A program made the translations under genes and the position numbers. DNA of 64,000 bases from Anatilimnocola aggregata (lineage in GTDB: Bacteria > Planctomycetota > Planctomycetia > Pirellulales > Pirellulaceae), in contig NZ_CP036274.1 of assembly GCF_007747655.1 (NCBI RefSeq), positions 1,240,001-1,304,000 of the forward strand, given 5' to 3'. Of the stretch, positions 1 to 64,000 are shown one piece after another; positions within the stretch are counted from its first letter, which is position 1; each line of letters starts with the position of its first letter. The notes beneath the pieces are model-generated. The model ran no database searches. It was not told the DNA's origin and saw nothing but the letters and a program-made list of their open reading frames with translations.

Positions 1-1
1 C

Positions 2-1000
2 AGTGGCGTGCGCAGCATCAATTGGAAGGCCCACGTCCGCATGATGGCCGCCGCTCAGCCCTTCCTGAGTGGTGCGATCAGCAAGACGGTGAACATGCCA
101 ACCGATGTCACGCCGCAAGACATTGCCGATGCGTACTTCTGGGGTTGGCAGCTCGACCTGAAGGCCCTCGCGATCTATCGTGATGGTTCGAAGCAGAGCC
201 AACCACTCAACACCTCAAGCAGCGAAAAGAAGGAAGCGATCGTCGAGAAGATCGTCTATCAGCCTCGTCGCGAACGATTGCCCGACACCCGTGCTTCGAT
301 CACGCACAAGTTCAACGTCGGCGGTCACGAAGGCTACATCAACGTCGGCCAGTTCCCCGATGGCCGCCCTGGTGAGCTGTTCATCACGATGGCGAAAGAG
401 GGGAGCACCGTTGGCGGCATGATGGACGCCTTCGGCACTTCGATTTCGATCGCACTCCAGTACGGCGTGCCGCTCGAAGCACTGGTCAACAAGTTCTCGC
501 ACATGCGGTTCGAACCGATGGGTCACACGACCAATCCGGACATTCGCATTGCCAAGAGCGTGGTCGACTACATCTTCCGCTGGATGGGAATGCAGTTCCT
601 GGCCGGCTTCCGTGAGGCGAGCCGCGGTGATTACTCCGGCAAGAGCGAGGGTGACGAGACCAAGGCCATTGCTCCTGCTGCACCGGCCGCTGTTGTCACT
701 GCCACCGCCACACCGGCCGTGAAGTCGGTTGCACCTCCTGCTCCGTCGGCCAAAGTGGCCGAAAAGAACGGCGCTAACGGCAATCATCCCCCTGCAGCCA
801 GGCCGAAGATCGATATCGAGATGCTGGAGCGGGCTGGGTTGTCGATGAAGGTCGATGGCAATGGCCCGGCGACGCGCAACGAACAGTTCGCCCGCTTCCA
901 ACTCGATGCACCCAGCTGCGACAACTGCGGCTCGATCACGGTGCGTAATGGCAACTGCTACCTGTGCCACAACTGCGGCAACAGCATGGGCTGTTCGTAA
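2..1000 (+). CDS. nrdJ: B12-dependent ribonucleotide reductase, C-terminal part (5' truncated by window)
   Basis: This is the carboxy-terminal third of a class II (adenosylcobalamin-dependent) ribonucleoside-diphosphate reductase, which makes deoxynucleotides without needing oxygen. The frame is open to the left edge, so the true start lies outside the window; the GTG at 8 is internal. The segment around residues 35-60 (DLKALAIYRDGSKQSQPL) is the end of the barrel domain. It is followed by the conserved NrdJ tail: KFNVGGHEGYINVG, then GSTVGGMMDAFGTSISIALQYG and the NKFSHMRFEP motif. A proline/alanine-rich linker (about residues 220-260) leads to a cysteine-rich end with repeated CxxC (CDNCG, CYLCHNCG), the family's thioredoxin-reducible tail. 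The gene ends in front of a hairpin terminator. Family assignment is firm. Confidence 0.93.
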   Translation, partial: SGVRSINWKAHVRMMAAAQPFLSGAISKTVNMPTDVTPQDIADAYFWGWQLDLKALAIYRDGSKQSQPLNTSSSEKKEAIVEKIVYQPRRERLPDTRASITHKFNVGGHEGYINVGQFPDGRPGELFITMAKEGSTVGGMMDAFGTSISIALQYGVPLEALVNKFSHMRFEPMGHTTNPDIRIAKSVVDYIFRWMGMQFLAGFREASRGDYSGKSEGDETKAIAPAAPAAVVTATATPAVKSVAPPAPSAKVAEKNGANGNHPPAARPKIDIEMLERAGLSMKVDGNGPATRNEQFARFQLDAPSCDNCGSITVRNGNCYLCHNCGNSMGCS

Positions 1001-1032
1001 GCAACTTTGTTCCGGCAGACGACGAAGTGAAA

Positions 1033-1063
1033 ATGCCCGAGACTCAATGTCTCGGGCATCTTT
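1033..1063. terminator. bidirectional intrinsic terminator
   Basis: A perfect 11-bp stem (ATGCCCGAGAC / GTCTCGGGCAT) with a 5-base loop lies between two convergent genes. Reading rightward it is followed by CTTTCT; reading leftward by TTTTCACTT. It can therefore serve both the reductase gene and the leftward TPR gene. Confidence 0.75.
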
Positions 1064-1105
1064 CTGCGCAGATGAAATCAGGCCGCGGAAGAATTGCTTC
1101 GCCGC

Positions 1106-2386
1106 TTATTTTTTCACTTCCACCGTGGCCAGGTAGTTCGCCAGAAACTGCGAAGCGATGATGCCGAGAGGAAACAACCCTTGAACGCTGGAGACCAGGT
1201 CAGAGAGGGGCTTGTTGTTCAGCCCAACGACAAGACTATCGGGGATCATCATCGCGAGGCCGAGCAGCAAGAGTCCGCCCGTACACGCAAACATTGTGTT
1301 GCGCGGCCAGCCGGCTTCAATCAAATAGATGGCAGAGACCGGCAGTGAAAGCAGGCCAAAGACCAGGGCAGAAAGCAAAGGAACTGGATGCCCCGTGACG
1401 AAGAAGGCGACCAGGCTGACAATCGCAATCAGCAGCGTCGTGCCCAGCAGATTCGCCCCTTTTCGCTGATCAACAGAGAGAGCGTGCCGGCCGAAGCGAT
1501 CGAGCCGCAGCATTAAGTTGAACAGGGGATAGGCCAGCCAAGACATCACAGCAAAACTGATCAGCACAGCCAGGATCGGCCAGACGAATGGAGCGAAGTC
1601 CGGATTGTTTCTGGCGAATTGGCCAAGGAAACGCTGGGCCAGGAAGATGCCAATCACAATTCCCCAGCGCGCTTGCGAGGGCAATCTCGCCATCCAAAGG
1701 AAATATTGCAGCATGCCGCGATAGACAAAGTTGCGTGCCTTGAGGGCTTCGATGATGCCCGCGCGGGCGAGTTCCATATCGGGGTCGAGCCTGAGCGTCT
1801 CACGAAAGTGCTCCGCAGCCTTGAGTGGTTCATTCGCATGCAAGCTGGCCCAACCTTGATTGGCGTGAATCCAGGGATCGTCGGGATTGTGACGCAGCGC
1901 GTCTTGAACGGTTTGCGCAGCGCCCGCTCGATCGCCCAGCATCGTCAGGGCCTGCGCGCGAACATTCAGACAGACGAGATTCTCGGGATCAATTGCCAGA
2001 CCGGCATCGGCGGCTTGAACTGCCTCGCGCCAGCGCTCGAGTTGGGTGAAGATCGACGCCTTCAGGCCGAACAGATCAGCGTCATGCGGTTCGATTTGCA
2101 AGGCTGCATCGGCCGCCTTCTCGGCTTCCGGATAACGGCGTCGTTGCAGCAGCACCGCGGCGAGCATGCGATAGCCGATTGATTCGTCGGGAGCCAGATG
2201 AATGGCGTGCGCAGCCTGCTGCTGCGCTTCGTCGTAATGCTCCAGGTTCAGATGGCATTGCGACATCAGCGCATGCGCAACTGCATCGTCGGCGTTCTGG
2301 CCGAGATGCAATTGCAACTCGCCAAGGGCCTGCGCGTAGCGATTCTGTTCGATGAGCACGAGGGCCCGAGATAAGTGCGGCGTCAT
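1106..2386 (-). CDS. TPR-repeat integral membrane protein
   Basis: Residues 1-215 form about six tetratricopeptide repeats (motifs such as A-x-LP-D, YPEAEKAADAALQIEP, LKAAEHFRETLRLDP). The carboxy-terminal half is a membrane domain with roughly five to six hydrophobic helices (from about residue 240, GIVIGIFLAQRFL, to the C-terminus). TPRs mediate protein-protein contacts, so this is probably a membrane-anchored scaffold. Its start codon overlaps the stop of the upstream AAA+ gene by four bases (ATGA), which implies translational coupling and a joint role with that ATPase. No enzymatic motif is visible. The function is unknown. Confidence 0.8.
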   Translation of the reverse strand: MTPHLSRALVLIEQNRYAQALGELQLHLGQNADDAVAHALMSQCHLNLEHYDEAQQQAAHAIHLAPDESIGYRMLAAVLLQRRRYPEAEKAADAALQIEPHDADLFGLKASIFTQLERWREAVQAADAGLAIDPENLVCLNVRAQALTMLGDRAGAAQTVQDALRHNPDDPWIHANQGWASLHANEPLKAAEHFRETLRLDPDMELARAGIIEALKARNFVYRGMLQYFLWMARLPSQARWGIVIGIFLAQRFLGQFARNNPDFAPFVWPILAVLISFAVMSWLAYPLFNLMLRLDRFGRHALSVDQRKGANLLGTTLLIAIVSLVAFFVTGHPVPLLSALVFGLLSLPVSAIYLIEAGWPRNTMFACTGGLLLLGLAMMIPDSLVVGLNNKPLSDLVSSVQGLFPLGIIASQFLANYLATVEVKK

Positions 2387-3723
2387 TGCAGCTTCATGTA
2401 TTTGAGGACGTCATCGTAGAGACCGCCTTGGTTGGCGTAGAGCGCGTGATTGCGTGCGGTAGAAAACCATTCCTTGGTCGTCGAACGTTGCTTGGGTGCC
2501 GCGGCCAGCAGATCGGCCGTTGTCAGTGGTTTTGGCATTCCAGCTTTCAAAGCCTCTTGCAATTTCGCTTCGATGGCCAGATCGACGACTGCTTTCAAAT
2601 CAGCACCGGAGAACTGTTCACACTTCTTGGCGATGGACAGGAAGTCGATCCGGTCGCAAGGCTTGCCCCGCAGCAGGATTTCGAGGATCGCAGCGCGGGC
2701 GGCGAGATCAGGTGGCGGTACGAAAAGGATGCGATCGAAGCGACCCGGGCGGCGAAAAGCGGGATCGATATGCCAAGGAGAATTAGTCGCCGCGAGAATC
2801 AACACACCTTCATTCGTGGCATCGATGCCATCCATTTCGGAAAGAAACTGGTTGGTCAGTTGGCGGCCAGCCGAGTGCTTGAGATCGCTGCGACGGGCAC
2901 CGAGTGCGTCGACTTCATCAAAGAAGAGGACGCACGGTTTGTTGTCACGTGCATTGGCGAATACTTCGTGCAGGTTGCGCTCGCTGCTGCCAATCCACAT
3001 TTCGAGCACATCGTTGATGCCGACCGAAAGAAACCCGGCAGAAATCTCTCCGGCCGTTGCGCGAGCCAGATGAGTCTTGCCGCAACCTGGCGGGCCGTAC
3101 ATCAAAATCCCGCCCCCGATGGGCTTGCCATACGCGCGATACAAGTCGGGATGATTGAGCGGGTGAATGATCTTTAGTCGAATCTCTTCCTTAAGTGCAT
3201 CCATGCCGCCGACATCCTGAAACTTCACCTGTGGGCGTTCGATCGGCACGTTGCCTCCGCCGCCCGTCGGTTCGGCCATCTCACGCAGTCGACCTTCGAC
3301 CACTTCGGATTCTTCAAAGCCGGGACCGATACCCAACTTCTCGTCGAGGTCTTCCTCGCGAAGTGAGGCATCTTCTTCGATGGCCAATTTGTACTGGGCA
3401 ACCGCGTTGGGAATATCCCCCTGACGAAACATCAGCCGGGCATACAACACCCGAGCTTGGGGCGGGCAGGAATTTCCCTTGAGCATGTCCTCGACGATGA
3501 CGAGCGCAGCGCTGGTCTTCTGCTGTTCGAGAAAACAGCGAGCCAGCCCCAATCGAGATTCAGTATTGTGCGGCTCGCGTGCAAGCAGTTCTTTGTATTC
3601 AGTCTCGGCTTCACTCATGCGCCCCGCTTGCAGCAAACTGTCGGCGAGATGCCGGCGCAAGGGAAGATTATCGGGCGAGAGTTTGAGCGCTTCACGAAGT
3701 GCGGCAAAAGGATCAGCGGGCAT
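2383..3723 (-). CDS. TPR-AAA+ ATPase (Cdc48/FtsH-type AAA domain)
   Basis: The protein is 446 aa if started at the ATG at 3723; the open frame extends to 3825 but the extra 34 residues look non-domain. Residues 1-125 are TPR-like (AEAEYKELLAREPHNTES and similar). The rest is one AAA module of the classical clade: VGGMDALKEEI at the amino end, Walker A GPPGCGKTH, pore-loop MWIGSSERN, Walker B VLFFDEVDAL, sensor AATNSP, and arginine finger in RRPGRFDR. Such ATPases unfold or remodel protein complexes. There is no protease domain, so it is not FtsH. The stop overlaps the start of the TPR membrane gene by four bases; the two probably act as a unit, perhaps with the membrane TPR protein as docking partner (inference). 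Confidence 0.87.
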   Translation of the reverse strand: MPADPFAALREALKLSPDNLPLRRHLADSLLQAGRMSEAETEYKELLAREPHNTESRLGLARCFLEQQKTSAALVIVEDMLKGNSCPPQARVLYARLMFRQGDIPNAVAQYKLAIEEDASLREEDLDEKLGIGPGFEESEVVEGRLREMAEPTGGGGNVPIERPQVKFQDVGGMDALKEEIRLKIIHPLNHPDLYRAYGKPIGGGILMYGPPGCGKTHLARATAGEISAGFLSVGINDVLEMWIGSSERNLHEVFANARDNKPCVLFFDEVDALGARRSDLKHSAGRQLTNQFLSEMDGIDATNEGVLILAATNSPWHIDPAFRRPGRFDRILFVPPPDLAARAAILEILLRGKPCDRIDFLSIAKKCEQFSGADLKAVVDLAIEAKLQEALKAGMPKPLTTADLLAAAPKQRSTTKEWFSTARNHALYANQGGLYDDVLKYMKLQ

Positions 3724-3960
3724 AAAAGAGAACTCGACCAGAGAATTTGCAGTCGGGATGTGCTTTAGGATATCAAGTTCGGGGGGAGATGTGGCATCGA
3801 TCTCTGTCTCACACCAAATAGACATGTCCTGATGATCGTAGAACTTTGGTTCGAGAACTTGCCATGAAGTGGTGAAGCGAGCAACAATCTAGCTCACACC
3901 AGCAGCGCGATTCAGGCTGCGACTATCATCCCCACCTTACCCCCGGTCTGGAACATCTGG

Positions 3961-5118
3961 ATGTCACCTGCCAGCTTTGGTCGTCATTCGTGGCAACCTC
4001 GACTCGCCTTATATGCGATCGTTGTGGCTAGTCTCGCGTGCGGCGTGCGACGAGGAGCAACTGCCGAGCCGGCAGAATTCCTGGAGCAGATCAATCTAAA
4101 TTTTGCCGCGTGGGATCAGGACAGCGATGGCGTGCTGTCGGTTCCGGAAATTGATACTGCCTCGGCCGATGCCAAAGTCACCGGCAAAGCAGCCGCGGCG
4201 CTCGCGGCGCTCAAGCGGGCCTCGCGAGTGGCGAAATACAAATCGCCCCTAATGAACAAGGCCAACATCGAAGCTTTTGCCACCGGCAAACCTGCCGACG
4301 ACAAACCCAACTTGACCAGCATGTATGGCCAAGGAGTCAGCCGACTCAATAAGCTGACAAAACGCGAACTTTTTCCCGATGGTCTGCCGCGGCTCGATAC
4401 GGTCCATCAAGGGAGACTCGGAAATTGTTATTGCCTGGCACCTCTCGGGGCGGTGCTGCATCGCAATCCGCAGCAGGTGATGGCGATGTTCACGCGATTA
4501 GATGATGGCAACTATCGCGTGACGCTCGGCAAGAATGCAGTCACCATCGCGCTACCGACCGATACTGAAATTGCGCGAACTGCCACGAACGAAGATGCCG
4601 GGATCTGGGTAAACATGTACGAAAAGGCGCTCGGCACACTGCGCAACGATGCGAAGCCAGCAGCTGATCGAGCGGGGTTGCCGATCGATGCTTTAGCCCG
4701 AGGCGGATCGGCAGGCACCATACTCGCGTACATCACTGGGAATGAAATTACCCGCTTCTCATTCAGGTTCGCCAAGGACGAAGCGGTTACTGAGGACGAA
4801 CGGAAGGCGAAACTCGCCGAACTTCGAGAACAGTTGATCGCCGCTGTGCGCGAGAAACGAGTGATGACGTGCGGCACCCTGAAGCCGACGATGCCGGGGA
4901 TCACTGGCAATCACGCCTATGCTGTTCTCGGGTATGATGCCAAGTTCGACGCAGTGAAAATCTGGAATCCTTACGGCAACGACTTCACGCCAAAGGGAGA
5001 GCCGGGTCCAACCGCTGGCTATCCGCGGAAACAGGGCGTGATGGAAATACCATTGAACGACTTCGTGAAGCAATTCAGCAGTATGTCGTTTGAGGTTACT
5101 CAAGTATCTGCCCAGTGA
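3961..5118 (+). CDS. secreted calpain-like (C2) cysteine protease with EF-hand
   Basis: The protein has 385 aa. A hydrophobic stretch near residues 14-28, ending around GATAEP, looks like a signal peptide. An EF-hand calcium loop follows directly: D52-Q-D-S-D-G-V-L-S-V-P-E63 has acidic residues at positions 1, 3, 5 and 12. The calpain core then shows HQGRLGNCYCLAPLG with nucleophile C156 preceded by the oxyanion-hole Gln, GNHAYAVLGYD with H318, and KIWNPYGND with N336. The complete Cys-His-Asn triad in this order is diagnostic of the calpain fold, so the enzyme should be active. Calcium binding could control it, as in eukaryotic calpains, though here the EF-hand is N-terminal. The target is unknown. 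It is transcribed divergently from the AAA+ gene. Confidence 0.85.
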   Translation: MSPASFGRHSWQPRLALYAIVVASLACGVRRGATAEPAEFLEQINLNFAAWDQDSDGVLSVPEIDTASADAKVTGKAAAALAALKRASRVAKYKSPLMNKANIEAFATGKPADDKPNLTSMYGQGVSRLNKLTKRELFPDGLPRLDTVHQGRLGNCYCLAPLGAVLHRNPQQVMAMFTRLDDGNYRVTLGKNAVTIALPTDTEIARTATNEDAGIWVNMYEKALGTLRNDAKPAADRAGLPIDALARGGSAGTILAYITGNEITRFSFRFAKDEAVTEDERKAKLAELREQLIAAVREKRVMTCGTLKPTMPGITGNHAYAVLGYDAKFDAVKIWNPYGNDFTPKGEPGPTAGYPRKQGVMEIPLNDFVKQFSSMSFEVTQVSAQ

Positions 5119-5166
5119 CGGCAGTTGAGCTAAAATGTTGAAGATAGATTCTTTCACGAGAGATTC

Positions 5167-5661
5167 ATGACCAACGCAGTTCTCCTCCGCATCACTGGTG
5201 AAGTCGCAAAACCCTGTGAATTGACGTTCGCTGACTTGGCTGCGGTCGACGCTATGCATCAGATTGCCGATGTCAGTCCGCTGGCTGGGGGTCGCGCGGG
5301 TACGGCGATTACGCTGGAAGGTCTACTGCAAGTGGCCCAAGCCAAGTCATCAGCAAAGTATCTGGGGCTGCATTCGCAGACCGATAACTTTCATGCGAGC
5401 ATTCCGCTGGATGGTGTGCGATCCAAAGCGTTTCTCATTTATCAGCTGAATGGCGAACCGCTGTCACTCAAGGCTGGTGGGCCGTGCCGGTTCTTTGTGC
5501 CCGATCATTTGGCCTGTCGTTCGGCAGAGATCGATGAGTGTGCGAACGTCAAGTTCGTCGACACGCTCGAACTGACGGCTGCCAAAGGGCACGATAATCG
5601 TCCGCACGACGATGCCGCGCATGCTCAGTTGCACGCCAACGAAAAATCTCACCAGCAGTAA
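5167..5661 (+). CDS. molybdopterin-oxidoreductase-fold small protein
   Basis: The protein has 164 aa and resembles the molybdopterin-binding domain of the sulfite oxidase/MsrP/YedY family: GEVAKPCELTFADLAAV at the start, AGTAITLEGLLQVAQ, YLGLHSQTDNFHASIPLDGV, LNGEPLSLKAGGPCRFFVP and VKFVDTLEL. In active members a cysteine that ligates molybdenum sits in the strand before the G-x-x-L-x-x-LL segment. Here that stretch reads HQIADVSPLAGG with no cysteine. There is no signal peptide and the C-terminal tail is His/Asp rich. The protein may be a cofactor-binding relic or a non-redox version. It lies 48 bases after the protease gene and 20 bases before the phosphatase gene. Confidence 0.72.
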   Translation: MTNAVLLRITGEVAKPCELTFADLAAVDAMHQIADVSPLAGGRAGTAITLEGLLQVAQAKSSAKYLGLHSQTDNFHASIPLDGVRSKAFLIYQLNGEPLSLKAGGPCRFFVPDHLACRSAEIDECANVKFVDTLELTAAKGHDNRPHDDAAHAQLHANEKSHQQ

Positions 5662-5681
5662 TCGCCGGGCCAGGAAGTTTC

Positions 5682-6338
5682 ATGCAGCCCCGGGCGATCT
5701 TCTTCGATTTTGATTTCACCTTGGCCGAATCTTCGGTCGCGACGATTGAGTGCGCGAATCATGCGCTGGTGGAGCTTGGCCTGCCGGCTGTCGACCGCGA
5801 AGCCATTCGCCGCTGCGTGGCGTTTCCATTGCCTGAAGTGTTTGCTCGCCTAACGGGAATTGAAGATCCGCAGATTGGTGCCCGCTTTTGTGAGGCTTAC
5901 ATTCGTCGTGCTGACCAGGTGACGGCTCAACTGACAACACTCTTCCCCGGTGTAGAAAAAACCCTGCGTGGTCTACGGCAGAGCGGCTATCGGTTGGGCA
6001 TCGTCAGTACGAAGTATCGCTATCGGATTCAGTCGATTCTGTCGCATCTCGGTGCGCATGACCTGGTCGATGTCATCGTCGGCGGCGAAGATGTTCGCCA
6101 GCATAAGCCCGCACCGGAGCCTCTGTGGCGGGCCCTCTCGCGCTGGCAATTGGCACCCGACGAAGCGCTCTATTGCGGCGACCATCCGGTCGATGCTCAG
6201 GCGGCTGAAGCCGCCGAAGTTCCATTTGTGGCGGTGCTCAGCGGGCCTTCGCTGATCGCAGAGTTTGACGGCTTTCCACGCCGAGCCGTGTTGCAGTCAG
6301 TGACTCAACTGCCGGCTTGGCTGGGCGTGATGGAATGA
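5682..6338 (+). CDS. HAD-superfamily hydrolase (phosphoglycolate phosphatase/beta-phosphoglucomutase-like)
   Basis: The protein has 218 aa with all four HAD motifs: motif I FFDFDFTLAE (nucleophile D9, acid/base D11), motif II GIVSTKYR (the Ser/Thr), motif III around QHKPAPEP (the Lys), and motif IV YCGDHPVDAQAA (the acidic metal ligands). The segment between motifs I and II is a helical C1 cap, as in Gph and pyrophosphatase PpaX. It is predicted to be a cytoplasmic phosphatase acting on small phosphorylated metabolites; the substrate cannot be read from sequence. It follows the molybdopterin-fold gene by 20 bases, so the two may be cotranscribed. Confidence 0.87.
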   Translation: MQPRAIFFDFDFTLAESSVATIECANHALVELGLPAVDREAIRRCVAFPLPEVFARLTGIEDPQIGARFCEAYIRRADQVTAQLTTLFPGVEKTLRGLRQSGYRLGIVSTKYRYRIQSILSHLGAHDLVDVIVGGEDVRQHKPAPEPLWRALSRWQLAPDEALYCGDHPVDAQAAEAAEVPFVAVLSGPSLIAEFDGFPRRAVLQSVTQLPAWLGVME

Positions 6339-6429
6339 CGTCGCATGAGTCAAACTTGATTGCTACGGCTATTCAGACTATTTTGCCGATGCAACTTCGC
6401 TTTCTCTCCCTCCCGTAAAACATGTGTCA

Positions 6430-7437
6430 ATGAACAAGTCCCACCCCAACGGTTGCACTTCGTCGCGATCCTCGCGTTCAGCATTCACATTGGTGGAACT
6501 GCTCGTGGTCATCGCGATCATTGGGGTGCTGGTGGCGCTGCTCTTGCCGGCGGTGCAGGCCGCACGCGAAGCAGCACGGCGGACTCAGTGCGCGAATAAT
6601 CTTCATCAAACCGGGCTAGCGCTCGCAAGCTATGAATCGTCGCACAAAGTGTTTCCCTGCGGCGGCCTGTACGGTCGCGGTAATGGCTACGGCCATTCGT
6701 GGTGGGTGCGAATCCTGCCCTATGCCGAAGAGACAGCTGTTTACGACAAGTTCGATCAGTTCGGCAACTCCTCTGGCTACACCGGCTGGCTGGGGGGCGG
6801 CACTCACAACGGCAACGCGGTCAATCGAGATTTGCTCCGTAAGAAAGACTTCAAGTTTATGTTTTGCCCGTCGAGCAATCTGCCTCGCTTTGTTTTGAAA
6901 GTGGCACCGCATGATGCCAATGTAATGAGCGCAACATACGCCGGCATTTCCGGCGCAACAAATCACGATTCTGCGACTAATAAGTCATCGGCGGGGGGCG
7001 CTGATGGCCGCATTTGTTCGGGTGGCGTTCTGAACAATTTCTTGGCGGTGAAGGCAGCCGAAGTGACCGATGGCCTCAGCAATACGATTTCGGTCGGCGA
7101 GCAGTCCGATTTCTGCCGCGATAGTAGTAACCCGCGCGTCGACTGCCGCAGCGATTGTGGTCATGGCTTTTGCATGGGGCCCGGCGGCGATGGTTGGCAA
7201 CGGCTGTTCAACATTACTTGTGTCGTTCACAGGCTAAACGAAAAATCGGCGCTCGCGCTGGGCGTGCCGGGCAACTGCGGCCCGAATCGGGCCATTCAAT
7301 CGACACATCCCGGCGGGGCGATGGTGCTGTTCGCAGACGGCGCGACCAAATTCCTGCGTGAGGGAATCGATACGACGACGATCCTCTACAATCTGGCCAA
7401 TCGCGACGATGGCAACACGCAGCTGAATTACGAATAA
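6430..7437 (+). CDS. DUF1559 type II pseudopilin-like protein (H-x9-DG family)
   Basis: About 335 aa from the ATG at 6430; a GTG six bases upstream is an alternative start. The N-terminus carries a type IV prepilin signal, [16 protein letters not shown], with the Glu at +5, continuing into the planctomycete DUF1559 hallmark [14 protein letters not shown]. The C-terminus has the family's H-x9-DG motif ([12 protein letters not shown]) and the end phrase NRDDG. Planctomycete genomes encode many of these proteins, and their role (surface filaments or secretion pseudopilins) is not settled. Its stop shares one base with the start of the next lipoprotein gene, so the pair is coupled. A similar pseudopilin/lipoprotein pair lies at 60021-61461. 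Confidence 0.9.
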
Positions 7438-7892
7438 TGAATAACTCTATCGAATTTAAAGCGATTTCGTTTCGCTGGGCGAGCGTCTTCATTCTGGTCG
7501 CAGCGTTGAACGGCGGTTGCCAGCGTGGCGAAGTGCTGGGGCCGGTGAGTGGCGTTGTCACCTTTGACGGTGAACCCGTGCCGGGGGCGATGCTGATCTT
7601 CCAAAACAATGCCCAGGGCGTGCATATGATGGCGCGGGCCGATGAGAACGGCCGGTACGAAGTACTGATGGCCAATGGTGCCGGCCTACCACCGGGTGAA
7701 TATCAGGTGGCCGTCAGTCCGCCGATTCAGGATCATCCGCTGGGGCCGATTACTGCGCCACCTCCCGGCGCCAATATCTATCCGAATATTCCAGACCGCT
7801 ACCGGGATGTGAAAACAAGCAAACTGAAGTTGCAAGTTACCGAGCAGGCCAACACGCTCGATGTGAACATGACCGCGAACGAAGCTCCCTGA
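7437..7892 (+). CDS. small lipoprotein, carboxypeptidase-regulatory-like domain
   Basis: The protein has 151 aa. A lipoprotein signal ends with lipobox LNGGC at Cys28. The mature part begins VSGVVTFDGEPVPGAMLIFQN, an Ig-like carboxypeptidase regulatory-like beta-sandwich common in planctomycete lipoproteins, and ends in a VTEQANTLDVNMT strand. It probably sits on a membrane facing the periplasm. The start codon overlaps the stop codon of the DUF1559 gene by one base (TAATG), so the two are translated together and may function together. No catalytic residues are visible. Confidence 0.82.
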   Translation: MNNSIEFKAISFRWASVFILVAALNGGCQRGEVLGPVSGVVTFDGEPVPGAMLIFQNNAQGVHMMARADENGRYEVLMANGAGLPPGEYQVAVSPPIQDHPLGPITAPPPGANIYPNIPDRYRDVKTSKLKLQVTEQANTLDVNMTANEAP

Positions 7893-7901
7893 AAGCCCGC
7901 C

Positions 7902-9188
7902 ATGAATCCGGTCGTAACGATTGCCAACAAGCGTGACGGGAAGGAACTCTCGCGAGCGGAGATCGCACACTTCATTCATGGCTTTGCAACAGCCAAGATT
8001 CCCGAATATCAGATGGCCGCGCTAGCGATGGCCATTTACTTGCAAGGAATGACCACCGCTGAGACCGCGGCCCTGACCGAAGAAATGCTGGCCAGCGGCA
8101 CCGTCATGCGTTGGCACGACGATGGCCGCGCGGTCGTCGACAAGCACAGTACCGGGGGAATTGGCGATAAGACGTCGCTGATCCTCGCGCCGCTGCTTGC
8201 CTGCTGCGACTTACGCGTGCCGATGCTATCGGGACGCGGTCTGGGAGCGACCGGCGGCACGCTCGATAAGCTCGAATCGATTCCCGGCTTTCGCACTGAC
8301 CTGGACCGTAACGAGATCCATGCCATCGTCAACCGCGTTGGTTGCGTTATCACCGGCGCTAGTCAGGAATTCGCTCCAGCTGATCGCAAACTTTATGCGC
8401 TGCGTGACGTGACTGCGACGGTGCCAAGCATTCCACTGATCACGGCCAGCATCATGAGCAAAAAGTTGGCGGAGGGTCTTGATGCGCTGGTGCTCGATGT
8501 GAAATGGGGGAGCGGTGCTTTTATGAAGACGGCTGAGAATGCCCGCCGGTTGGCACACGCGCTAGTCGATACCGGCCTGCGCATGGGTGTGAAGACCGTG
8601 GGGCTGGTGACGGACATGAATCAGCCGCTGGGCCGGATGAGCGGCAACGCGCTGGAAGTGAACGAGTCGCTGGAAGTGCTCGAGGGGAAGGGCCCCGCCG
8701 ATCTGTGGCAAGTGACGGAAGAGTTGGGGATTGAATTGCTGCTGGCCACGGGGCGAAGTGCGACACGGGCAGCGGCTGCTGAGATGTTGCAGGGACATGT
8801 TCAGAGCGGTCGAGCGCGGGAAAAATTTGCCGAGATGGTTCACGCGCAAGGCGGCGACCTCGCTCAGGCCCGGGTGATTGCGCCGGCCACTGAAGTCATC
8901 AGTGAGCGGGCCGGGTATGTGTCCGCCATCGACGCCGAAGAATTCGGGCTAGCAATTATCGAACTAGGTGGCGGACGCAAGCTCATGAGTGACAAACTCG
9001 ATTTTTCGACGGGGATCGAAATGCGCGTTCGTTTAGGTGAGCGGGTGGAACGAGGGCAGCCACTGGTCAAACTATTTGCGCACGCTGGTCAGCGCGAACA
9101 TGCCGAGCGAATGATTCAGCGGGCAATTCGAATTGACGAACAGCCCGCCAGCGCCCCAACGTTGATCGTTGAACGCATTCCCAATTGA
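7902..9188 (+). CDS. deoA: pyrimidine-nucleoside (thymidine) phosphorylase
   Basis: The protein has 428 aa, full length for this family. It cleaves thymidine, deoxyuridine or uridine with phosphate to give the base and (deoxy)ribose-1-phosphate, in pyrimidine salvage. The N-terminal helical domain reads KRDGKELSRAEIAHFIHGF; then VDKHSTGGIGDKTSL (phosphate site) and the family signature SGRGLGATGGTLDKLESI. LYALRDVT, IMSKKLAEG and GSGAFMKT complete the active site, and the C-terminal domain includes GYVSAIDAEEFG. The gene starts ten bases after the lipoprotein gene. It is close in sequence to Gram-positive Pdp, so it may accept uridine as well as thymidine. Confidence 0.94.
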   Translation: MNPVVTIANKRDGKELSRAEIAHFIHGFATAKIPEYQMAALAMAIYLQGMTTAETAALTEEMLASGTVMRWHDDGRAVVDKHSTGGIGDKTSLILAPLLACCDLRVPMLSGRGLGATGGTLDKLESIPGFRTDLDRNEIHAIVNRVGCVITGASQEFAPADRKLYALRDVTATVPSIPLITASIMSKKLAEGLDALVLDVKWGSGAFMKTAENARRLAHALVDTGLRMGVKTVGLVTDMNQPLGRMSGNALEVNESLEVLEGKGPADLWQVTEELGIELLLATGRSATRAAAAEMLQGHVQSGRAREKFAEMVHAQGGDLAQARVIAPATEVISERAGYVSAIDAEEFGLAIIELGGGRKLMSDKLDFSTGIEMRVRLGERVERGQPLVKLFAHAGQREHAERMIQRAIRIDEQPASAPTLIVERIPN

Positions 9189-9213
9189 TTCACTGCGGTC
9201 AATCTTCGCACAG

Positions 9214-9792
9214 TTATTCGGCAGCCGGTTGTTCGGTCGTGATCTTGGGGAACTTGAACTTGCCGACAGCTTCCAGCAGCGGCACGCGCAGCTGTTTCAT
9301 CTTGGTAAGAAACTCGCGACCCTCGTCTCGGCCATACGCGCGCTGGGCATATTGCTGGGCAATGATGGATTTGCCATCGGTCCCTAACTCATAGATGAAG
9401 ACGTTGAACTCGACGATGTCCTGAGTGGCGTCCCACGTGATGAAGTCGATCATTTGACGTTTGCCGTCGGCGCTCGTGTGCTTGGCCGAAGGTGCCAGAG
9501 GGTTCTGCTGCTTCAGTGCCTTCAGCACGTTATCTGCCAGTTCACGATAGTCGGTTCGTCCCGGGTATTTGCGAACGGAGAGCATTGAAGACCATTCTTC
9601 GAGGCCTTCTCCCTCGGGAATGTACTCATTGATGATCTCGTTGAAGTTGCCTTGGCGATTCACGTTGACGAACGCCAGCTCAAACGTTTCGTCACGAAAC
9701 TCCAAGCTTGCCGGTTCGGCCGCCGACGAGGCCAGTGGCAACGCGAACAGCAATACCAGCGTCAGCAATTTGGCAGGCAACGAAGTAGACAT
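9214..9792 (-). CDS. exported hypothetical protein
   Basis: A 192-aa protein with a clear signal peptide (LLTLVLLFALPLASSAAEP). The start at 9792 is chosen because a GGAGG Shine-Dalgarno sits eight bases upstream and the signal peptide follows at once; the longer open frame to 9954 has no such signal. The mature part contains ETFELAFVNVN, an acidic loop EYIPEGEGLEEW and the phrase AQQYAQRAYG near the end. No known domain or catalytic motif is recognised. It converges with the phosphorylase gene, ending 25 bases from it. Probably a periplasmic protein. Confidence 0.72.
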   Translation of the reverse strand: MSTSLPAKLLTLVLLFALPLASSAAEPASLEFRDETFELAFVNVNRQGNFNEIINEYIPEGEGLEEWSSMLSVRKYPGRTDYRELADNVLKALKQQNPLAPSAKHTSADGKRQMIDFITWDATQDIVEFNVFIYELGTDGKSIIAQQYAQRAYGRDEGREFLTKMKQLRVPLLEAVGKFKFPKITTEQPAAE

Positions 9793-9944
9793 TGAGAAAC
9801 CTCCGACAGTGGGATGATTCTCAACTATGCTGCGCAAGTGACTGGTGCGCTGGCCAGTTGGAACTCCGATCAGCCGAGATTGATTCTGCGTGGGATCGAA
9901 CCTGCCGACTGCGCCGGTTGTGCCGTTGGCCTGACAGTGTTCAA

Positions 9945-9983
9945 CAAGAAACAAAACCAGGGTTGCAGTGGCTGCAACCCTGG
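9945..9983 (-). terminator. intrinsic terminator of the porin gene
   Basis: A perfect 12-bp stem (CCAGGGTTGCAG / CTGCAACCCTGG, 9957-9983) with a 3-base loop stands 33 bases after the leftward porin stop. Read leftward it is followed by TTTTGTTTCTTG. Read rightward it is followed by CAAGTTTTT, so it may also block rightward readthrough. Confidence 0.82.
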
Positions 9984-10015
9984 CAAGTTTTTGCTCTGTC
10001 TTGCTCTATTGAAGG

Positions 10016-11377
10016 TTAGAACAAGTAGATAAGGTCGATCGAGAACAACAGTTGATCGCTGCGAGTGCCGTCGTCGAACGGCAACGCAGCATTGCCGTTG
10101 TTGGCCACGCCATCGAACCAGTCGTAGCGAATTTCGCCACGCACAGTCAGGTTGGCAGTCGGGGCGTAGTTCAAGCCACCGGTGATTTCGAAGAAGTTAC
10201 CGGCAAAGCCCGAACCAGCCAACGGTTGACCGACCGAAGGACGAAGTCCCGTCACCCGAACACCGTCGTTATCGCGGAACCATTCACCACGGAAGCCCGC
10301 CTTCCAGCAATCGTTGATCGTGTAAAAGAGGTACTGGTTGATGCCGTACCACTGAGCTGAGCCAGCGCCTGCACGATCACCGGCCACTTGGCTGCCGAAG
10401 TCATGCTGGAAGATGTACTGCCAATCTTCGCTGAAGTTGCGCGTGTATACGAGGCTATGCGTATAGCGATCGGTGTATGGCCCGGTGACAGTCGGTTCGT
10501 TCCCAAAGATCGCGTTGAAAGCGAGCACGTCTTCGCAGCCAGTCCAGGTGAAACCAGCGATAAAGCCGGGATCGTCCTGGACGCGAGTCAGAGCATCCCA
10601 ACCATTGACCACACCGTAGTTCAGCGAGATCTCGTCGCTGGCCTTGTACGAACCAAGCACACCCCAGTGGGTGAAGGGTTCGCCGTATTGCATGGTGTAG
10701 GCATGCGAGTAGAAGAAGTTGCCATTGGCAGGCACCACTTCGTAACCGAGCACCGTGTAAAAGTGACCGACCTTGATCGAGTTGTTTTCGTTACCCACTT
10801 CGGCATACAACTGCGGAATCGCCAGGCCATAGTATGGATTGGAGTTCCACTTCGCCGTGCCGGCAGGAGTGAGTTCCCAACCGTTCGACTGCGTGAAGAT
10901 GTAATCGGTGCCGTACAGCACATCGACGCGGCCACCCCAGTTCCAGCAGCAGGTTTCGCGATCGATGGTCTTTTCGCCAATCAGATACAGCTGATTCAGC
11001 ATTCCTTCATTGCGGTCGTTGAAGGTCACTGGACCGTTGTATCCACTGGCCGGGCTGACCGAGTTACCGGTCCAGCCAGCGTTTACGAAGCCAGTGATGT
11101 TCCAGCCACATTCCTTCTGGCAGAATAGCCGCCAGGGATCGCACGTAGCTTCTTCTTCCTCGGCAGGCGCTTCGCAAGCTGCGCAGTGGGCAGGTGCATC
11201 CGCGGATCGTGTCAGGGGCTGAAGTCCCGCCCCCACTTCCGGCTCGGGAGCTGGCGGTGCATTAGGCTGCTCGTAATCGGCAATGGTGTATGAGGGAGAT
11301 TGCGCACTGCTGACGAGTGGCAATCCAATCGAAGCTACAATCGTCAAGGTTGCAGCTACTAACCAATTCACTTTCAT
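10016..11377 (-). CDS. outer-membrane beta-barrel porin (BBP2/OmpL-like)
   Basis: The protein has 453 aa with a signal peptide (LVAATLTIVASIGLPLVSSAQ), a proline-rich spacer (PNAPPAPEPE), and a cysteine-containing amino part. A long series of amphipathic beta strands alternates aromatic and polar residues (GWTGNSVSP, GWELTPAGTAKW, SIKVGHFYTVLGYEVV). It ends in FSIDLIYLF: a terminal phenylalanine is the usual outer-membrane insertion signal. The FYTVLGYEVVPANGNFF phrase is typical of the putative beta-barrel porin-2 family of planctomycetes. The role is probably diffusion of small solutes through the outer membrane. A GGAG ribosome site precedes the ATG, and a strong terminator follows. Confidence 0.85.
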   Translation of the reverse strand: MKVNWLVAATLTIVASIGLPLVSSAQSPSYTIADYEQPNAPPAPEPEVGAGLQPLTRSADAPAHCAACEAPAEEEEATCDPWRLFCQKECGWNITGFVNAGWTGNSVSPASGYNGPVTFNDRNEGMLNQLYLIGEKTIDRETCCWNWGGRVDVLYGTDYIFTQSNGWELTPAGTAKWNSNPYYGLAIPQLYAEVGNENNSIKVGHFYTVLGYEVVPANGNFFYSHAYTMQYGEPFTHWGVLGSYKASDEISLNYGVVNGWDALTRVQDDPGFIAGFTWTGCEDVLAFNAIFGNEPTVTGPYTDRYTHSLVYTRNFSEDWQYIFQHDFGSQVAGDRAGAGSAQWYGINQYLFYTINDCWKAGFRGEWFRDNDGVRVTGLRPSVGQPLAGSGFAGNFFEITGGLNYAPTANLTVRGEIRYDWFDGVANNGNAALPFDDGTRSDQLLFSIDLIYLF

Positions 11378-11816
11378 CCCCGAACTCCTTAATGTCGCCT
11401 AGTGTGGCAATGGCATACAGAGTGGCGTTGCCGCTACCCTTTCCGCGGGCCTCACCGCAACCGCCTGCGGCTCCCCATGCAGAGCGACGTGCGTTACATC
11501 GCACGTTCCCACCGCTCCCAGTCGTGACTCTCTCGATGCCGGCACAGCAAGCCTGGCCGTAATAGGTCTTTCGAGAGTTACCTGCGGAATAATTAATACT
11601 CACGGATCAATCGCGAAGGTCGCCGCGTTGCGAAAGGTTGCCCCAGTTTGCCTCGCTTGGCTAACGGGCACACGTTAAGGCCCCCTTACTTCGTCTGGGG
11701 AGGAACGAACAGCCGAGAGGCGGCCTGGCGGCCATACTCCACATGTTCATGAGGGAGTAAAATTCAACCTGCCAACGGTTTATGGTTGCTAGCAAGTTCC
11801 CTGGAGCGAGAATCGC
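11378..11816. other. intergenic region between divergent genes
   Basis: No gene is supported here; the frames present are short antisense shadows. It must hold the promoter of the leftward porin gene (an AT-rich GTATTAATTATTCC stretch lies around 11585-11600 on the minus strand) and that of the rightward TPR gene. I see no recognisable operator or structured RNA. Confidence 0.5.
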
Positions 11817-12140
11817 ATGCCCACACGTCGTGAGAGAATCGAAGCGCTGCTTGTCGACGAGCCACAGGATCAGTTCTTGCGCTATGGCCTGGCGATCGAA
11901 TTCGAGAACGAAAGCCGCTTCGAAGACTCCGCCGTCGTCTTTCGTTCGTTAATGAACGACCCGGTGCCGCATGTGCCTTCGTTCTTACGAGGCGCACAGC
12001 TATTCGTCAGGATGGACGAAATCGAAGAGGCCCGTGCTGCCCTCCGCACTGGCATCGAGATTGCCCGTTCCCGCGGCGAAATGCATCCCGCCGGCGAAAT
12101 GGCTGAACTGCTGATGACCTTGGGATCGCTGGGGGAGTGA
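11817..12140 (+). CDS. small TPR-like protein
   Basis: A 107-aa soluble protein without signal peptide. The sequence is two to three helix-turn-helix TPR-type units: DQFLRYGLAIEFENESRFEDSAVVFRSLMN, then PSFLRGAQLFVRMDEIEEARAALRTGIEIARS. Similar short proteins are found widely in planctomycetes and are probably adaptors. The start ATG is the only one giving a full first helix. It converges with hemA, 65 bases away. No partner can be deduced. Confidence 0.75.
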   Translation: MPTRRERIEALLVDEPQDQFLRYGLAIEFENESRFEDSAVVFRSLMNDPVPHVPSFLRGAQLFVRMDEIEEARAALRTGIEIARSRGEMHPAGEMAELLMTLGSLGE

Positions 12141-12205
12141 TGTCGCGATTAACTCTGATGATGTGCGCGATATTACTAGTTGTACAAGCAGAAGAATTTC
12201 CTAGC

Positions 12206-13480
12206 TCAATCTTTGAGCTTAAATAACCGCTTCAACGCATCGAGTAGACCGTGCGGGGCACCATGTTGGGCTTCGTCACGGAGGGATTCGAGCGGCGGAT
12301 GCAGGAGTTTGTTGACGAGACGATCGAAGCCCTGGCGGATCTCGCTTTCGACCTTAGGATCGAGACGGCCAAGTTTGTTCAGCAGTCGGGCAAGTTCGTC
12401 TGCCTTGACTTCATCGGCCCGCAACTTGAGCCGGCGAATTGTGGGGGCCGTCGCACGGTGGTTCAGGTCCGTCATGAACCGCTGCGTTTCTTCCTGAATG
12501 ATCTTTTCGGCCTGAGGCCATTCGAGCTCTCGTTCGCGGCGATTGCGCTGGCAAGCTTCCTGCAGATCGTCGATGGCGTAGAGATAGACGCCCGACATTT
12601 TGCCGATTTCCGGTTCGAAGTCGCGCGGAATCGCGAGATCTAAAATCAGAATTGGCCGCTGGTACCGAGCTTCGACAATCGTCTTGAACGAGTCGACCGT
12701 CAGGATGGGGTCGTTTGCGCCTGTCGCACTGACGACGAGATCAGCTTCGGCCAGCAGCAGATAGAGCTTGTCCCATTTCTCGGCCTGGCCGGCCATCCGT
12801 TGGCCGAGTTCCTGAGCCCGTTCGAAGTTACGGTTGCAGATCGAGATCTTCCTGACGCCCGCATCGATCAAGTAGCGCAGCGTTTCTTCGCCCATCTCTC
12901 CGGCGCCGATAACCAGCACGTGCTTATCGTCAAATCGCTCAAAGAACTGGCTCGCGAAGTCTCCCACCGCGACGCTGGGAATGCTGACCCGCCGCTGATT
13001 GATGGCCGTCTCGGTGGCGACACGCTTTGCCACTTTCAGTGCCGCTTGGAACGCAGCGTTTGTCAGCGGACCGACGGTGCTACTGGCGGTGGCCAGTTCG
13101 TACGCCTGTTTCACTTGGGCAAGAATCTGCGCTTCACCGACGACCATACTATCGAGGCTAGCTGCCACAGTGAATAAATGCCGCACGAAGTCTTCGCCGG
13201 TTCGCTCGAACAGGTCGTTGAATACTTCGACCGGATCGAGCCCGTGGAACTCCGCCAGGAACGACACCATGTCGTGATGCGAAGGGCAATCACTGGGCTG
13301 TTCGCTGGCAACGTATAACTCCACGCGATTGCAGGTGGAGAGCAGAACCGCTTCCGCCGTCGGATATCGCTGGCGCAGGCGCTGCAGCGCGAGCGAGGCC
13401 TGGTCCTTGTTGAAGGCCAAACGTTCACGGACTTCGACAGGGGCAGTGTGATGGCTGCACCCGATCATTTGCAGCTTCAT
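12206..13480 (-). CDS. hemA: glutamyl-tRNA reductase
   Basis: The protein has 424 aa. It reduces glutamyl-tRNA(Glu) with NADPH to glutamate-1-semialdehyde, the first committed step of tetrapyrrole synthesis by the C5 route. The N-terminus MIGCSHHTAPVEVRERL is the family signature. The catalytic thiol is C50 in LLSTCNRVELY. VGEAQILAQVKQAY is the substrate-recognition segment, and VLVIGAGEMGEETLRYL the NADPH Rossmann loop; CNRNFERAQELG follows. The C-terminal dimerisation helices are complete. Its start overlaps the stop of the upstream hemX-like gene by four bases, so the two are coupled. The heme product would serve cytochromes, including the DUF1549-linked cytochrome c at 57222, and siroheme the sulfite reductase. 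Confidence 0.95.
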   Translation of the reverse strand: MKLQMIGCSHHTAPVEVRERLAFNKDQASLALQRLRQRYPTAEAVLLSTCNRVELYVASEQPSDCPSHHDMVSFLAEFHGLDPVEVFNDLFERTGEDFVRHLFTVAASLDSMVVGEAQILAQVKQAYELATASSTVGPLTNAAFQAALKVAKRVATETAINQRRVSIPSVAVGDFASQFFERFDDKHVLVIGAGEMGEETLRYLIDAGVRKISICNRNFERAQELGQRMAGQAEKWDKLYLLLAEADLVVSATGANDPILTVDSFKTIVEARYQRPILILDLAIPRDFEPEIGKMSGVYLYAIDDLQEACQRNRRERELEWPQAEKIIQEETQRFMTDLNHRATAPTIRRLKLRADEVKADELARLLNKLGRLDPKVESEIRQGFDRLVNKLLHPPLESLRDEAQHGAPHGLLDALKRLFKLKD

Positions 13481-14352
13481 CGGATGGCCTCCGCCGAAGC
13501 TGCTTTTTTCTGAGCATTCGCGGGCGCATGCTGAGATGCGCCTGTGGCCAACATGATCATCACAATGGCCAGAAAACCGAAACTCGCAACGGTGAGGTAA
13601 GCTACTTTTCGCCCTTGCTGAGCCGGTTTATAGGTCCATTCGAAAATCGTGGCGGCTAACAACCAGCCGAGGAGCAAGCCCGAAGTGATTACCACGGGAT
13701 CGGTCCAAGGTACGAAGCCCTGGCCGGCCGTGCGAATGAAATTCATCACGATCCCGGAACCAAGGCCCAGCAGAATCAGAAAGAATGAATAGGCGAGCGA
13801 TTGCTTGTTGACACTTTCCAGCCATTCGAGCGACGGCAAGCGCAGGAGTGTACTGGGCTGCAATTTGTGCTTTAAGCGATACGATTGCACCAGGTACATC
13901 AACCCCGCCACAAACCCGAGAGAAACAACGACCACGCCAAGCAGCAGCATGATGCCGTGAGTCATGCCCCAAAGTTGTAGCGCCTGATCGCGCTGAAAGG
14001 TCTGTGCTTTCTCCAGCGAATAGGCCAACCCGATGAGCGCCAGCACCACTGGCAGCATAAAAAGTCCCACTGGGGACTGCGGTCGGCGAATCGTCCAGCC
14101 CACGTATAGGGCGGCGAGAATCCACGCGGCGAGCAGGCACCAGTCGTACCAACTCGAGAGAGGCAGTCCAGTCGCCAGCCCCGATTGCGTCCGTTGATAC
14201 AAATGGACCGTGTGAGCGAAGAGTCCAGCCAGCGTCATGCCAATGATCAGGAAGAAACGCACCGGCATGCGAAAGAACAGCCGCGTCACTTCCATCGCCA
14301 GGGCGACAGCATAGCTGGCCGTAAAACAGACGATGGTAATGCCGGAAAGCAT
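13477..14352 (-). CDS. hemX: HemX/CcsA-like cytochrome c assembly membrane protein
   Basis: The protein has 291 aa with about eight transmembrane helices. It belongs to the cytochrome c assembly (CcsA/HemX) family: the phrase QALQLWGMTHGIMLLLGVVVVSLGFVAGLMYLVQSYRLK carries the helix pair with a conserved His typical of HemX. In Bacillus, HemX lies next to hemA and lowers HemA level. The four-base overlap with hemA here shows the same association. It may instead handle heme delivery to cytochrome c; the tryptophan-rich WWD loop of full CcsA is not evident, which favours the HemX type. Confidence 0.8.
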   Translation of the reverse strand: MLSGITIVCFTASYAVALAMEVTRLFFRMPVRFFLIIGMTLAGLFAHTVHLYQRTQSGLATGLPLSSWYDWCLLAAWILAALYVGWTIRRPQSPVGLFMLPVVLALIGLAYSLEKAQTFQRDQALQLWGMTHGIMLLLGVVVVSLGFVAGLMYLVQSYRLKHKLQPSTLLRLPSLEWLESVNKQSLAYSFFLILLGLGSGIVMNFIRTAGQGFVPWTDPVVITSGLLLGWLLAATIFEWTYKPAQQGRKVAYLTVASFGFLAIVMIMLATGASQHAPANAQKKAASAEAIR

Positions 14353-14400
14353 GGGCGGGAGAGTTGCTGCGGGAAAGAAAGTGGTAGCAAGATCCGGCCG

Positions 14401-15477
14401 TTATTCGTCGGCCTTCTCTTCCTTCTCTTCTAAATTGTACTCGACGAGCTTACTGCGGAGGGTATTCCGGTTGATGCCCAGCCGGCCGGCGGCCTTGGTT
14501 TGCACGCTGTTGCAAATTTGCATCACCTGGACAATCAGCTCTTTTTCGACGCGATTGACGATCTTCTCGTGCAAGTGGTGTTCGTCCGTCCCCAGCTGAT
14601 TCACACCTTGCTGGACCACTTCATAAACCAACGTATCGAGATCGACACCGCGAATCTTGCCACCGCGGCGTTCCTTCTTGCCGAGCACATTTTCCGGCAA
14701 CAGGTCGATGGTGAACTCGTCCCCGTCGGCCATCGTCACGGCCCGCTCGACGTAATTCTGCAACTCGCGGACATTTCCCGGCCAGTGATAGTCCTGCAAG
14801 GCCTCAATCGCTTGCGGCTGAATATGCACAACGTGCTTCTCGTTCCGCTCGCTATAGATTTTTAAGAAGTGGGCGATCAGCGCGGGAACATCTTCGCGGC
14901 GCATGCGGAGCGGCGGGATGACGATGGGCACCACGTTCAAGCGCCAATACAAGTCCTCGCGAAAGCGCTCCGATTCGACTTCGTCGTACAAATTGCGATT
15001 GCTCGCGGCGACGATGCGGGTATCGACACGAATGGTCGCGGTATCGCCCACGCGTTCGAACTCTCGTTCCTGCAACACGCGGAGGAGTTTCACCTGCAAG
15101 AAGAGCGAGGTGCTGTTGATTTCGTCGAGGAAAATCGTGCCGGTGTGGGCTGCTTCGAATCGCCCCGTACGGTTATTTACCGCGCCCGTGAAGGCACCGC
15201 GAACGTGACCAAAGAGTTCGCTCTCGAGCAGGCTCTCGCTGAGTGCTCCGCAGTTCACGCGAACGAACGGTCCACTCGCGCGATTGCTCAGGCGGTGAAT
15301 GGCAGTGGCAATCACTTCCTTGCCGGAACCCGTTTCGCCCATGAGGAGCACAGACGCATTCGTGCGCGCGACCTTGCGCGTGAGTTGGTAGACGGCTTCC
15401 ATTGCCTGGCTGGTCCCGATGAGGCCGGGAATCGGCGGGCCCGTTTCCGGGGCGGCATGGCGGTTGGGCGGGTACAT
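14401..15477 (-). CDS. sigma-54-dependent transcriptional activator without sensory domain
   Basis: The protein has 358 aa. Almost the whole chain is the sigma-54 interaction AAA+ domain: Walker A GETGSGKE (residues 47-54), the sigma-54 contact loop GAFTGA, Walker [10 protein letters not shown], and [14 protein letters not shown]-terminal Fis-type helix-turn-helix follows ([18 protein letters not shown]). Only about 20 residues precede the AAA+ domain, so there is no receiver, GAF or PAS input. Activity must be set by expression level, a partner protein, or be constitutive, as in PspF-like activators. It lies 48 bases downstream of the heme genes' other side and 40 bases after the HEAT-repeat gene on the same strand. 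Targets are unknown. Confidence 0.9.
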
Positions 15478-15517
15478 GGATCCTTCCAGCGGCGGTCAGG
15501 CAGGCGACTAAGGTTGT

Positions 15518-17887
15518 CTATGGTTTGAGCGGAACAGAGGCCGCGCGGCGGGACTCGAGCGTATCGAGCAAACCGCCCAAGACAGCTTGGGTGTTTGCGT
15601 CCAGCGTTGCGCTGGAGTTGTAACGTTCGTATTGAGCGATGATCTGTGGCTTGGTCAGCAGGATGCCTCGCTTCTTTACCGCGGCGGCAAAAGCGGCTGC
15701 TGCGGCCTGACGATCGGCCAAGGCGCGCGCTGGCTGGCTGGCCGTATCGACCAGTGCAGTCTGAGCTTTAGGCGTCGCCAGGGTGGCAAGTACTTCCGTC
15801 GCAGCAGCGGCCAGCGACGGATTGCCCAGAGCCGTGATAACTGAGCCCTCTTGCCGCAGCACATCGAACCGATTGAGCGAGTTGTTGTCGCTGGCCAAGG
15901 TTTGCAGGGCAGCTAATGCGGCCCGACCATGAGCGTTTCGTTCTTCGCGCGATAGCAATTCTCGCCCGCCGCGCTGGCGAACTTGCCCCGCGATGAACGC
16001 CGTGGTTTCGCTGGTGTGAGGTCTGGGTACGACCAACGTGCGACGATCGTCGGCCAGCAACACGCCGACGGAATCCACGTTATACGAACGAATCTTGCCT
16101 ACCGGATCGCGCAAAGTTTGATCCGCAACGATGGTCGGCAGGTCATCGACGTGATCCGTCCCAATCATCACACCAATGGGAATTAAGGCCGTACGACGAT
16201 CGCGCCGCAGCAGTTGCACCATCTCGGTCACCGGCAGATCAAGCGCATCGCTGATCAAGATCAAGTCGTAATCGGGGCTCGTCGTAGCCAGGCGAAACGC
16301 GTCGCGACTGTTCGTGGCCACTTCGCCAAAATAACCTTGATCGGACAGCAAGCCGACGATGGTTTGGGCATAGGCGGCGCGAGCATCGACGACCAATACG
16401 CGGTCGACACCAGCGGTACGAACAGCTTCACCCAGCACTTCGGTCAGGTGGCTGGCACCCGGAAATGATGTCTGCGGTTGCAGCTTGACAATCGCCAGCG
16501 CTGCCGCCAAACGGACGCGACGATCGGCGTGCGTGAGCGCCTGGGGCAACACGTTGGGTGCGCTGCTTTCCGAACTGAGCAACTTCGCGTCGCCAATTTC
16601 GCCCAACACTTCCAAAGCGGCAATCGCCGCCGCATGACGTTTCTCGGCCATCGCCAGGGCGAGTACATCGGCCACCATTTCTGGACCAGCCTCAGTGGCC
16701 AGCACAAAAGCGGGCGAATTCTTTGCCAGCGGACGAGCCACGCCCCCAATGGCTTTGGAAAATTCCAGGTGGTGGAGCAGTCGCAGGCGCTGGTATTCAG
16801 CGCTCTGAGGCTCCATCCGTTGCAAGTCGGTCGCAATGCGGGCATTCAATTGGCGAATGGCATCTTCGAGTGGCAGACTGCTTGAGACCGGGCTCGCCTT
16901 CGCGGCATCCCATTGCCAAACAATCGTCTTGTTGTCGGCATTCGGTTTAAAAGGATGCTGACCTTCAGCAATCTGGCGCAACTGGCGAACGAGATATTCC
17001 TCGCTGTCTTTTCGTGGTGGCACGCCACCCATAATCTGAGTTAAGGCACGTCGCGCGGCGGTGCGAAGTTCGGGTGAAACGCTGTCGGCCCACGCAGGCG
17101 CGAGGAGATGACGCACTGCATCGCGCGAGTTCATCAAGCCTAACGCATTGGCAGCGACGACCTGCATCGGCTCGGGTGCGCCAGCCAGCACACCAATCAG
17201 GGGAGCTTCCGAAGTCGTCGCCAGATCGACGAGGGCCTGGTAAAGACCCGAATGTTCAGCCGCCCGACTGGGGTCTGCTAGCGCTTGCAATACAGGACCA
17301 ACGAGCGCTGGACCCGCTTGTTCGAGTCGCACAATCGCGCTCGAAGCGGCTTCGAAGTCGGAATTGCTAAGAATCTTCACGAGTGCCGCGAGTCGAGCCG
17401 GATCTTCAGCCAGCTTACGAGCCGCAGTCAGGACCAGTGTCGAGACCTGTTGCCCTTCCGGTTGCAGGTCGACCGTGGTGCTGAGCTTGAGGAAATAGTC
17501 CGAACCAAGCTTGCCCACGAGGGGGGCCAGGTCTTCTTCCGGAAACTTGGCATCCAGGAACTTCGTCAGATAGCGTTTGGCTTCGTCATCGCGGCCGAAG
17601 TTTTGCACCGCCAAGGCAGCTTGCAGAATAGCTTCAGGTGTCTTGGGGTTCGACTCGCGCAGTTGCAGAATCACCTCGGATTCCGCACGCGGGATGTCAG
17701 CCGCTTCGCCTGCTTCTCTCTTCGTAGGTTTTGGATCCCCGGCCCCATCACCAAACGGATCGGCGCCACCTTTGCCCGGCGGCGGTTGCGCGCCAACCTG
17801 CAGCAGCCACACCGGGCTCGAAAGTAGCAGCAGGCCGCCACACCAGAGGATTTTGGCGAGCAGCGATGGAGCAGGAGAATTGATCAT
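15518..17887 (-). CDS. exported HEAT-repeat protein with degenerate receiver-like domain
   Basis: The protein has 789 aa. A signal peptide or anchor (ILWCGGLLLLSSPVWLLQVGAQ) is followed by a Pro/Gly/Asp-rich spacer. Residues about 75-480 are alpha-helical HEAT-type repeats (ALVGPVLQALADPSR, VVAANALGLMNSRDAVRHLL, RRVRLAAALAIVKLQP). Residues about 497-580 look like a CheY-type receiver fold: VDRVLVVDARAAYAQTIVGLLSDQGY, then PDYDLILISDALDLP, then IPIGVMIGT. Key receiver residues are changed: the acidic pair reads DA, and the phospho-Asp strand is shifted to ILISD. More helical repeats follow. A receiver domain behind a signal peptide is odd, because phosphorelay occurs in the cytoplasm. It is probably a scaffold. 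Confidence 0.75.
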   Translation of the reverse strand: MINSPAPSLLAKILWCGGLLLLSSPVWLLQVGAQPPPGKGGADPFGDGAGDPKPTKREAGEAADIPRAESEVILQLRESNPKTPEAILQAALAVQNFGRDDEAKRYLTKFLDAKFPEEDLAPLVGKLGSDYFLKLSTTVDLQPEGQQVSTLVLTAARKLAEDPARLAALVKILSNSDFEAASSAIVRLEQAGPALVGPVLQALADPSRAAEHSGLYQALVDLATTSEAPLIGVLAGAPEPMQVVAANALGLMNSRDAVRHLLAPAWADSVSPELRTAARRALTQIMGGVPPRKDSEEYLVRQLRQIAEGQHPFKPNADNKTIVWQWDAAKASPVSSSLPLEDAIRQLNARIATDLQRMEPQSAEYQRLRLLHHLEFSKAIGGVARPLAKNSPAFVLATEAGPEMVADVLALAMAEKRHAAAIAALEVLGEIGDAKLLSSESSAPNVLPQALTHADRRVRLAAALAIVKLQPQTSFPGASHLTEVLGEAVRTAGVDRVLVVDARAAYAQTIVGLLSDQGYFGEVATNSRDAFRLATTSPDYDLILISDALDLPVTEMVQLLRRDRRTALIPIGVMIGTDHVDDLPTIVADQTLRDPVGKIRSYNVDSVGVLLADDRRTLVVPRPHTSETTAFIAGQVRQRGGRELLSREERNAHGRAALAALQTLASDNNSLNRFDVLRQEGSVITALGNPSLAAAATEVLATLATPKAQTALVDTASQPARALADRQAAAAAFAAAVKKRGILLTKPQIIAQYERYNSSATLDANTQAVLGGLLDTLESRRAASVPLKP

Positions 17888-17946
17888 AAAGAGCGAAACT
17901 TCGGCGAGTGGAAACGATCTCGCAGCACCCTTGGTGCGCGCGACGG

Positions 17947-19377
17947 CTATTTCTCTAGCGTAATTGCTCCTTCGTCGGATTTCAGGACTGCCGGGTCTGT
18001 TTGATACAACCGGCTTCGCCAGATCTCGATCTGGCGGCGAACTTCACTGGGAGCAGTCGAACCGTAGCTGCGAAACGCGGCCACGGCCTTATCGACCCCC
18101 AGAATCTCGCGCACGCTTTCATCCAGGTCCGGATGGGCGGCTTGTAGCGTCTCTAACGGCAACTCAGCCAGCGAGACCCCTTGTTGCATGGCCTGATTCA
18201 CCAGCGAACCTACCAGGTGATGGGCCGTCCGCTGGGCGATTCCCTTTTGAATCAAGTATTCCATCAACGTGGTCGCGTCGAGATAGCCGCGGTCCAGTTT
18301 CGCGGCGATCCCTTCGCGGTTGAGCTTCGCGCCAGCCACCAATGGAGCCGCTAATTCCAAACATAGCTCGACGGTTTCAAATGAGTCGAATAGCGGTGGC
18401 TTGTCTTCTTGCAGGTCGCGGTTGTACGCCAGCGGCAAGCCTTTAATCAGCACCAGCAAAGTTTGCAGATGGCCAATGACACGGGCCGATTTGCCGCGAG
18501 TCAGTTCCAGCACATCGGGATTGATCTTTTGCGGCATGATCGACGAGCCGGTGCAGAACTCGTGCGGCAACTTGAGGAAGTTGAACTCGGCAGTCGACCA
18601 CAGAATCCATTCTTCGGCCCAGGTGCTCAGGTGGGCGGCAATCAGCGAGAGAACGAACGCCGATTCCACGACGAAATCACGGTCGCTACTCACATCGAGG
18701 CTGTTGCCGGCCACGCTATCGAACTTCAGCCGCTGCATGACATCGTGGCGGTCGATGGGAAGTGTCGTGCCCGCGAGCGCGGCAGCGCCGAGTGAGCAGA
18801 CGTTCGTCCGTTTGCGGCAATCTTTCACCCGGTCGATATCGCGGGCCAGTTTTTCGCAGTAAGCCAACCAATAGTGCGGCGCGAGCACCGGTTGGGCCCG
18901 CTGCATGTGCGTATAGCCGGGCAGAATGACCTCGAAGTCACCCTCGCAGCGGTCGAAGAACGCCCGCTGCAGGTTCTCGAGACCGTCCTTGATCCGGTCG
19001 AGGGCGTCGCGAACCCAGAGCCGCAGATCGGTAGCAACTTGATCGTTTCGACTGCGGCCGGTGTGCAACTTGCGGCCCACATCCCCCAGACGCTCGATCA
19101 GCGCCTGTTCGATGTGCATGTGGATGTCTTCGAGCGCGATGCTGAACGGAAATACGTCGTGCTCAATTTCCTTGCCAATCTGCTGAAGGGTCGCGCAGAT
19201 CTGGTCCCGCTCATGTGGCGTCAATACGCCCACTTCTGCCAGCATCTGGGCATGGGCGGTGCTTCCCTGAATATCGTGCGCATAGAGGCGGCGGTCGAAG
19301 CTGATGCTCTCGGTAAATCGCTCAACTCGGCGATCGGTCGCCTGCGTGAAAACCCCGCTACGGGAAGGAGTTGCCAA
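17947..19377 (-). CDS. argH: argininosuccinate lyase
   Basis: The protein has 476 aa, full length. It splits argininosuccinate into arginine and fumarate, the last step of arginine synthesis, as a cytoplasmic tetramer. Seen in the sequence: [23 protein letters not shown] at the start, [37 protein letters not shown], and the fumarase/aspartase superfamily signature [12 protein letters not shown] containing the catalytic serine loop. The C-terminal domain [24 protein letters not shown] is also intact. It stands alone, with no other arg gene adjacent. Confidence 0.96.
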
Positions 19378-19851
19378 TCGGGGACTCGCGAAAATAGGGA
19401 GGTGACGGGACGGATTTGAAGAGGCGTTCCATCCATGAAAACAACCGCTAAATTGCAGTCGTTCTAGCTCTCAGGAGAGTGATAAGCATTGTCATGCTAG
19501 AAACGCGGGCCAACGTTGTCAACGAGCGGCAAGCCGGTGTTTCGCCTAAAGAACGGGCACGCTAGTCAGACAATCGTGCAGAGTGCGGGTTCGTTCACCT
19601 GCGGAGATTACTTTTTCGACCCGATTCGGCCTGCTGAAAGGGGAAGTGCGAATAGCAAGGCTCATCGGACTCGATCGCGAGACAGTGGAAGATAGTCAGC
19701 CCTAGCCGACAAGCTGAGGAGCCTGAATCGGCCCACGACCAGGTTGAGATGAAAATCGCAGTCTCCGCGACGGCTCAATTCAGCTCGCGCTAACGAACGT
19801 AGGTTCAGGCGGGCTATTGAAAGAAGCGGGGATGTAATAGGACTGCCCGAA
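19378..19851. other. intergenic region
   Basis: About 470 bases with no supported gene. The only long frame (minus strand 19662-20216) is a serine/arginine-rich shadow running into the coiled-coil gene. It presumably holds the argH promoter near its left end. I see no clear hairpin, repeat or RNA gene. Confidence 0.5.
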
Positions 19852-21312
19852 TCACGCTGCAGCGGGCGAAGTCGTGGCTTCCCGCAATTGCGTGGCGAGG
19901 TCGCGGATCTCTTGCTCGTAGCGGCGACGTTCGTCGTGCAGGTTTTGCCGCGAAGCGCGCAGTTCCTGCTGCTCGGATTCGAGCTGTTGTTCTCGTTCGA
20001 CCAACTGCCGAGCCTGCTGTTCGATGCCGGCCTGGCGAGCCGAGCCCCAGTTGCGAACTTCCTGCCGTTCGGCGGTGAGCAACTGATGCTGCCCTTGCAG
20101 TCGCTCGGCCAATTGGACGAGCTCGTCCTTTTGCTTGGTAAGGGCCTTCTGCTCCTGTTCGTACTGCTGACTGAGTTGTAGCCGGAGTGAAGCGATCGAG
20201 CGGGTGATTTCGGCACTACTCAGCCGCCCGGTGATTTGGGCCCACAGTTGCTCGGCAATCAGCCGCATTTCGAGCGACTGGCGATGGACCAGCCCGATTT
20301 CGGTTCGCATTTGCTCCATGGCCACGCGTTGACGCTCGACAATTGCTTCGCGACTTTCGAGTTCCCGCTTGCGTGACACAAATTCCAAGTCGATCGCTTG
20401 CAGGCGTTCATCCCAGGCAGCTCGTTCTCGCTGCAGTTGGTTGGTCCCTTGCACGCGCATCCGTTCGAAGTCGACGCGTTCTTGATCGAGCCGCTGCTGC
20501 TGCTCGCGCAGAACTTGCTCGCCTGTCTCCAACTTGCGGCGACGACCGGCGATCTCAAAATCGAGCTCTTGCCGTTCTTCTGCCACTGCGCGAGTCCAAA
20601 CTTCTTCGGCCCGTTCGCGCTGCTGGCGGGCAGCGGCTTCTTCATGTTTCTGCTGCAATTGCCAAAGGGACTGGGCGTGCGAAAAGGCCGCAGCTTGCCG
20701 ATCGAGTTCCTGGCGGCGCTGGCGCAGTTGCAGATCGAGGGCCTTCAGTTCTTGTTCGCGGGTGATGATCTGCTCGGCCCGTTCATCGAGCGTCTGAACC
20801 TGCTGCTCGCCGATGGCCACTTCGCTCGACCGCTGCTGCAGGTCTTCCACTTGCCGGCAGAGTTCCCCTTCGCGCTGTTGAAACTCATATTCTCGCTCGC
20901 GCTGCCAGAGGCGGGCAGAACGGAGGTCGGCTTCGAGTTGGGCAATGCGGGCGTTGAGTTGCGATTCGCGGCGGTCGACTTCCGTCAGCCGGGCTTTCAA
21001 GTGTCCTGCTAACTGAGCAGCCTGTAGTTGCAACTGTTCTTCGCGGAGGGCCAGATCTTGCAGCGGGTCGCGCGGGACTGCTGTGGCGTGAAAAATCTCG
21101 TCGTTCTCGGCGGCGGCGGTCAGGGCTGAATCGGCCAAGGCCGCCATCATTTCGGGCGTTGTCGTGGCAGCTGAACCGGTCCCCTCATGGGCTGCATCGA
21201 TGCGATGGGGCGAAACCGACTGGTCCCTAGACGACAGAGTCTCGCTAGCAGTGGTTGCTGCGTCCTTAGTCTTGCCGGCGCGAGTTTTGGTCATGGTATC
21301 GGTCTCCGGCAT
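19852..21312 (-). CDS. long coiled-coil protein
   Basis: The protein has 486 aa, very rich in Gln, Glu, Arg and Leu from about residue 85 to 475, with continuous heptad-like pattern (LQLQAAQLAGHLKARL, EQQVQTLDERAEQIITREQEL, LQLSQQYEQEQKALTKQKDELVQ). Residues 1-80 are low-complexity Ser/Thr/Ala. There is no signal peptide and no membrane helix, so it should be cytoplasmic. Such proteins act as filaments, spacers or scaffolds; a specific function cannot be inferred. The reading frame is well supported by continuous coiled coil. A second in-frame ATG at codon 7 is an alternative start. Confidence 0.8.
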   Translation of the reverse strand: MPETDTMTKTRAGKTKDAATTASETLSSRDQSVSPHRIDAAHEGTGSAATTTPEMMAALADSALTAAAENDEIFHATAVPRDPLQDLALREEQLQLQAAQLAGHLKARLTEVDRRESQLNARIAQLEADLRSARLWQREREYEFQQREGELCRQVEDLQQRSSEVAIGEQQVQTLDERAEQIITREQELKALDLQLRQRRQELDRQAAAFSHAQSLWQLQQKHEEAAARQQRERAEEVWTRAVAEERQELDFEIAGRRRKLETGEQVLREQQQRLDQERVDFERMRVQGTNQLQRERAAWDERLQAIDLEFVSRKRELESREAIVERQRVAMEQMRTEIGLVHRQSLEMRLIAEQLWAQITGRLSSAEITRSIASLRLQLSQQYEQEQKALTKQKDELVQLAERLQGQHQLLTAERQEVRNWGSARQAGIEQQARQLVEREQQLESEQQELRASRQNLHDERRRYEQEIRDLATQLREATTSPAAA

Positions 21313-21608
21313 ACTCTCGGCCAGCAGGCCCGGTCAGCTGTCCGGGCTTAGCAGTCGTCAAGGTCCGCGCAATCGTTAAAGCTTCTCGCGTTCAATCGGC
21401 AAAATCGGACCCGAACATCAGTCCGTTGTTCCCAGAACCGGTGAATTGGTGGCCACAGCCTACCCACGTCGCCGAAGTTCTTTGGGCTAAGGCTGCCCAG
21501 CCCCGCTAGCAGGCGATGCTTGCGTCTGTCCGCGGCGCGTGCGACAATCCCGCCCCAGCGAAGCCGGTCTTGTGACCTGCCCCCGCATCCCGCCGGAGAT
21601 CCCCGTTC

Positions 21609-21896
21609 ATGAAGCTTGTACCCCTGGGCGACAAAGTCATCATTCGACGCCTACCTGCCGAAGAACGAACCGCGGGGGGCATCGTCCTGCCCGACTCCGC
21701 CCGCGAGAAGCCGCAGCAGGGTCGCGTCCTCTCTGTCGGCGATGGTGCCCTCCTCAGTGACGGCCGCCGCAGCCCGTTGACCGTTCAAGAGGGGGATCGG
21801 GTCATGTTTCACGCCTACGCGGGGAACGAGCTGAAAATTAACAACCAGGAGCTTCTCATCTGCCGCGAAGACGACATTCTGGCGATACTCGACTGA
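21609..21896 (+). CDS. groES: co-chaperonin GroES
   Basis: The protein has 95 aa, the normal GroES size. It caps the GroEL chamber during protein folding. The conserved N-terminus is VPLGDKVIIRRLPAEERTAGGIVLPDSAREKPQQG, which contains the mobile loop (TAGGIVLPDSA) that binds GroEL. GRVLSVGDG, VQEGDRVMFHAYAGNELKI and EDDILAIL complete the beta-barrel. No groEL gene follows; the next gene is a squalene-cyclase-fold protein. Planctomycetes commonly have several groES/groEL copies, so this one must work with a distant GroEL. No CIRCE-type inverted repeat (TTAGCACTC) is seen upstream. Confidence 0.95.
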   Translation: MKLVPLGDKVIIRRLPAEERTAGGIVLPDSAREKPQQGRVLSVGDGALLSDGRRSPLTVQEGDRVMFHAYAGNELKINNQELLICREDDILAILD

Positions 21897-22033
21897 TTCT
21901 CTCGTATTACATTCGGTCTTACCGCCTCTAGAAAAACGCTGCTGTTCCGCAGATAATGCCGAAAGTCGTTCCCTTCTTGTCTGTTGCTTGCCAGATTGCA
22001 ACGGCCTACTTCTCTTTCTAGAGGATCCGGTTC

Positions 22034-23149
22034 ATGGTTCGTCGTTTCATGGCAGCAATGGTCTGCGCAGTTGTCTCTGGCACAATGTTGGTTCCCGCCC
22101 ACGTCTCGGGTGCCGACACCGCAAACAAAGCTTACGAGCCGATGGTCAACCGCGCCATCGAATTTCTCACCACCAAAGCCCAAGATGCCGACGGCGCTTA
22201 CAACGCCAAAGCGGGCCCCGCGATTACGGCACTCGTGACTGCTGCCCTGCTGCGGCACGGTCGTTCGCCGGCCGATCCGCAAATCGCCAAGAGCCTGAAG
22301 TATCTCGAGAGCTTTGTCCGGGCCGATGGTGGCATTCATGCAGCCGAAACAAGTCACAAGAACTACGAAACCGCGATTTCGCTCGTCGCCTTCGGCCTGG
22401 CCAATAAAGATGGCAAATACGATACGATTCTGAAAGCTGGCGAGAAGTACATGAAGAGCCTGCAGTGGGGTGCGACCGATGGAAAGGCACCGAGCGATGT
22501 CGAGTACGGTGGCGCAGGCTACGGCAAGAACAAGCGGCCCGATCTCTCGAACACCAGCTTCTTCATCGATGCCCTCAAAGCAACCGGCAACGGCGAAAGC
22601 GACGAAGCGATGAAGCGGGCTTTGATCTTCGTCTCACGCTGCCAGAATCTGGAAACCCCGAACAACACCACCCCCTTCGCCGCCAAAAAGCCCGACGGCG
22701 GTTTCTATTACACTCCCGCTGCTGGCGGTTCCAGCCAGGCCGGCGTTGATGAAGAAACCGGCGCCCTGCGCAGTTATGCGTCGATGACTTACGCCGGACT
22801 CAAGAGCATGATTTATGCCGGCGTAGCGAAGGACGATCAGCGCGTAGTCGCGGCCCAGAAGTGGCTCGCCAAGAACTACGACCTGCAGAGCAATCCCGGC
22901 ATGGGCACCTCGGGCTTGTACTACTACTACCATACGATGGCTAAGACACTCGATGCTCTGGGGCAGGACAAGTTCGTTGATGAGAAGGGCGTGGCTCACG
23001 ACTGGCGTCAAGAAATCATCGAGACGCTGGCCGCCAAGCAGCAACCTGACGGGAGTTGGGTGAACGAAAACAACCGCTGGATGGAGGGCGATTCCGCCAT
23101 CGTCACCGGTTATGCCCTGCTCGCCCTGTCGTATTGCAAGGCGAAGTAA
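22034..23149 (+). CDS. exported prenyltransferase/squalene-cyclase-repeat protein
   Basis: The protein has 371 aa with a signal peptide (FMAAMVCAVVSGTMLVPAHVSGA). The body is built of alpha-alpha barrel repeats of the prenyltransferase/squalene oxidase type: PAITALVTAALLRHGRSP, YETAISLVAFGLA, LSNTSFFIDALKATG, ASMTYAGLKSMIYAGV, QPDGSWVNEN. The QxxxGSW-like QPDGSW is a QW-motif relative. The catalytic DXDD of true squalene-hopene cyclases is not seen, and export also argues against a cyclase role. It may be a periplasmic binding or structural protein. AGAGGA upstream of the ATG is a plausible ribosome site. A hairpin follows the stop. Confidence 0.83.
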   Translation: MVRRFMAAMVCAVVSGTMLVPAHVSGADTANKAYEPMVNRAIEFLTTKAQDADGAYNAKAGPAITALVTAALLRHGRSPADPQIAKSLKYLESFVRADGGIHAAETSHKNYETAISLVAFGLANKDGKYDTILKAGEKYMKSLQWGATDGKAPSDVEYGGAGYGKNKRPDLSNTSFFIDALKATGNGESDEAMKRALIFVSRCQNLETPNNTTPFAAKKPDGGFYYTPAAGGSSQAGVDEETGALRSYASMTYAGLKSMIYAGVAKDDQRVVAAQKWLAKNYDLQSNPGMGTSGLYYYYHTMAKTLDALGQDKFVDEKGVAHDWRQEIIETLAAKQQPDGSWVNENNRWMEGDSAIVTGYALLALSYCKAK

Positions 23150-23170
23150 CGTGGCTGTTGCCCTTAACTC

Positions 23171-23196
23171 GAAGCGTGGGCTTTAGCCCACGCTTC
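23171..23196. terminator. hairpin between convergent genes
   Basis: GAAGCGTGGGCT and AGCCCACGCTTC form a 12-bp near-continuous stem with a minimal TT loop, 21 bases after the rightward gene's stop and 34 bases after the leftward sulfite reductase stop at 23230. T-tracts are weak (TAATTT rightward). A further half copy, AGCCCACGC, occurs at about 23222. The motif may be an interspersed palindrome used as a bidirectional terminator. Confidence 0.6.
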
Positions 23197-23229
23197 TAAT
23201 TTGCCAAGTGGTGTGGACGAAAGCCCACG

Positions 23230-24966
23230 CTATTTGGCCACGGCGAAGTTATCGGCCCATTGAGCCAGGTCGGCTTGCCCCTTGCGATTGCAGAAATCGC
23301 CGAAGGTTTCACCCGCCTGACGGTCGGTCTTGAAGTAGACGAACAGCGGAGTGAGCGTACTCACAACCTCTTCCGCGGGTACATAGTCTTTGTACAAGCT
23401 GTTCAAGCGATCGCCGAGCAAGCGGCCACCGACGAAGAGTGTGTACTGCCCACGTGCGCGACCAACCAAGCCAACGTCGCAGTTGTAAGGTCGAGCACAG
23501 CCGTTTGGGCAGCCCGTCATGCGCACGGTGAACTTCTCGGTCGATAGTCCCAGCCGCGCTAGCTCCACTTCGAGTTGATCGATCATGCCGGGCAGCGCTC
23601 GTTCGCTTTCAGTGATGCTCAACCCGCAGGTCGGCCAGGCAACGCAGGCCATGCTATAGCGCCGGACTTCGCTGATCTCTTCCGTCAGCTTGACACCGTA
23701 CTTCTTCAGAATTGCTTCCAGCTGCGCCTTGTCTTTGGCTTCGATATCGGTGAAGAGCATGCTCTGATGCGCGGTCAGGCGAATGCCCGGCTTGAGCACC
23801 GTGCAAATCTCGCGGATCGCAGTCTTCAGTTGCATGTCAGCCGTGTCTTTGATTCGGCCATTTTCGATATTCAATCCATAGAACCACTTGCCGTCCCCTT
23901 GTTCGTCCCAGCCCATGTGGTCGTTGAAACCGTGGACATCGGTCGGATGTGGCTCCGGCAGCGGACCGCCGTAGTATTCTTCGACCTTGGCTTTGAACTT
24001 CTCGATGCCCCAATTGGCCACGACATATTTCAATCGTGCGATCTTGCGATCTTCGCGGTTGCCGAAGTCGCGCTGCACTTTGAAAACCGCTTCGACAATT
24101 TTGATCACATTGTGCGTGCCGGCAAAGCAGAGCCGCTTGGCCACTGCGGGGAAGGTCTTCTTGGCGGAAGGAGTTACACCCATGCCGCCACCGACGAGCA
24201 CGTTGTAACCGATGATCTTGTCACCATCGGTGACCGCCATTAGTCCCAGGTCGTTGGCATACAGATCGACGCAGTTATCGAAGTCGAAGCCAATCGCCAT
24301 CTTGAATTTGCGCGGCATGTAGTGCTTGCCGTAGATGGGTTCGACATCGAAGCCGTCACCGTTCGATTCGCTTTCGCCACCAACCAGTTGCTTATCGCCC
24401 GTTGAGGAATCGGTCAGCCACACTTCGTGATAAGCTTTGGTGCGCGGCGCGAAGTGCATGGCAATTTCGTGGGCCAGCGCTTGCGTCTCGCGATAGATCT
24501 TCTTCTTGTACGGCGCGGGGCAGCACATCACGTTGCGGTTCACGTCGCCGCAGGCGGCCAGCGTCGAGAGTTGGCACTCGTTGATGCGCTGAATCGTCCG
24601 CTTCAGGTTTTCCTTTAGCACCCCGTGCAACTGAAACGCCTGGCGCGACGTGATTCGCAGCGTCGTGTTACCCAGTTCGTCGCACAAGTTGAGTTCTTCC
24701 AGCACTTGATCGCTGGTGAGAATGCCGCCCGGAATGCGTGTCCGGACCATGAAGCTGTAGGCCTTCTTCTTCTTGCCGTCTTCCGAAACCTGGCCGCGCT
24801 CGTCCCGGTCATCCTGCTGATAGGTGCCGTGAAATTTGAGGAGCACTTCGCTGTCGTGGCCGAAATTCGGGTTTCCATCGACCATTTCATTCGCGAGAGG
24901 CCCAGCCAGAAAATTGCTGGCGTCTTTGATTCCCTCGACTTTGCTGAGCTTGGCTGGTTCGGTCAT
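23230..24966 (-). CDS. sir: assimilatory sulfite (or nitrite) reductase hemoprotein, siroheme/4Fe-4S
   Basis: The protein has 578 aa. It reduces sulfite to sulfide with six electrons for cysteine synthesis. It contains two ferredoxin-like halves and the siroheme/4Fe-4S cysteines in the classical spacing: ACVAWPTCGLSITESER (C-x5-C) and TGCPNGCARPYNCDVG (C-x3-C). RITSRQAFQLHGVLKENLK and VLVGGGMGVTP are conserved siroheme-contact regions. The close match of the two cysteine motifs to CysI/ferredoxin-sulfite reductase favours sulfite over nitrite. No flavoprotein CysJ gene is adjacent, so ferredoxin is the likely donor. An inverted repeat 84-117 bases upstream of the start is a candidate operator. 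Confidence 0.91.
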   Translation of the reverse strand: MTEPAKLSKVEGIKDASNFLAGPLANEMVDGNPNFGHDSEVLLKFHGTYQQDDRDERGQVSEDGKKKKAYSFMVRTRIPGGILTSDQVLEELNLCDELGNTTLRITSRQAFQLHGVLKENLKRTIQRINECQLSTLAACGDVNRNVMCCPAPYKKKIYRETQALAHEIAMHFAPRTKAYHEVWLTDSSTGDKQLVGGESESNGDGFDVEPIYGKHYMPRKFKMAIGFDFDNCVDLYANDLGLMAVTDGDKIIGYNVLVGGGMGVTPSAKKTFPAVAKRLCFAGTHNVIKIVEAVFKVQRDFGNREDRKIARLKYVVANWGIEKFKAKVEEYYGGPLPEPHPTDVHGFNDHMGWDEQGDGKWFYGLNIENGRIKDTADMQLKTAIREICTVLKPGIRLTAHQSMLFTDIEAKDKAQLEAILKKYGVKLTEEISEVRRYSMACVAWPTCGLSITESERALPGMIDQLEVELARLGLSTEKFTVRMTGCPNGCARPYNCDVGLVGRARGQYTLFVGGRLLGDRLNSLYKDYVPAEEVVSTLTPLFVYFKTDRQAGETFGDFCNRKGQADLAQWADNFAVAK

Positions 24967-25414
24967 GATTTTCGTCCGCAGACGTTGTAGTGAGGCAAAC
25001 GCTGAATCAGTAACTACTTAGGATCAGCGGCAAGAGGCCGATGAGCAATAAACATTACCATGTTGACTACCATTGTAATGTTTCGGTCGTGCCGGTCAAG
25101 CAAGTATAATCGTTGCTCGAATCTCTACCTATGCCAGTCAGGTGGTCTGAGGGAATTAGGCAAGCGGTGCGCCCTCTGTAACTCCGCCGTCGGTTGAGGA
25201 GTATTCTTAAGTAGATCGTGCGTTTGCCAAGCGGCACCTCATCAGGTGGCCGGATCGCTTTTTGGCAAAGACATTCGACAGTTGATTTCCTGCTAGAGTT
25301 TTTTGCTCGCTGGCTCCTATAATCAAGCGGTGACCAGCGAATCAGAGAGCGAAAGCGCGGTTAGTGCCGTCGTACTGCTGGTGCACGACTTCTTATCTGC
25401 AGAGGGTATTGGCC
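24967..25414. other. divergent intergenic region
   Basis: About 450 bases between sulfite reductase (leftward) and the coiled-coil membrane protein (rightward). It holds the inverted repeat at 25050-25083. Two TATAAT boxes occur on the plus strand (25105-25110 and 25318-25323); the second is about 90 bases before the next gene's ATG and may be its -10 element, although no good -35 is seen. No gene is supported. Confidence 0.45.
25050..25083. promoter_or_regulatory. candidate operator upstream of sulfite reductase
   Basis: AAACATTAC (25050-25058) and GTAATGTTT (25075-25083) form a perfect 9-base inverted repeat with a 16-base spacer, 84 bases upstream of the leftward sulfite reductase start. 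The spacer carries a further ACCAT/ACCATT symmetry. The region is otherwise without coding potential. A dimeric repressor or activator site is inferred; the regulator is not known. Confidence 0.4.
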
Positions 25415-27106
25415 ATGGAAGAGATCAAGCGTCAGGTTGGTCGGGCTCGCCGGCGGCTCATTGGCCAGCAGTTTCTGACCATCGCAGTCTGGTCTCTTTT
25501 CGCCACGCTCCTCATCGGCGCGATTGGCCTCGCGGTTCCCAAGTTGTGGGCTTTGCCACTCCAGCACGACATTTGGAATTACAGCTGGCTCGGTGGCAGT
25601 CTCGCCGTCGGTTTGTTGATTGCTTCGGTTTGGACCTACGTCGTGCGACGTTCGTCGATCGATGCGGCGATTGAACTCGACCGGCGTTATGGACTGAAGG
25701 AGCGCGTCTCCAGCACGCTGGCGCTCAACTCCGACGAGCTCTCGACCGAAGTCGGTCAGGCACTTGTGGCTGATGCCATTCGCAAGGTCGAGCGGATCGA
25801 TGTGCGCGAACAATTCAAATTGCAGCCAACCTGGCGCTTCGCGCTGCCGCTGGTTCCCGCCGCCGTTATTGGCGGGCTCCTTTTCCTGCCGAATGCAGCG
25901 CTCGAAAACAAAGCGACAGCTTCCACGGGCACTACCCCTGAGATGAAGCTACAAATTAAGAAGGCCGCTGAGATCCTCAAAAGGAAGCTTGAAGCAAATG
26001 CCAAGAAGCCGGAGACCGATGTCTCGTTGAAAGACGCCGAGTTGCTGAAAGAGATCTCGAAGAAGGTCGGCGATATCGCCACCAAGGAAGGGATCGATAA
26101 GAAAGAAGCAACGATCAAGATCAACGATCTGGCGAAGGAAGTGGAGAAGCGCAAGCAGGAACTGGGTGGCGCGAAAGAGATGCAAAAACAGCTTGATAAG
26201 CTTGGCAAAATCGAAAAAGGCCCTGCCGATAAGTTAGCTGATGCGATGAAAGATGGCGACTTCAAAGAAGCGCAAAAGCAACTCGAACAGCTGAAGGAAA
26301 ACTTGAAGAACGGCAAGCTGGAAGAGAAAGACAAAGAGCAACTCGCCAAACAGATGAATCAGCTGAAGGAAAAGATTCAGCAGATGGCTCAGGACCAAAA
26401 AGATAATCGCGAGAAGCTGCAGCAAGAGATTCAGAAGAAGATCGAAAAGGGTGACTTGGAAGGTGCCGCCAAGCTGCAAGAGAAGCTCGATAAGGCGGAA
26501 AAAGAAGGGAAGCAAATGGAGCAGATGCTCGACAAACTCGCCAACAAGTTGGGTCAGTGCGCCGAGTGCATGAAGAAGGATGGCAATGGCGACCCGAAAG
26601 AAGCCGGCCAGAAACTCGACGACCTCGCCAAGGCCATGAAGGAAGCGCAGGAACAACTCGACCAGATGGAAAACCTCGATGAGGTTCTGGATGAACTGGC
26701 CGACGCCAAAAACGCCATGAATGGCAAAGAGGGTGGCCAAAACGGCAAGGAAATGGATGGCGAAATGGACGGCAAGATGGGCCGCCAAGGTCGCAATGGC
26801 AACAAGAAGGGTCAGCCTGGTATGGGGCTTGGTTCGGGTCGCGGCAAGGGTGAGCGTCCCGAGGAAGAAGTCGATACCAAGTCCTACGACTCGCGCGTGG
26901 CTGGCAAAGCCCGCCCTGGTGAATCGGTCCGCACGGGAGATGCCGATGGCAAGAACATCGCCGGCAAGACCCTGCAAGAAGTGAAGGCTGAACTGCAATC
27001 GGCCGCTGCCCGCGATTCCGATGCGCTCAATGAGCAGAACCTGCCGCGCGAGCAGCGCGAACACGCCAAGCAGTACTTCGAGAAGTTCCGCAAGGGCGAG
27101 AAGTAG
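25415..27106 (+). CDS. membrane protein with long Lys/Glu coiled coil
   Basis: The protein has 563 aa from ATG 25415 (AGAGGG lies upstream; the longer frame from 25364 adds a Cys-rich unlikely leader). There are three hydrophobic helices: QQFLTIAVWSLFATLLIGAIGLAVP, WLGGSLAVGLLIASVWTYVV and FALPLVPAAVIGGLLFLP. Between helices 2 and 3 lies a conserved cytosolic stretch IDAAIELDRRYGLKERVSSTLAL. From about residue 175 to 425 it is a highly charged coiled coil (KQLEQLKENLKNGKLEEKDK). Then comes a Gly/Met/Asn/Lys low-complexity segment and a short C-terminal helix. It resembles planctomycete homologues of uncharacterised coiled-coil membrane proteins. The role may be structural at the envelope. Confidence 0.8.
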   Translation: MEEIKRQVGRARRRLIGQQFLTIAVWSLFATLLIGAIGLAVPKLWALPLQHDIWNYSWLGGSLAVGLLIASVWTYVVRRSSIDAAIELDRRYGLKERVSSTLALNSDELSTEVGQALVADAIRKVERIDVREQFKLQPTWRFALPLVPAAVIGGLLFLPNAALENKATASTGTTPEMKLQIKKAAEILKRKLEANAKKPETDVSLKDAELLKEISKKVGDIATKEGIDKKEATIKINDLAKEVEKRKQELGGAKEMQKQLDKLGKIEKGPADKLADAMKDGDFKEAQKQLEQLKENLKNGKLEEKDKEQLAKQMNQLKEKIQQMAQDQKDNREKLQQEIQKKIEKGDLEGAAKLQEKLDKAEKEGKQMEQMLDKLANKLGQCAECMKKDGNGDPKEAGQKLDDLAKAMKEAQEQLDQMENLDEVLDELADAKNAMNGKEGGQNGKEMDGEMDGKMGRQGRNGNKKGQPGMGLGSGRGKGERPEEEVDTKSYDSRVAGKARPGESVRTGDADGKNIAGKTLQEVKAELQSAAARDSDALNEQNLPREQREHAKQYFEKFRKGEK

Positions 27107-27116
27107 TCCCCCTACA

Positions 27117-27195
27117 TAGCCTGGACGCGTCAGCAAGTGTGATTTGCAGAAGACCGTTGATTCGCACATCTCCCTCGCTGACGCGTCCGACTACG
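27117..27195. repeat. REP-like inverted repeat, copy A
   Basis: Left arm CTGGACGCGTCAGC (27121-27134) and right arm GCTGACGCGTCCG (27177-27189) pair around a 42-base loop, with TAG/CTA flanks extending the match. It shares the ACGCGTCAGC core with the copy at 50549-50642 and the GCGTCAGCG core with 62805-62880. It lies just after the coiled-coil membrane gene and could also end its transcript. Confidence 0.7.
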
Positions 27196-27324
27196 TAATT
27201 TCTAAAATTGATCTCTCCGGTCCCGCGCGTGCGAATTAATCAACTGCCGCTGGCGGAACATGCTGCGGGCGGCAGGGTTTAGATTGCTGGAACGAGTGAT
27301 CTGCCTGCTTCGGGGAGTTGCCTT

Positions 27325-28971
27325 ATGAGTTGCTATCGTGCCTGGATCGCCCTGGCCATCGTCAGTGGAACGACGTTCACCGGCTTCACTTACCCCGCAG
27401 CGTTTGCCAAAGAAGAGCCCGCTCAAGTCGCCGCCAAAGCTGACGAGATCCTGGCCAGCGAACTGAACTTGGGAAGTGCCAGTACGAAGCCGGCCCCAAT
27501 GGCCGATGACGAAATTTTTCTCCGCCGCGTCACGCTCGACCTGCAAGGCCGGCTCCCTTCGGCAGCTGAGATCACCACCTTTGCGCTCGACCCAGCGACC
27601 GACAAACGCCAAACCATCGTCCGCAAACTGCTGGCCGATCGGCGTTACGGCGAAAATTGGTCGAAGTATTGGCGCGACGTGATCATGTATCGCGCGACCG
27701 AACAGCGGGCGCAAATCGTCGCCGGCGTACTGACCGATTACTTGCGAGAATCAATTAACGAGAACAAGCCTTGGAGCCAAGTCGCGACCGACTTCATCAC
27801 GGCGGAGGGAGACGGCCTCACGAAAGGTGAGACGGCGCTCATCATCGCCCAGGAAGGGAAGCCCGAAGAAACAGTGGCCGAAATCTCGCGCATTTTCCTC
27901 GGCGTGCAGATTCAATGTGCCCAGTGCCACGATCATCCCACTGATCGCTGGAAGCGCGAACAGTTCCATGAACTGGCGGCGTTCTTTCCCCGCGTCTCGT
28001 CGCGGATCATTCTCACGCCCGACAATCGCACCATCAGCGTGGCGGTTACGGAGTTTGGAAATGAGCCCTTTGAACGGAATGGCAATCGGGTGCGCGGCTC
28101 GGCCGAGCATCGGATGAGTGACCTGCAAAAGCCTGACGCGCCGGGCCGCATGATGAAGCCGATCCTGTTTGCTACGGGCGACTCGGTCCCCGTCACCACG
28201 CGTGATAGTCAGCGCCGGGGCCAGTTGGCCGAATTTATTACCAAGCCCGAGAATCCTTACTTCGCCAAAGCACTCGTGAATCGTCTCTGGTCGGAACTGG
28301 TCGGCGAAGGTTTTTATGAACCGGTCGACGATATGGGACCGGACCGCGATTGCTTCGCGCCGAAGACGCTAGAGCACCTCTCGACCGCCTTCGCAGCCAC
28401 TGGCTACGACGTGAAATGGCTGTTCGAAACGATCACTGCGACGCAAGCCTATCAGCGGGCCAGTCGTTCGCGGCGCAATCCCGAGCAAGTGGCTTTCGTG
28501 GCCAATGTGCCGCAGCGTTTGCGGGCCGATCAATTATTCGAGAACGTGCTCACTGCCCTCGGTACGCGCGAACCTGCGGCCATGGCAGGACCGGGATATG
28601 GCGGTGGGGTGCGATTCGGTCGTGGTCCACGGCAAGCCTTTGCAGCCGTGTTTGGTTACGACCCAAGCGAGCGCCGCGACGAAGTTGCGGGGACCATTCC
28701 GCAAGCGCTCGTGATGATGAACTCACCTTATTTCAATGGCCTGCTCGATGGTCGTAGCGGGCGCACCGCGCTCGGCAAGATGCTGAGCGAGATCCAAGAC
28801 GACCGCGCCTTGATCGGCGAGTTGTACCTGCGCACGCTGGCCCGCGAACCGAGTCTACAGGAAGTGAACACTTGCCTCGCGCATGTGGCGGATGTGAAAA
28901 ATCGCACTGAAGCTTTTGAAGACATTCACTGGTCGCTGCTGAATTCGACCGAGTTTTTGTATCGGCGGTAA
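27325..28971 (+). CDS. DUF1549/DUF1553 domain protein
   Basis: The protein has 548 aa with a signal peptide ending around FAKEEP. The DUF1549 region includes DDEIFLRRVTLDLQGRLPSAAEI, YGENWSKYWRDVI, and VQIQCAQCHDHPTDRWKREQFHELAAFF; the CAQCH sequence resembles a heme c site. The DUF1553 region includes AEFITKPENPYFAKALVNRLWSELVGEGFYEPVDDMGP, FETITATQAYQRASR and NSTEFLYRR at the end. Such proteins are almost always followed, as here, by a DUF1501 gene (64 bases downstream). They are abundant in planctomycetes, probably periplasmic, and their function is unproven; degradation of polysaccharides has been proposed. It lacks the separate N-terminal cytochrome domain found in the second copy at 57222. 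Confidence 0.91.
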   Translation: MSCYRAWIALAIVSGTTFTGFTYPAAFAKEEPAQVAAKADEILASELNLGSASTKPAPMADDEIFLRRVTLDLQGRLPSAAEITTFALDPATDKRQTIVRKLLADRRYGENWSKYWRDVIMYRATEQRAQIVAGVLTDYLRESINENKPWSQVATDFITAEGDGLTKGETALIIAQEGKPEETVAEISRIFLGVQIQCAQCHDHPTDRWKREQFHELAAFFPRVSSRIILTPDNRTISVAVTEFGNEPFERNGNRVRGSAEHRMSDLQKPDAPGRMMKPILFATGDSVPVTTRDSQRRGQLAEFITKPENPYFAKALVNRLWSELVGEGFYEPVDDMGPDRDCFAPKTLEHLSTAFAATGYDVKWLFETITATQAYQRASRSRRNPEQVAFVANVPQRLRADQLFENVLTALGTREPAAMAGPGYGGGVRFGRGPRQAFAAVFGYDPSERRDEVAGTIPQALVMMNSPYFNGLLDGRSGRTALGKMLSEIQDDRALIGELYLRTLAREPSLQEVNTCLAHVADVKNRTEAFEDIHWSLLNSTEFLYRR

Positions 28972-29034
28972 TTGGCATTCTAAGGCGAAACACGTAGCGA
29001 GCTAGAACGCGGCGGGCTAAGTAAGGTATCAACC

Positions 29035-30333
29035 ATGAACACCCAACTTCATCTGCAAACCAGCCTTAAATTCTCCAGCCGCGGGCAACTGCAGCGGCGC
29101 GATTTTTTGAACGCAATCGCGGGCACTTCTGCAGCAGCTGCCGGCCTCACCTGGGCCGATCAAATGACCGCGAGCGCGGCCGACCTGCGCAAGCAGGGGA
29201 AGGCTTGCATCCTGCTGTGGATGCAAGGTGGCCCGAGCCAGTTTGAGACCTTCTCTCCCAAACCAAAGCATGCAAATGGCGGCGAAACAAAGGCCATCAG
29301 CACGTCGGTTCCCGGCATCGAGATTGCCGCGGGCTTGCCCAAGACTTCGCAGGTAATGAACGACCTGTGCGTGATTCGTTCAATGAACAGCCGCGAGGGT
29401 GCCCACCCACGTGCGACCTACTTGATGCACACCGGCTACTTGCCGACGGCGAGTGTAAAGTATCCGACGCTGGGGTCGATTATATCGCACGAGATTGGCG
29501 ACCATGTGGCCGAGTTGCCCAGTTTCGTGCGGATCGGTGGTGGTCGGTTTGGCGATAGCGCCGGGCTTCTGGGTGTCGATTACGATCCGTTTGTGATGCA
29601 ATCGGCTGGCCGCTTGCCAGACAACACAGCGCTGCCGACTTCGTCGGTTCGCTATCAACGGCGGCTGAACTTGCTCGGCAAACTCGAACAGGATTTCGCT
29701 ACCAAAGGTGGCCAGCAAGAAGTGGCCGATCACCAAAAAGTCTACGATCGTGCGGCCAAGATGATCCTCAGCCCGCAGATGAAAGCCTTCGATCTGGATA
29801 AAGAATCGAGTGCCACGCGCAAGTTGTATGGCGAGTCGGAATTCGGCAAGGGCTGTCTGCTCGCACGGCGCTTGGTGCAGGCGGGTGTTACATTCATCGA
29901 AGTCTCGCTGGGCAATTGGGATACACACTTCGACAACTTCGAAAAAACGACGAGCCTCTGCAATCAACTCGATCAGCCCTTTGCCGCGTTGATTCAAGAC
30001 CTCAAGCAGCAGGGCATGCTCGACAATACGTTGGTCCTCTGGATGGGTGAGTTTGGCCGCACGCCGCGGATCAATCCGCGTTCGGGGCGCGATCATTTTC
30101 CCAAGGCCTTCAACATGGCCCTGGCCGGCGGCGGTGTGCAAGGCGGGCAAGTAATTGGCCGGACGAATGACTCGGGCGATTCGGTCACCGATCGACCAGT
30201 CAACGTGAACGACATGCTCCGCACGGTGTGCACTGGCCTGGGTGTGAATCCCGATAAAGAAAACATGAGCAATATTGGCCGCCCGATCAAAATTGTCGAC
30301 GGCGGCAAACACGTGCCGGGAATTTTTGCCTAA
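29035..30333 (+). CDS. DUF1501 protein with Tat-like signal
   Basis: The protein has 432 aa. The N-terminus has a twin-arginine-like signal, LQRRDFLNAIAGTSAAAAGLTWA, so export in folded form is likely. The sulfatase-like (alkaline-phosphatase superfamily) DUF1501 body shows ILLWMQGGPSQFETFSPKP, IRSMNSREGAHPRATYLMHTGY, EFGKGCLLARRLVQAGVTFIEVSLGNWDTHFDNF, VLWMGEFGRTPRIN and SGRDHFPKAFNMALAGGGVQGG. The GEFGRTP and RDH motifs are the family core. It is paired with the DUF1549 gene just upstream; these pairs are presumed to work together in the periplasm. The metal and substrate are not known. Confidence 0.92.
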   Translation: MNTQLHLQTSLKFSSRGQLQRRDFLNAIAGTSAAAAGLTWADQMTASAADLRKQGKACILLWMQGGPSQFETFSPKPKHANGGETKAISTSVPGIEIAAGLPKTSQVMNDLCVIRSMNSREGAHPRATYLMHTGYLPTASVKYPTLGSIISHEIGDHVAELPSFVRIGGGRFGDSAGLLGVDYDPFVMQSAGRLPDNTALPTSSVRYQRRLNLLGKLEQDFATKGGQQEVADHQKVYDRAAKMILSPQMKAFDLDKESSATRKLYGESEFGKGCLLARRLVQAGVTFIEVSLGNWDTHFDNFEKTTSLCNQLDQPFAALIQDLKQQGMLDNTLVLWMGEFGRTPRINPRSGRDHFPKAFNMALAGGGVQGGQVIGRTNDSGDSVTDRPVNVNDMLRTVCTGLGVNPDKENMSNIGRPIKIVDGGKHVPGIFA

Positions 30334-30432
30334 CGTCAAGCGAGTTGGTTCGTTGCTCGCAGATCAGCACTTCATGCTTTCTTCATGCGTGAGCCCCTTC
30401 TCGTTGCGAGAGGTCGCTGGCACAATGCGTGC

Positions 30433-31116
30433 ATGACTAGCGTTAGTATTTGGCGATTGTGTCTGGCCGAGGCGATTGGAACGTTCGTGCTGGTGTTTGC
30501 AGGCACGGGCGCGATCGTCGTGAACGATGTCTCGGCCGGCAGCATCACGCATGTCGGCATCGCGCTGACTTTCGGCCTGGTCGTGATGGCGATGATCTAC
30601 GCCCTGGGCGATATTTCAGGCTGTCACATCAATCCGGCGGCGACGCTGGCCTTCTGGGCCGCGCGGCGCTTCCCGGGCAAACTTGTCGCCCCGTTCATGG
30701 CGAGCCAAATTGTGGGTGCGCTTCTCGCCAGCCTGCTGCTGCGAACATTGTTCGAGCATCCCACGCTCGGTGCCACGCTGCCGGCGGGCAGTGCCTGGCA
30801 GTCGTTTGTCTTGGAAGTCGTGATAACGACCGTGCTGATGTTTGTGGCCTTAAGCGTTTCGACCGGGGCGAAAGAAAAGGGAATTATGGCCGGCGCGGCG
30901 ATTGGCGCTGTCGTGGCCCTGGGAGCCATGGTCGCCGGGCCCATTTGCGGCGCGTCGATGAATCCTGCGCGGTCGTTAGCACCAGCGATTGTGTCGGGTA
31001 ACCTCGCGGACTTGTGGATTTATATTGCAGCGCCGCTGGTGGGGAGTCTGCTGGCGGTCGGCGGTTGCCGGGGTGTGCGCGCAAATTGCTGCCAAGGTGG
31101 AACATGCGAAAGTTGA
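30433..31116 (+). CDS. aqpS: aquaporin/glyceroporin (AqpS-like MIP channel)
   Basis: The protein has 227 aa from the ATG at 30433, chosen because the MIP fold begins right after it (WRLCLAEAIGTFVLVFAGTGA); 16 further codons upstream lack homology. There are six membrane helices and two half-helices with the pore motifs GCHINPAATLAFW and GASMNPARSLAPA. The gene overlaps arsC by 13 bases. This order, aquaporin then thioredoxin-type ArsC, is that of the Sinorhizobium aqpS-arsC arsenic pathway, in which arsenite leaves through the channel instead of an ArsB pump. The inference is that this channel conducts arsenite. No ArsR regulator gene is adjacent. Confidence 0.88.
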   Translation: MTSVSIWRLCLAEAIGTFVLVFAGTGAIVVNDVSAGSITHVGIALTFGLVVMAMIYALGDISGCHINPAATLAFWAARRFPGKLVAPFMASQIVGALLASLLLRTLFEHPTLGATLPAGSAWQSFVLEVVITTVLMFVALSVSTGAKEKGIMAGAAIGAVVALGAMVAGPICGASMNPARSLAPAIVSGNLADLWIYIAAPLVGSLLAVGGCRGVRANCCQGGTCES

Positions 31117-31550
31117 AGGTTCTGTTTCTGTGCACGGGAAATTCTTGCCGCAGCGTGATGGGTGAGACTCAGTTGCGGCACATTGCCGGCGACCGGTTTG
31201 AGGTCCATAGCGCGGGAACATCGCCCAAGGGAATCAACCCGATTGCCAGGCAAGTGCTGGAAGAGACTGGCGTCGATACTGATGGCATCCGTTCGAAGCA
31301 TCTCTCCGAGTTTCTGGAGAGTGAGATCGACTATGCCATCATCGTGTGCGACGACGCAGCTGAATCTTGCCCGCGAGCCTGGCCGGGCCTGCGCAACAAG
31401 CTCTTGTGGCCCTTCGAGGATCCGCCGGCTTTTCCTGGAACTGAAGCGGAAAAGCTGAACAAGTTTCGTGAAGTGCGCGACGCCATACGCCAGCGGCTGA
31501 CAAGTTGGGTCGCCGAGTTGGAAGCGAGCGGGGCGTTCGAGCAGAAGTAG
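31104..31550 (+). CDS. arsC: thioredoxin-coupled arsenate reductase
   Basis: The protein has 148 aa from the ATG at 31104, chosen because the low-molecular-weight phosphatase loop follows at once. Loop residues are C10-T-G-N-S-C15-R. The redox relay cysteines fall exactly at C82 (IIVCDDA) and C89 (AESCPRAW), the same numbering as Staphylococcus pI258 ArsC; the LLWPFEDPPAF loop and KFREVRDAI helix also match. The enzyme reduces arsenate to arsenite using the cysteine relay and thioredoxin. The start lies inside the end of the aquaporin gene (13-base overlap, ATG then TGA), giving tight coupling of reduction and export. Confidence 0.92.
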   Translation: MRKLKVLFLCTGNSCRSVMGETQLRHIAGDRFEVHSAGTSPKGINPIARQVLEETGVDTDGIRSKHLSEFLESEIDYAIIVCDDAAESCPRAWPGLRNKLLWPFEDPPAFPGTEAEKLNKFREVRDAIRQRLTSWVAELEASGAFEQK

Positions 31551-31710
31551 CTTCCTAATTTGTCGTTCTACCATTGCGAGTCCGTCGCCCTTGCCAGCTT
31601 CCGTAGCGAGCGACTTTCGTTCGTCGACCTAGTCGATAGAAGCGGGCTGCGCCAGGCGGTATATTCCGATTTGCTTTTCTCGCTTCTGTCTGGCACCGAA
31701 GGATTGATCT

Positions 31711-32784
31711 ATGCGCTTGGCAATCTGCTTTTTGAATTTCACTCTGGTGTGCGCGGGAATGCTTTCGACCGCACTGGCTGCTTCGCCGGGCGTGGTAAGC
31801 GAAGAGCTGATTTACAACGAGCCGCCGCATCCGCAGTGCCATGCGTCGACCATTGAAGAGACGAAGCAGGGGCTCGTCGCTGCCTGGTTTGGTGGGACGC
31901 GTGAAGGAGCCGCCGACGTGGGCATCTGGTTCGCGCGGCAAACAAAAGAGGGCTGGAGCACGCCCGTGGAAGTGGCCAACGGCAAGGCGGCCGAGGGGAA
32001 GCAATTGCCTTGTTGGAACCCAGTGCTGTTTCAAATGCCAACTGCTGGCGATCAAATGGGCGAGCTGTTGTTGTTCTATAAGTTGGGGCCAAGCCCGAGC
32101 ACATGGTGGGGCATGCTGCTGCGCAGTAACGACGGTGGCCTTACTTGGAGCAAGCCCGAGCGCTTGCCCGAGGGGATCATGGGACCGGTGAAGAACAAGC
32201 CGATCCTGCTCAAAGACGGAGTGTTGCTCTGCGGTAGCAGCACCGAGCATGCGGGCTGGCAGGTGCAGATGGAGTGGACCAAAGACGCCGGCAAGACGTG
32301 GGAAAAGACGGAGCCGCTCTGCGACGGCAAAACGCAGCACGCCATTCAACCCACCCTCTTGCGCACGTCACTCGGGTATCAGATACTCTGCCGCACGCGG
32401 ACGCCGGGAAAAATTCTGCAAGCCACATCGGGCGATGCCGGACGAACCTGGTCGAAGCTCGAACCGATCGACTTGATTAATCCGAATTCTGGCATCGATG
32501 GCGTGACGCTCCGCGATGGTCGCCAGCTGCTCGTTTATAACCACACGCAAAAAGGTCGCAGCCCGCTGAACGTGGCCGTCGCTGTAGACGGCTCTACGTG
32601 GCAAGCGGCAGTGGTGCTCGAAAGTACGCCGGGTGAGTATTCTTATCCAGCTGTGATTCAATCGTCCGATGGTCTCGTACACATCACCTACACCTGGAAG
32701 CGCCAGCGCGTCAAACATGTGACGCTCGATCCCGCGAAGTTGGAACTAAAACCAATTGTCGATGGGGTTTGGCCGAAAGGGTGA
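31711..32784 (+). CDS. exported sialidase-fold (BNR repeat) glycosidase-like protein
   Basis: The protein has 357 aa with a signal peptide (LAICFLNFTLVCAGMLSTALAA). It is a six-bladed sialidase-like propeller with three Asp-box repeats: SNDGGLTW, TKDAGKTW and SGDAGRTW. Catalytic-site phrases such as CHASTIEETKQGLVAAWFGGTREG, CWNPVLFQ and VKNKPILLKDGVLLCGSSTEH match the exo-alpha-sialidase (BNR_2) family of planctomycetes and plants. It may cleave terminal sugars from environmental glycans in the periplasm; whether the sugar is sialic acid cannot be told from sequence. It stands between arsC and the DUF2892 gene on the same strand. Confidence 0.87.
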   Translation: MRLAICFLNFTLVCAGMLSTALAASPGVVSEELIYNEPPHPQCHASTIEETKQGLVAAWFGGTREGAADVGIWFARQTKEGWSTPVEVANGKAAEGKQLPCWNPVLFQMPTAGDQMGELLLFYKLGPSPSTWWGMLLRSNDGGLTWSKPERLPEGIMGPVKNKPILLKDGVLLCGSSTEHAGWQVQMEWTKDAGKTWEKTEPLCDGKTQHAIQPTLLRTSLGYQILCRTRTPGKILQATSGDAGRTWSKLEPIDLINPNSGIDGVTLRDGRQLLVYNHTQKGRSPLNVAVAVDGSTWQAAVVLESTPGEYSYPAVIQSSDGLVHITYTWKRQRVKHVTLDPAKLELKPIVDGVWPKG

Positions 32785-32870
32785 GATACTTTCAGGTCGA
32801 GTTCTTGGCACTCCGTTTGCTGAATAGGTTTTCTGCCTCCCCTCCTATTTGCATTCTACGGAGAATCGTC

Positions 32871-33362
32871 ATGGCTCAATCATTGGCCTCCCTGCTGCCT
32901 AAACTTCCCACCACTGTTGACCGCGTCCCAGCCAACACGGCCGATGAATACAACGAACGGATTTGTCTGCAGACAAAACAGCGCGTCGCGGAGATCGCCC
33001 GCCAAGGTCGCGCTGCCATCGAAGGGCGACTGAAAGAACTTGACGAAGAATGGGATGTCGAGCGGATGCTGGAAGCCAATGCGGCGACTGCGGTCCTTGC
33101 CTTTTCTACGCTCGGTTTGCTCGTGGACCGTCGGTTCTTCTTGATGCCCGTCGTGGTCGGTGGCTTTCTGTTGCAGCATGCAATTCAAGGCTGGTGCCCA
33201 CCGCTGCCGGTGTTCCGCGCTTATGGCGTGCGCACTCAGCCCGAGATTGAAGAAGAGCGCTACGCGCTGAAAACTCTCCGCGGCGATTTTGCCCACGCGG
33301 GCCGCAGCGATCAAACTGGCAGTCGATCGGCCAACGAAGCTTTGGCGGCAGTCCGCCGCTAG
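32871..33362 (+). CDS. DUF2892 (YgaP-type) membrane protein
   Basis: The protein has 163 aa from ATG 32871, which has a GGAG site eight bases upstream; the longer frame from 32769 is unlikely. The N-terminal half is a charged helix (DEYNERICLQTKQRVAEIARQGRAAIEGRLKELDEEWDVERMLEA). The middle is a DUF2892 hairpin of two membrane helices, AATAVLAFSTLGLLVDRRFFLMPVVVGGFLLQHAIQGWCPPLPVFRAYGVRT; the G-W-C-P is the conserved turn. The C-terminus (PEIEEERYALKTLRGDF) is typical of planctomycete homologues. There is no rhodanese domain, unlike E. coli YgaP. The function is unknown. Confidence 0.82.
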   Translation: MAQSLASLLPKLPTTVDRVPANTADEYNERICLQTKQRVAEIARQGRAAIEGRLKELDEEWDVERMLEANAATAVLAFSTLGLLVDRRFFLMPVVVGGFLLQHAIQGWCPPLPVFRAYGVRTQPEIEEERYALKTLRGDFAHAGRSDQTGSRSANEALAAVRR

Positions 33363-33634
33363 CGGCCGGTAGCTAATCATCAAGCTCCGCGTGCTGGAAA
33401 GAAAAGTGCGACTCACGGCGGAGCATGAGGAGACGATAGCGGGCTGCCGCAGATTAGCTGCCAAGCTGGAAGCCTTTCCACGAAAACGCGTGAACCCGCG
33501 ATTCTGCCCGTTGTCTGTAAGGTTGCCGTAGCGGATCGGTAATTCTTCGCAGAGAAAGCTCTGGTGGGTGCCGTCGTTTCTTGCCGGCACGATAGAATCA
33601 GGGCACTTGTTGGCTGCGAAGATCAGGAAGTTCC

Positions 33635-34939
33635 ATGTCCAATCCGTATGAATCGCCAGTGCTGCCCCAAGGGGAGATTAACGAACCGTTTGCCCTGGCG
33701 CAGGTCGAAGCCCGCACGCGCACCATGGAATGGGTCGTTCTGCTGGTGCTCGCCTCGGTTCAATTCACGAGCATCGTCGACTTTGTGGTAGTGATGCCCC
33801 TTGGTCCGCAGTTAATGCGGGCCTTCAAGATTGGCCCCGCTGAATTCGGGCTGATCGTTTCGTCCTACACCTTTGCAGCTGGCATTGCCGGGCTGGTGGC
33901 GTCGTCGATCATCGACCGCTTCTCGCGGCGGACTGCGTTCTTGTCGATCTTCGCCGGCTTCTTGCTCGGCACGCTCCTGTGTGCCGTCGCACCGACCTAT
34001 TGGCTGCTGGTTGCTGCCCGCATTCTCACCGGCGCGTTTGGTGGCATTCTCGGCGGCATGGCGATGGCCATTGTCGGCGATGTGTTTCCCGAAAATCGAC
34101 GCGGCGCTGCAACCGGCTTTTTGATGTCGGGCTTTGCGGTCGCGTCTGTCGTGGGTGTACCGTTCGGTTTGTATCTGGGCACGAATTATGGCTGGCATAT
34201 GCCATTCGTCGCGCTGGTCGCACTCGGATTGCCCGTGCTCGTCATCGCCACGTTCGCGCTGCCGCCGCTCAATGCCCACTTAGGAAAGAAGCACACGCAC
34301 CCGTTGCGCTCGCTGGTGAATACGTTCAGCGAGCCAAATCACTTGATCGCTTTCGCCCTGAGCGCTGCTCTGATGATCGGTGGCTTCGCGGTTATTCCCT
34401 ACATCAGCCCGTACCTGGTGGCGAATGTGGGAATGCGAGAGTCACAGCTGCCGTTCGTTTATGTCGCCGGTGGCTTGCTCACGCTGTTTGTCGCTCCTGT
34501 CGTCGGCAAGCTGGCCGACTGGTATGGCAAGCTGACGATGTTTCTTATCATCGCGCCCCTCTCGGCGGTGCTGCTAATTGCTGTGACATTTCTGCCGCCG
34601 GTCCCCACGCTGTTTGCCGTGCTGGTCGTGGGCTGTTTGATGGTGAGCAACGCGGGACGAATGATTGCCGCGATGGCAATGATTACCGGCAGCGTGAGGC
34701 CGGAACTGCGCGGTGGCTTCATGAGCGCCAATGCCTCGATGCAGCACATTGCCAGCGGCATCGGCGCGTACCTGGCCGGGCTCATCATTACTCAAGCCCC
34801 CGACGGCAAGCTGGAACACTTTGGCACTGTTGGAATCGTCGCCTGCGGCATCACGCTGCTGAGTCTGATTGCCGCCGTGCGGTTGCGCAAGGTCGGCGAG
34901 ACGGAAGAAGTACTCGTCGCCGTGCCGGAGCATGGGTAG
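33635..34939 (+). CDS. MFS transporter (12 TM, drug/sugar efflux type)
   Basis: The protein has 434 aa and twelve hydrophobic helices. It begins MSNPYESPVLP, the NPYxSP N-terminus frequent on planctomycete membrane proteins, then a 30-residue cytoplasmic lead. MFS signatures include the A-like loop ASSIIDRFSRRTAFL, GGILGGMAMAIVGDVFPENRRGAATGFLMSGFAVASVVGVPFGLYLG (motif C-like), and KLADWYGKL. It resembles the AraJ/YdhP efflux group. The substrate is unknown. It is convergent with tadZ, ending 18 bases from that gene's stop. Confidence 0.88.
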   Translation: MSNPYESPVLPQGEINEPFALAQVEARTRTMEWVVLLVLASVQFTSIVDFVVVMPLGPQLMRAFKIGPAEFGLIVSSYTFAAGIAGLVASSIIDRFSRRTAFLSIFAGFLLGTLLCAVAPTYWLLVAARILTGAFGGILGGMAMAIVGDVFPENRRGAATGFLMSGFAVASVVGVPFGLYLGTNYGWHMPFVALVALGLPVLVIATFALPPLNAHLGKKHTHPLRSLVNTFSEPNHLIAFALSAALMIGGFAVIPYISPYLVANVGMRESQLPFVYVAGGLLTLFVAPVVGKLADWYGKLTMFLIIAPLSAVLLIAVTFLPPVPTLFAVLVVGCLMVSNAGRMIAAMAMITGSVRPELRGGFMSANASMQHIASGIGAYLAGLIITQAPDGKLEHFGTVGIVACGITLLSLIAAVRLRKVGETEEVLVAVPEHG

Positions 34940-34957
34940 GGAAAGCCAAGCCGCGGG

Positions 34958-36190
34958 TTATTTGCCTTTGGGCTTGGGGCGCGAGAGGAAGCCGAGCCAG
35001 CTGGCGTTTTTGCCAGCGCCGGCGGCTGCAGCAGCGGGGTCGACGTCTTTTCCTTTTTCGTCGCGGCTGAGGGTATCGGCCAGCGTGATGAAGGCCTGGG
35101 TAATGCCAGCCTTGGGCGCTTGTTCGATGAGCGGGACGCCGTTATTGCGAACTTCGACCATCGTGCGGTAATCGTTCGGCAGTTGCCAGAAGATTTCGCG
35201 ACCCATGGTCTCTTGGGCCTTCTTCAAACTGATTTCGCCGCTGCCGAGCCCGACGCGATTGACGACGATTTTGACTTTGTCTTTCAGACCTTCGACTTCG
35301 CCAAACGACATCATTAACCGCACAACGTTTCGCAAGCACGGCAGGTCGAGCTGCGTGACGAGCAAAATGTCTTTGGCACTTTTGAGCGCGACGAAGTCGA
35401 GTTCGCTGTAGCTCTTCGACAGGTCGATGATCAGGTGCGTGAAGGTCGCCTTCAGCAGGCCAAGCACGCGCGTGAGATCGTCGGGCGTGACGAGTGAGGC
35501 ATCTTGCAGTTGCACGGGGCGAGGCAACAGGTAAAGCCCCGAGCTGTGCTTGGTGAGCGAACGTTTGAGCAGCGAGAAGTCGAGCCGCGAGATGTTCTGC
35601 GCGACATCGACCAGGGTGTAATCGGGAATCGCGTCGAGGAAGACGTCGGCATCGCCCAGGGCCATGTCGAGATCGACGAGGACGACGGAGTTGCGAGGTT
35701 CGGAAGCCAGGACGCAGGCCAGGTTGACCGCAGCCGACGTGGTGCCCACGCCGCCCGTAGCACCGGCCACGGCGATGACATGGCAGCTGCGGGTGCCGCC
35801 ACTACCACCACCAAACTTTTGTGTACTGATGCGATCGACGGCCGAAACGAGATCTTCGACGCGCACGGGCTGAGTGAGAAATTCTTTCGCACCGGCGCGC
35901 ACGGCTCGCAGGATGACCTGGCCATCGTTCGAAGAACTGACGACGAGGATCGCACATTCGGAGCTGGTATCGCGGAGAGTCTCGACGAGCTTCAAACCCT
36001 TGTCGGGATTGCTGTCGATGCAGACGATGCCGATATCGGGCTTGGTCTGGGTGACGACGTCGGAGAAAAACTCGTAGCGTGAGCACTCCGCCTCGAGCCA
36101 GACGATATCGAGGCCCAGCAGCATATTCTTCAGCGCGGTGCGCGAAGTATCGCTGGGGTCGACGATCGCAATTCGAAGCACATTGCTCAT
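34958..36190 (-). CDS. tadZ: TadZ/CpaE pilus-assembly MinD-like protein
   Basis: The protein has 410 aa. Residues 1-120 are a receiver-like domain (IAIVDPSDTSRTALKNML, IGIVCIDSNPDKG, AGAKEFLTQPV) with a Gln where receivers have the conserved Lys, so it is a pseudo-receiver. Residues 135-370 form a MinD/ParA ATPase fold with an altered P-loop: GATGGVGTT at 143-151 has Thr in place of both signature Lys residues, which is usual for CpaE/TadZ. VLVDLDMALGD (Walker A' region) and LIIDLSKS follow. The C-terminus is Ala/Pro/Lys rich. In Tad systems this protein localises the secretion machine at the pole. It is the last gene of the leftward pilus cluster. Confidence 0.88.
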   Translation of the reverse strand: MSNVLRIAIVDPSDTSRTALKNMLLGLDIVWLEAECSRYEFFSDVVTQTKPDIGIVCIDSNPDKGLKLVETLRDTSSECAILVVSSSNDGQVILRAVRAGAKEFLTQPVRVEDLVSAVDRISTQKFGGGSGGTRSCHVIAVAGATGGVGTTSAAVNLACVLASEPRNSVVLVDLDMALGDADVFLDAIPDYTLVDVAQNISRLDFSLLKRSLTKHSSGLYLLPRPVQLQDASLVTPDDLTRVLGLLKATFTHLIIDLSKSYSELDFVALKSAKDILLVTQLDLPCLRNVVRLMMSFGEVEGLKDKVKIVVNRVGLGSGEISLKKAQETMGREIFWQLPNDYRTMVEVRNNGVPLIEQAPKAGITQAFITLADTLSRDEKGKDVDPAAAAAGAGKNASWLGFLSRPKPKGK

Positions 36191-36391
36191 TTCTACGGAC
36201 CAGCCTCACGAGGACAGGGTCAGACCAACATTGGGTAGCGTCGCTGGCAGAAGTAAGTCTTCGACCAGAAACGTTGCCTCTATGTAGATAGGTCGGAAAA
36301 CGCGGGCAGGCGAGTGAGCGACGTTTAGATTTTCATACCAGGAGGCGTGCAAGCGACGGTGGTTGTACCGCCGCCCGGAGGAATCGTTGTG

Positions 36392-38122
36392 TTACTTCAA
36401 TTCGTCATAACCGAGCGGACCGATCAAGGCGGGCCGAGCTTGTTGCGACGGCTTGGGAGCCTGAGCGGTGCGAGCAGCGGGTTGGCTGCTGCCGGCATAG
36501 TACGAATAGTTGCCATTGGTCGCCGGCTGCGGTGCCGACGATTGCAGGGCAGTTTTAACGCCTGTGCCGGTCGCAACGGTGCGAGCGGGTGTGCCGCTAT
36601 AGCTGGGCTGTGCGGCCGGAGCCGAAACCTGGCGACTGACGGGCTGCGTGGTCTGCGGGCGGTTCGATGAGGCACCGTAAGGAGCACTGAAGCCAGGCTC
36701 AAGTTCTTCAGGAGTGCGGATCGGGGCACCAGTCGAATCGCAGTTGCCACTGTCGCACTTCTTAGGTACTTCCAGGTAGCCGCGATAGTAGAGCTCCACG
36801 TCTGTGGGGCTGGCAGTCGTTTGACCAGGGCCACAGGCGGGGACTTCGTTCGGGTCCATCGCTTCGGCGAATTCAGGGGTGACCAGGATCACAAGTTCCA
36901 CTTCGTTCTGCCGCTCTTGCACGTGCCGGAAGGGAACGCCGAACCACGGCAGATCAGCCAGCCAAGGAATACCGCGATTGGAAGCTTCGGTGCGGGTATA
37001 GACCAAACCAGCGATGGCCAGTGTTTGACCGGCCCGCATTTCGACACCCACATCGGCCCGGCGTTGGCGGAAACCAGGGATGCTGGTGCCGTTCAAGTTG
37101 ACCGACAAGCTGTTATCGAGTTCGGTAATCTGCGGGCGGACTTCCAGGCGAACCAGGCCGTTGCCCAGCACGATCGGTACGAAGTCCACCTGTGTGCCGA
37201 ATTCGCGGTATTGAATCGTGACCGTTCCCAGGCTTTGTGGCACGAGAATCGGCACTTCACCACCAACGTTAAAGCTGGCCGGGCGGCCGTTGAGGGTCGT
37301 GAGTGTTGGTTCAGCGAGCAGCTTGGCCAGGTTATTCTGGCGGAGCAGTTCGAGGAAGCCGTAGAACTGAGTATTGCCATCGACAATGCCGAAGCGAACC
37401 GTCGAGGGGCCAGCGGGCGTCGTGGCGATCCCCGCACCGACACCAGCGGTCGCCGCGAGTGCGCCGCTCACGCCTTGCGAGATGAAATGGTTGCTACCGA
37501 CGCTTGCCCAGTCGACGCCAACGGCCCGCAACTTGGTGCGCGAGACTTCCATGATCTTCACATGGAGGAGAACTTTCTGCACACCGCCGACCGTGAGGTT
37601 GTTCACAATCTGCGGGAAGTAGTCTTGCGCGATGCGAGTGATCTGCGGCACCATCTCGGCCCGTGGCACGAAGCCGGTGACGAACAGGCTGCTATTGAGC
37701 GGGCGGAGGCGAACGTTCGCTTCGGGGAATTCGGTCTTGAGGATCAAGTCGAGTTCCTGCACGTCACCCAGAATCACGAGGTCGATGGACGTGACCTTAC
37801 CCTTGTCATCCCAGACGTTGACTTGCGTTACGCCGGCGCGGATCGCCGAGATCTGCACGCTGCGCGGCGAGATCGGAATCACGCGGACCAGGTCCGGGTT
37901 GTTCACCAGCATCTTCGGCACGTCGAATTCGAATTCGAGAATGCGGCTGGTGTTGACAGTCATCTCCAGTCGTTCAGCGGCGCCTTGCACCTTGAACTTC
38001 ACCCCTGGAGCTGCCAGTGGTTCCTGCGCACAGAGCGAGGCAGGTGGAATGAGGATCGCACCCGCGGCCAGTACCGCGCAGGCAATAAGGGCGTAAGTAG
38101 CCCGAAGCCATGATTTTGCCAT
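36392..38122 (-). CDS. rcpA: Tad/Flp pilus secretin (RcpA/CpaC)
   Basis: The protein has 576 aa and forms the outer-membrane channel of the Flp pilus. The signal peptide is YALIACAVLAAGAILIPPASLCAQ. The amino domain TSRILEFEFDVPKMLVNNPDLVRVIPISPRSVQISAIRAGVTQVNVWDDKG is the pilus-assembly N1-type domain, and LNSSLFVTGFVPRAEMVPQITRIA a BON-like segment. The secretin core follows: RNNLAKLLAEPTLTTLNGRPASFNVGGEVPI, YREFGTQVDFVPIVLGNGLVRLEVRPQITELD and GQTLAIAGLV. The last 120 residues are a Pro/Gln/Ala/Ser-rich low-complexity tail, longer than in most CpaC proteins, ending IGPLGYDELK. About 200 bases separate it from tadZ downstream. Confidence 0.92.
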   Translation of the reverse strand: MAKSWLRATYALIACAVLAAGAILIPPASLCAQEPLAAPGVKFKVQGAAERLEMTVNTSRILEFEFDVPKMLVNNPDLVRVIPISPRSVQISAIRAGVTQVNVWDDKGKVTSIDLVILGDVQELDLILKTEFPEANVRLRPLNSSLFVTGFVPRAEMVPQITRIAQDYFPQIVNNLTVGGVQKVLLHVKIMEVSRTKLRAVGVDWASVGSNHFISQGVSGALAATAGVGAGIATTPAGPSTVRFGIVDGNTQFYGFLELLRQNNLAKLLAEPTLTTLNGRPASFNVGGEVPILVPQSLGTVTIQYREFGTQVDFVPIVLGNGLVRLEVRPQITELDNSLSVNLNGTSIPGFRQRRADVGVEMRAGQTLAIAGLVYTRTEASNRGIPWLADLPWFGVPFRHVQERQNEVELVILVTPEFAEAMDPNEVPACGPGQTTASPTDVELYYRGYLEVPKKCDSGNCDSTGAPIRTPEELEPGFSAPYGASSNRPQTTQPVSRQVSAPAAQPSYSGTPARTVATGTGVKTALQSSAPQPATNGNYSYYAGSSQPAARTAQAPKPSQQARPALIGPLGYDELK

Positions 38123-38249
38123 CCGTGTGCTTCCTTGCGAATCAGTTTGTTTGCGGGTCTCTTCCGTGCGATCCTGCTCGTCACTCGTAGGCGGGTTTAT
38201 CCGAAACCCGTGCTCCAGTCTCGGAGAGACTGGACTACGACTAGCGAAC

Positions 38250-39326
38250 CTATTCGGTCATCCAGACCGGCCGTCGCTCCAGCAAATAGCCAGGGCGATG
38301 GATGTTACCTGCACCAGCGGCGGGAACCGATGCAGGTGGAGAACTCGAACCGGATGGACCGGCCGAGAAAACGGTACTTTCCTGTGGCATGCTGGTGCGG
38401 TTCTGCCACTGGTATTGCTTCACTTCACTGTTCGTATAAATGTGCATGGTGTAGCCGGTGTCGGGCTCTGGTGCCACGGTCGGTTCAATGTTCTGGCTGG
38501 CCTTGGCCACAGCTTGCATGCCTTTGCTCAGCATGTCGAGCAAGCCCGGACCATTTGCAGGAGCGGCAGGAGCCTCGGCAACTTCAGGAGTTTCTTCCTC
38601 TTCACTGTCGAGCGAATTCCCCTTGAGGATGTCCGCCAGTGGTGTCACGCCGTCTTCCTTTTCGTCGCCCGTTTCGTTCGGATGACGCAGGGCCAACGTG
38701 ACGCGGCCAATTTGAATGGCACCGGTCAGGTCGCGCATTTGTTCGGGTTTGACGAGGAGCGAAACGGTGCGAAACGTCGCTTCCTGTCCTTTTGGATCGA
38801 TCACCTTTTCGGTATTCGACCCGACGGCGAACACGCGCACTGCACGCATGATCGTGTAGACGCCCGACTCGCGAATTTCTTCGCCGCGGCGAACGTAGAG
38901 GTTGATGTCGACCCGGTCGCCGGGCGAGATCCCTCGCATCACGGTGTCTTCTTCCACTCGCACCGGCATGGCGCGATAGCCAGCGGGAATGAGGGGAGCG
39001 ACAGCGCCAATTTGATCGGTGATTTTCTCGAGCAGAATCGGTTCGCCTTTGACGAACCGCTGCCGAGCGAACTTGTCTTTCAGTTCGTCGAGATTGCGAA
39101 CGGCACCTTCCGGCATCTTGACCTTCGGCCAAGGCTCGAGCTTGACGTTTTGCGCATCGAACGCAGAGTTGATATCGAGATCTTTGATGGTGACAAGAAT
39201 CGGTTCCATCTCGATTCCCGCCCCGCCAGCGTTGGCCTTGCGGTCCATGACCTGGCTTATACCGATCGATGCGACCAGGCCACAGCCTAGGGCGATGAAA
39301 ATCAAGATCAGCGACTTCATCCGCAT
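38250..39326 (-). CDS. cpaB: Flp pilus assembly protein CpaB/RcpC
   Basis: 358 aa from the ATG at 39326, where the single N-terminal membrane helix begins (LILIFIALGCGLVASIGISQV); the longer frame to 39419 has no support. The periplasmic part has an SAF/beta-clip domain: VTIKDLDINSAFDAQNVKLEPWPKVKMPEGAV, QRFVKGEPILLEKI and YRAMPVRVEEDTVMRGISPGDRVDINLYV, followed by the TVSLLVKPEQMRDLTGAIQIGRVTLALRHPNE region. The C-terminus is Pro/Ala/Glu rich. RcpC probably binds peptidoglycan or stabilises the secretin. It sits immediately upstream of the secretin gene in transcription order. Confidence 0.88.
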   Translation of the reverse strand: MRMKSLILIFIALGCGLVASIGISQVMDRKANAGGAGIEMEPILVTIKDLDINSAFDAQNVKLEPWPKVKMPEGAVRNLDELKDKFARQRFVKGEPILLEKITDQIGAVAPLIPAGYRAMPVRVEEDTVMRGISPGDRVDINLYVRRGEEIRESGVYTIMRAVRVFAVGSNTEKVIDPKGQEATFRTVSLLVKPEQMRDLTGAIQIGRVTLALRHPNETGDEKEDGVTPLADILKGNSLDSEEEETPEVAEAPAAPANGPGLLDMLSKGMQAVAKASQNIEPTVAPEPDTGYTMHIYTNSEVKQYQWQNRTSMPQESTVFSAGPSGSSSPPASVPAAGAGNIHRPGYLLERRPVWMTE

Positions 39327-39425
39327 CGAAAAATTCCTACTGACGATTGGTCCGCGTAACGAGCACGCGACGAACAAAAAATCCTCAAACCTTACCCAGC
39401 CCATCCAAAGACTGGTCAATCTTCG

Positions 39426-39908
39426 CTACTGGACTGTTTCCCGACGCATTGTCGTGGTTGCAGTCATGCTTTTTCCCCCAAGGTACATTGGCGATGGCAG
39501 CCAGCTGACTTGATTGAAAGGAACCGTCACCGTAACACTGACAGGACTGCCATAAGCGGCACTGCTAGGCGGACTAGGATTAACCGTTACGTTGCTCGTG
39601 GTGATGGTGATGTTGCCACTCGCCATCGCATTGATCGCAGCTGTCTGGGTCGACGCCGTCGTCGAACCGTCGAGTACCGCGACCCGGCAGCCTTCTCGGG
39701 CCGCATTGGTGATGATCTGTTGGACCATGACCATCCGGCCGTATTCGATCATGCCGAATACGAGCAAGAAGAAAACCGGGGCAACCACGGCAAACTCTAC
39801 GGCAGCTGCTCCCCGTCGTTGTTTTCGGAATAACCGGCAGGGTTTAACAAGTTTCTGAACCAGCAGCGACAAAGTTTGCGTGGTAAGCATAGTCAACCCT
39901 TTCGTCAA
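39426..39908 (-). CDS. tadE: TadE-family minor pseudopilin
   Basis: The protein has 160 aa; the ATG at 39908 or the one at 39890 may be the start. The TadE-like segment RRGAAAVEFAVVAPVFFLLVFGMIEYGRMVMVQQIITNAAREGCR shows the prepilin-type cleavage context (G-A-A-A-V-E-F), the hydrophobic helix and the conserved NAAREG. The rest is Thr/Ser-rich with beta pattern (NITITTSNVTVNPSPPSSAAYGSPVSVTVTVPF). TadE and TadF pseudopilins are needed for Flp pilus assembly; no separate TadF gene is seen here. Confidence 0.9.
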   Translation of the reverse strand: MTKGLTMLTTQTLSLLVQKLVKPCRLFRKQRRGAAAVEFAVVAPVFFLLVFGMIEYGRMVMVQQIITNAAREGCRVAVLDGSTTASTQTAAINAMASGNITITTSNVTVNPSPPSSAAYGSPVSVTVTVPFNQVSWLPSPMYLGGKSMTATTTMRRETVQ

Positions 39909-39938
39909 ATCTTCTCAGCCTTACCCACTTGATGACTG

Positions 39939-40508
39939 CTAAATCAGCAGACCCGCCAAGAGGAAGTAGACAATCGTCCCGATAGCGATAGGAATGCCGT
40001 AGGGCAGCAACAGCATCGAAGGTTTACGCTTCGCGGCAATCTGTGCTAGCTGTTCGGGATTCCGAATCACGGTGATCTCGTTGAGGATCAGCCAGAACTG
40101 ATCCGAGTGCTTCTTCCAGGCCCGACGCATCAGTACCATGGCGACGGCGAGGATGGCGCCGACAATGGTAGAGAGTGCGAAGGCATAGAGAGTGTGTGTG
40201 CCATAGACCCAGGCTCCGACGCCCGCTAGCAACTTGACGTCGCCAGCACCCATGCCACCGATGGCATAAGCAGGTAGCAAGAGGAGCAGGCCGACCACGG
40301 TGCCAGCCAGGCTCCAGGCCAGTCCTTCCCAACCGAACGCCACGCCGCTGTAAATCCAGCCGCTGAGGATGAAGGGGAATGTGACCCAGTTGGGCACTTT
40401 CAGTTCAAAGCCATCGATGACGGCGGCCAGAATGAGGACCACCGTGACCAGCCACACCGTCCAGTGCTGGGCCATGACTTCCCCCAGCGCGGCGAACGTA
40501 TCGAGCAT
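39939..40508 (-). CDS. tadV: prepilin peptidase TadV/CpaA (A24 family)
   Basis: The protein has 189 aa from ATG 40508 (seven more codons are possible to 40529). It has six membrane helices. Catalytic aspartates of the A24 aspartic peptidases are in VLILAAVIDGFELKVPNW and in GGMGAGDVKLLAGVGAWVYG (G-x-GD-x-K-L). It lacks the N-terminal methylase domain, as expected for the short CpaA/TadV type. It would cleave the leaders of the Flp pilins encoded just upstream and of TadE. Confidence 0.9.
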   Translation of the reverse strand: MLDTFAALGEVMAQHWTVWLVTVVLILAAVIDGFELKVPNWVTFPFILSGWIYSGVAFGWEGLAWSLAGTVVGLLLLLPAYAIGGMGAGDVKLLAGVGAWVYGTHTLYAFALSTIVGAILAVAMVLMRRAWKKHSDQFWLILNEITVIRNPEQLAQIAAKRKPSMLLLPYGIPIAIGTIVYFLLAGLLI

Positions 40509-40607
40509 TGTACGAATCTCCAAAAACAAGTCCGCTCCTCGGCAGTCGCGCCGAGGCTTGATTGAATTGCAGTCGTCACAGGCCGGCGCGTGCCGGCTTG
40601 GCGACCA

Positions 40608-40715
40608 TTAACGCATAGCCAGGAACCAGCTCACGAGAGCGGCCGCAGCCGTGAAAACGTAGCACATCATTTCCCAGCTGCCGATCAAAACCTCAGCAGG
40701 AACTACCGGATACAT
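40608..40715 (-). CDS. small predicted membrane protein in the tad cluster
   Basis: A 35-codon frame lies between flp1 and tadV: it starts MYPVVPAEVLIGSW, continues through EMMCYVFTAAAALVSWF and ends LAMR before TAA. The second half is one hydrophobic helix flanked by a negative N-side and positive C-terminus. A GTG three codons upstream is an alternative start. No ribosome site stands out. Placement in a 310-base gap of an otherwise compact operon and the membrane-like composition support it; short length limits certainty. It could be a small subunit or regulator of the pilus machine. Confidence 0.45.
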   Translation of the reverse strand: MYPVVPAEVLIGSWEMMCYVFTAAAALVSWFLAMR

Positions 40716-40825
40716 AGCAATCACTTCTGCGTTAATACTTGATCACGAAAATGACAAACATTGGTTTTGGCCAGCGAAGCAGCAGGAGCAACCGCGGACT
40801 GCTTCGCAGGATCGAACCGACCGAC

Positions 40826-41011
40826 TTACGAACCGCCACCGGTGCCGAGCTTCTGAGCAACGGAGTTGAACGTCACGTTGGCGTTCGTACCGATCGCTTG
40901 AATGGCCGTGAGGCAGACGATGACGATCAGGGCGAGCATCACCGCGTACTCGACAGCGGTAGGACCATCTTCCGACTTGAGAAACGTCTTGACCTGGTTG
41001 AGCAACTTCAT
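40826..41011 (-). CDS. flp: Flp/Fap pilin (flp1)
   Basis: The protein has 61 aa and is a full-size Flp-type prepilin. It starts MKLLNQVKTFLKSEDG; cleavage after Gly precedes the mature end PTAVEYAVMLALIVIV. The Glu-Tyr pair of the Flp motif (V-E-Y) is present. The C-terminus reads NATFNS-like (NVTFNSVAQKLGTGGGS). The core is nearly identical to the other two pilins. An AAGGG precedes the ATG. Pilins of this type polymerise into bundle-forming adhesive Flp pili. Confidence 0.93.
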   Translation of the reverse strand: MKLLNQVKTFLKSEDGPTAVEYAVMLALIVIVCLTAIQAIGTNANVTFNSVAQKLGTGGGS

Positions 41012-41326
41012 GACTAGACCCTTATGTGCGAAAAGCTTCTTGTGCGTTGTTGCGGTGCCATCTCAGGCATCGCAGCTGGGGCCGAACAATCGTTCCCTGT
41101 TTGAACTGTAGGTCAGGAAAACGGCGCACTTCGCAAAAAAGACTGATGAAAGTTGCTCCGAGTGCCGGAAGGGCGTTGGCCGCAGAGTGACGACATGTCG
41201 ACTCTTCGGCGTGGAACAACGGGCTCGCAGCACGAGCCCGCACAGCCGGCTTGGGCCAAGACATGCCTCGTGTAGCGGTGGGAGTGGCCAGGTACGGCCA
41301 TCCCACCCCTACATCCGGCAAGGCAG
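41012..41326 (-). other. structured leader between flp2 and flp1
   Basis: No gene is supported in these 315 bases. Several stems are visible: GTAGCGGTGGGAGTGGCC pairing with GGCCATCCCACCCCTAC (41272-41312, one bulge), and GGGCTCG/CGAGCCC (41221-41239). Neither has a T-tract on the minus strand. A T6 run on the minus strand occurs at about 41135-41140 without a good stem. The hairpins may stabilise the upstream flp2 mRNA 3' end. Confidence 0.5.
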
Positions 41327-41536
41327 CTACGATCCGCCCCCCGCAGGGAGCACGGTCGCAATGCTATTGAACGTCGCGTTGGCGTTCGTGCCGATGGCCT
41401 GAATGGCCGTGAGGCAGACGATGACGATCAAGGCGAGCATCACCGCGTATTCAACGGCGGTGGGACCATCTTCCGACTTCAAAAAGCGGACGACAGAGTC
41501 AAAGGAGCGAACGACCGATGGCGAGAACTTTTGCAT
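41327..41536 (-). CDS. flp: Flp/Fap pilin (flp2)
   Basis: The protein has 69 aa from the ATG at 41536, which has GGGGGT a few bases upstream; the longer frame to 41605 is not supported. It starts MQKFSPSVVRSFDSVVRFLKSEDG, so its leader is eight residues longer than in flp1, and the mature part starts PTAVEYAVMLALIVIV. The C-terminus is NATFNSIATVLPAGGGS. It is the middle of three tandem pilins, separated from flp3 upstream by about 300 bases that include a strong terminator. Confidence 0.93.
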   Translation of the reverse strand: MQKFSPSVVRSFDSVVRFLKSEDGPTAVEYAVMLALIVIVCLTAIQAIGTNANATFNSIATVLPAGGGS

Positions 41537-41839
41537 GGTAAGACCCCCTAAACAATCAACAACACGATGGCAAACTTGGCAACGTCGTTGAGGGTGATCA
41601 ACCAAGGGCTAACGGACAATCCTGAACAAGCCAACCAGCAGCCCGCAGTCACCTGTCGCTCCCTGGCAAAGAGAAGGGGTGAGGACCCCGGTGAACATGC
41701 AAGCGCAGTCGCCTGGCAGGAGCAACAGCGCGCGAAAAAGAGCCCCCTCGCTACATCCTTGCGGGACGGCAGCGAGGGGGCCTTGATGTCAAACAGCCGA
41801 CGTCAACTGGTGAGAGCAACTCACCAATCGAGCTCGCGG
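41537..41839 (-). other. flp3-flp2 intergenic region
   Basis: About 300 bases without a gene. It contains the terminator at 41735-41781 and a GGGGT/ACCCC small hairpin near 41675-41690 inside a segment (CCCTGGCAAAGAGAAGGGGTGAGG) that looks like a common interspersed palindromic element. A separate promoter for flp2-flp1 may lie between the terminator and flp2; none can be named with confidence. Confidence 0.45.
41735..41781 (-). terminator. intrinsic terminator after flp3
   Basis: Read on the minus strand, an 11-bp perfect stem GCCCCCTCGCT / AGCGAGGGGGC (41742-41752 with 41771-41781, 18-base loop) is followed by TCTTTTTCG. It stands 59 bases after the flp3 stop and should end most transcripts, leaving flp3 mRNA separate from the downstream pilus genes. 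Confidence 0.85.
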
Positions 41840-42028
41840 TTACGAGCCGCCGCCAGCTGGCAACTTGGCCGCCACGCTGTTAAACGTAGCGTTCGCGTTC
41901 GTGCCGATCGCCTGAATGGCGGTCAAGCAGACGATCACGATCAGAGCCAGCATCACGGCGTATTCCACCGCGGTCGGGCCATCTTCGGAAACCAGGAAAC
42001 GTTGCACTTTCAAAGCGAGATTCTTCAT
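41840..42028 (-). CDS. flp: Flp/Fap pilin (flp3), first gene after the riboswitch
   Basis: The protein has 62 aa from ATG 42028, with an AAGGA ribosome site six to seven bases upstream. It starts MKNLALKVQRFLVSEDG; the mature end begins PTAVEYAVMLALIVIV and the C-terminus is NATFNSVAAKLPAGGGS. This is the promoter-proximal pilin: it is preceded by the long leader with the c-di-GMP riboswitch and followed by a terminator. It is the likely major pilin on that ground (inference). Confidence 0.94.
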   Translation of the reverse strand: MKNLALKVQRFLVSEDGPTAVEYAVMLALIVIVCLTAIQAIGTNANATFNSVAAKLPAGGGS

Positions 42029-42225
42029 TTGTTCCTTCTCCAGTTCGGCGGTCCGGCGAACGAGCGTCCGCCGGAATACCATCCGACACCAAAACAGCCG
42101 GCGAGTCTCACCCGATGCGAGCAGCACGCCTGGAAGGGCGCACTGCCGGCCTGCCTTGGCACCGGGCTACGACTCAAACATCAACACTGGAAGCTCGCCT
42201 CGCCATCGTCTCGATCATTGCCAGG

Positions 42226-42262
42226 AAAAAATGCGGAGCCCGGAGTTTAACCGGACACCACA
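42226..42262 (-). terminator. riboswitch expression-platform terminator
   Basis: On the minus strand TGTGGTGTCCGG (42262-42251) pairs with CCGGGCTCCGCA (42243-42232) through a 7-base loop, with one T-T mismatch and two G-T wobbles, and runs straight into TTTTTT (42231-42226). The first four bases, TGTG, also form the 3' arm of aptamer stem P1, so the two structures compete. Confidence 0.75.
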
Positions 42263-42386
42263 GTCCCATCCGTTCGGCAGCCAGGCTACCGTAATCGTGC
42301 GCTCGCTTCGTAAAAAGCGAGACCCAACCACGGCCCTTTGCTTTGCGCCCCGGCATTACTACCGGTTTGCCCTTCTCGGGGATGTG
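42259..42386 (-). promoter_or_regulatory. cyclic-di-GMP-I (GEMM) riboswitch aptamer
   Basis: The minus strand carries the GEMM-I elements in order. P1 5' arm is CACATCCC (42386-42379). AGGGCAAACC follows (42373-42364), with the ligand-specificity guanine (G20 in Vc2 numbering). P2 is CCGGTA-GTAA-TGCCGG (42365-42350) with a GNRA tetraloop. The core joining strand is GGGGCGCAAAGC (42351-42340), including the intercalating adenine of GCAAAG. P3 is elongated, with an inner CTCGCTT/AAGCGAG hairpin. Then GGTAGCCTGGCTGCCGA (42290-42274) forms the P3 receptor side and C-C-G ligand site, and GGGACTGTG (42267-42259) closes P1 with one bulged base. It lies 231 bases upstream of flp3 on the same strand, so it should control pilus genes. 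Confidence 0.88.
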
Positions 42387-42754
42387 AGGCGGCAGGCCCA
42401 ACCGGCCAGCGCCACCGGAGTTCCAGCCGACACAGCCGAAGCCGCGCCGGTGCAGAACTGAGGCAGAACCAACCGGGCAGAGGTCAGCAGCCGTTAAGCC
42501 ACCAAACTCCCTGCACAACTGAAACCTATGTCAGCTTTGCGCGGTGTCAAATTCTGTGCTTGAGAGAATCTTGAGGAGTAGCAGCAATTTTTCTCGTCAA
42601 CGAAGCCCGACCGGTGTCGGCCGTGACGGTGGTAACGCTTCGCCGGAGGAGAGGGATTGCAGATGTCGCGGATTGCAGATTGCAGATCCAGGAAGAACCA
42701 GCGATGCTGTGACTCCTTGATCTCAATCTGACATCTGCAGTCTTTAATTCCTCC
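42387..42754. other. intergenic region between flp leader and trmH
   Basis: Holds the promoter region of the flp transcript (read leftward) and of the rightward methyltransferase gene. Three copies of ATTGCAGAT occur at 42656-42664, 42672-42680 and 42679-42687, just before the methyltransferase gene. No gene is supported. Confidence 0.45.
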
Positions 42755-43576
42755 ATGCCTCTGATTCCCATCACGAACACCGACGATTCGCGCGTCGCGC
42801 CTTATCGCCAGTTGCATCAGACGAATCTCACCCGCGGCAGCAAATTGTTTGTCGCCGAGGGAGATAAGGTCGTGCAGCGACTGCTCGATAGTTCGTTTGT
42901 GACCGATTCGGTTTTGGCTGAAGCGGATTGGGCCGAGCGGCTCGCACCTCAACTGCCGCCTGAGACACCCATTTATGTAGCGCCGCGCGAGCTGATGACG
43001 GAGCTCGTTGGATTTCGCTTTCACCGCGGTGTGCTCGCCTGTGGCCAGAGAAAGCCCGCGCCTGACTTGCGAGCAATGATGCCTCCGCTTGATCAGCCGG
43101 CGACGATTCTCGTCTGCCCGGCGGTCCAAGACCCAACAAACTTGGGGAGCATTGTGCGGACTGCAGCTGCCCTGGGTGTTGCGGCAATCTTACTTGGCAG
43201 CGACTGTGCCGATCCGTTCTCGCGCCGCGTGCTGCGAGTTTCAATGGGGAGCGTCTTGTTCATCCCCGTGCGCGAGGCCGTCGATCTTGTTGCTGATGTG
43301 GTCGCGCTGCGTGAGGAGCACGGGTTTGAAGTCCTGGCGACCGTGCTCGACAATCGCGCGGTGCCGCTGTCTCAAGTACCGAAGCCCAAACGACTCGCCT
43401 TGGTGCTGGGAAGCGAAGGGCATGGCCTCGACGAGCGCTGGCTGAAGTTATGTCCGCAGCAGATTACCCTGCCGATGCAGGCGGGTATCGACTCGCTGAA
43501 TGTGGCCGTTGCTGCGGCCGTGTTTCTGTATCACTTTCAGCAGGCAGCGCTAACTGACTCTGTGGATACGAACTAA
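42755..43576 (+). CDS. TrmH/SpoU-family RNA 2'-O-methyltransferase
   Basis: The protein has 273 aa. The N-terminal substrate-binding domain reads YRQLHQTNLTRGSKLFVAEGDKVVQRLLDSS. The SPOUT (trefoil-knot) catalytic domain has motif 1 VCPAVQDPTNLGSIVRTAAALGVAAILLG, motif 2 LALVLGSEGHGLDERWL, and motif 3 ITLPMQAGIDSLNVAVAAAVFLYHF. These are the three SpoU motifs that bind S-adenosylmethionine. It methylates a ribose in tRNA or rRNA; the N-terminal domain suggests an rRNA target but this is not certain. It converges with the small TPR gene, their ends overlapping by four bases. Confidence 0.91.
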   Translation: MPLIPITNTDDSRVAPYRQLHQTNLTRGSKLFVAEGDKVVQRLLDSSFVTDSVLAEADWAERLAPQLPPETPIYVAPRELMTELVGFRFHRGVLACGQRKPAPDLRAMMPPLDQPATILVCPAVQDPTNLGSIVRTAAALGVAAILLGSDCADPFSRRVLRVSMGSVLFIPVREAVDLVADVVALREEHGFEVLATVLDNRAVPLSQVPKPKRLALVLGSEGHGLDERWLKLCPQQITLPMQAGIDSLNVAVAAAVFLYHFQQAALTDSVDTN

Positions 43577-43914
43577 GACTGTGCCCACTGCAATTGATGC
43601 GACTTCGTCTTGGCTTCTTCGGCTTTCAAGATGTAGATGCGATCTTGCGTCGCCTCGAACGACTGTTGATACGTTTGACTCAGCGCGGCCCAGTTAAAGC
43701 TCTCGTTGGGTTCCACCTGGCAAGCCATTTCGCTGTGCGGAACTGCTTCGAGCGGTTTACCCGCTTTGCACAGCAGGCGGGCGATTGTCATTCGCGCCAG
43801 CACATGATTCGGATCGAGCGCGATCAGTTCGTTCAACTTCTCGGTCGCTTCGGCCAGCTTACCTTCGCGGCGGAGCACTTCGGACTGCTTATAAAGTTCA
43901 TCGATGTTCGACAT
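43573..43914 (-). CDS. small TPR protein
   Basis: The protein has 113 aa from ATG 43914 (GGAG nine to twelve bases upstream); the longer frame to 43956 is unlikely. TPR-type helices: IDELYKQSEVLRREGKLAEATEKLNELIALDPNHVLARMTIARLLCKAGKPLEAVPHSEMACQVEPNE, then NWAALSQTYQQSFEATQDRIYILKAEEAKTKS. No signal peptide or membrane helix, so it is probably a cytoplasmic adaptor. Its last four bases overlap the end of the methyltransferase gene on the other strand. Confidence 0.8.
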   Translation of the reverse strand: MSNIDELYKQSEVLRREGKLAEATEKLNELIALDPNHVLARMTIARLLCKAGKPLEAVPHSEMACQVEPNESFNWAALSQTYQQSFEATQDRIYILKAEEAKTKSHQLQWAQS

Positions 43915-44021
43915 CTTCAATTCTCCGCACTTTCTTCGCGAGCCTGAGCCAATCACTGCCTGCTCATCAGTTTACACGCCCTTGCCCGTTTCGTTGAGGG
44001 GAGCAAGGACTCGCGTCCAGA

Positions 44022-45038
44022 TCACCGGCATCGTGCGCGGCAACGAAAACGTCGGCGACAACAGGCGGGCTGCGGTGCGCAGAGAGCGTTCGTTACTGGT
44101 GCCGAGACCGCGGGAGTCGATTTCGCCGCCAATGGCAAGCCGATCTGAGCTTCGAAATAAATTTTCAGCGAGTCGGTGAGCGCTTTGGCAAACGCTGCGC
44201 GCGATTTGTCGTTATCGCGCACGCCACGGCTATTGGTTTCGATCTGCAGGCCCGCCAGCGGTGCCGCATCGCGGCCATAACGACCCGTGTTGTACCCGCC
44301 ACGAAAGTAAGGAATCGTCGGCACGGGGCGCTGCTTGCTCGGTGTGGCGGGAAAGCCCCGATCCATCAGCAAGGTTCCCAGAGCGAAATCACCACGCACG
44401 AGATCGGCATAGGGGCGGCGGTTGAGCGCCGCAATCGCTTGCAAACTGCTGGCCGTAACATTCTGCGGCGCGCTCAATTGCTCATTGCTGACGTCGTAGT
44501 CCAGCTGCGAATGTAAATAGCCCATTTCGAGCTGGCCGATCTTGTGGCCATGGCCATGCAGGTCGATGTACAGTCCGCGGCCAAAGTCTTGCACCACGCG
44601 GTCGCGGGCAGCCGTCAGAAAGCGGTGCCAGTCGTGCCAGATTTTTTCGGCAGCTGGATTACCAGCGCAGGCTTCAACAATTTCGCGATTGCAGTCGATC
44701 TTTCGGCGACTGATGCGGCAGATGATGATGTGCGGCCAATGCCCCGTCTGCTGGTGCATCTCGGCCGCAATCGCGCGGGCCAGTTCTTGGGTGCCAATAT
44801 CAAACGCAAAAGTCCCTTCTTTGCGGTCGACAATTCCCTCGGGCTTTTCGCGCCCACCGTGAGGTGCCGAGAGAATGAAGGGCAAATCGCCAGCGATGTA
44901 TTCGATGTGCTGGTCGTGGCCGAAATAGGTCTCGCCCGGTTGGAATTGCTGCTGTGTCGCGCCAGGCTCTGCTTGCGCAGGTGCAGCCCAGCAGACCAGC
45001 AGCAATAGGAACCAATGATAGCGGGGAGTGTGCATCAC
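44022..45038 (-). CDS. exported N-formylglutamate amidohydrolase-like protein
   Basis: The protein has 338 aa with a signal peptide (YHWFLLLLVCWAAPAQA). It belongs to the N-formylglutamate amidohydrolase/zinc carboxypeptidase-like superfamily: PFILSAPHGGREKPEGI, FAFDIGTQELARAIAAEM, HIIICRISRRKIDCNREI, DFGRGLYIDLHGHGH and LQIETNSRGVRDNDKSRAAFA. The HGG, E and DLHGHGH residues are candidate zinc ligands and catalytic Glu. Its export means the substrate is probably a periplasmic peptide or N-acylated amino acid rather than a histidine-pathway intermediate. The last 20 residues are oddly Cys/Arg rich, which may mark a frameshifted end. Confidence 0.78.
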   Translation of the reverse strand: MMHTPRYHWFLLLLVCWAAPAQAEPGATQQQFQPGETYFGHDQHIEYIAGDLPFILSAPHGGREKPEGIVDRKEGTFAFDIGTQELARAIAAEMHQQTGHWPHIIICRISRRKIDCNREIVEACAGNPAAEKIWHDWHRFLTAARDRVVQDFGRGLYIDLHGHGHKIGQLEMGYLHSQLDYDVSNEQLSAPQNVTASSLQAIAALNRRPYADLVRGDFALGTLLMDRGFPATPSKQRPVPTIPYFRGGYNTGRYGRDAAPLAGLQIETNSRGVRDNDKSRAAFAKALTDSLKIYFEAQIGLPLAAKSTPAVSAPVTNALCAPQPACCRRRFRCRARCR

Positions 45039-45120
45039 GATGAAAGCTCGGAGCGTCAGAGTTGTCGAATAGTGAATCGCTTCAGCATAATTGGAAGCTG
45101 CTGAGGAATAAAATCTCCCG

Positions 45121-46221
45121 CTATGGCACGCCCAGTTCGAAGGAGGCGACCGTGATTTCGCTGCCGGCTGGCACGATAATGCCGAAGAGTGCAGGCGTGC
45201 GCGGCGTCGCTTTGCCAGCTGTCGTGAATTCGACTTCTTTGCCGTGAATCTTGGCCTTCACTTGCCCCGCCTGTCGCCCCATCTCAATCACGACGGTTCC
45301 ACTCGGCAGCAGCGTCGTAAGCGCGTCTTCGTCGCCATCGACCGAGACCAGGCCAATCGACTGTCCCTTTTTCGCACCCTCGAGATAGACACGGCAAACA
45401 AAGTTGGGCGTTAGTTGTCGGCCAAAGACAAGTTGCACCTCACCGGCATCGGTTGGCGTCTTCACCACGAGATGACCGGCCTCGTTTTGTGCAGCGGCAT
45501 CGCCGAGAGGTTTCTTCTGCCAGTTCTTCGCCCCCTTCGTTCGCAGCGACCAGTTCTTCGGCTGCAGGGTGGCTTTCACCAGCGGCGAAAGCGTCGGCAG
45601 AATCACAGCTGGCGGCGGCGGCTCGACACCAAGCTCCGGCAGCAGATGTTTGATATCGACTTTCGCTTGCGTGGCTTCATCCCAATACTGCCTGGCGATC
45701 TTCCGGTCTCCTTTGGCATCCATGGCCAGAAAGGCGCCGAAGAAAACTTTGTTGTTGGCATTCTTCGGGTCGAGTTCCTGCTGCGCGACGGCGAGGGCGA
45801 CCGCGGGAGGCATGTTCTGCAAGGTGTAGGTTCGATTCTGTCCTTCGACACGAATCACCAGTGTTTTATTTTCGTACTCGACGAACGCACAAATCTTGTC
45901 GTTGATGGTGATCTCGCGAATGGTCGTGGCCTGCATGGTGCGCCCCGCGCGATCCACTGCGTTCCAAAACTGGGTGACGTAGCCGGCCAATTGCTCCACG
46001 CGATGAAGTTCCGTGTCGTACGGTTCTTCACCTTTCAGCCTGGCGGCAGCTTCGAGCTTGGCCTTGATACCGGCCACATCGCGGGCGGCCATCGCGGCGC
46101 GAACTTCTTTCAAAGCCAATTGCCGCGGCGTTTCGTCTTGGGCTGTGGCGATGGTGGAGCAGGAAATTGCAAACGCGGCCGCGAGTGATAACAGGCGAAC
46201 GAGCAAAGGTCGACAAAACAT
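45121..46221 (-). CDS. exported protein of unknown function
   Basis: The protein has 366 aa from ATG 46221, which directly precedes a signal peptide (LLVRLLSLAAAFAISCSTIATAQ); the longer frame to 46305 adds an Arg-rich leader. Residues 35-220 are helical, TPR-like in feel (LKEVRAAMAARDVAGIKAKLEAAARLKGEEPYDTELHRVEQLAGYV and PAVALAVAQQELDPKNANNKVFFGAFLAMDAKGDRKIARQYWDEA). Residues 235-366 look like a beta-sandwich (WSLRTKGAKNW, AGEVQLVFGRQLTPNFVCRVYLEG, GTVVIEMGRQAGQVKAKIHGKEVEF), possibly a laminin-G or DUF1080-like fold. No catalytic residue is evident. Confidence 0.7.
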   Translation of the reverse strand: MFCRPLLVRLLSLAAAFAISCSTIATAQDETPRQLALKEVRAAMAARDVAGIKAKLEAAARLKGEEPYDTELHRVEQLAGYVTQFWNAVDRAGRTMQATTIREITINDKICAFVEYENKTLVIRVEGQNRTYTLQNMPPAVALAVAQQELDPKNANNKVFFGAFLAMDAKGDRKIARQYWDEATQAKVDIKHLLPELGVEPPPPAVILPTLSPLVKATLQPKNWSLRTKGAKNWQKKPLGDAAAQNEAGHLVVKTPTDAGEVQLVFGRQLTPNFVCRVYLEGAKKGQSIGLVSVDGDEDALTTLLPSGTVVIEMGRQAGQVKAKIHGKEVEFTTAGKATPRTPALFGIIVPAGSEITVASFELGVP

Positions 46222-46432
46222 GACAATGTTCCAGCGAGAGCGCGAGGGAAGAGGAAACCGGGAAACGCTGGCGCGACGCTCTGGCTGCGGTGCGAGCAGG
46301 TTCAATTTCTCTAGTTTGATTAGCGCGAGGGGTGATCGTCGAGACCCGGTACCGGTTTTCTGTGGCTTTCGCGTCGCGCGGCAGGCCAGTAAACTGTCAG
46401 CAGTTTTGTACGATTCCCGGCAACAGCAGTAA

Positions 46433-47386
46433 TTGGCCTTGATCCGCTACCGAGCTTTTCAGAATTGGGATCCTCCCGCGCTGGCGGAAATTTGGCGGGC
46501 TCAGCCTCCGTTGCGAGGCCGGATGCAGCCGATGACGCCCAGCTTCTGGGAGAACATCGTGCTGGCCAAGCCCTACTTCGACCGCCAAGGGTTGATCGTG
46601 GCCTGCGACGGTGCGCGGCCCATCGGCTTCGTGCATGCCGGCTTCGGTGCCAGCGCGGACCATCGTTCGCTCGATACCAGCGCCGGCACAATCTGCCAGT
46701 TGCTCACCATGCCGCATCCCGCGCGGGCTACCACCGCGCTTGAATTGCTCTCCGCTGGCGAAGACTACCTGCGCAAACGCGGGGCAAAAACTTTGCACGC
46801 GGGGTGTGCCTTTCCGTTCAACCCGTTCTATGTCGGCCTGTATGGCAGTTCGGATGTCCCCGGCGTATTGGCCAGCGATCTGGCCGCTCGCGAACTGTTT
46901 TCGGCTGGTGGCTACACCGAGGGTCAAACGCGGGTGCTGCTGCATCGCAAGTTGACCGACTTCAAGCCCCCCATCAGTGGCCAACTGCTGCAGGTGAAGC
47001 GGAAGTTTCAAGCCTCGCAGGCCGGTGAAGTGATGCCCGGCAATTGGTGGGATAACTGTGTCTGGTCGCAAGCCGTTTGGACCCGCTTTCAACTGGCGGC
47101 CAAAGAAGCGGGTGAGCCAGTCATCTCGATCACGCTGTGGGAGATCCTGCCGCTGTCGCAGGCCTGGGGTGCGCGAACCATCGGCCTGGTGAGTGTCGAC
47201 GATACTCCCGAAGCCCGCGAACAAGGGCTCACGCTGTTTCTGCTGTCAGAAACGCTGCGCATGCTCAAAGAAGAAAACGTCTCGCAGTTCGAAGCGCAGT
47301 GCCTGGCAGACGACGCCACCTTGCTCGCCATCTTCAAGCAGTTGGGCGTGGTCGAGTATGACCGCGGTTCGCTGCTGCAGAAGTAG
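46433..47386 (+). CDS. GNAT-type acetyltransferase-like protein, tandem domains
   Basis: The protein has 317 aa; the start is TTG at 46433 (another TTG two codons on), as no ATG precedes the conserved ALIRYRAFQNWDPPALAEIWR. It looks like two GNAT folds. The first holds LIVACDGARPIGFVHAGFG and GAKTLHAGCAFPFNPFYVGLYG. The second holds VISITLWEILPLSQAWGARTIGLVSVDDTPEAREQGLTLFLLSETLRMLKEENVSQFEAQC. The beta-bulge acetyl-CoA site (Q/R-x-x-G-x-G/A) is not clear in either. Acetyl transfer is therefore an inference from overall fold. It stands apart from neighbours on both sides. Confidence 0.72.
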   Translation: MALIRYRAFQNWDPPALAEIWRAQPPLRGRMQPMTPSFWENIVLAKPYFDRQGLIVACDGARPIGFVHAGFGASADHRSLDTSAGTICQLLTMPHPARATTALELLSAGEDYLRKRGAKTLHAGCAFPFNPFYVGLYGSSDVPGVLASDLAARELFSAGGYTEGQTRVLLHRKLTDFKPPISGQLLQVKRKFQASQAGEVMPGNWWDNCVWSQAVWTRFQLAAKEAGEPVISITLWEILPLSQAWGARTIGLVSVDDTPEAREQGLTLFLLSETLRMLKEENVSQFEAQCLADDATLLAIFKQLGVVEYDRGSLLQK

Positions 47387-47401
47387 AACCCAGCGTTCGA
47401 C

Positions 47402-48349
47402 TCACGAAGCTTCTTTTCGGTTCTTCAACTCCACGGGAGGAGTGGAACCATCGACAGGCAGCCAGCTAAGCACTGGCCGCGGCGGATCGGAAATTCCGTT
47501 TTCATACAGCCGCGCTTGCCAGCGAATATTGCCGGGGCCATCCATGGTGTCGCCCGGTTTGATGACGTTACGACCTTCAGTATGCAAGTAGAAGCTGATG
47601 TTGCGCAGGAAGTTGTCGATCTCGCTGGGGTCGTATTTTTTGACGAAGATCGCCTCGATATCGGGCAGGTCGAGTTGGCTGTTCCCCACGGTATCCATCA
47701 GCAGCCATTCGGACGAAATATTGAACAGCCGAATGTTCGACCAGAGGTCGAGGGGCAACACTTCGTTCTGATCGGCGAATTGCATGCTCTCTTGCATCCC
47801 CGCTTGATCGCGGAGGACTTCGCCATTGGGATTGAAATAACAGAGTGCAGTGGGCAGCGACAACAGCGCCTGGCAAATTCCGGTAACGTGTTCGAGTTCA
47901 TCTACCGCATCGGCATCGGCGGCCATGACGGGAGCATCTGGCCCAGCCCCGAGAACGTACGAGCAGCGGACACGCATGAAGGCCCGATGATCGCCAACGA
48001 TTGACTTCCCCGCTGGCCAGACCCAACTTTGCTGGGCCGCGCGCTGGAGTGAACCGGGGAAGGTGAAGGGGCCGAACTGTCCCATCGTCCAGCCGCCGAA
48101 CAACTCGGGGTTCGCTTGGGGATCGCCCATGCCATCGGGCCAAGGCTTATTGACGATATCGACCAGCACCAGACCATTCACCTGCGGCCGGTATTTAACG
48201 AGCAAGCCATAGCCACCAAAAATCCACGACGGACCAGGATCGGTGCGGCGAATGACCTCGTAGCTGGCGAGCGCCCGTTCAATCTCTTCGACGGCAACTG
48301 CTTCGCTCAGCAGGATGCAGCCGCACTGAACGAAAATTCCTTTGGGCAT
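47402..48349 (-). CDS. conserved protein, possibly DUF4261 family
   Basis: The protein has 315 aa, cytoplasmic, with no signal peptide or membrane helix. Start MPKGIFVQCGCILLSEAVAVEEIERALASYEVIRRTDPGPSWIFGGYGLLVKYRPQVNGLVLVDIVNKPWPDGMGDP. A central AFMRVRCSYVLGAGPDAPVMAADADAVDELEHVTGICQALLSLPTALCYFNPNGEVLRD and DLWSNIRLFNISSEWLLMDTVG are reminiscent of DUF4261 proteins. The C-terminal DPSEIDNFLRNISFYLHTEGRNVIKPGDTMDGPGNIRWQARL completes it. The function is unknown. The next gene leftward, at 46433-47386, is on the other strand and converges with it. Confidence 0.75.
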   Translation of the reverse strand: MPKGIFVQCGCILLSEAVAVEEIERALASYEVIRRTDPGPSWIFGGYGLLVKYRPQVNGLVLVDIVNKPWPDGMGDPQANPELFGGWTMGQFGPFTFPGSLQRAAQQSWVWPAGKSIVGDHRAFMRVRCSYVLGAGPDAPVMAADADAVDELEHVTGICQALLSLPTALCYFNPNGEVLRDQAGMQESMQFADQNEVLPLDLWSNIRLFNISSEWLLMDTVGNSQLDLPDIEAIFVKKYDPSEIDNFLRNISFYLHTEGRNVIKPGDTMDGPGNIRWQARLYENGISDPPRPVLSWLPVDGSTPPVELKNRKEAS

Positions 48350-48390
48350 GGTTGGCTCATTTCTAGGAGCAGTTTACTTCCACGGCCGCG

Positions 48391-49083
48391 CTACCAACGG
48401 AGCATGGTTTGCAGCGAGCGGACGACCCCATCGGGATCGCGATACAACCAGTAGGTCGCGTAACCAGCCAGCGCGAAGCCAAACAGCATCAGGCTGGCAC
48501 CATAGGGATTGGGCGAACCATCGAGCTTGCGGAAGGCGCGATCGAGTTCGACTTCGAGTCGTCGCCAGCCGGCCAGGTTTTGATGCGGGCCCGCGGCAAT
48601 GAGTTGCACGTTGCGAAACATCGAGGCGGGTTCCAGATGCAACTGCACACCCAGGTGCGGCAACACCAGAGCGTCGCCGGCCCACCGCGCTTCAGGATCA
48701 AGTTCCGTCACGACATCGCTCAACGCGGGGCGCAACTGCTCGCCCGTAATGTTGTAAATCACCAGCCGGGGGCGCATGAGGAGTACAAAGAGGACGAGCG
48801 ACAACAGGTAAAGGGTGATGAGCATGGCCCAGGCCCATTGATGCAGATTGGCGGCTGCTGCTTCGGGCAGGAACAATTCCATCGGCCCGACGATGACGAA
48901 GCCAATGATGGCAATGCCCAGCGACATGGCATCGCGACCACCCGTGGTGATGAACGGCCGCCGGCGCAAATTGATGAGCCCCAGCAGCAGCAGGTAAACG
49001 CTCAGCGGCCCCACAGCGATGCAAAAGTGAAGGGGGTCCAAAGGCTCAGCGTCCAATGCAAAGGGCGGAGAAGTTTTCAGCAA
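48391..49083 (-). CDS. integral membrane protein of unknown function
   Basis: The protein has 230 aa with three N-terminal membrane helices (AVGPLSVYLLLLGLINL, LGIAIIGFVIVGPMELFLP, WAWAMLITLYLLSLVLFVLLM), a soluble beta-rich segment (RPRLVIYNITGEQLRPALSDVVTELDPEARWAGDALVLPHLGVQLHLEPA), and a C-terminal helix (LMLFGFALAGYATYWLYR). No family is recognised. It is separated by 41 bases from the DUF4261-like gene on the same strand, so the two may be cotranscribed. Confidence 0.72.
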   Translation of the reverse strand: MLKTSPPFALDAEPLDPLHFCIAVGPLSVYLLLLGLINLRRRPFITTGGRDAMSLGIAIIGFVIVGPMELFLPEAAAANLHQWAWAMLITLYLLSLVLFVLLMRPRLVIYNITGEQLRPALSDVVTELDPEARWAGDALVLPHLGVQLHLEPASMFRNVQLIAAGPHQNLAGWRRLEVELDRAFRKLDGSPNPYGASLMLFGFALAGYATYWLYRDPDGVVRSLQTMLRW

Positions 49084-49164
49084 GCTACAAACTATCCCGC
49101 GCGCCCAAAGCGGTCAATCGGACCCCGGCTGGGGGTCTTTGGCTAATTTGAATAGCTAGTCTGG

Positions 49165-49395
49165 TCACGGCCATGAATCTGGTCGCAGCTTCCGGTCAGC
49201 CTGCTCCAATGGCCAGAATAGTCTAGGCGCTAGTTTGACGCTGTTGACTCGGTAGTGATAGATGTGACAGTCGTGGCGGGAGGTGGAGTTCATTCTCCCG
49301 CGTGGCACCACCAGCGCCAGATAACTTCCGACGTACAAAGCCAGCAGCAGCAGCACGGCTGCGAAGATCGGCGCGGCTGAGCGGGTGGTGGGCAT
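49165..49395 (-). CDS. small membrane-anchored protein
   Basis: The protein has 76 aa. It starts MPTTRSAAPIFAAVLLLLALYVGSYLALVVP, a single membrane helix, and ends FWPLEQADRKLRPDSWP. The phrases YVGSYLALVVP and LFWPLEQ recur in small planctomycete proteins. It follows the lipoprotein gene by nine bases. A truncated copy of its beginning lies upstream of that gene (49823-49882). The function is unknown. Confidence 0.65.
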   Translation of the reverse strand: MPTTRSAAPIFAAVLLLLALYVGSYLALVVPRGRMNSTSRHDCHIYHYRVNSVKLAPRLFWPLEQADRKLRPDSWP

Positions 49396-49404
49396 GGCTG
49401 GATT

Positions 49405-49776
49405 CTAAGTTTCGTCCTTGGGCGGAATGAGTTGACGCTCTTGTCGGTCCAATATCTTGTCCTGACGATCGGCCTGCGCTTCCCAACGTTCGATTAATTT
49501 CTGCATCCGGTCGGCCTGTTTGGCCGACTGTTCAAGCTGACGCTGCACTTCTACTTGCTGTTTCGCCGCGATCTCAGCTTGGCGCGTGGATTCTTGTATC
49601 TGCCGCTCAGATTCCACCAGCTGTTTCGCTGCCGCGTCGGATTGCACTGCACTTTCAGTTAACAGCCGTTCGTACTCAGGGTATCGCGTTCCGGTTGACG
49701 TATTTGCCGTACGACTCTCGCATCCGCAAGTGACCAACAGCAAACCGCCGAGCAGCAGGAAATGATGTGTTTGCAT
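49405..49776 (-). CDS. coiled-coil lipoprotein
   Basis: The protein has 123 aa from ATG 49776, after which a lipoprotein signal runs to LLVTC (Cys17; a further Cys at 19). The mature part is one long coiled coil, very Gln/Glu/Ala rich (SDAAAKQLVESERQIQESTRQAEIAAKQQVEVQRQLEQSAKQADRMQKLIERWEAQADRQDKILDRQERQL). Probably an envelope-anchored spacer, comparable in plan to Lpp or other alpha-helical lipoproteins but not homologous. It is followed nine bases later by the 76-aa membrane protein gene on the same strand. Confidence 0.75.
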   Translation of the reverse strand: MQTHHFLLLGGLLLVTCGCESRTANTSTGTRYPEYERLLTESAVQSDAAAKQLVESERQIQESTRQAEIAAKQQVEVQRQLEQSAKQADRMQKLIERWEAQADRQDKILDRQERQLIPPKDET

Positions 49777-49822
49777 TGCGCAGCATCCTGTTCCAATCCA
49801 GGCCAAAAAACAAATGTACAAG

Positions 49823-49882
49823 TCAGTCTACCGCTGCCCGAAAACGAGACGCCAGCAGCGCGGCTGAGCGAGTGGTGGTCAT
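49823..49882 (-). pseudogene. truncated copy of the 49165-49395 gene start
   Basis: Starting at ATG 49882 the frame reads MTTTRSAALLASRF and then loses similarity, ending at TGA after 19 codons. The first part matches MPTTRSAAP of the intact gene, and the DNA around the two starts is alike (ACGAARCTTAGAAT then about six bases, then the ATG). This looks like a duplicated gene start broken off by the lipoprotein gene, or a remnant of a duplicated unit. Confidence 0.6.
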
Positions 49883-49980
49883 GGCCGCATTCTAAGCTTC
49901 GTCGCATGGCCTCGCGAATCTAGCGGGGGCTTTTCGCAAGCGGCTAGAATGGGGCGGGGCTGGGAAGGAAGGCGGCTGAG

Positions 49981-50379
49981 ATGAAGTTCACTTTGCGTGA
50001 CGTTTTTTGGCTACTGCTAGTGATTGGGGTGGGCCTGGGCTGGTGGCTGCAAAGCAGACATTCTGCTCGCCTGGCAACAGAAGTTAGATACTGGAAATCC
50101 ACCGCCCCGCCGATTGCTCTAGTCAATACACCGCTGGGGGAAGCGGTTACCCTGCTGATGTACAAGCACCAGATAAGTATCGACGTTGACTGGGCAACTC
50201 TGAGGAAAAATGGAATAACGTCACGGACGCCGATCACAAAAAATCTCGTGGACGGCAATCTGAGAAATCGGCTGGAATGGATTTTTGCAGACTTTGATCA
50301 AGCTGTGATCGTAACTCCAGTTTCTGAGAACAAGGTTCGATTGACATTCGAGCCGAGACTTACTTCAGATTCGAAATAG
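49981..50379 (+). CDS. membrane-anchored STN-like small protein (LRDxFW motif)
   Basis: The protein has 132 aa. It starts KFTLRDVFWLLLVIGVGLGWWLQSRH, an N-terminal motif plus membrane helix common to many small planctomycete proteins. The rest resembles a secretin/TonB short N-terminal (STN) domain: LVNTPLGEAVTLLMYKHQISIDVDWATLRKNGITSRTPITKNLVDGNLRNRLEWIFADFDQAVIV. The pattern theta-L-x-x-A-x-x-L-L, then G-I-T, then a second L-x-x-x-L is STN-like. It may bind other envelope proteins; the role is unknown. Confidence 0.72.
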   Translation: MKFTLRDVFWLLLVIGVGLGWWLQSRHSARLATEVRYWKSTAPPIALVNTPLGEAVTLLMYKHQISIDVDWATLRKNGITSRTPITKNLVDGNLRNRLEWIFADFDQAVIVTPVSENKVRLTFEPRLTSDSK

Positions 50380-50929
50380 CTTGCCCCGTTGCCGCGACAG
50401 CAATCAAAAACTCCGACTGAAATACTATATAAATACTTGACAAGTGCGCACGACTATCCGACAATTCGAAGGACTGCTCTGGCAACTTGGTAGATGGAAG
50501 GCGCTTGCGCGCTGGGAGAGTTCGCGCCGGCGGGATGAAGCTCCTACTTAGCCCGACGCGTGAGCGAGGGAGCTATTGTGTTATCGCGTTCCGCTGCGAG
50601 GAACAGTTGTTCTTGATTTCCCCTCGCTGACGCGTCGGGCTATGTGAAAAGGCATCACTCTCCGCCCTGCTTCAGTATTCGCAACCACAGGTTTATCAAC
50701 AAATAGGATGATTTCACGATTTGCAAATTGGACGCAATTCGTTGCCACAGAACGGCTTGATTGCGATGCACGCAAAAGGGGGGTGTTGATAAACCTCGCG
50801 GCCAAGATGGTGGGCCTCGTCGCGTGGAAGCTCAATCGACGTGGCCAGGAAATTAGCCGCGACTCAGGCCGCACCCAACGGCTTAGCGTGAAGGATTGCG
50901 ACAGCAAAGTGCGAATTACGAAGCGAAAC
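50380..50929. other. intergenic region with REP-like repeat
   Basis: About 550 bases without a supported gene. The plus-strand frame at 50708-51121 has no homology-like features and runs antisense into the next gene. The inverted repeat 50549-50642 is its main content; promoters cannot be named. Confidence 0.5.
50549..50642. repeat. REP-like inverted repeat, copy B
   Basis: TAGCCCGACGCGT-GAGCGAGGG (50549-50570) pairs with the reverse complement TCCCCTCGCTGACGCG-TCGGGCTA (50619-50642) with a single mismatch, around a 48-base loop. Core ACGCGTCAGCGAGGG is shared with copy A at 27117-27195. Confidence 0.82.
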
Positions 50930-52144
50930 CTATTTCTTCGCTTCGACCTTTTCGGCCCAGGATTGCAGCATTTGGAACTGCTCGACGAAGTTGTGATTCG
51001 GCACGCCGATGGGGCTCTTGAAAAAGCTGGCCAGGAACGTGAGGAGTCCGCGGTCGCCGTTACGGTGGGCGCGTTCGGTCAGGCGGACGAGGTCGATCAC
51101 CAGTGGCGCGGCGAGGAGTGAATCGGCACCTTGCCATTGGAAGGTCAGTACCATCGGCAGACCGAGGAAGCCTTGGAAGTGAATGTGATCCCAGGCTGTC
51201 TTCCAGTCGCCTAGGCTTTCGATGTATTCGATGCTGACGAGCGTTTGGGGCGAGTAGCCAAGAATTTGATGCAGGAGCCGATCTTTGCTGCGGACCTTGG
51301 TCTTCTTGTTTTCCGGATCGTCGAGGACTTTGCCATCGAGATTGCCGAAGATGTTATGGCCTACCCAACTCATCACGGGGAGGTTGCGAGCGGCGAACAT
51401 CGGCGCGAGGACGCTCTTCATCAGCGTTTCGCCCGTTTTGCCATCGTGCCCCATGTGACAGGTGTCGCGCTCGATCGCCAGCTCTTGAATGGCAGCGGGA
51501 GCGGAGCCCAGCGAAGGAGTGAAGTTGACGAAAGGGATGCCCAGTTCGAGCGCGGCAATTGCATAGAGCGAACTGGCCGCGAGCGGGCAGGTCTTCTTAT
51601 CGAGCGTTTTGGCCAGGTCTTTCCACTTGGCAGGAACCGTGGCTTCGTCGACCGGGGGCTCGGTCGAAGAGAGGTTCACGACCACGACCTGGTCGAGCTT
51701 GTTCTTTGTTTGGAATTCTTGGATGTCGGCCTGCACGCGGTCGATCGCGGCCCGCGGCGTTTCTTTGGCCTTGAGTTTGCGCAGGTCGTCGGTCGCCAGC
51801 TGTTCGATCTTGTTGCCGACGTTCCAGAGGGTGCCGGGCTTGATGTTCTTATCGATCTTGTCGAGATCCGGCTTGCACTTGGCGACCAGTTCGGCGTCGA
51901 TCGCCTTGCTGACACGGACGAGTTGAACCACTTCGTCGTAGAGCGAGACTTCGCGGATCTCGTGGCCGCCGATGGTGAAATCACCGAAGCTGGCCAGATC
52001 GAGTCCGGCGAATTGCGGCAGTTGCGTCACCAGGCCATGGTTCGGCGCGAGCCCTTTTTTCAGTGCTACCAGGCCCACCGTGACAGTTGCAGCGACACCT
52101 CCCTTGGCGCCGATGATCCAAATACCGATTTTTCGCCGGGCCAT
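50930..52144 (-). CDS. ino1: myo-inositol-1-phosphate synthase-like protein
   Basis: The protein has 404 aa. It converts glucose-6-phosphate to inositol-3-phosphate with NAD+, the first step towards inositol lipids and related compounds. The N-terminal dinucleotide loop reads IGIWIIGAKGGVAATVTVGLVALKKG. NLSSTEPP follows, then AALELGIPFVNFTPSLGSAPAAIQELA, HMGHDGKTGETLMKSVLAPMF and LPVMSWVGHNIFGNLDGKVL, matching the inositol-phosphate synthase/Inos-1-P family. The catalytic Lys residues of the family fall in DGKTGET and the later LDDPENKKTK region. The gene is alone, divergent from the aminotransferase gene. Inositol-phosphate synthase is uncommon but known in planctomycetes. Confidence 0.89.
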   Translation of the reverse strand: MARRKIGIWIIGAKGGVAATVTVGLVALKKGLAPNHGLVTQLPQFAGLDLASFGDFTIGGHEIREVSLYDEVVQLVRVSKAIDAELVAKCKPDLDKIDKNIKPGTLWNVGNKIEQLATDDLRKLKAKETPRAAIDRVQADIQEFQTKNKLDQVVVVNLSSTEPPVDEATVPAKWKDLAKTLDKKTCPLAASSLYAIAALELGIPFVNFTPSLGSAPAAIQELAIERDTCHMGHDGKTGETLMKSVLAPMFAARNLPVMSWVGHNIFGNLDGKVLDDPENKKTKVRSKDRLLHQILGYSPQTLVSIEYIESLGDWKTAWDHIHFQGFLGLPMVLTFQWQGADSLLAAPLVIDLVRLTERAHRNGDRGLLTFLASFFKSPIGVPNHNFVEQFQMLQSWAEKVEAKK

Positions 52145-52317
52145 GCAACCGTCAATCGAAAAGAGATGCGAGCAGGGGAGAGAGGCGGGGCCTACCGACC
52201 ATCAGAACAGCGGGCTAGGATAATTGTCTTTGCCCTAGATGTCCAGCATGCAGGGCTTGCTTGCTGTGTTGTCAGGTTACTCTCCAGTTCATTTTTCAGC
52301 CTTTTACGGTCGCTGCC

Positions 52318-53511
52318 ATGTTTGACTCTCTGCCGCTTGCCCCGCCCGATTCCATCCTTGGTTTGGGCGAAGCTTTCAAGAAAGACCCGAACCCGAACAA
52401 GATCAATTTGAGCGTCGGCGTCTACAAGGACGAACAGGGAAACACCCCCGTTTTGGCGTCGATCAAAGAGGCCGAGCGCCGGCTGCTCGAAGCCGAGAAG
52501 AGCAAAGGCTATCTCGCCATCGAAGGGCTGGCCGACTATGGCTCGCAGGTGCAGGCGATGCTCTTCGGCAAGTCGCACGAGATTGTCACCAGCAAGCGGG
52601 CGATCACGGCGCAAACGCCCGGTGGCACCGGTTCGCTGCGCGTGGCGGGCGACTTCTTACGCAAACATTTTCCGATGGCCAAGGTTTGGGTCAGCAAACC
52701 GACCTGGGCCAATCACACGGCCATCTTCGCCGCGGCTGGCCTGCAGACCGATGTCTACACCTATATCGCTGCCAACGGCCAAGGGCTCGATTTCGACGGC
52801 CTGATTGCGTCACTCGAAAAGATTCCCGCTGGCGATGTCGTCCTGCTGCACGCTTGTTGCCACAATCCTACGGGCATCGATCCCACTCCAGAACAATGGA
52901 AGAAAATCGCTGCTGTCGTGAAGAGCCGCGGCCTGTTGCCAATTGTTGACTTCGCCTATCAGGGCTTTGGCGATGGGCTGGAAGAAGACGCCGTCGGCCT
53001 GCGCGAGATCGTCGCGCAAGGGGTGGAAGTGCTGGTCTGCAGTTCGTTCTCGAAGAACTTCGGCCTGTATGGCGAACGCGTCGGCGCGCTGACGCTTGTC
53101 GCTAACTCGGCCGAAGCTGCCGAGCGGGCGTTGAGCCAGGTACGCATCAGCATTCGCACTAACTATTCGAACCCACCGACCCACGGTGGCGCTCTGGTCG
53201 CCGCAGTATTGAACGATGCAGCCCTGCGCCAGCAGTGGGAAGAAGAACTCGCCGCGATGCGGACCCGCATTCACAAAATGCGGCACCTGTTCGTCGCCGA
53301 GATGAAAAAGCTGAGGCCCGAAAAGGACTTCTCGTTTCTCATCAACCAGAAAGGGATGTTCTCCTACTCCGGGCTGACGAACCTGCAAGTCGACGAACTG
53401 CGCACCAAGTACGCCGTGTACGTCGTCGGCAATGGTGGCCGCATCAACGTCGCCGGCATGACCGAACAGAACATGCCAGCTTTGACCAAAGCGATTGCCG
53501 CGGTGCTGTAG
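52318..53511 (+). CDS. aspC: aspartate/aromatic aminotransferase (AspC/TyrB type)
   Basis: The protein has 397 aa from ATG 52318, the usual size of class I aspartate aminotransferase (E. coli AspC 396); the longer frame from 52261 is not supported. It transfers the amino group between aspartate (or aromatic amino acids) and 2-oxoglutarate using pyridoxal phosphate. It begins FDSLPLAPPDSILGLGEAFKKDPNPNKINLSVGVYKDEQGN, typical of the family. The PLP-lysine lies in VLVCSSFSKNFGLYGERVG. ACCHNPTGIDP is the conserved NP-T-G loop and IRTNYSNPPTHGG, near the end, holds substrate contacts. Nothing odd is seen. Confidence 0.95.
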   Translation: MFDSLPLAPPDSILGLGEAFKKDPNPNKINLSVGVYKDEQGNTPVLASIKEAERRLLEAEKSKGYLAIEGLADYGSQVQAMLFGKSHEIVTSKRAITAQTPGGTGSLRVAGDFLRKHFPMAKVWVSKPTWANHTAIFAAAGLQTDVYTYIAANGQGLDFDGLIASLEKIPAGDVVLLHACCHNPTGIDPTPEQWKKIAAVVKSRGLLPIVDFAYQGFGDGLEEDAVGLREIVAQGVEVLVCSSFSKNFGLYGERVGALTLVANSAEAAERALSQVRISIRTNYSNPPTHGGALVAAVLNDAALRQQWEEELAAMRTRIHKMRHLFVAEMKKLRPEKDFSFLINQKGMFSYSGLTNLQVDELRTKYAVYVVGNGGRINVAGMTEQNMPALTKAIAAVL

Positions 53512-53542
53512 ACGTCACCGCAGCTGATTCTCTAAGGCTTGC

Positions 53543-54454
53543 TTACTTCTTCGCCAAGTTGGCGGGAAGTAGCTTCAGGCGGGATTCGACTTCATCCTTC
53601 GAGCGGATGATTTCGGCCTCTTCGCCACTGGCGAGGAGGTGGAGCGACATCGTGCGGTACTGATCGGGGACGATCACGGTCGCACGATTCTGACCGAGCA
53701 CTCGCACGCGATTGGCCCGAATGATGAGCGCCGTTTGCTCATCGACGCCAAGGCCGATCTTTTGCGGATTCTGGCCCAACACGCCGAGCAACCGCGTGTG
53801 CCGCGAGCGCTCGGTGAAGTGTTGATCGACAACCGCCGACATCAACAGTCCAAAGCCCGCATCGGTCACCGCTTCGCGCGAGGTGCCATAGCGAATCATG
53901 GTTTCGGACATGATGGCAGCACCAGCGCTGGTTCCACCAATCACGCCGCCTCGTTCGAGCACGCGCTGCAGCTGCTGCTCGACGCGAGTTCCCTTGTAAA
54001 GATCGGCAAGGCGACCTTGTGCTCCGCCCGAGAGCCAAACACCTGTTGCCTCCGCGAGCGGACGAGCGAATTCTTCGCTATCGGCTTCTTCGCGTGTGCT
54101 GGCATGCACAAAGTGAAACGACTGGACTGGGTATCGCAACCAGCCATTGAAGCGATAATTGAGCGCTTCGAGATTGGCGTAAGGATACGCCGAGGGAATC
54201 AGCACCAGGCGACCACTGGGTCCGCCCGCGAGTTTGACAAACTCGTCGTAGACTTCTTCTGGCAACTGCCCGCCGCCGCAGACCATCAGGCTGCCGCCGC
54301 CGGAGATTGCGCCCCTGGGCAACCCCAAGATGTTGGGTGCCGACAAATCGATCACAGGGCCAGCTTCGTTTTCGCCACCCGAAAGCATTTGACTACTGCC
54401 AATTGCCAGCAGAGCGACGAGCCCAGCCAGCATTGCAAAAAGCCTGCACTGCAT
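53543..54454 (-). CDS. exported cyanophycinase-like serine peptidase (S51)
   Basis: The protein has 303 aa from ATG 54454, which has an AAGGAGG ribosome site; the longer frame adds 16 residues. A signal peptide or lipobox-free export signal (FAMLAGLVALLAIGSSQML) is present. The S51 class-I-glutaminase-like fold shows GGGSLMVCGGGQLPEEVYDEFVKLAGGPSGRLVLIPSAYPY, GVWLSGGAQGRLADLYKGTRVEQQLQRVLERGGVIGGTSAGAAIMSE (nucleophile Ser in GTSAGA) and GFGLLMSAVVDQHFTERSRHTRL (His in DQHF). It resembles cyanophycinase, which cuts the Arg/Asp storage polymer. No cyanophycin synthetase is in the window and the enzyme is exported, so the substrate may differ. Confidence 0.87.
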   Translation of the reverse strand: MQCRLFAMLAGLVALLAIGSSQMLSGGENEAGPVIDLSAPNILGLPRGAISGGGSLMVCGGGQLPEEVYDEFVKLAGGPSGRLVLIPSAYPYANLEALNYRFNGWLRYPVQSFHFVHASTREEADSEEFARPLAEATGVWLSGGAQGRLADLYKGTRVEQQLQRVLERGGVIGGTSAGAAIMSETMIRYGTSREAVTDAGFGLLMSAVVDQHFTERSRHTRLLGVLGQNPQKIGLGVDEQTALIIRANRVRVLGQNRATVIVPDQYRTMSLHLLASGEEAEIIRSKDEVESRLKLLPANLAKK

Positions 54455-54646
54455 GAGTCCTCCTTGTTCGCCCGTTCTCAGCGATTGTAGCCCGATCCCC
54501 AAGCGCGCCTAGCCCAAACAACATTCGGGCGATCCTCACTGCTAGCGAAATGATGTTTGCGATTTACCGCCGCACTCGCCACAATTCAAAAGTCTGCGAA
54601 CTCCACTATTTGGTGCGCTCTCCTGCTCTGACGAAAGGCAACCACT

Positions 54647-55741
54647 GTGAATGCACGAATCTGCCTCGCGGCATCTTTAATTTTTCTGGTAACAGGCTTT
54701 GCTCTCGGTTGGAGGATCGCTCCAATGCAGGCCGCCGAAACTTGCTTGTACATTTCGGACTCGGGTTCGCAATCGATCGTACACTATGACCTGGATGAAC
54801 AGACCGGCAAGTTGAAGGAAGTCTCGCGGACAAATGTCGGCACCGCGCCGGGTTCGCTGGCCGTGCATTCCGAAAGTCGCACGTTGTTCGCTTCGCTGCG
54901 GACAAATGCCCGTATCGGTTCTTTCAAGATTGAAGCAAATGGCAAGCTCACGCCGATTAACGAAACCGGACTGGGAACCGGCGCGAACGCAGCCTACGTG
55001 GCCACCAATCGCAAGGGGAACTACTTGTTCGCGGCGTCGTACTCGGCAGGGCGCGTAACAGTACACGAAATTGCCAAGGCGGGGCAAATTGGTGACGCGC
55101 CGCTGCAAGAGGTGCTGACCGCGAAGACCGCGCACTCGACGATCCTTTCGCCAGATGAGAACTGGTTGTTCGTGCCGCACGTGGCACCAAATGCCATCTT
55201 TCAATTCAAGCTCGATGTGGCAAGTGGCAAACTAACCAAGCAAGAGTCTGCCGCAGGCGGCAAACCGGGTGCGGGGCCGCGGCACCTGGCGGTTCACCCC
55301 TCCGGTAAGTTTGCCTTCAGTTCCGATGAATCGGGGAGTAGTTGCACGCTCTATTCGCTGGATGCCGAGAAGGGACTCAAGCCGCTGCAAACGGTTTCGA
55401 CCCTGCCCGAAGCGTATCAGGGGGGCAACTCGACCGCGGATGTACACGTCCATCCGAACGGTGAATTCGTATGGGTCTCAAATCGCGGGCACGACAGCCT
55501 GGCGGGCTTTCGCTTTGATGTAGCGACCGGCAAGTTGACCGCGATCGGCCAAACGCCGACTGAGAAGACGCCTCGCTCGTTCGGAATTACCCCGAGCGGC
55601 AAATATGTGTTCGCCGGCGGCGAAGGGACCGGCAAGCTTGCGGCCTACTCGGTCGATTCAAAGACCGGCAAACTAGAACGAACCGACACCTATGACGTAG
55701 GCAAGAGCCTCTCGTGGGTCGAAATCGTCACGCTGCCGTAA
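54647..55741 (+). CDS. exported lactonase-family seven-bladed beta-propeller
   Basis: The protein has 364 aa from GTG 54647 (an ATG four bases on is out of frame). The signal peptide is CLAASLIFLVTGFALGW. The lactonase/6-phosphogluconolactonase (Pgl) family pattern follows: TCLYISDSGSQSIVHYDLDEQTGKLKEVSRTNVGTAPGSLAVHSESRTLFAS, VPHVAPNAIFQFKLDVASGKLTKQESAAGGKPGAGPRHLAVHPSGKFAFSSDESGSSCTLYSLDAEKG and HPNGEFVWVSNRGHDSLAGFRFD. It is homologous to Pgl but exported, so it probably acts on an extracytoplasmic lactone. It is divergent from the cyanophycinase-like gene. Confidence 0.86.
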   Translation: MNARICLAASLIFLVTGFALGWRIAPMQAAETCLYISDSGSQSIVHYDLDEQTGKLKEVSRTNVGTAPGSLAVHSESRTLFASLRTNARIGSFKIEANGKLTPINETGLGTGANAAYVATNRKGNYLFAASYSAGRVTVHEIAKAGQIGDAPLQEVLTAKTAHSTILSPDENWLFVPHVAPNAIFQFKLDVASGKLTKQESAAGGKPGAGPRHLAVHPSGKFAFSSDESGSSCTLYSLDAEKGLKPLQTVSTLPEAYQGGNSTADVHVHPNGEFVWVSNRGHDSLAGFRFDVATGKLTAIGQTPTEKTPRSFGITPSGKYVFAGGEGTGKLAAYSVDSKTGKLERTDTYDVGKSLSWVEIVTLP

Positions 55742-55758
55742 GTACGACCACAAGCAAG

Positions 55759-57147
55759 TTAGGCGAAGATCTCGCGGGTCACGTTCCCCGCGACATCGGT
55801 CAGGCGGAAGTTTCGACCGGCATAGCGATAGGTGAGGGCTTCGTGATCGAGCCCCATGAGCGCTAGGAGCGTCGCGTGGAGGTCGGTCATGTGCATCCGA
55901 CCTTCGGTGGCATGAATGCCGTACTCGTCGGTGGCACCATACGAGAAGCCCTTCTTTACACCAGCACCGGCCAACCACATTGGATAGCCGGTAATGTTGT
56001 GATCGCGACCATCGGCACCCTGCGAAGTGGGTTGGCGTCCGAACTCGCTGCCGAAGATCACCAGCGTATCTTCGAGCATACCGCGCTGCTGCAAGTCGGT
56101 GAGTAGAGCAGCGGTCGGTTGGTCGGTCATGGCGCTATTGTTGATCAGCCCCTTGTGCAAATTATTGTGATGGTCCCAGCCAGGCTGGCAGATCTCCACA
56201 AAGCGAACACCAGCTTCACTCAAGCGGCGAGCCATCAAGCATTGGCGGGCAAAGCTACCAGCGGGCCCAGGCTTCACGCCATAAGCATCGAGCACGTGCT
56301 GCGGCTCTTGCGAGATATCGAGCAGCTCGGGCACTTTCCCTTGCATCTTGAAAGCCAATTCGTACGACTGGATCACCCCTTCAAGTTCATCGGGTTTGCT
56401 GGGGTTGTTTGCCAGATCGCGATTCATCGCTTGAATCAAATCGAGTTGCTTCCGCTGTAATTGGGTTGGAGTTTGGGCCTTGAGGTTCGGCACATAGCCC
56501 ATGTCGTTGATCTTGGTCCCCTGATAGTGGGCGGGGAGGAACGCGCTGCCAAAATTCACTGCGCCGCCAAAGTTCGGTGGTGGGTTGATCGTGATATAAC
56601 CCGGCAGATCCTGGTTCTCAGTTCCCAGCCCATACATGAGCCAGGCACCCATCGAAGGACGAGTCAGTTGCGCCAGCGCAGTGCCAGTATGCAGCTGAAT
56701 CACGGCCTGCGGGTGGGCAGGAGTGTCGGTGTGCAGGCCGCGAAGGAAGCAGAGCTTATCGACTTGCTTGGCAAGGTGCGGAAAAAGTTCCGAGACCCAA
56801 GTTCCCGTTTCGCCATGCTGGGCGAATTTGAATTTCGAGGCTGTCAAAGTCCCGCCACCGGGACCAACCTTGCCGCCATCCTTTTGTAACTGCGGCTTGT
56901 ACTCGAACGTATCCATCTGCGAGATACAGCCCTGCATAAAGCAGAAGATCACGCGCTTGGCCTTCGCTGCAAAATGCGGAGCCCGCGGCGCAAGTGGCTT
57001 TTCGGGATCGCGGGGTGATTCGCTGGCCGAGACGCGCGGAGCGCTGTTCCCTAACAATGCCTGCAGGGCGACATAGCCAAAACCGGCTCCAGCGGCTTGC
57101 AGCGATTGACGACGCGAGATCGGCGATTGAAAAAGTGGCAGTGACAT
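55759..57147 (-). CDS. DUF1501 protein with Tat-like signal (second copy)
   Basis: The protein has 462 aa from ATG 57147; the longer frame to 57279 overlaps the upstream gene and carries no domain. The Tat-like signal is ISRRQSLQAAGAGFGYVALQALLG. The DUF1501 body shows VIFCFMQGCISQMDTFEYKPQ, ELFPHLAKQVDKLCFLRGLHTDTPAHPQAVIQLHTG, LMARRLSEAGVRFVEICQPGWDHHNNL, EDTLVIFGSEFGRQPTSQGADGRDHNI and ATEGRMHMTDLHATLLALMGLDHEALTYRYAGRNFRLTDVAG. The GSEFGR and GRDHN motifs are the family core. It lies just after the cytochrome-containing DUF1549 gene, as in most such pairs, and the two probably work together in the periplasm. Confidence 0.92.
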   Translation of the reverse strand: MSLPLFQSPISRRQSLQAAGAGFGYVALQALLGNSAPRVSASESPRDPEKPLAPRAPHFAAKAKRVIFCFMQGCISQMDTFEYKPQLQKDGGKVGPGGGTLTASKFKFAQHGETGTWVSELFPHLAKQVDKLCFLRGLHTDTPAHPQAVIQLHTGTALAQLTRPSMGAWLMYGLGTENQDLPGYITINPPPNFGGAVNFGSAFLPAHYQGTKINDMGYVPNLKAQTPTQLQRKQLDLIQAMNRDLANNPSKPDELEGVIQSYELAFKMQGKVPELLDISQEPQHVLDAYGVKPGPAGSFARQCLMARRLSEAGVRFVEICQPGWDHHNNLHKGLINNSAMTDQPTAALLTDLQQRGMLEDTLVIFGSEFGRQPTSQGADGRDHNITGYPMWLAGAGVKKGFSYGATDEYGIHATEGRMHMTDLHATLLALMGLDHEALTYRYAGRNFRLTDVAGNVTREIFA

Positions 57148-57221
57148 ATCGATCGATCCTTCGAGGTTTAATTCTCTTGGAGGGTCCACCGAGCGGACCG
57201 TAGTGAACGGACCAGCGAGGA

Positions 57222-59906
57222 CTATTTCAGGTACCGGAACTCTGCGGAACCAAACAGGGCCTGGCAGAAACTGGCCCAAGCTGCGAGTTTGGGATCGCGC
57301 GGGCCTGAGACATCTTTGCGAACGGTCAGGTCGGTTTGATCGACGTTATCTGGATCCGCAGGTGCAGTCGATTTCTTCTTTGCAGTGCTGCTGCTGGCAG
57401 CATCCGTCACTTCGTCATTCGCCGACACCGCGGCCACCTGAACCTTGGAGGCAGGCTTTGAATTGGGGAAAACTTCCTGGGCTGTCTGTTCAAAGTCAAT
57501 TAAGTAACTTTGAACGCGGGCGATCTCGGAATCACTGGCGGGGCGTCCTAAAACCAATTCATAAGCAAGCGATATCCGCTCCGCGTCGTCCGTGGTTTGC
57601 TGCTGGACTCGTACCGTCAATTCCATTGCCTGCTGCCGAACAAACGGATCGTTGAGTAAGTACAACGCCTGCGGTGCGACCGTGGTTGTGTCTCGAGCGC
57701 CACTCACCATGCCTTGCTCAGCTGGATCGAACACGGCCAGCGAAGTTGGCGTCAGCCCGCGGAGAAGTGGTAAGTAGACACTGCGATGTTTACTGGCGAG
57801 CGCTTCGTTGCCAATGGTTGCGGCTTCGGGCCCGTTGTTGCGAATCTCGGTGACCTTGAGATTCTTCGAAGTTGCGCTCGTCGGCCGCTGTGGATCGAGC
57901 GTGCTGGTGGCGACCAACGACGCATCGCGAATCTCTTCTGCGGTTAGTCGGCGGGGGTTATGACGCCACAGCAGTCGATTCGCGGGGTCAACGTTGCGAT
58001 GAGCGGTCGTCTCTTGCGAACTAAGTTGATAGGTGCGGCTGAGCACAATCGACCGAACCAAATTCTTGACCGACCAGCCGTCGGAAACGAACCGCTGAGC
58101 TAGATGATCGAGCAGTTCTGGGTGCGACGGCGCTTCGCCGGTCACGCCGAAGTTATCGACGCTCTTCACCAACCCGTCGCCGAACAGCTTTTGCCAAACG
58201 CGATTGGCCATGACGCGACTGGTGAGTGGGTTCTCAGGGCTCGTCAGCCACAGAGCCAGTTCCAAGCGACCACTTTGTTCCACGTTCACCGGCTTGGCAT
58301 TCGGCACATCGACCACCGAAAGAAAACCTCTCGGCACAACCGGGCCAAGCTTTTCGGCTTCGCCACGAATTCGAATTTCGGTGTCGGCAATTTGCTGGGA
58401 ATCTCGCACGCCATAAGCAACGTGACCAAGAAGGGCGGGGTCAGACATCGCCTGCAGGTCTTGCTGCGCCTTATTGAATTTCTGACGCGCCACCAGCTTT
58501 TTCGGCCGGCCATCTTTAGCCTTTTCATTTCCTTCGGGCGAATTCTGCAATCGCTGAAATTCCTTGCGTGCCAATTCAAGATTTTCCTTGGCTTCGGCTT
58601 CTTTGGCACTAGGTTCGGCCGATTCAGCTGAGGCTGAAGAGATGGTCAGCAGCAGCGACTTGTCGTAATAGTCGAGTCCACCGCCACCCATCTTGTTGCG
58701 CAGGCCGCCGCACAAGTCGCTGCTTTGGAAGATTCCGGCGAGGGCATAGTAGTCGGCAGTTGGAATTGGATCGAACTTGTGATCGTGGCAGCGAGCACAA
58801 CTGGCGGTTAGCGCCAAAACCGACCGAGTGACCGTGTCGATCTGCTCGTCGATGTTGTCCATGATGAAGCGGACTTTGAACCGCTGGTTCACATCTTTCA
58901 CGCCCAGCGCGAGAAGACCCGTCGCAACAAGTTGCTCAGCCTTCTGCTCGGGCGAATCCGACGGCAGCAGGTCGCCGGCGATTTGTTCGCGAATGAACTG
59001 GTCGTAGGGTTTGTCGGCGTTGATCGAGTCGATAACGTAGTCGCGATAGCGCCAGGCATGCGGATACGGCAGATTGCGGGCCGAGCCGGTCGATTCTCCG
59101 TAACGAGCGACGTCGAGCCAGTGCCGGCCCCAACGCTCACCGAACGCAGGCGAAGCGAGTAGTCCATCCACCATCTTTTCGAAGGCCTGCGGCGAGTCAT
59201 CGGCCAGGAACGCGGCAATTTGGTCCAGTGTCGGCGGTAGGCCGGTTAAGTCGAAGGTCACGCGGCGAATCAAATCACGCTTCTCGGCATCCGCAACGGG
59301 AGCGAGCTTGCTCTCTTCCAACTTGGCCAGCACATAGCGATCGAGTTCATCGCGGGGCCACGCCTGGCTCACGACCGAGGGGGGCGTTGTGCTCGTCAGC
59401 GGTTGCCAAGCCCAATGCGACTTCCGCAGCTCTTCATACTTGGCATTCGGCTTCGTCAAGTCAGCGGAGAACTCGGCCTTCGGCCAGGCAGCACCGTCGG
59501 TGATCCAGGTCGTCAGATCGGCAATCTGTTCGTCGGTCAGCCGCTTCTTCGGCGGCATTTCCAAGCCTTCGTAACGAACGGCTTGAATCAGCAAGCTGTC
59601 GCCTGGATTTCCCGGGACGATCGCTGCTCCACTAGCGCCACCCATTAACAGCCCGCCAAGATCGTCAACCCGCAAGCCACCCCTTGAGTTCGTTTCCGCC
59701 GAGTGGCAGCTATTACAATTGCTGACCAGGATCGGGCGGATCTTCTTTTCGAAAAATTCGACCTTCGCCGGATTCTCAGCGGCGGCCCGGGCGATCTTCT
59801 TCGCCTCGGCGGGGTCAGCCCACAGACTGCGGGAGCCTACACAAGCCAAACTTAGCAAAGCTGCTAAATGCAGAAGTAGTAGGCGGTTAGGATTGCGGGC
59901 AGGCAT
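57222..59906 (-). CDS. PSD1 / DUF1549-DUF1553 protein with cytochrome c domain
   Basis: The protein has 894 aa from ATG 59906 (AAGGA seven bases upstream); ATGs further out give twelve more residues. The signal peptide is LLLLHLAALLSLACVGSRSLWA. An N-terminal planctomycete cytochrome c (PSCyt1-like) domain has one heme site, CNSCH, and the phrase EGLEMPPKKRLTDEQIADLTTWITDGAAWP with the axial Met. DUF1549 follows (PRDELDRYVLAKLEESKLAP, RWGRHWLDVARYGES, CARCHDHKFDPI) and DUF1553 (LTSRVMANRVWQKLFGDGLVKSVDNFGVTGEAPSHPELLDHLAQRFV). The C-terminus ends SAEFRYLK. It is a longer form than the copy at 27325. Confidence 0.94.
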   Translation of the reverse strand: MPARNPNRLLLLHLAALLSLACVGSRSLWADPAEAKKIARAAAENPAKVEFFEKKIRPILVSNCNSCHSAETNSRGGLRVDDLGGLLMGGASGAAIVPGNPGDSLLIQAVRYEGLEMPPKKRLTDEQIADLTTWITDGAAWPKAEFSADLTKPNAKYEELRKSHWAWQPLTSTTPPSVVSQAWPRDELDRYVLAKLEESKLAPVADAEKRDLIRRVTFDLTGLPPTLDQIAAFLADDSPQAFEKMVDGLLASPAFGERWGRHWLDVARYGESTGSARNLPYPHAWRYRDYVIDSINADKPYDQFIREQIAGDLLPSDSPEQKAEQLVATGLLALGVKDVNQRFKVRFIMDNIDEQIDTVTRSVLALTASCARCHDHKFDPIPTADYYALAGIFQSSDLCGGLRNKMGGGGLDYYDKSLLLTISSASAESAEPSAKEAEAKENLELARKEFQRLQNSPEGNEKAKDGRPKKLVARQKFNKAQQDLQAMSDPALLGHVAYGVRDSQQIADTEIRIRGEAEKLGPVVPRGFLSVVDVPNAKPVNVEQSGRLELALWLTSPENPLTSRVMANRVWQKLFGDGLVKSVDNFGVTGEAPSHPELLDHLAQRFVSDGWSVKNLVRSIVLSRTYQLSSQETTAHRNVDPANRLLWRHNPRRLTAEEIRDASLVATSTLDPQRPTSATSKNLKVTEIRNNGPEAATIGNEALASKHRSVYLPLLRGLTPTSLAVFDPAEQGMVSGARDTTTVAPQALYLLNDPFVRQQAMELTVRVQQQTTDDAERISLAYELVLGRPASDSEIARVQSYLIDFEQTAQEVFPNSKPASKVQVAAVSANDEVTDAASSSTAKKKSTAPADPDNVDQTDLTVRKDVSGPRDPKLAAWASFCQALFGSAEFRYLK

Positions 59907-60020
59907 CGCACTATCCTTCATAACTCTCTGGGGCGAGTTCACCAGAACATTGGTGCCGACCCCTGGGGCAAGTTAACGATGATTTCGGTGGGACATTTAT
60001 TGGCGGGAAACGCGGACTGC

Positions 60021-60464
60021 CTAACGGCGGGAAACCTGCAATTGCACCGGAGTCTTGGCTGGAACTTCGAACGCGAGTCCCGAAGATTCAAAAGCCAAAT
60101 AACGCGGATGAAGCGCCGCCCGAGCTTGCTGCTTCACGGCCGGGTCATCGTCAGCAAGCACGATCCGCGCCTGGTACTTCCCCTCCTTCGCCCCTTTGTG
60201 GATCTCGCCGGCAATCAGCGACTCCAGTTCGAAGTTCCCATCGGCCTTGATCTCGCCGTACGAGCGGACGAGTTTGTCGTCGGCCTTGGTAACTTCGAGC
60301 ATATGGCCAACCAGCGGGCTACTATCGCCGCCCACCAGTTGGACCTGCCCTTTGACCGAATGAACCGCTGGGCCTGACGAACCGCAACCCACGCTCAGCC
60401 AGGCACCCAAGAGGGCGATGACGCTGAAGATCCGCAGGATCGTATGGGAGAATGAAATCGACAT
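60021..60464 (-). CDS. small lipoprotein paired with DUF1559 pseudopilin
   Basis: The protein has 147 aa with a lipobox LSVGC at Cys27. The mature part starts HSVKGQVQLVGGDSSPLVGHMLEVTKADDKLVRSYGEIKADGNFELESL, a beta-sandwich in the carboxypeptidase-regulatory-like style, and ends FEVPAKTPVQLQVSRR. It follows the pseudopilin gene on the same strand by 34 bases. The same gene order, pseudopilin then lipoprotein, occurs at 6430-7892. Confidence 0.8.
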   Translation of the reverse strand: MSISFSHTILRIFSVIALLGAWLSVGCGSSGPAVHSVKGQVQLVGGDSSPLVGHMLEVTKADDKLVRSYGEIKADGNFELESLIAGEIHKGAKEGKYQARIVLADDDPAVKQQARAALHPRYLAFESSGLAFEVPAKTPVQLQVSRR

Positions 60465-60498
60465 TGCTTTGAATCCTTCAATATCAGGCTAAATGCGA

Positions 60499-61461
60499 TT
60501 ACCAAGCGGGGACCACTTCGCCGTCGTCTCGCTGAGCCAACTTCGAGAGAATGGCCACATCCAAATCCAACCGCAGCGACTGCACGCTGCCGTCGACCAT
60601 TACGAACTGGCAGATACCGGGGTGCGAGCTGCCGAAGCTGCTATTGGCTTGCGCGCCCTTGGCATCGGGTGGCAGCAGCGGACGAACTTCGGCCCCGTTC
60701 GGCGAAACACCGGCCATCCGGCGATGTGTGTTGCGTACACCACTGAAGATGCTGCGGTCTTCGTTCTTACCGCGAAGCGAGTTGGGACGAACGTGCTTCT
60801 CGCCGTACATCAGGGTGTTTGAAGTGCCGTCGCTGATGGCGGCCATGGTGATCGGTCCCGACCAGTGAATCAGGTAGTCCTTACCGGTTCCTGCTTCGAC
60901 ACCGACTTGCGGCTTGTTGGGGATGATCGCACCGTTCGACTTCGCACCTTGATTGTCCGTACCAAACGAGCCTGCGTAATCGCTCAGCGCACCACCGGGA
61001 TCGGCGAAGTCGTTCACGCTCGGCACATGCGACAAACGCGACGGGCAGAAGTACATCTTGATTTTGGTTTGATAAGCTTCGGGCACCTGATCGGCGACGC
61101 GATATTTGATGTCCCACTTGTTGTATTGATTGTTCCCTTCCGCGAAGGGCAGAATCAGCGCGGCCCAGGTGGCGAAGCCATTGGGCTTGTCTTCGTCCGA
61201 GTCACCCAAGAAGGCTGGCGGCAGAAACTGATAGGTATCGTGCAAGTTGTGCGAGGCCAGACCGATCTGCCGCAGGTTGTTCGCACACTGCATGCGCCGA
61301 GCTGCTTCGCGAGCGGCTTGCACCGCGGGGAGCAGCAAGGCAATGAGCACACCGATGATGGCAATCACCACCAGCAGTTCCACCAACGTAAAACCGCGGC
61401 GAGCATCCGTGCGCTGCGCGATCTGCCAACGAATCAGCTTTGAAATCTTCATGGCCTGCAT
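60499..61461 (-). CDS. DUF1559 type II pseudopilin-like protein (second copy)
   Basis: The protein has 320 aa; ATG 61461 or 61452 may be the start. The prepilin signal is [39 protein letters not shown], with the Glu at +5. The C-terminal H-x9-DG motif is [12 protein letters not shown], followed by [36 protein letters not shown] is another family hallmark. It is similar in plan, not identical, to the protein at 6430. It is followed by a lipoprotein gene on the same strand. Confidence 0.92.
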
Positions 61462-61959
61462 TCCTAATTACATGCGAGTCAGGCGCCCAACTCGGATGGT
61501 TCCGTCAGCTATGGGAGCAAGTCGTAAGAAATTGCTTGTCCGTCAGTCGGATCAAGTTCAGGGCATTGCTGCAGGCGGGAAATGTCGCAGCGTCAGCCGG
61601 TGATGGCGAACACTTATCGCGACTGCCGTGCCAAAGCCAAGAAAGAATAAGAGTCAAGCGAATTCAGCCACAGAAGGCTGAGATGCATCCGCACAAGGTA
61701 GTAGATTCCGCAAACTCGCGCGATACAGTTTTCCGAGCCCATCCGGCTCACCAGCAAAGACGATGGCAAGCCCGTGAAAGATGCTGGGCACGATTCCGTG
61801 GCAGATCACGGAAATCGTGATTCACGCTCTCTGTCCTCCTCCATTCCTGTTGTTTGGATGCACGGAATACCACTGGCATCGAAAGTGCAATTTGCTCGCC
61901 CATCAATGCGAGCATGGTGGCTCGCATGCACAACCCTTTCTCCGCTGGAATGATCGCCG
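61462..61959. other. divergent intergenic region
   Basis: About 500 bases between the leftward pseudopilin gene and the rightward YezD-like gene. It should contain both promoters. I see no gene, strong hairpin or known riboswitch motif in it. Confidence 0.45.
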
Positions 61960-62181
61960 ATGTCGACAGCTCAACCCGCCCTGCGTCGTTTCTCTGCTCC
62001 GTATCGTGCTCAGTCTCGTCCTGGTCCTGCCGAACAACCGGCGCTGGACGAACAGATTCGGGCAGCGATCGCTGGAGTTAACTTCGGTTCCGTCTCGATC
62101 GTGGTGCAGGACGGAGTCATCGTCCAACTGGAGCGGATCGAGAAAATCAGACCCGCTAAGGCCGACCCCGTCAAACCCTAG
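61960..62181 (+). CDS. YezD-like small protein (DUF2292)
   Basis: The protein has 73 aa. The C-terminal half reads EQIRAAIAGVNFGSVSIVVQDGVIVQLERIEKIR, the DUF2292/YezD hallmark (G-x-x-FGSV-x-I-x-V-Q-D-G-x-V-V-Q-I/L-E-x-x-EK-x-R). The first 30 residues are a Pro/Arg-rich lead. In Bacillus and other bacteria yezD-type genes lie with sulfur-assimilation genes. Here the assimilatory sulfite reductase is 37 kb away, so no local link is visible. It ends ten bases from the convergent DinB-like gene. Confidence 0.87.
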   Translation: MSTAQPALRRFSAPYRAQSRPGPAEQPALDEQIRAAIAGVNFGSVSIVVQDGVIVQLERIEKIRPAKADPVKP

Positions 62182-62191
62182 AAATCACTTT

Positions 62192-62695
62192 CTACTCATC
62201 AGCCGACGGTCCATACATGCCCGGCACGGGGATGTCGTTCAATCGCAGATAGACGCACAGATGTGCGCGATGGTGAATCGTATGGCTGAGGATGAACGCC
62301 CGAATCACTTGCTTGCGCGGCATGGTGATGATCGGCGTCCCCTTTACTTTTAGGGACCACACGAACTCCGTGTCTTCATCTTTCACAGCGGCGATTGCCG
62401 CGTGGCCTTCAGCGACATTCTTATCAAATAGCTCCAGTACTTCCTTCGTGTTCTGGCATTGCGGCATCGCATACTTGGGGCCATTCTCGGGCTCCGCATC
62501 CCAAAAAGGCTGCGTGAGTGTCCCTTCCACCCAGCCCGGAATCTCGGCCAGGTGATTGGCATTCCAACCCATGGTGTTGGACTTGGGATGGCAACGCCAG
62601 TCGAACTTCTCGTCTGGCACGCGCTCCAGCACCTTCCGCGTGTTGGCCATCTCCTCATCGAACTCGGGAAGAATCATCGCTGCAAACTGGCTCAT
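62192..62695 (-). CDS. DinB-family (four-helix bundle) protein
   Basis: The protein has 167 aa from ATG 62695, with GGAGGG ten bases upstream; the longer frame to 62800 has no support. DinB/YfiT-type helical bundle: MILPEFDEEMANTRKVLERVPDEKFDWRCHPKSNTMGWNANHLAEI, then RAFILSHTIHHRAHLCVYLRLNDIPVPGMYGPSADE. His48 in NANHL and the H-x3-H of LSHTIHHRAH are the metal-binding histidines of the family. DinB-like proteins are often metal-dependent thiol transferases or unknown enzymes. The H-x3-H with the first His supports a complete metal site. Confidence 0.88.
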   Translation of the reverse strand: MSQFAAMILPEFDEEMANTRKVLERVPDEKFDWRCHPKSNTMGWNANHLAEIPGWVEGTLTQPFWDAEPENGPKYAMPQCQNTKEVLELFDKNVAEGHAAIAAVKDEDTEFVWSLKVKGTPIITMPRKQVIRAFILSHTIHHRAHLCVYLRLNDIPVPGMYGPSADE

Positions 62696-63052
62696 CGGGT
62701 CACCCTCCTCTATACGTGAACGTTCCATTCGCCGGCGGGCAAATGTATACAACCGTTCACTACAAGGCAACCCTCCCCGAGCAACAACTTTTTCGAGCAA
62801 GTACCTGAGCCGGAAGCGTCAGCGCCCGGAGAGTATCCCGCTACTTCTGGAACCTCAGGGCGCTGACGCTTCCGGCTCAGCACGAATGACATAAGTCACT
62901 CTCCTAGACAATCCGTTTTTAGCGCACTTGTTGACAAAGAGCGGTATTTATTCAACACCCAGGCGCGCCGCACCCGGGAGTTAAAGGGTGTCGTGTTGAA
63001 AAAGTCCTCGACTTAATCAACACCCCGCGAAATAGCCGCTCAGAAGTTACGG
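62696..63052. other. intergenic region with REP-like repeat
   Basis: No gene is supported. It holds the inverted repeat at 62805-62880 and, to its right, a segment with scattered TCAACACC / GGTGTTGA sequences (62948-63022: TTCAACACCC, TGTTGAAAA, ATCAACACCCC). Confidence 0.5.
62805..62880. repeat. REP-like inverted repeat, copy C
   Basis: A perfect 23-base inverted repeat (62805-62827 with 62858-62880) around a 30-base loop. The arm begins CTGAGCCGGAAGCGTCAGC and contains the core GCGTCAGCG shared with copies A and B, but its flanks differ (CCGGAAGCG here, CCGACGCG there). It lies between two leftward genes. Confidence 0.85.
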
Positions 63053-64000
63053 CTACGATGCCACCAACTCCCGTCGCGGCGGCGTTGAACTTCTCAGTTT
63101 ACTGGATCGCGGCAAATGACCGCGAATTGTCGCGACTGCGGCGGAGTTGCCGTCATGGACCATGCAATCGCCGAGTAGCGGCCCGCGCAAGTCGTCCAGT
63201 GCTGTCACAAAACGATCGAGGTGCCGAGGTTCAAATTCTTCCACGGGGACGAAGTGCCCGGCTTTCATCTGCTCCAAGAAGTGCGAGTTGATTAGTTGTT
63301 CGTGATGTTGCGATTCGGGGAGGGCGAGAACTGGCTTGCCGAGATAGAGCGATTCTCCCAAGGTTTGGTTTCCCGCGGCACCTACAACAGCCGCACACTG
63401 CGCCAGGTCATTCACAAATCCCTGCTCGCTCAGTTCGCAAAAGCGAATGCTGCCACGCTCAGGAAGGCGCCCGAGTCCATAAGCGCGAACTTGCCGTGTG
63501 CTCTTGCTCAAGATCTCAATGACACGGTCCGGCGTGTTGGGTCGCAGGTAGGAAACGAGAAAGTCGCCGCTGCTGACGACAGCGCGGCGAATCTCAGGCC
63601 GCAGCAACGGTCCGACTTGTTTCACATCGTGATAACCTCGCCGCAGCGGTGCTTGAAAGAACGAGGAAACGATCGTTTCCTTCTGTCCCCAGTGATGGGC
63701 CTGCACCGCGAGCCCCATCAAGTCGGCGTAGCGTTGCAAGCTCCAAGGGAGCGAGCGCAGATCGCAGGCCACCAGGAAGTGCTGGTGATTCAAACTGAGA
63801 AACGGCACACCACAAGCGCGTGCGGCGCGCGGCAATGCGGGCTCAAAATCGGTGATCGCCAGGTCGGGCTCTTCGGCGCGAATCGCTTGCTTCAATTGTT
63901 CGACGAGGGCCGGCAGCTTCCACAAGTATCCCAGCCCTCGGAGGACGGTGCGCGACAGATTCAACCGATTGCTGGTGTAGTGAAAGCGCAGCCCGGGAAT
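63053..64000 (-). CDS. glycosyltransferase (MurG/UGT-like), 5' truncated by window
   Basis: The frame is open to the right edge (codons IPGLRFHYTSNRLNLS precede the first in-window TTG), so the start is outside the window; at least 315 codons are present. The C-terminal donor-binding half has LAQCAAVVGAAGNQTLGESLYLGKPVLALPESQHHEQLINSHFLEQMKAGHFV, the GT-B signature of MurG-like and UDP-glycosyltransferase proteins. The amino part includes EPDLAITDFEPALPRAARACGVPFLSLNHQHF. The acceptor is unknown; related planctomycete genes make surface glycans or glycolipids. Confidence 0.86.
   Translation of the reverse strand: MPGLRFHYTSNRLNLSRTVLRGLGYLWKLPALVEQLKQAIRAEEPDLAITDFEPALPRAARACGVPFLSLNHQHFLVACDLRSLPWSLQRYADLMGLAVQAHHWGQKETIVSSFFQAPLRRGYHDVKQVGPLLRPEIRRAVVSSGDFLVSYLRPNTPDRVIEILSKSTRQVRAYGLGRLPERGSIRFCELSEQGFVNDLAQCAAVVGAAGNQTLGESLYLGKPVLALPESQHHEQLINSHFLEQMKAGHFVPVEEFEPRHLDRFVTALDDLRGPLLGDCMVHDGNSAAVATIRGHLPRSSKLRSSTPPRRELVAS

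Follow-up and report, generated by a model that had tools for sequence, protein, structure and literature searches.

The window that we analysed, a stretch of 64,000 nucleotides from Anatilimnocola aggregata, carries on its minus strand a Tad/Flp gene cluster. The cluster begins with three Flp pilin genes with Flp_Fap matches (flp1, 41840–42028; flp2, 41327–41605; flp3, 40826–41011) and continues with genes for a prepilin peptidase (Peptidase_A24, 39939–40529), a TadE-like protein (39426–39908), RcpC/CpaB (38250–39419), a CpaC-like secretin (36392–38122) and a TadZ-like protein consisting of a receiver and a ParA-like ATPase (34958–36190), whose TadZ_N match falls under its cut-off. The Flp pilin, prepilin peptidase, TadE, RcpC/CpaB and secretin matches were all over their Pfam cut-offs, as befits a Tad/Flp locus. 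TadA, TadB and TadC were sought as T2SSE or T2SSF matches and none was found within the window (Tad cluster 34958–42028); elsewhere in the genome there are 13 T2SSE and 22 T2SSF matches, in clusters. A Shine-Dalgarno sequence, GGAG (42041–42038), precedes the flp1 start codon (42028–42026), and an intrinsic terminator consisting of a hairpin and a T run (41728–41790; −35.1 kcal/mol, z −4.8) follows the gene. The predicted flp promoter comprises TTGACA (42550–42545), a 16-base spacer and TAGGTT (42528–42523), and between this promoter and the first of the three pilin genes lies an RNA element that had been described preliminarily as a c-di-GMP-I (GEMM) riboswitch aptamer at 42259–42386 on the minus strand, 231 bases upstream of the flp1 ATG (42028). 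This distance is correct.

Both the family and the strand given in the preliminary description proved right. When the 64-kb window was searched by cmscan with the Rfam models, which is the check that had been proposed, RF01051 (c-di-GMP-I) was the sole match above the gathering score (42381–42273, minus strand), with 59.8 bits against a cut-off of 35 and an E value of 3.4e-9. Other Rfam families gave only weak matches in the leader, to eukaryotic models and at chance level. The genome of 9,007,740 bases contains this one copy of RF01051. Because a regular expression for the aptamer overlooked clear copies, we used instead a covariance model, R1, built from 51 aptamers (our own and 50 of 52 relatives, L114 and L117 being omitted); with this model the aptamer scored 76.7 bits and was the single match in the window up to an E value of 10. 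All of the motifs that had been named are present, namely AGGGCAAACC, P2 with its GTAA loop, GGGGCGCAAAGC and GGTAGCCTGGCTGCCGA. P2, which is capped by this GNRA tetraloop, was paired in 99.5% of alignment cells, and P3 carries a long insert. A 114-amino-acid open reading frame (42174–42518) overlaps the aptamer.

The contact residues of the Vc2 aptamer are G20, A47 and C92 (PMC4744006). All three bases are present here, in AGGGCAAACC, GCGCAAAGC and CTGCCGA, respectively, as placed by motif against the Vc2 sequence. For comparison we examined 131 of the 132 RF01051 matches in the Pirellulaceae (G061:C321 was left out). Position 20 was G in 128 of the 131 copies, our own included, in agreement with the guanine that had been assigned to this specificity position, and A47 was A in all 131 when counted from the alignment, the tetraloop being able to mislead a plain pattern count. 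In one copy linked to flp (L071, genome G115) position 20 is A, which is characteristic of cGAMP-sensing GEMM variants.

Since some GEMM variants sense 3′,3′-cGAMP or other dinucleotides, we considered whether the ligand might be one of these. The related model for the GGC variant, c-di-GMP-I-GGC (RF03167, of the same clan), comes close, with 58.8 bits. However, this falls short of its cut-off of 59, and the RF03167 consensus has G in place of A47, where our aptamer and all 131 family copies have A; we infer that 'GGC' in the name of that family stands for G20-G47-C92. Position 20 is likewise the canonical G rather than the A of the cGAMP-binding GEMM-Ib aptamers, and we therefore regard a ligand other than c-di-GMP as very improbable. 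The nine GGDEF and two EAL matches over cut-off in the genome make c-di-GMP plausible as the ligand. With a score over the c-di-GMP-I cut-off, the contact bases, a P1 helix at the ligand site and P2 with its GNRA tetraloop, the element at 42381–42273 is by score and contact bases a true member of the c-di-GMP-I class, and would be expected to bind c-di-GMP.

The P1 helix had to be revised. The two strands originally proposed for it, CACATCCC and GGGACTGTG, are present as strings and yet do not form the conserved helix; we rejected this pairing because a locus from the same genus (L125) has GGATGAACTGTG, which breaks the GGGACTGTG side. The P1 that is kept in relatives is CATCC (42380–42384) with GGATG (42267–42271), where 42384–42380 pairs with 42271–42267. 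This helix was paired in 83.3% of cells, with two-sided changes in four of its five pairs.

RF01051 occurs in 85 of 149 Pirellulaceae genomes and in 44 of 68 genera, and its lack of a match in the other 64 genomes under strict filters, some of these genomes being incomplete, implies that the switch seems to be dispensable. A search for the same RNA upstream of flp genes in other planctomycetes, as proposed in the preliminary description, found it repeatedly. A same-strand Flp gene follows 76 of the 131 family copies, its start codon lying 114–349 nt past the aptamer, and no opposite-strand Flp gene was found within the fetched flanks of the 131. A flp-linked copy is present in 73 of the 85 GEMM-bearing genomes, and in 46 of the 55 genomes from which just one copy was fetched, this copy is at flp. 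The first open reading frame could be scanned in 50 of the other 55 family copies, and encoded a response-regulator receiver in ten, TadE in eight, Tad in two and Tad_C in one. Elsewhere in the order, 17 of 18 sampled GEMM-bearing genomes had a flp-linked copy. In the rest of the class, Flp followed the aptamer in 5 of 21 loci, which came from 21 of 44 GEMM-bearing genomes, two of them being cut by contig ends (L263, without Flp, and L268, which like L261 has Flp). At the level of the phylum, none of 30 loci kept from 132 GEMM-bearing genomes had Flp after the aptamer according to an HMM built from the Flp pilins of the family, which distant pilins could escape. Thus the pairing of flp with the aptamer is order-wide and conserved far beyond chance.

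The same association was found from the side of the pilin in named Flp loci, which were the best 80 of 389 relatives. Model R1 detected the aptamer in 45 of these, on the Flp strand in every case (45/45), and 43 of the 45 aptamers start upstream of the matched Flp gene at a distance of at most 414 nt; the exceptions are L146, in which the aptamer is farther upstream, and L145, in which it is downstream of Flp. Named carriers include Lacipirellula limnantheis, Bythopirellula polymerisocia, Adhaeretor mobilis and Blastopirellula marina DSM 3645, and in Botrimarina hoheduenensis about 0.9 kb separates the aptamer from the matched Flp gene downstream.

The wording 'leader of the Tad/Flp pilin operon' in the preliminary description was right about the pilin and too strong about the operon, because the hairpin of −35.1 kcal/mol and T run after flp1 imply that direct control would act on the first pilin. 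A terminator after flp was detected in 46 of 75 flp-linked copies, our own included, compared with 6–13 of 75 in shuffled sequences. Given these terminators, flp1 is probably transcribed for the most part as a separate mRNA.

The promoter is common to flp genes that have the aptamer and those that lack it. TTGAC-N16-18-TAGGTT has one match in the window, against 0.03 expected. A looser version of the motif was found before Flp in 41 of 43 GEMM-containing and 35 of 37 GEMM-less loci among the best 80 of 389 relatives, whereas 1.8 of 80 were expected after base shuffling. Within this set the promoter was 5′ of the aptamer by 60–211 nt in all 41 GEMM-containing matches, and the distance from promoter to ATG was 335–552 nt with the aptamer and 108–381 nt without it. 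The common form is TTGAC-N17-TAGGTT, usually with TGAC right before TAGG. A scan with the sigma-70 consensus did not pick up the flp promoter. The strong conservation of this element at flp genes of both kinds could mean that a sigma factor is dedicated to it.

Comparison of the leaders also suggested a long-range interaction outside the Rfam model. Strand a, GGCCTGC (42392–42398), which lies in the 5′ flank of the aptamer, is predicted to pair with strand a′, GCAGGCC (42148–42154). The latter is inside a downstream hairpin, Y (42103–42175), formed by GAGTC (42175–42171) with GACTC (42107–42103) and GCCCGGTGC (42167–42159) with GCATCGGGT (42118–42110), which encloses an inner hairpin, Z (42121–42147), along with a′. 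Since a′ is inside Y and pairs with a, the a–a′ helix crosses Y and would constitute a pseudoknot. A second, more weakly supported pairing joins strand b, GCCTC (42386–42390), to strand b′, GAGGC (42197–42201, read 42201–42197); it was paired in 72.6% of cells and had two-sided changes in four of its five pairs.

An initial scan for the longest helix between flank and leader gave 17.4 compared with 16.2 for swapped partners (sd 0.32) in all 76 flp leaders, and 17.8 compared with 15.0 (sd 0.39) in the 55 other copies. The swap test for a–a′ used 64 non-redundant leaders (37 class A and 27 named) from a set of 88, with the 31 class B leaders excluded. The highest-scoring helix that joined the 5′ flank to the leader gave 19.03 in the real leaders and 17.22 (sd 0.31) when partners were swapped, and none of 5000 swaps reached the real score. 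In an alignment of 36 rows, A2, consisting of our own leader and 35 of 38 references that passed filters on length and helix score (L009, L158 and L184 were omitted), a–a′ was paired in 97.2% of cells and had two-sided changes in four of seven pairs, these rows having been preselected for the helix; 19 cells were changed on both sides, compared with 3.4 in shuffles. Matched changes include GGTCTGC/GCAGACC, GGCCTGT/ACAGGCC, GGCCCGC/GCGGGCC, CGCCTGT/ACAGGCG, TGCCTGC/GCGGGCA and GAGCCTGC/GCAGGCTC. Among the 45 class A leaders, 34–38 pair at each core column of a–a′, and the remainder are unpaired in that alignment. The arms of Y were tested in the same way in 47 leaders and scored 20.35 against 15.27 (sd 0.42) for swapped arms, with 0 of 5000 swaps reaching the real value, although Y is short in some leaders.

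The two strands could in principle be half-sites for a protein, that is, a DNA inverted repeat rather than an RNA helix, and the limited variation of the core CCTG/CAGG is what such sites would lead one to expect. However, the two-sided changes agree base for base, with GC, AU, UA and CG all found at the outer pair, and the arms flanking a′ covary across the 47 leaders as a set. In addition, leaders that have the same promoter and no aptamer are nearly devoid of exact pairs. Among the best 80 of 389 relatives, an exact 7-bp a–a′ helix occurred in 21 of 41 GEMM-containing leaders, compared with 2.1 in shuffled sequences (in one of the 21, L151, the 7-bp pair is at a different place), and in 2 of 35 GEMM-less leaders, compared with 0.6 when shuffled, both of these being A/T-rich and closely spaced. 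The a–a′ helix therefore goes with the aptamer rather than with the promoter or the gene, and we consider the DNA repeat an improbable explanation. Thus many Flp leaders are predicted to share a covarying long-range pseudoknot, GGCCUGC...GCAGGCC, that links the 5′ flank of the aptamer with the interior of a hairpin downstream.

Several other leaders showed related arrangements. Class B leaders (31 copies, with a second pilin type) are built differently from class A. By eye, CAGCCTTG in class B could pair with CAAGGC or CGAGGCTG; L015, L028, L050, L107 and others have GCCTTG 5′ of the aptamer, and in many copies two downstream strands (CAAGGC or CGAGGCTG) are each a possible partner for it, an arrangement expected of a switching pair. 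Three aptamer-less leaders (L142, L179 and L181) have a 6-bp GCCTGC/GCAGGC match, seen by eye, with GCAGGC within a hairpin, and in L142 and L181 a long T run follows this hairpin. In copies that are not linked to Flp (e.g. L005, L014, L070 and L078), the 5′ flank pairs with a strand near the start codon (CTCAGG...CCTGAG), and this pairing could mask the ribosome site.

Classical transcription attenuation is one way in which such a leader might act, and the A. aggregata leader contains a hairpin, X, followed by T6 (42226–42262) that resembles a terminator. On this reading X and T6 (42262–42226), or else a structure that precedes TTTT at 42094, would be a ligand-controlled intrinsic terminator, as in the pilM (ON) and Cd1 (OFF) GEMM switches (PMC9262584). 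X has an 11-bp stem with one mismatch, a 53-nt piece containing it folds at −22.0 kcal/mol, and in the predicted fold the T tract is paired with the 3′ strand of P1, so that this alternative fold could couple P1 to X. An equivalent hairpin in the genus-mate is followed by a weaker T tract and is terminator-like in part. Whether the leaders as a group are enriched in such signals depended on the detector: one that also finds the terminators clearly after flp reported a hairpin and T run in 24 of 76 leaders, compared with 5–11 in shuffled sequences, whereas a simpler detector reported 18 of 64 against 16.4 (sd 3.2), which is no excess. When 40 leaders were viewed by eye, few had a T run directly 3′ of a hairpin at the place of X. 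We rejected an ON attenuator in which P1 has strands in common with X and T6, as this arrangement is not general and the conserved P1 lies outside the core of X. Intrinsic terminators thus do not appear to be general in these leaders, and we judge control of flp1 by attenuation to be unlikely; a species-level attenuator that uses X and T6 is possible.

Masking of the Shine-Dalgarno sequence was considered as a second output. In predictions for 36 leaders, forcing P1 and P2 to form caused no consistent shift in Shine-Dalgarno accessibility (10 up, 14 down, p = 0.55), nor did also holding out a and a′ (11 up, 17 down, p = 0.23). We therefore rejected masking of the Shine-Dalgarno sequence by the aptamer, and with no consistent change in accessibility translational control gains no positive support from these predictions.

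Comparison among relatives thus supports the predicted promoter, the aptamer, P1, the a–a′ pairing into Y, the Shine-Dalgarno sequence with flp1 and the terminator after flp1, and on this basis we propose the following mechanism, in which ligand binding and P1-driven formation of the pseudoknot are deduced from sequence. Transcription would start right after the promoter, near 42516, giving a leader of about 490 nt. Binding of c-di-GMP at the P1/P2/P3 junction would stabilise P1, and closure of P1 would position strands a and b such that a–a′ could dock on hairpin Y. The change in the leader would then set flp1 output via translation or the stability of the mRNA, and not through a general intrinsic terminator, and the level of c-di-GMP would in this way govern pilin supply and attachment. 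We consider it probable that a canonical c-di-GMP-I riboswitch lies in the flp1 5′ leader, with a pseudoknot-linked output on flp1 as proposed.

Attachment is usually favoured by high c-di-GMP, and bacteria of the Pirellulales are often surface-attached. High c-di-GMP would most likely lead to more flp1, that is, an ON switch, although this sign is favoured only modestly and on purely biological grounds. The same riboswitch could act with the reverse sign, such that c-di-GMP reduces flp1 expression. Vc2 and Cd1 are OFF switches of this kind (PMC9262584), whereas Vc1 (PMC4744006) and pilM (PMC9262584) are ON switches, and we regard the OFF sign as a tangible yet doubtful possibility.

The riboswitch class has been described in general (PMC7266159), and GEMM riboswitches, including their use at pilus genes, are already known (PMC9262584). 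The leader studied here shares with the c-di-GMP-I examples of RF01051 (GEMM-I; Vc2, Vc1 and Cd1) the core, the contact bases, P1, P2 and P3, the GNRA tetraloop and the place in a 5′ leader; it differs in being before a Flp pilin gene and in having a covarying pseudoknot and hairpin Y outside the Rfam model. In Clostridioides difficile, type IV pili are likewise under c-di-GMP riboswitch control. That switch is a class II riboswitch, so that both the aptamer class and the pilus differ from the flp1 case. The Geobacter cGAMP riboswitches, such as that of pilM, which we take to be part of another pilus system, also place GEMM RNA ahead of pilus genes. These RNAs differ by a G20A change of the cognate base (PMC6274999). 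Thermogutta terrifontis, a planctomycete related to Pirellula, carries RF01051, which is listed there without gene context, leader structure or a pilus link (PMC5673643); it was the sole planctomycete for which we found RF01051 mentioned in the open-access literature. Our failure to find a GEMM pseudoknot platform or a Flp/Tad–GEMM link in planctomycetes described in the open-access literature agrees with the preliminary description, whose author knew of no published account of the pairing. The aptamer class is known, and we regard the leader around it as a new variant.

If the proposal is correct, an RNA gives c-di-GMP direct control of pilin supply in the Pirellulales, in which we found no such control described. 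The 46 of 55 single-copy family genomes with the aptamer at flp would provide a one-target test system, and the leader with its covarying pseudoknot offers a candidate for a novel kind of link between a GEMM aptamer and gene expression. A broader view is held tentatively, at somewhat under an even chance: the leader may represent a new GEMM platform, in which a c-di-GMP-gated pseudoknot controls the pilin mRNA with neither a general terminator nor simple masking of the Shine-Dalgarno sequence, and the aptamer may have been rewired across the Planctomycetota, to pilin and Tad proteins in the Pirellulales and, in some of the distant lineages, to sigma factors of the FliA/WhiG type.

A sigma factor gene follows the aptamer in 7 of the 30 phylum-level loci, picked by eye (L215, L223, L226, L227, L231, L234 and L238). 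Sigma factor regions 2, 3 and 4 were found in all seven, and FliA_WhiG was over its cut-off in the four tested (4/4). This suggests that in distant Planctomycetota genes for motility or development are under the control of riboswitches. Divergent pairs of aptamers about 0.9 kb apart were seen in two genomes (L005/L051 on contig C84 of G068 and L014/L074 on contig C98 of G100), with no Flp gene after any of these aptamers in the fetched flanks. Some genomes are rich in the element: G197, G218, G269, G300, G342, G363, G394, G404, G420 and other f46 genomes have at least 10 c-di-GMP-I copies, some of which are in tandem, e.g. G363:C1:2195100-2195293.
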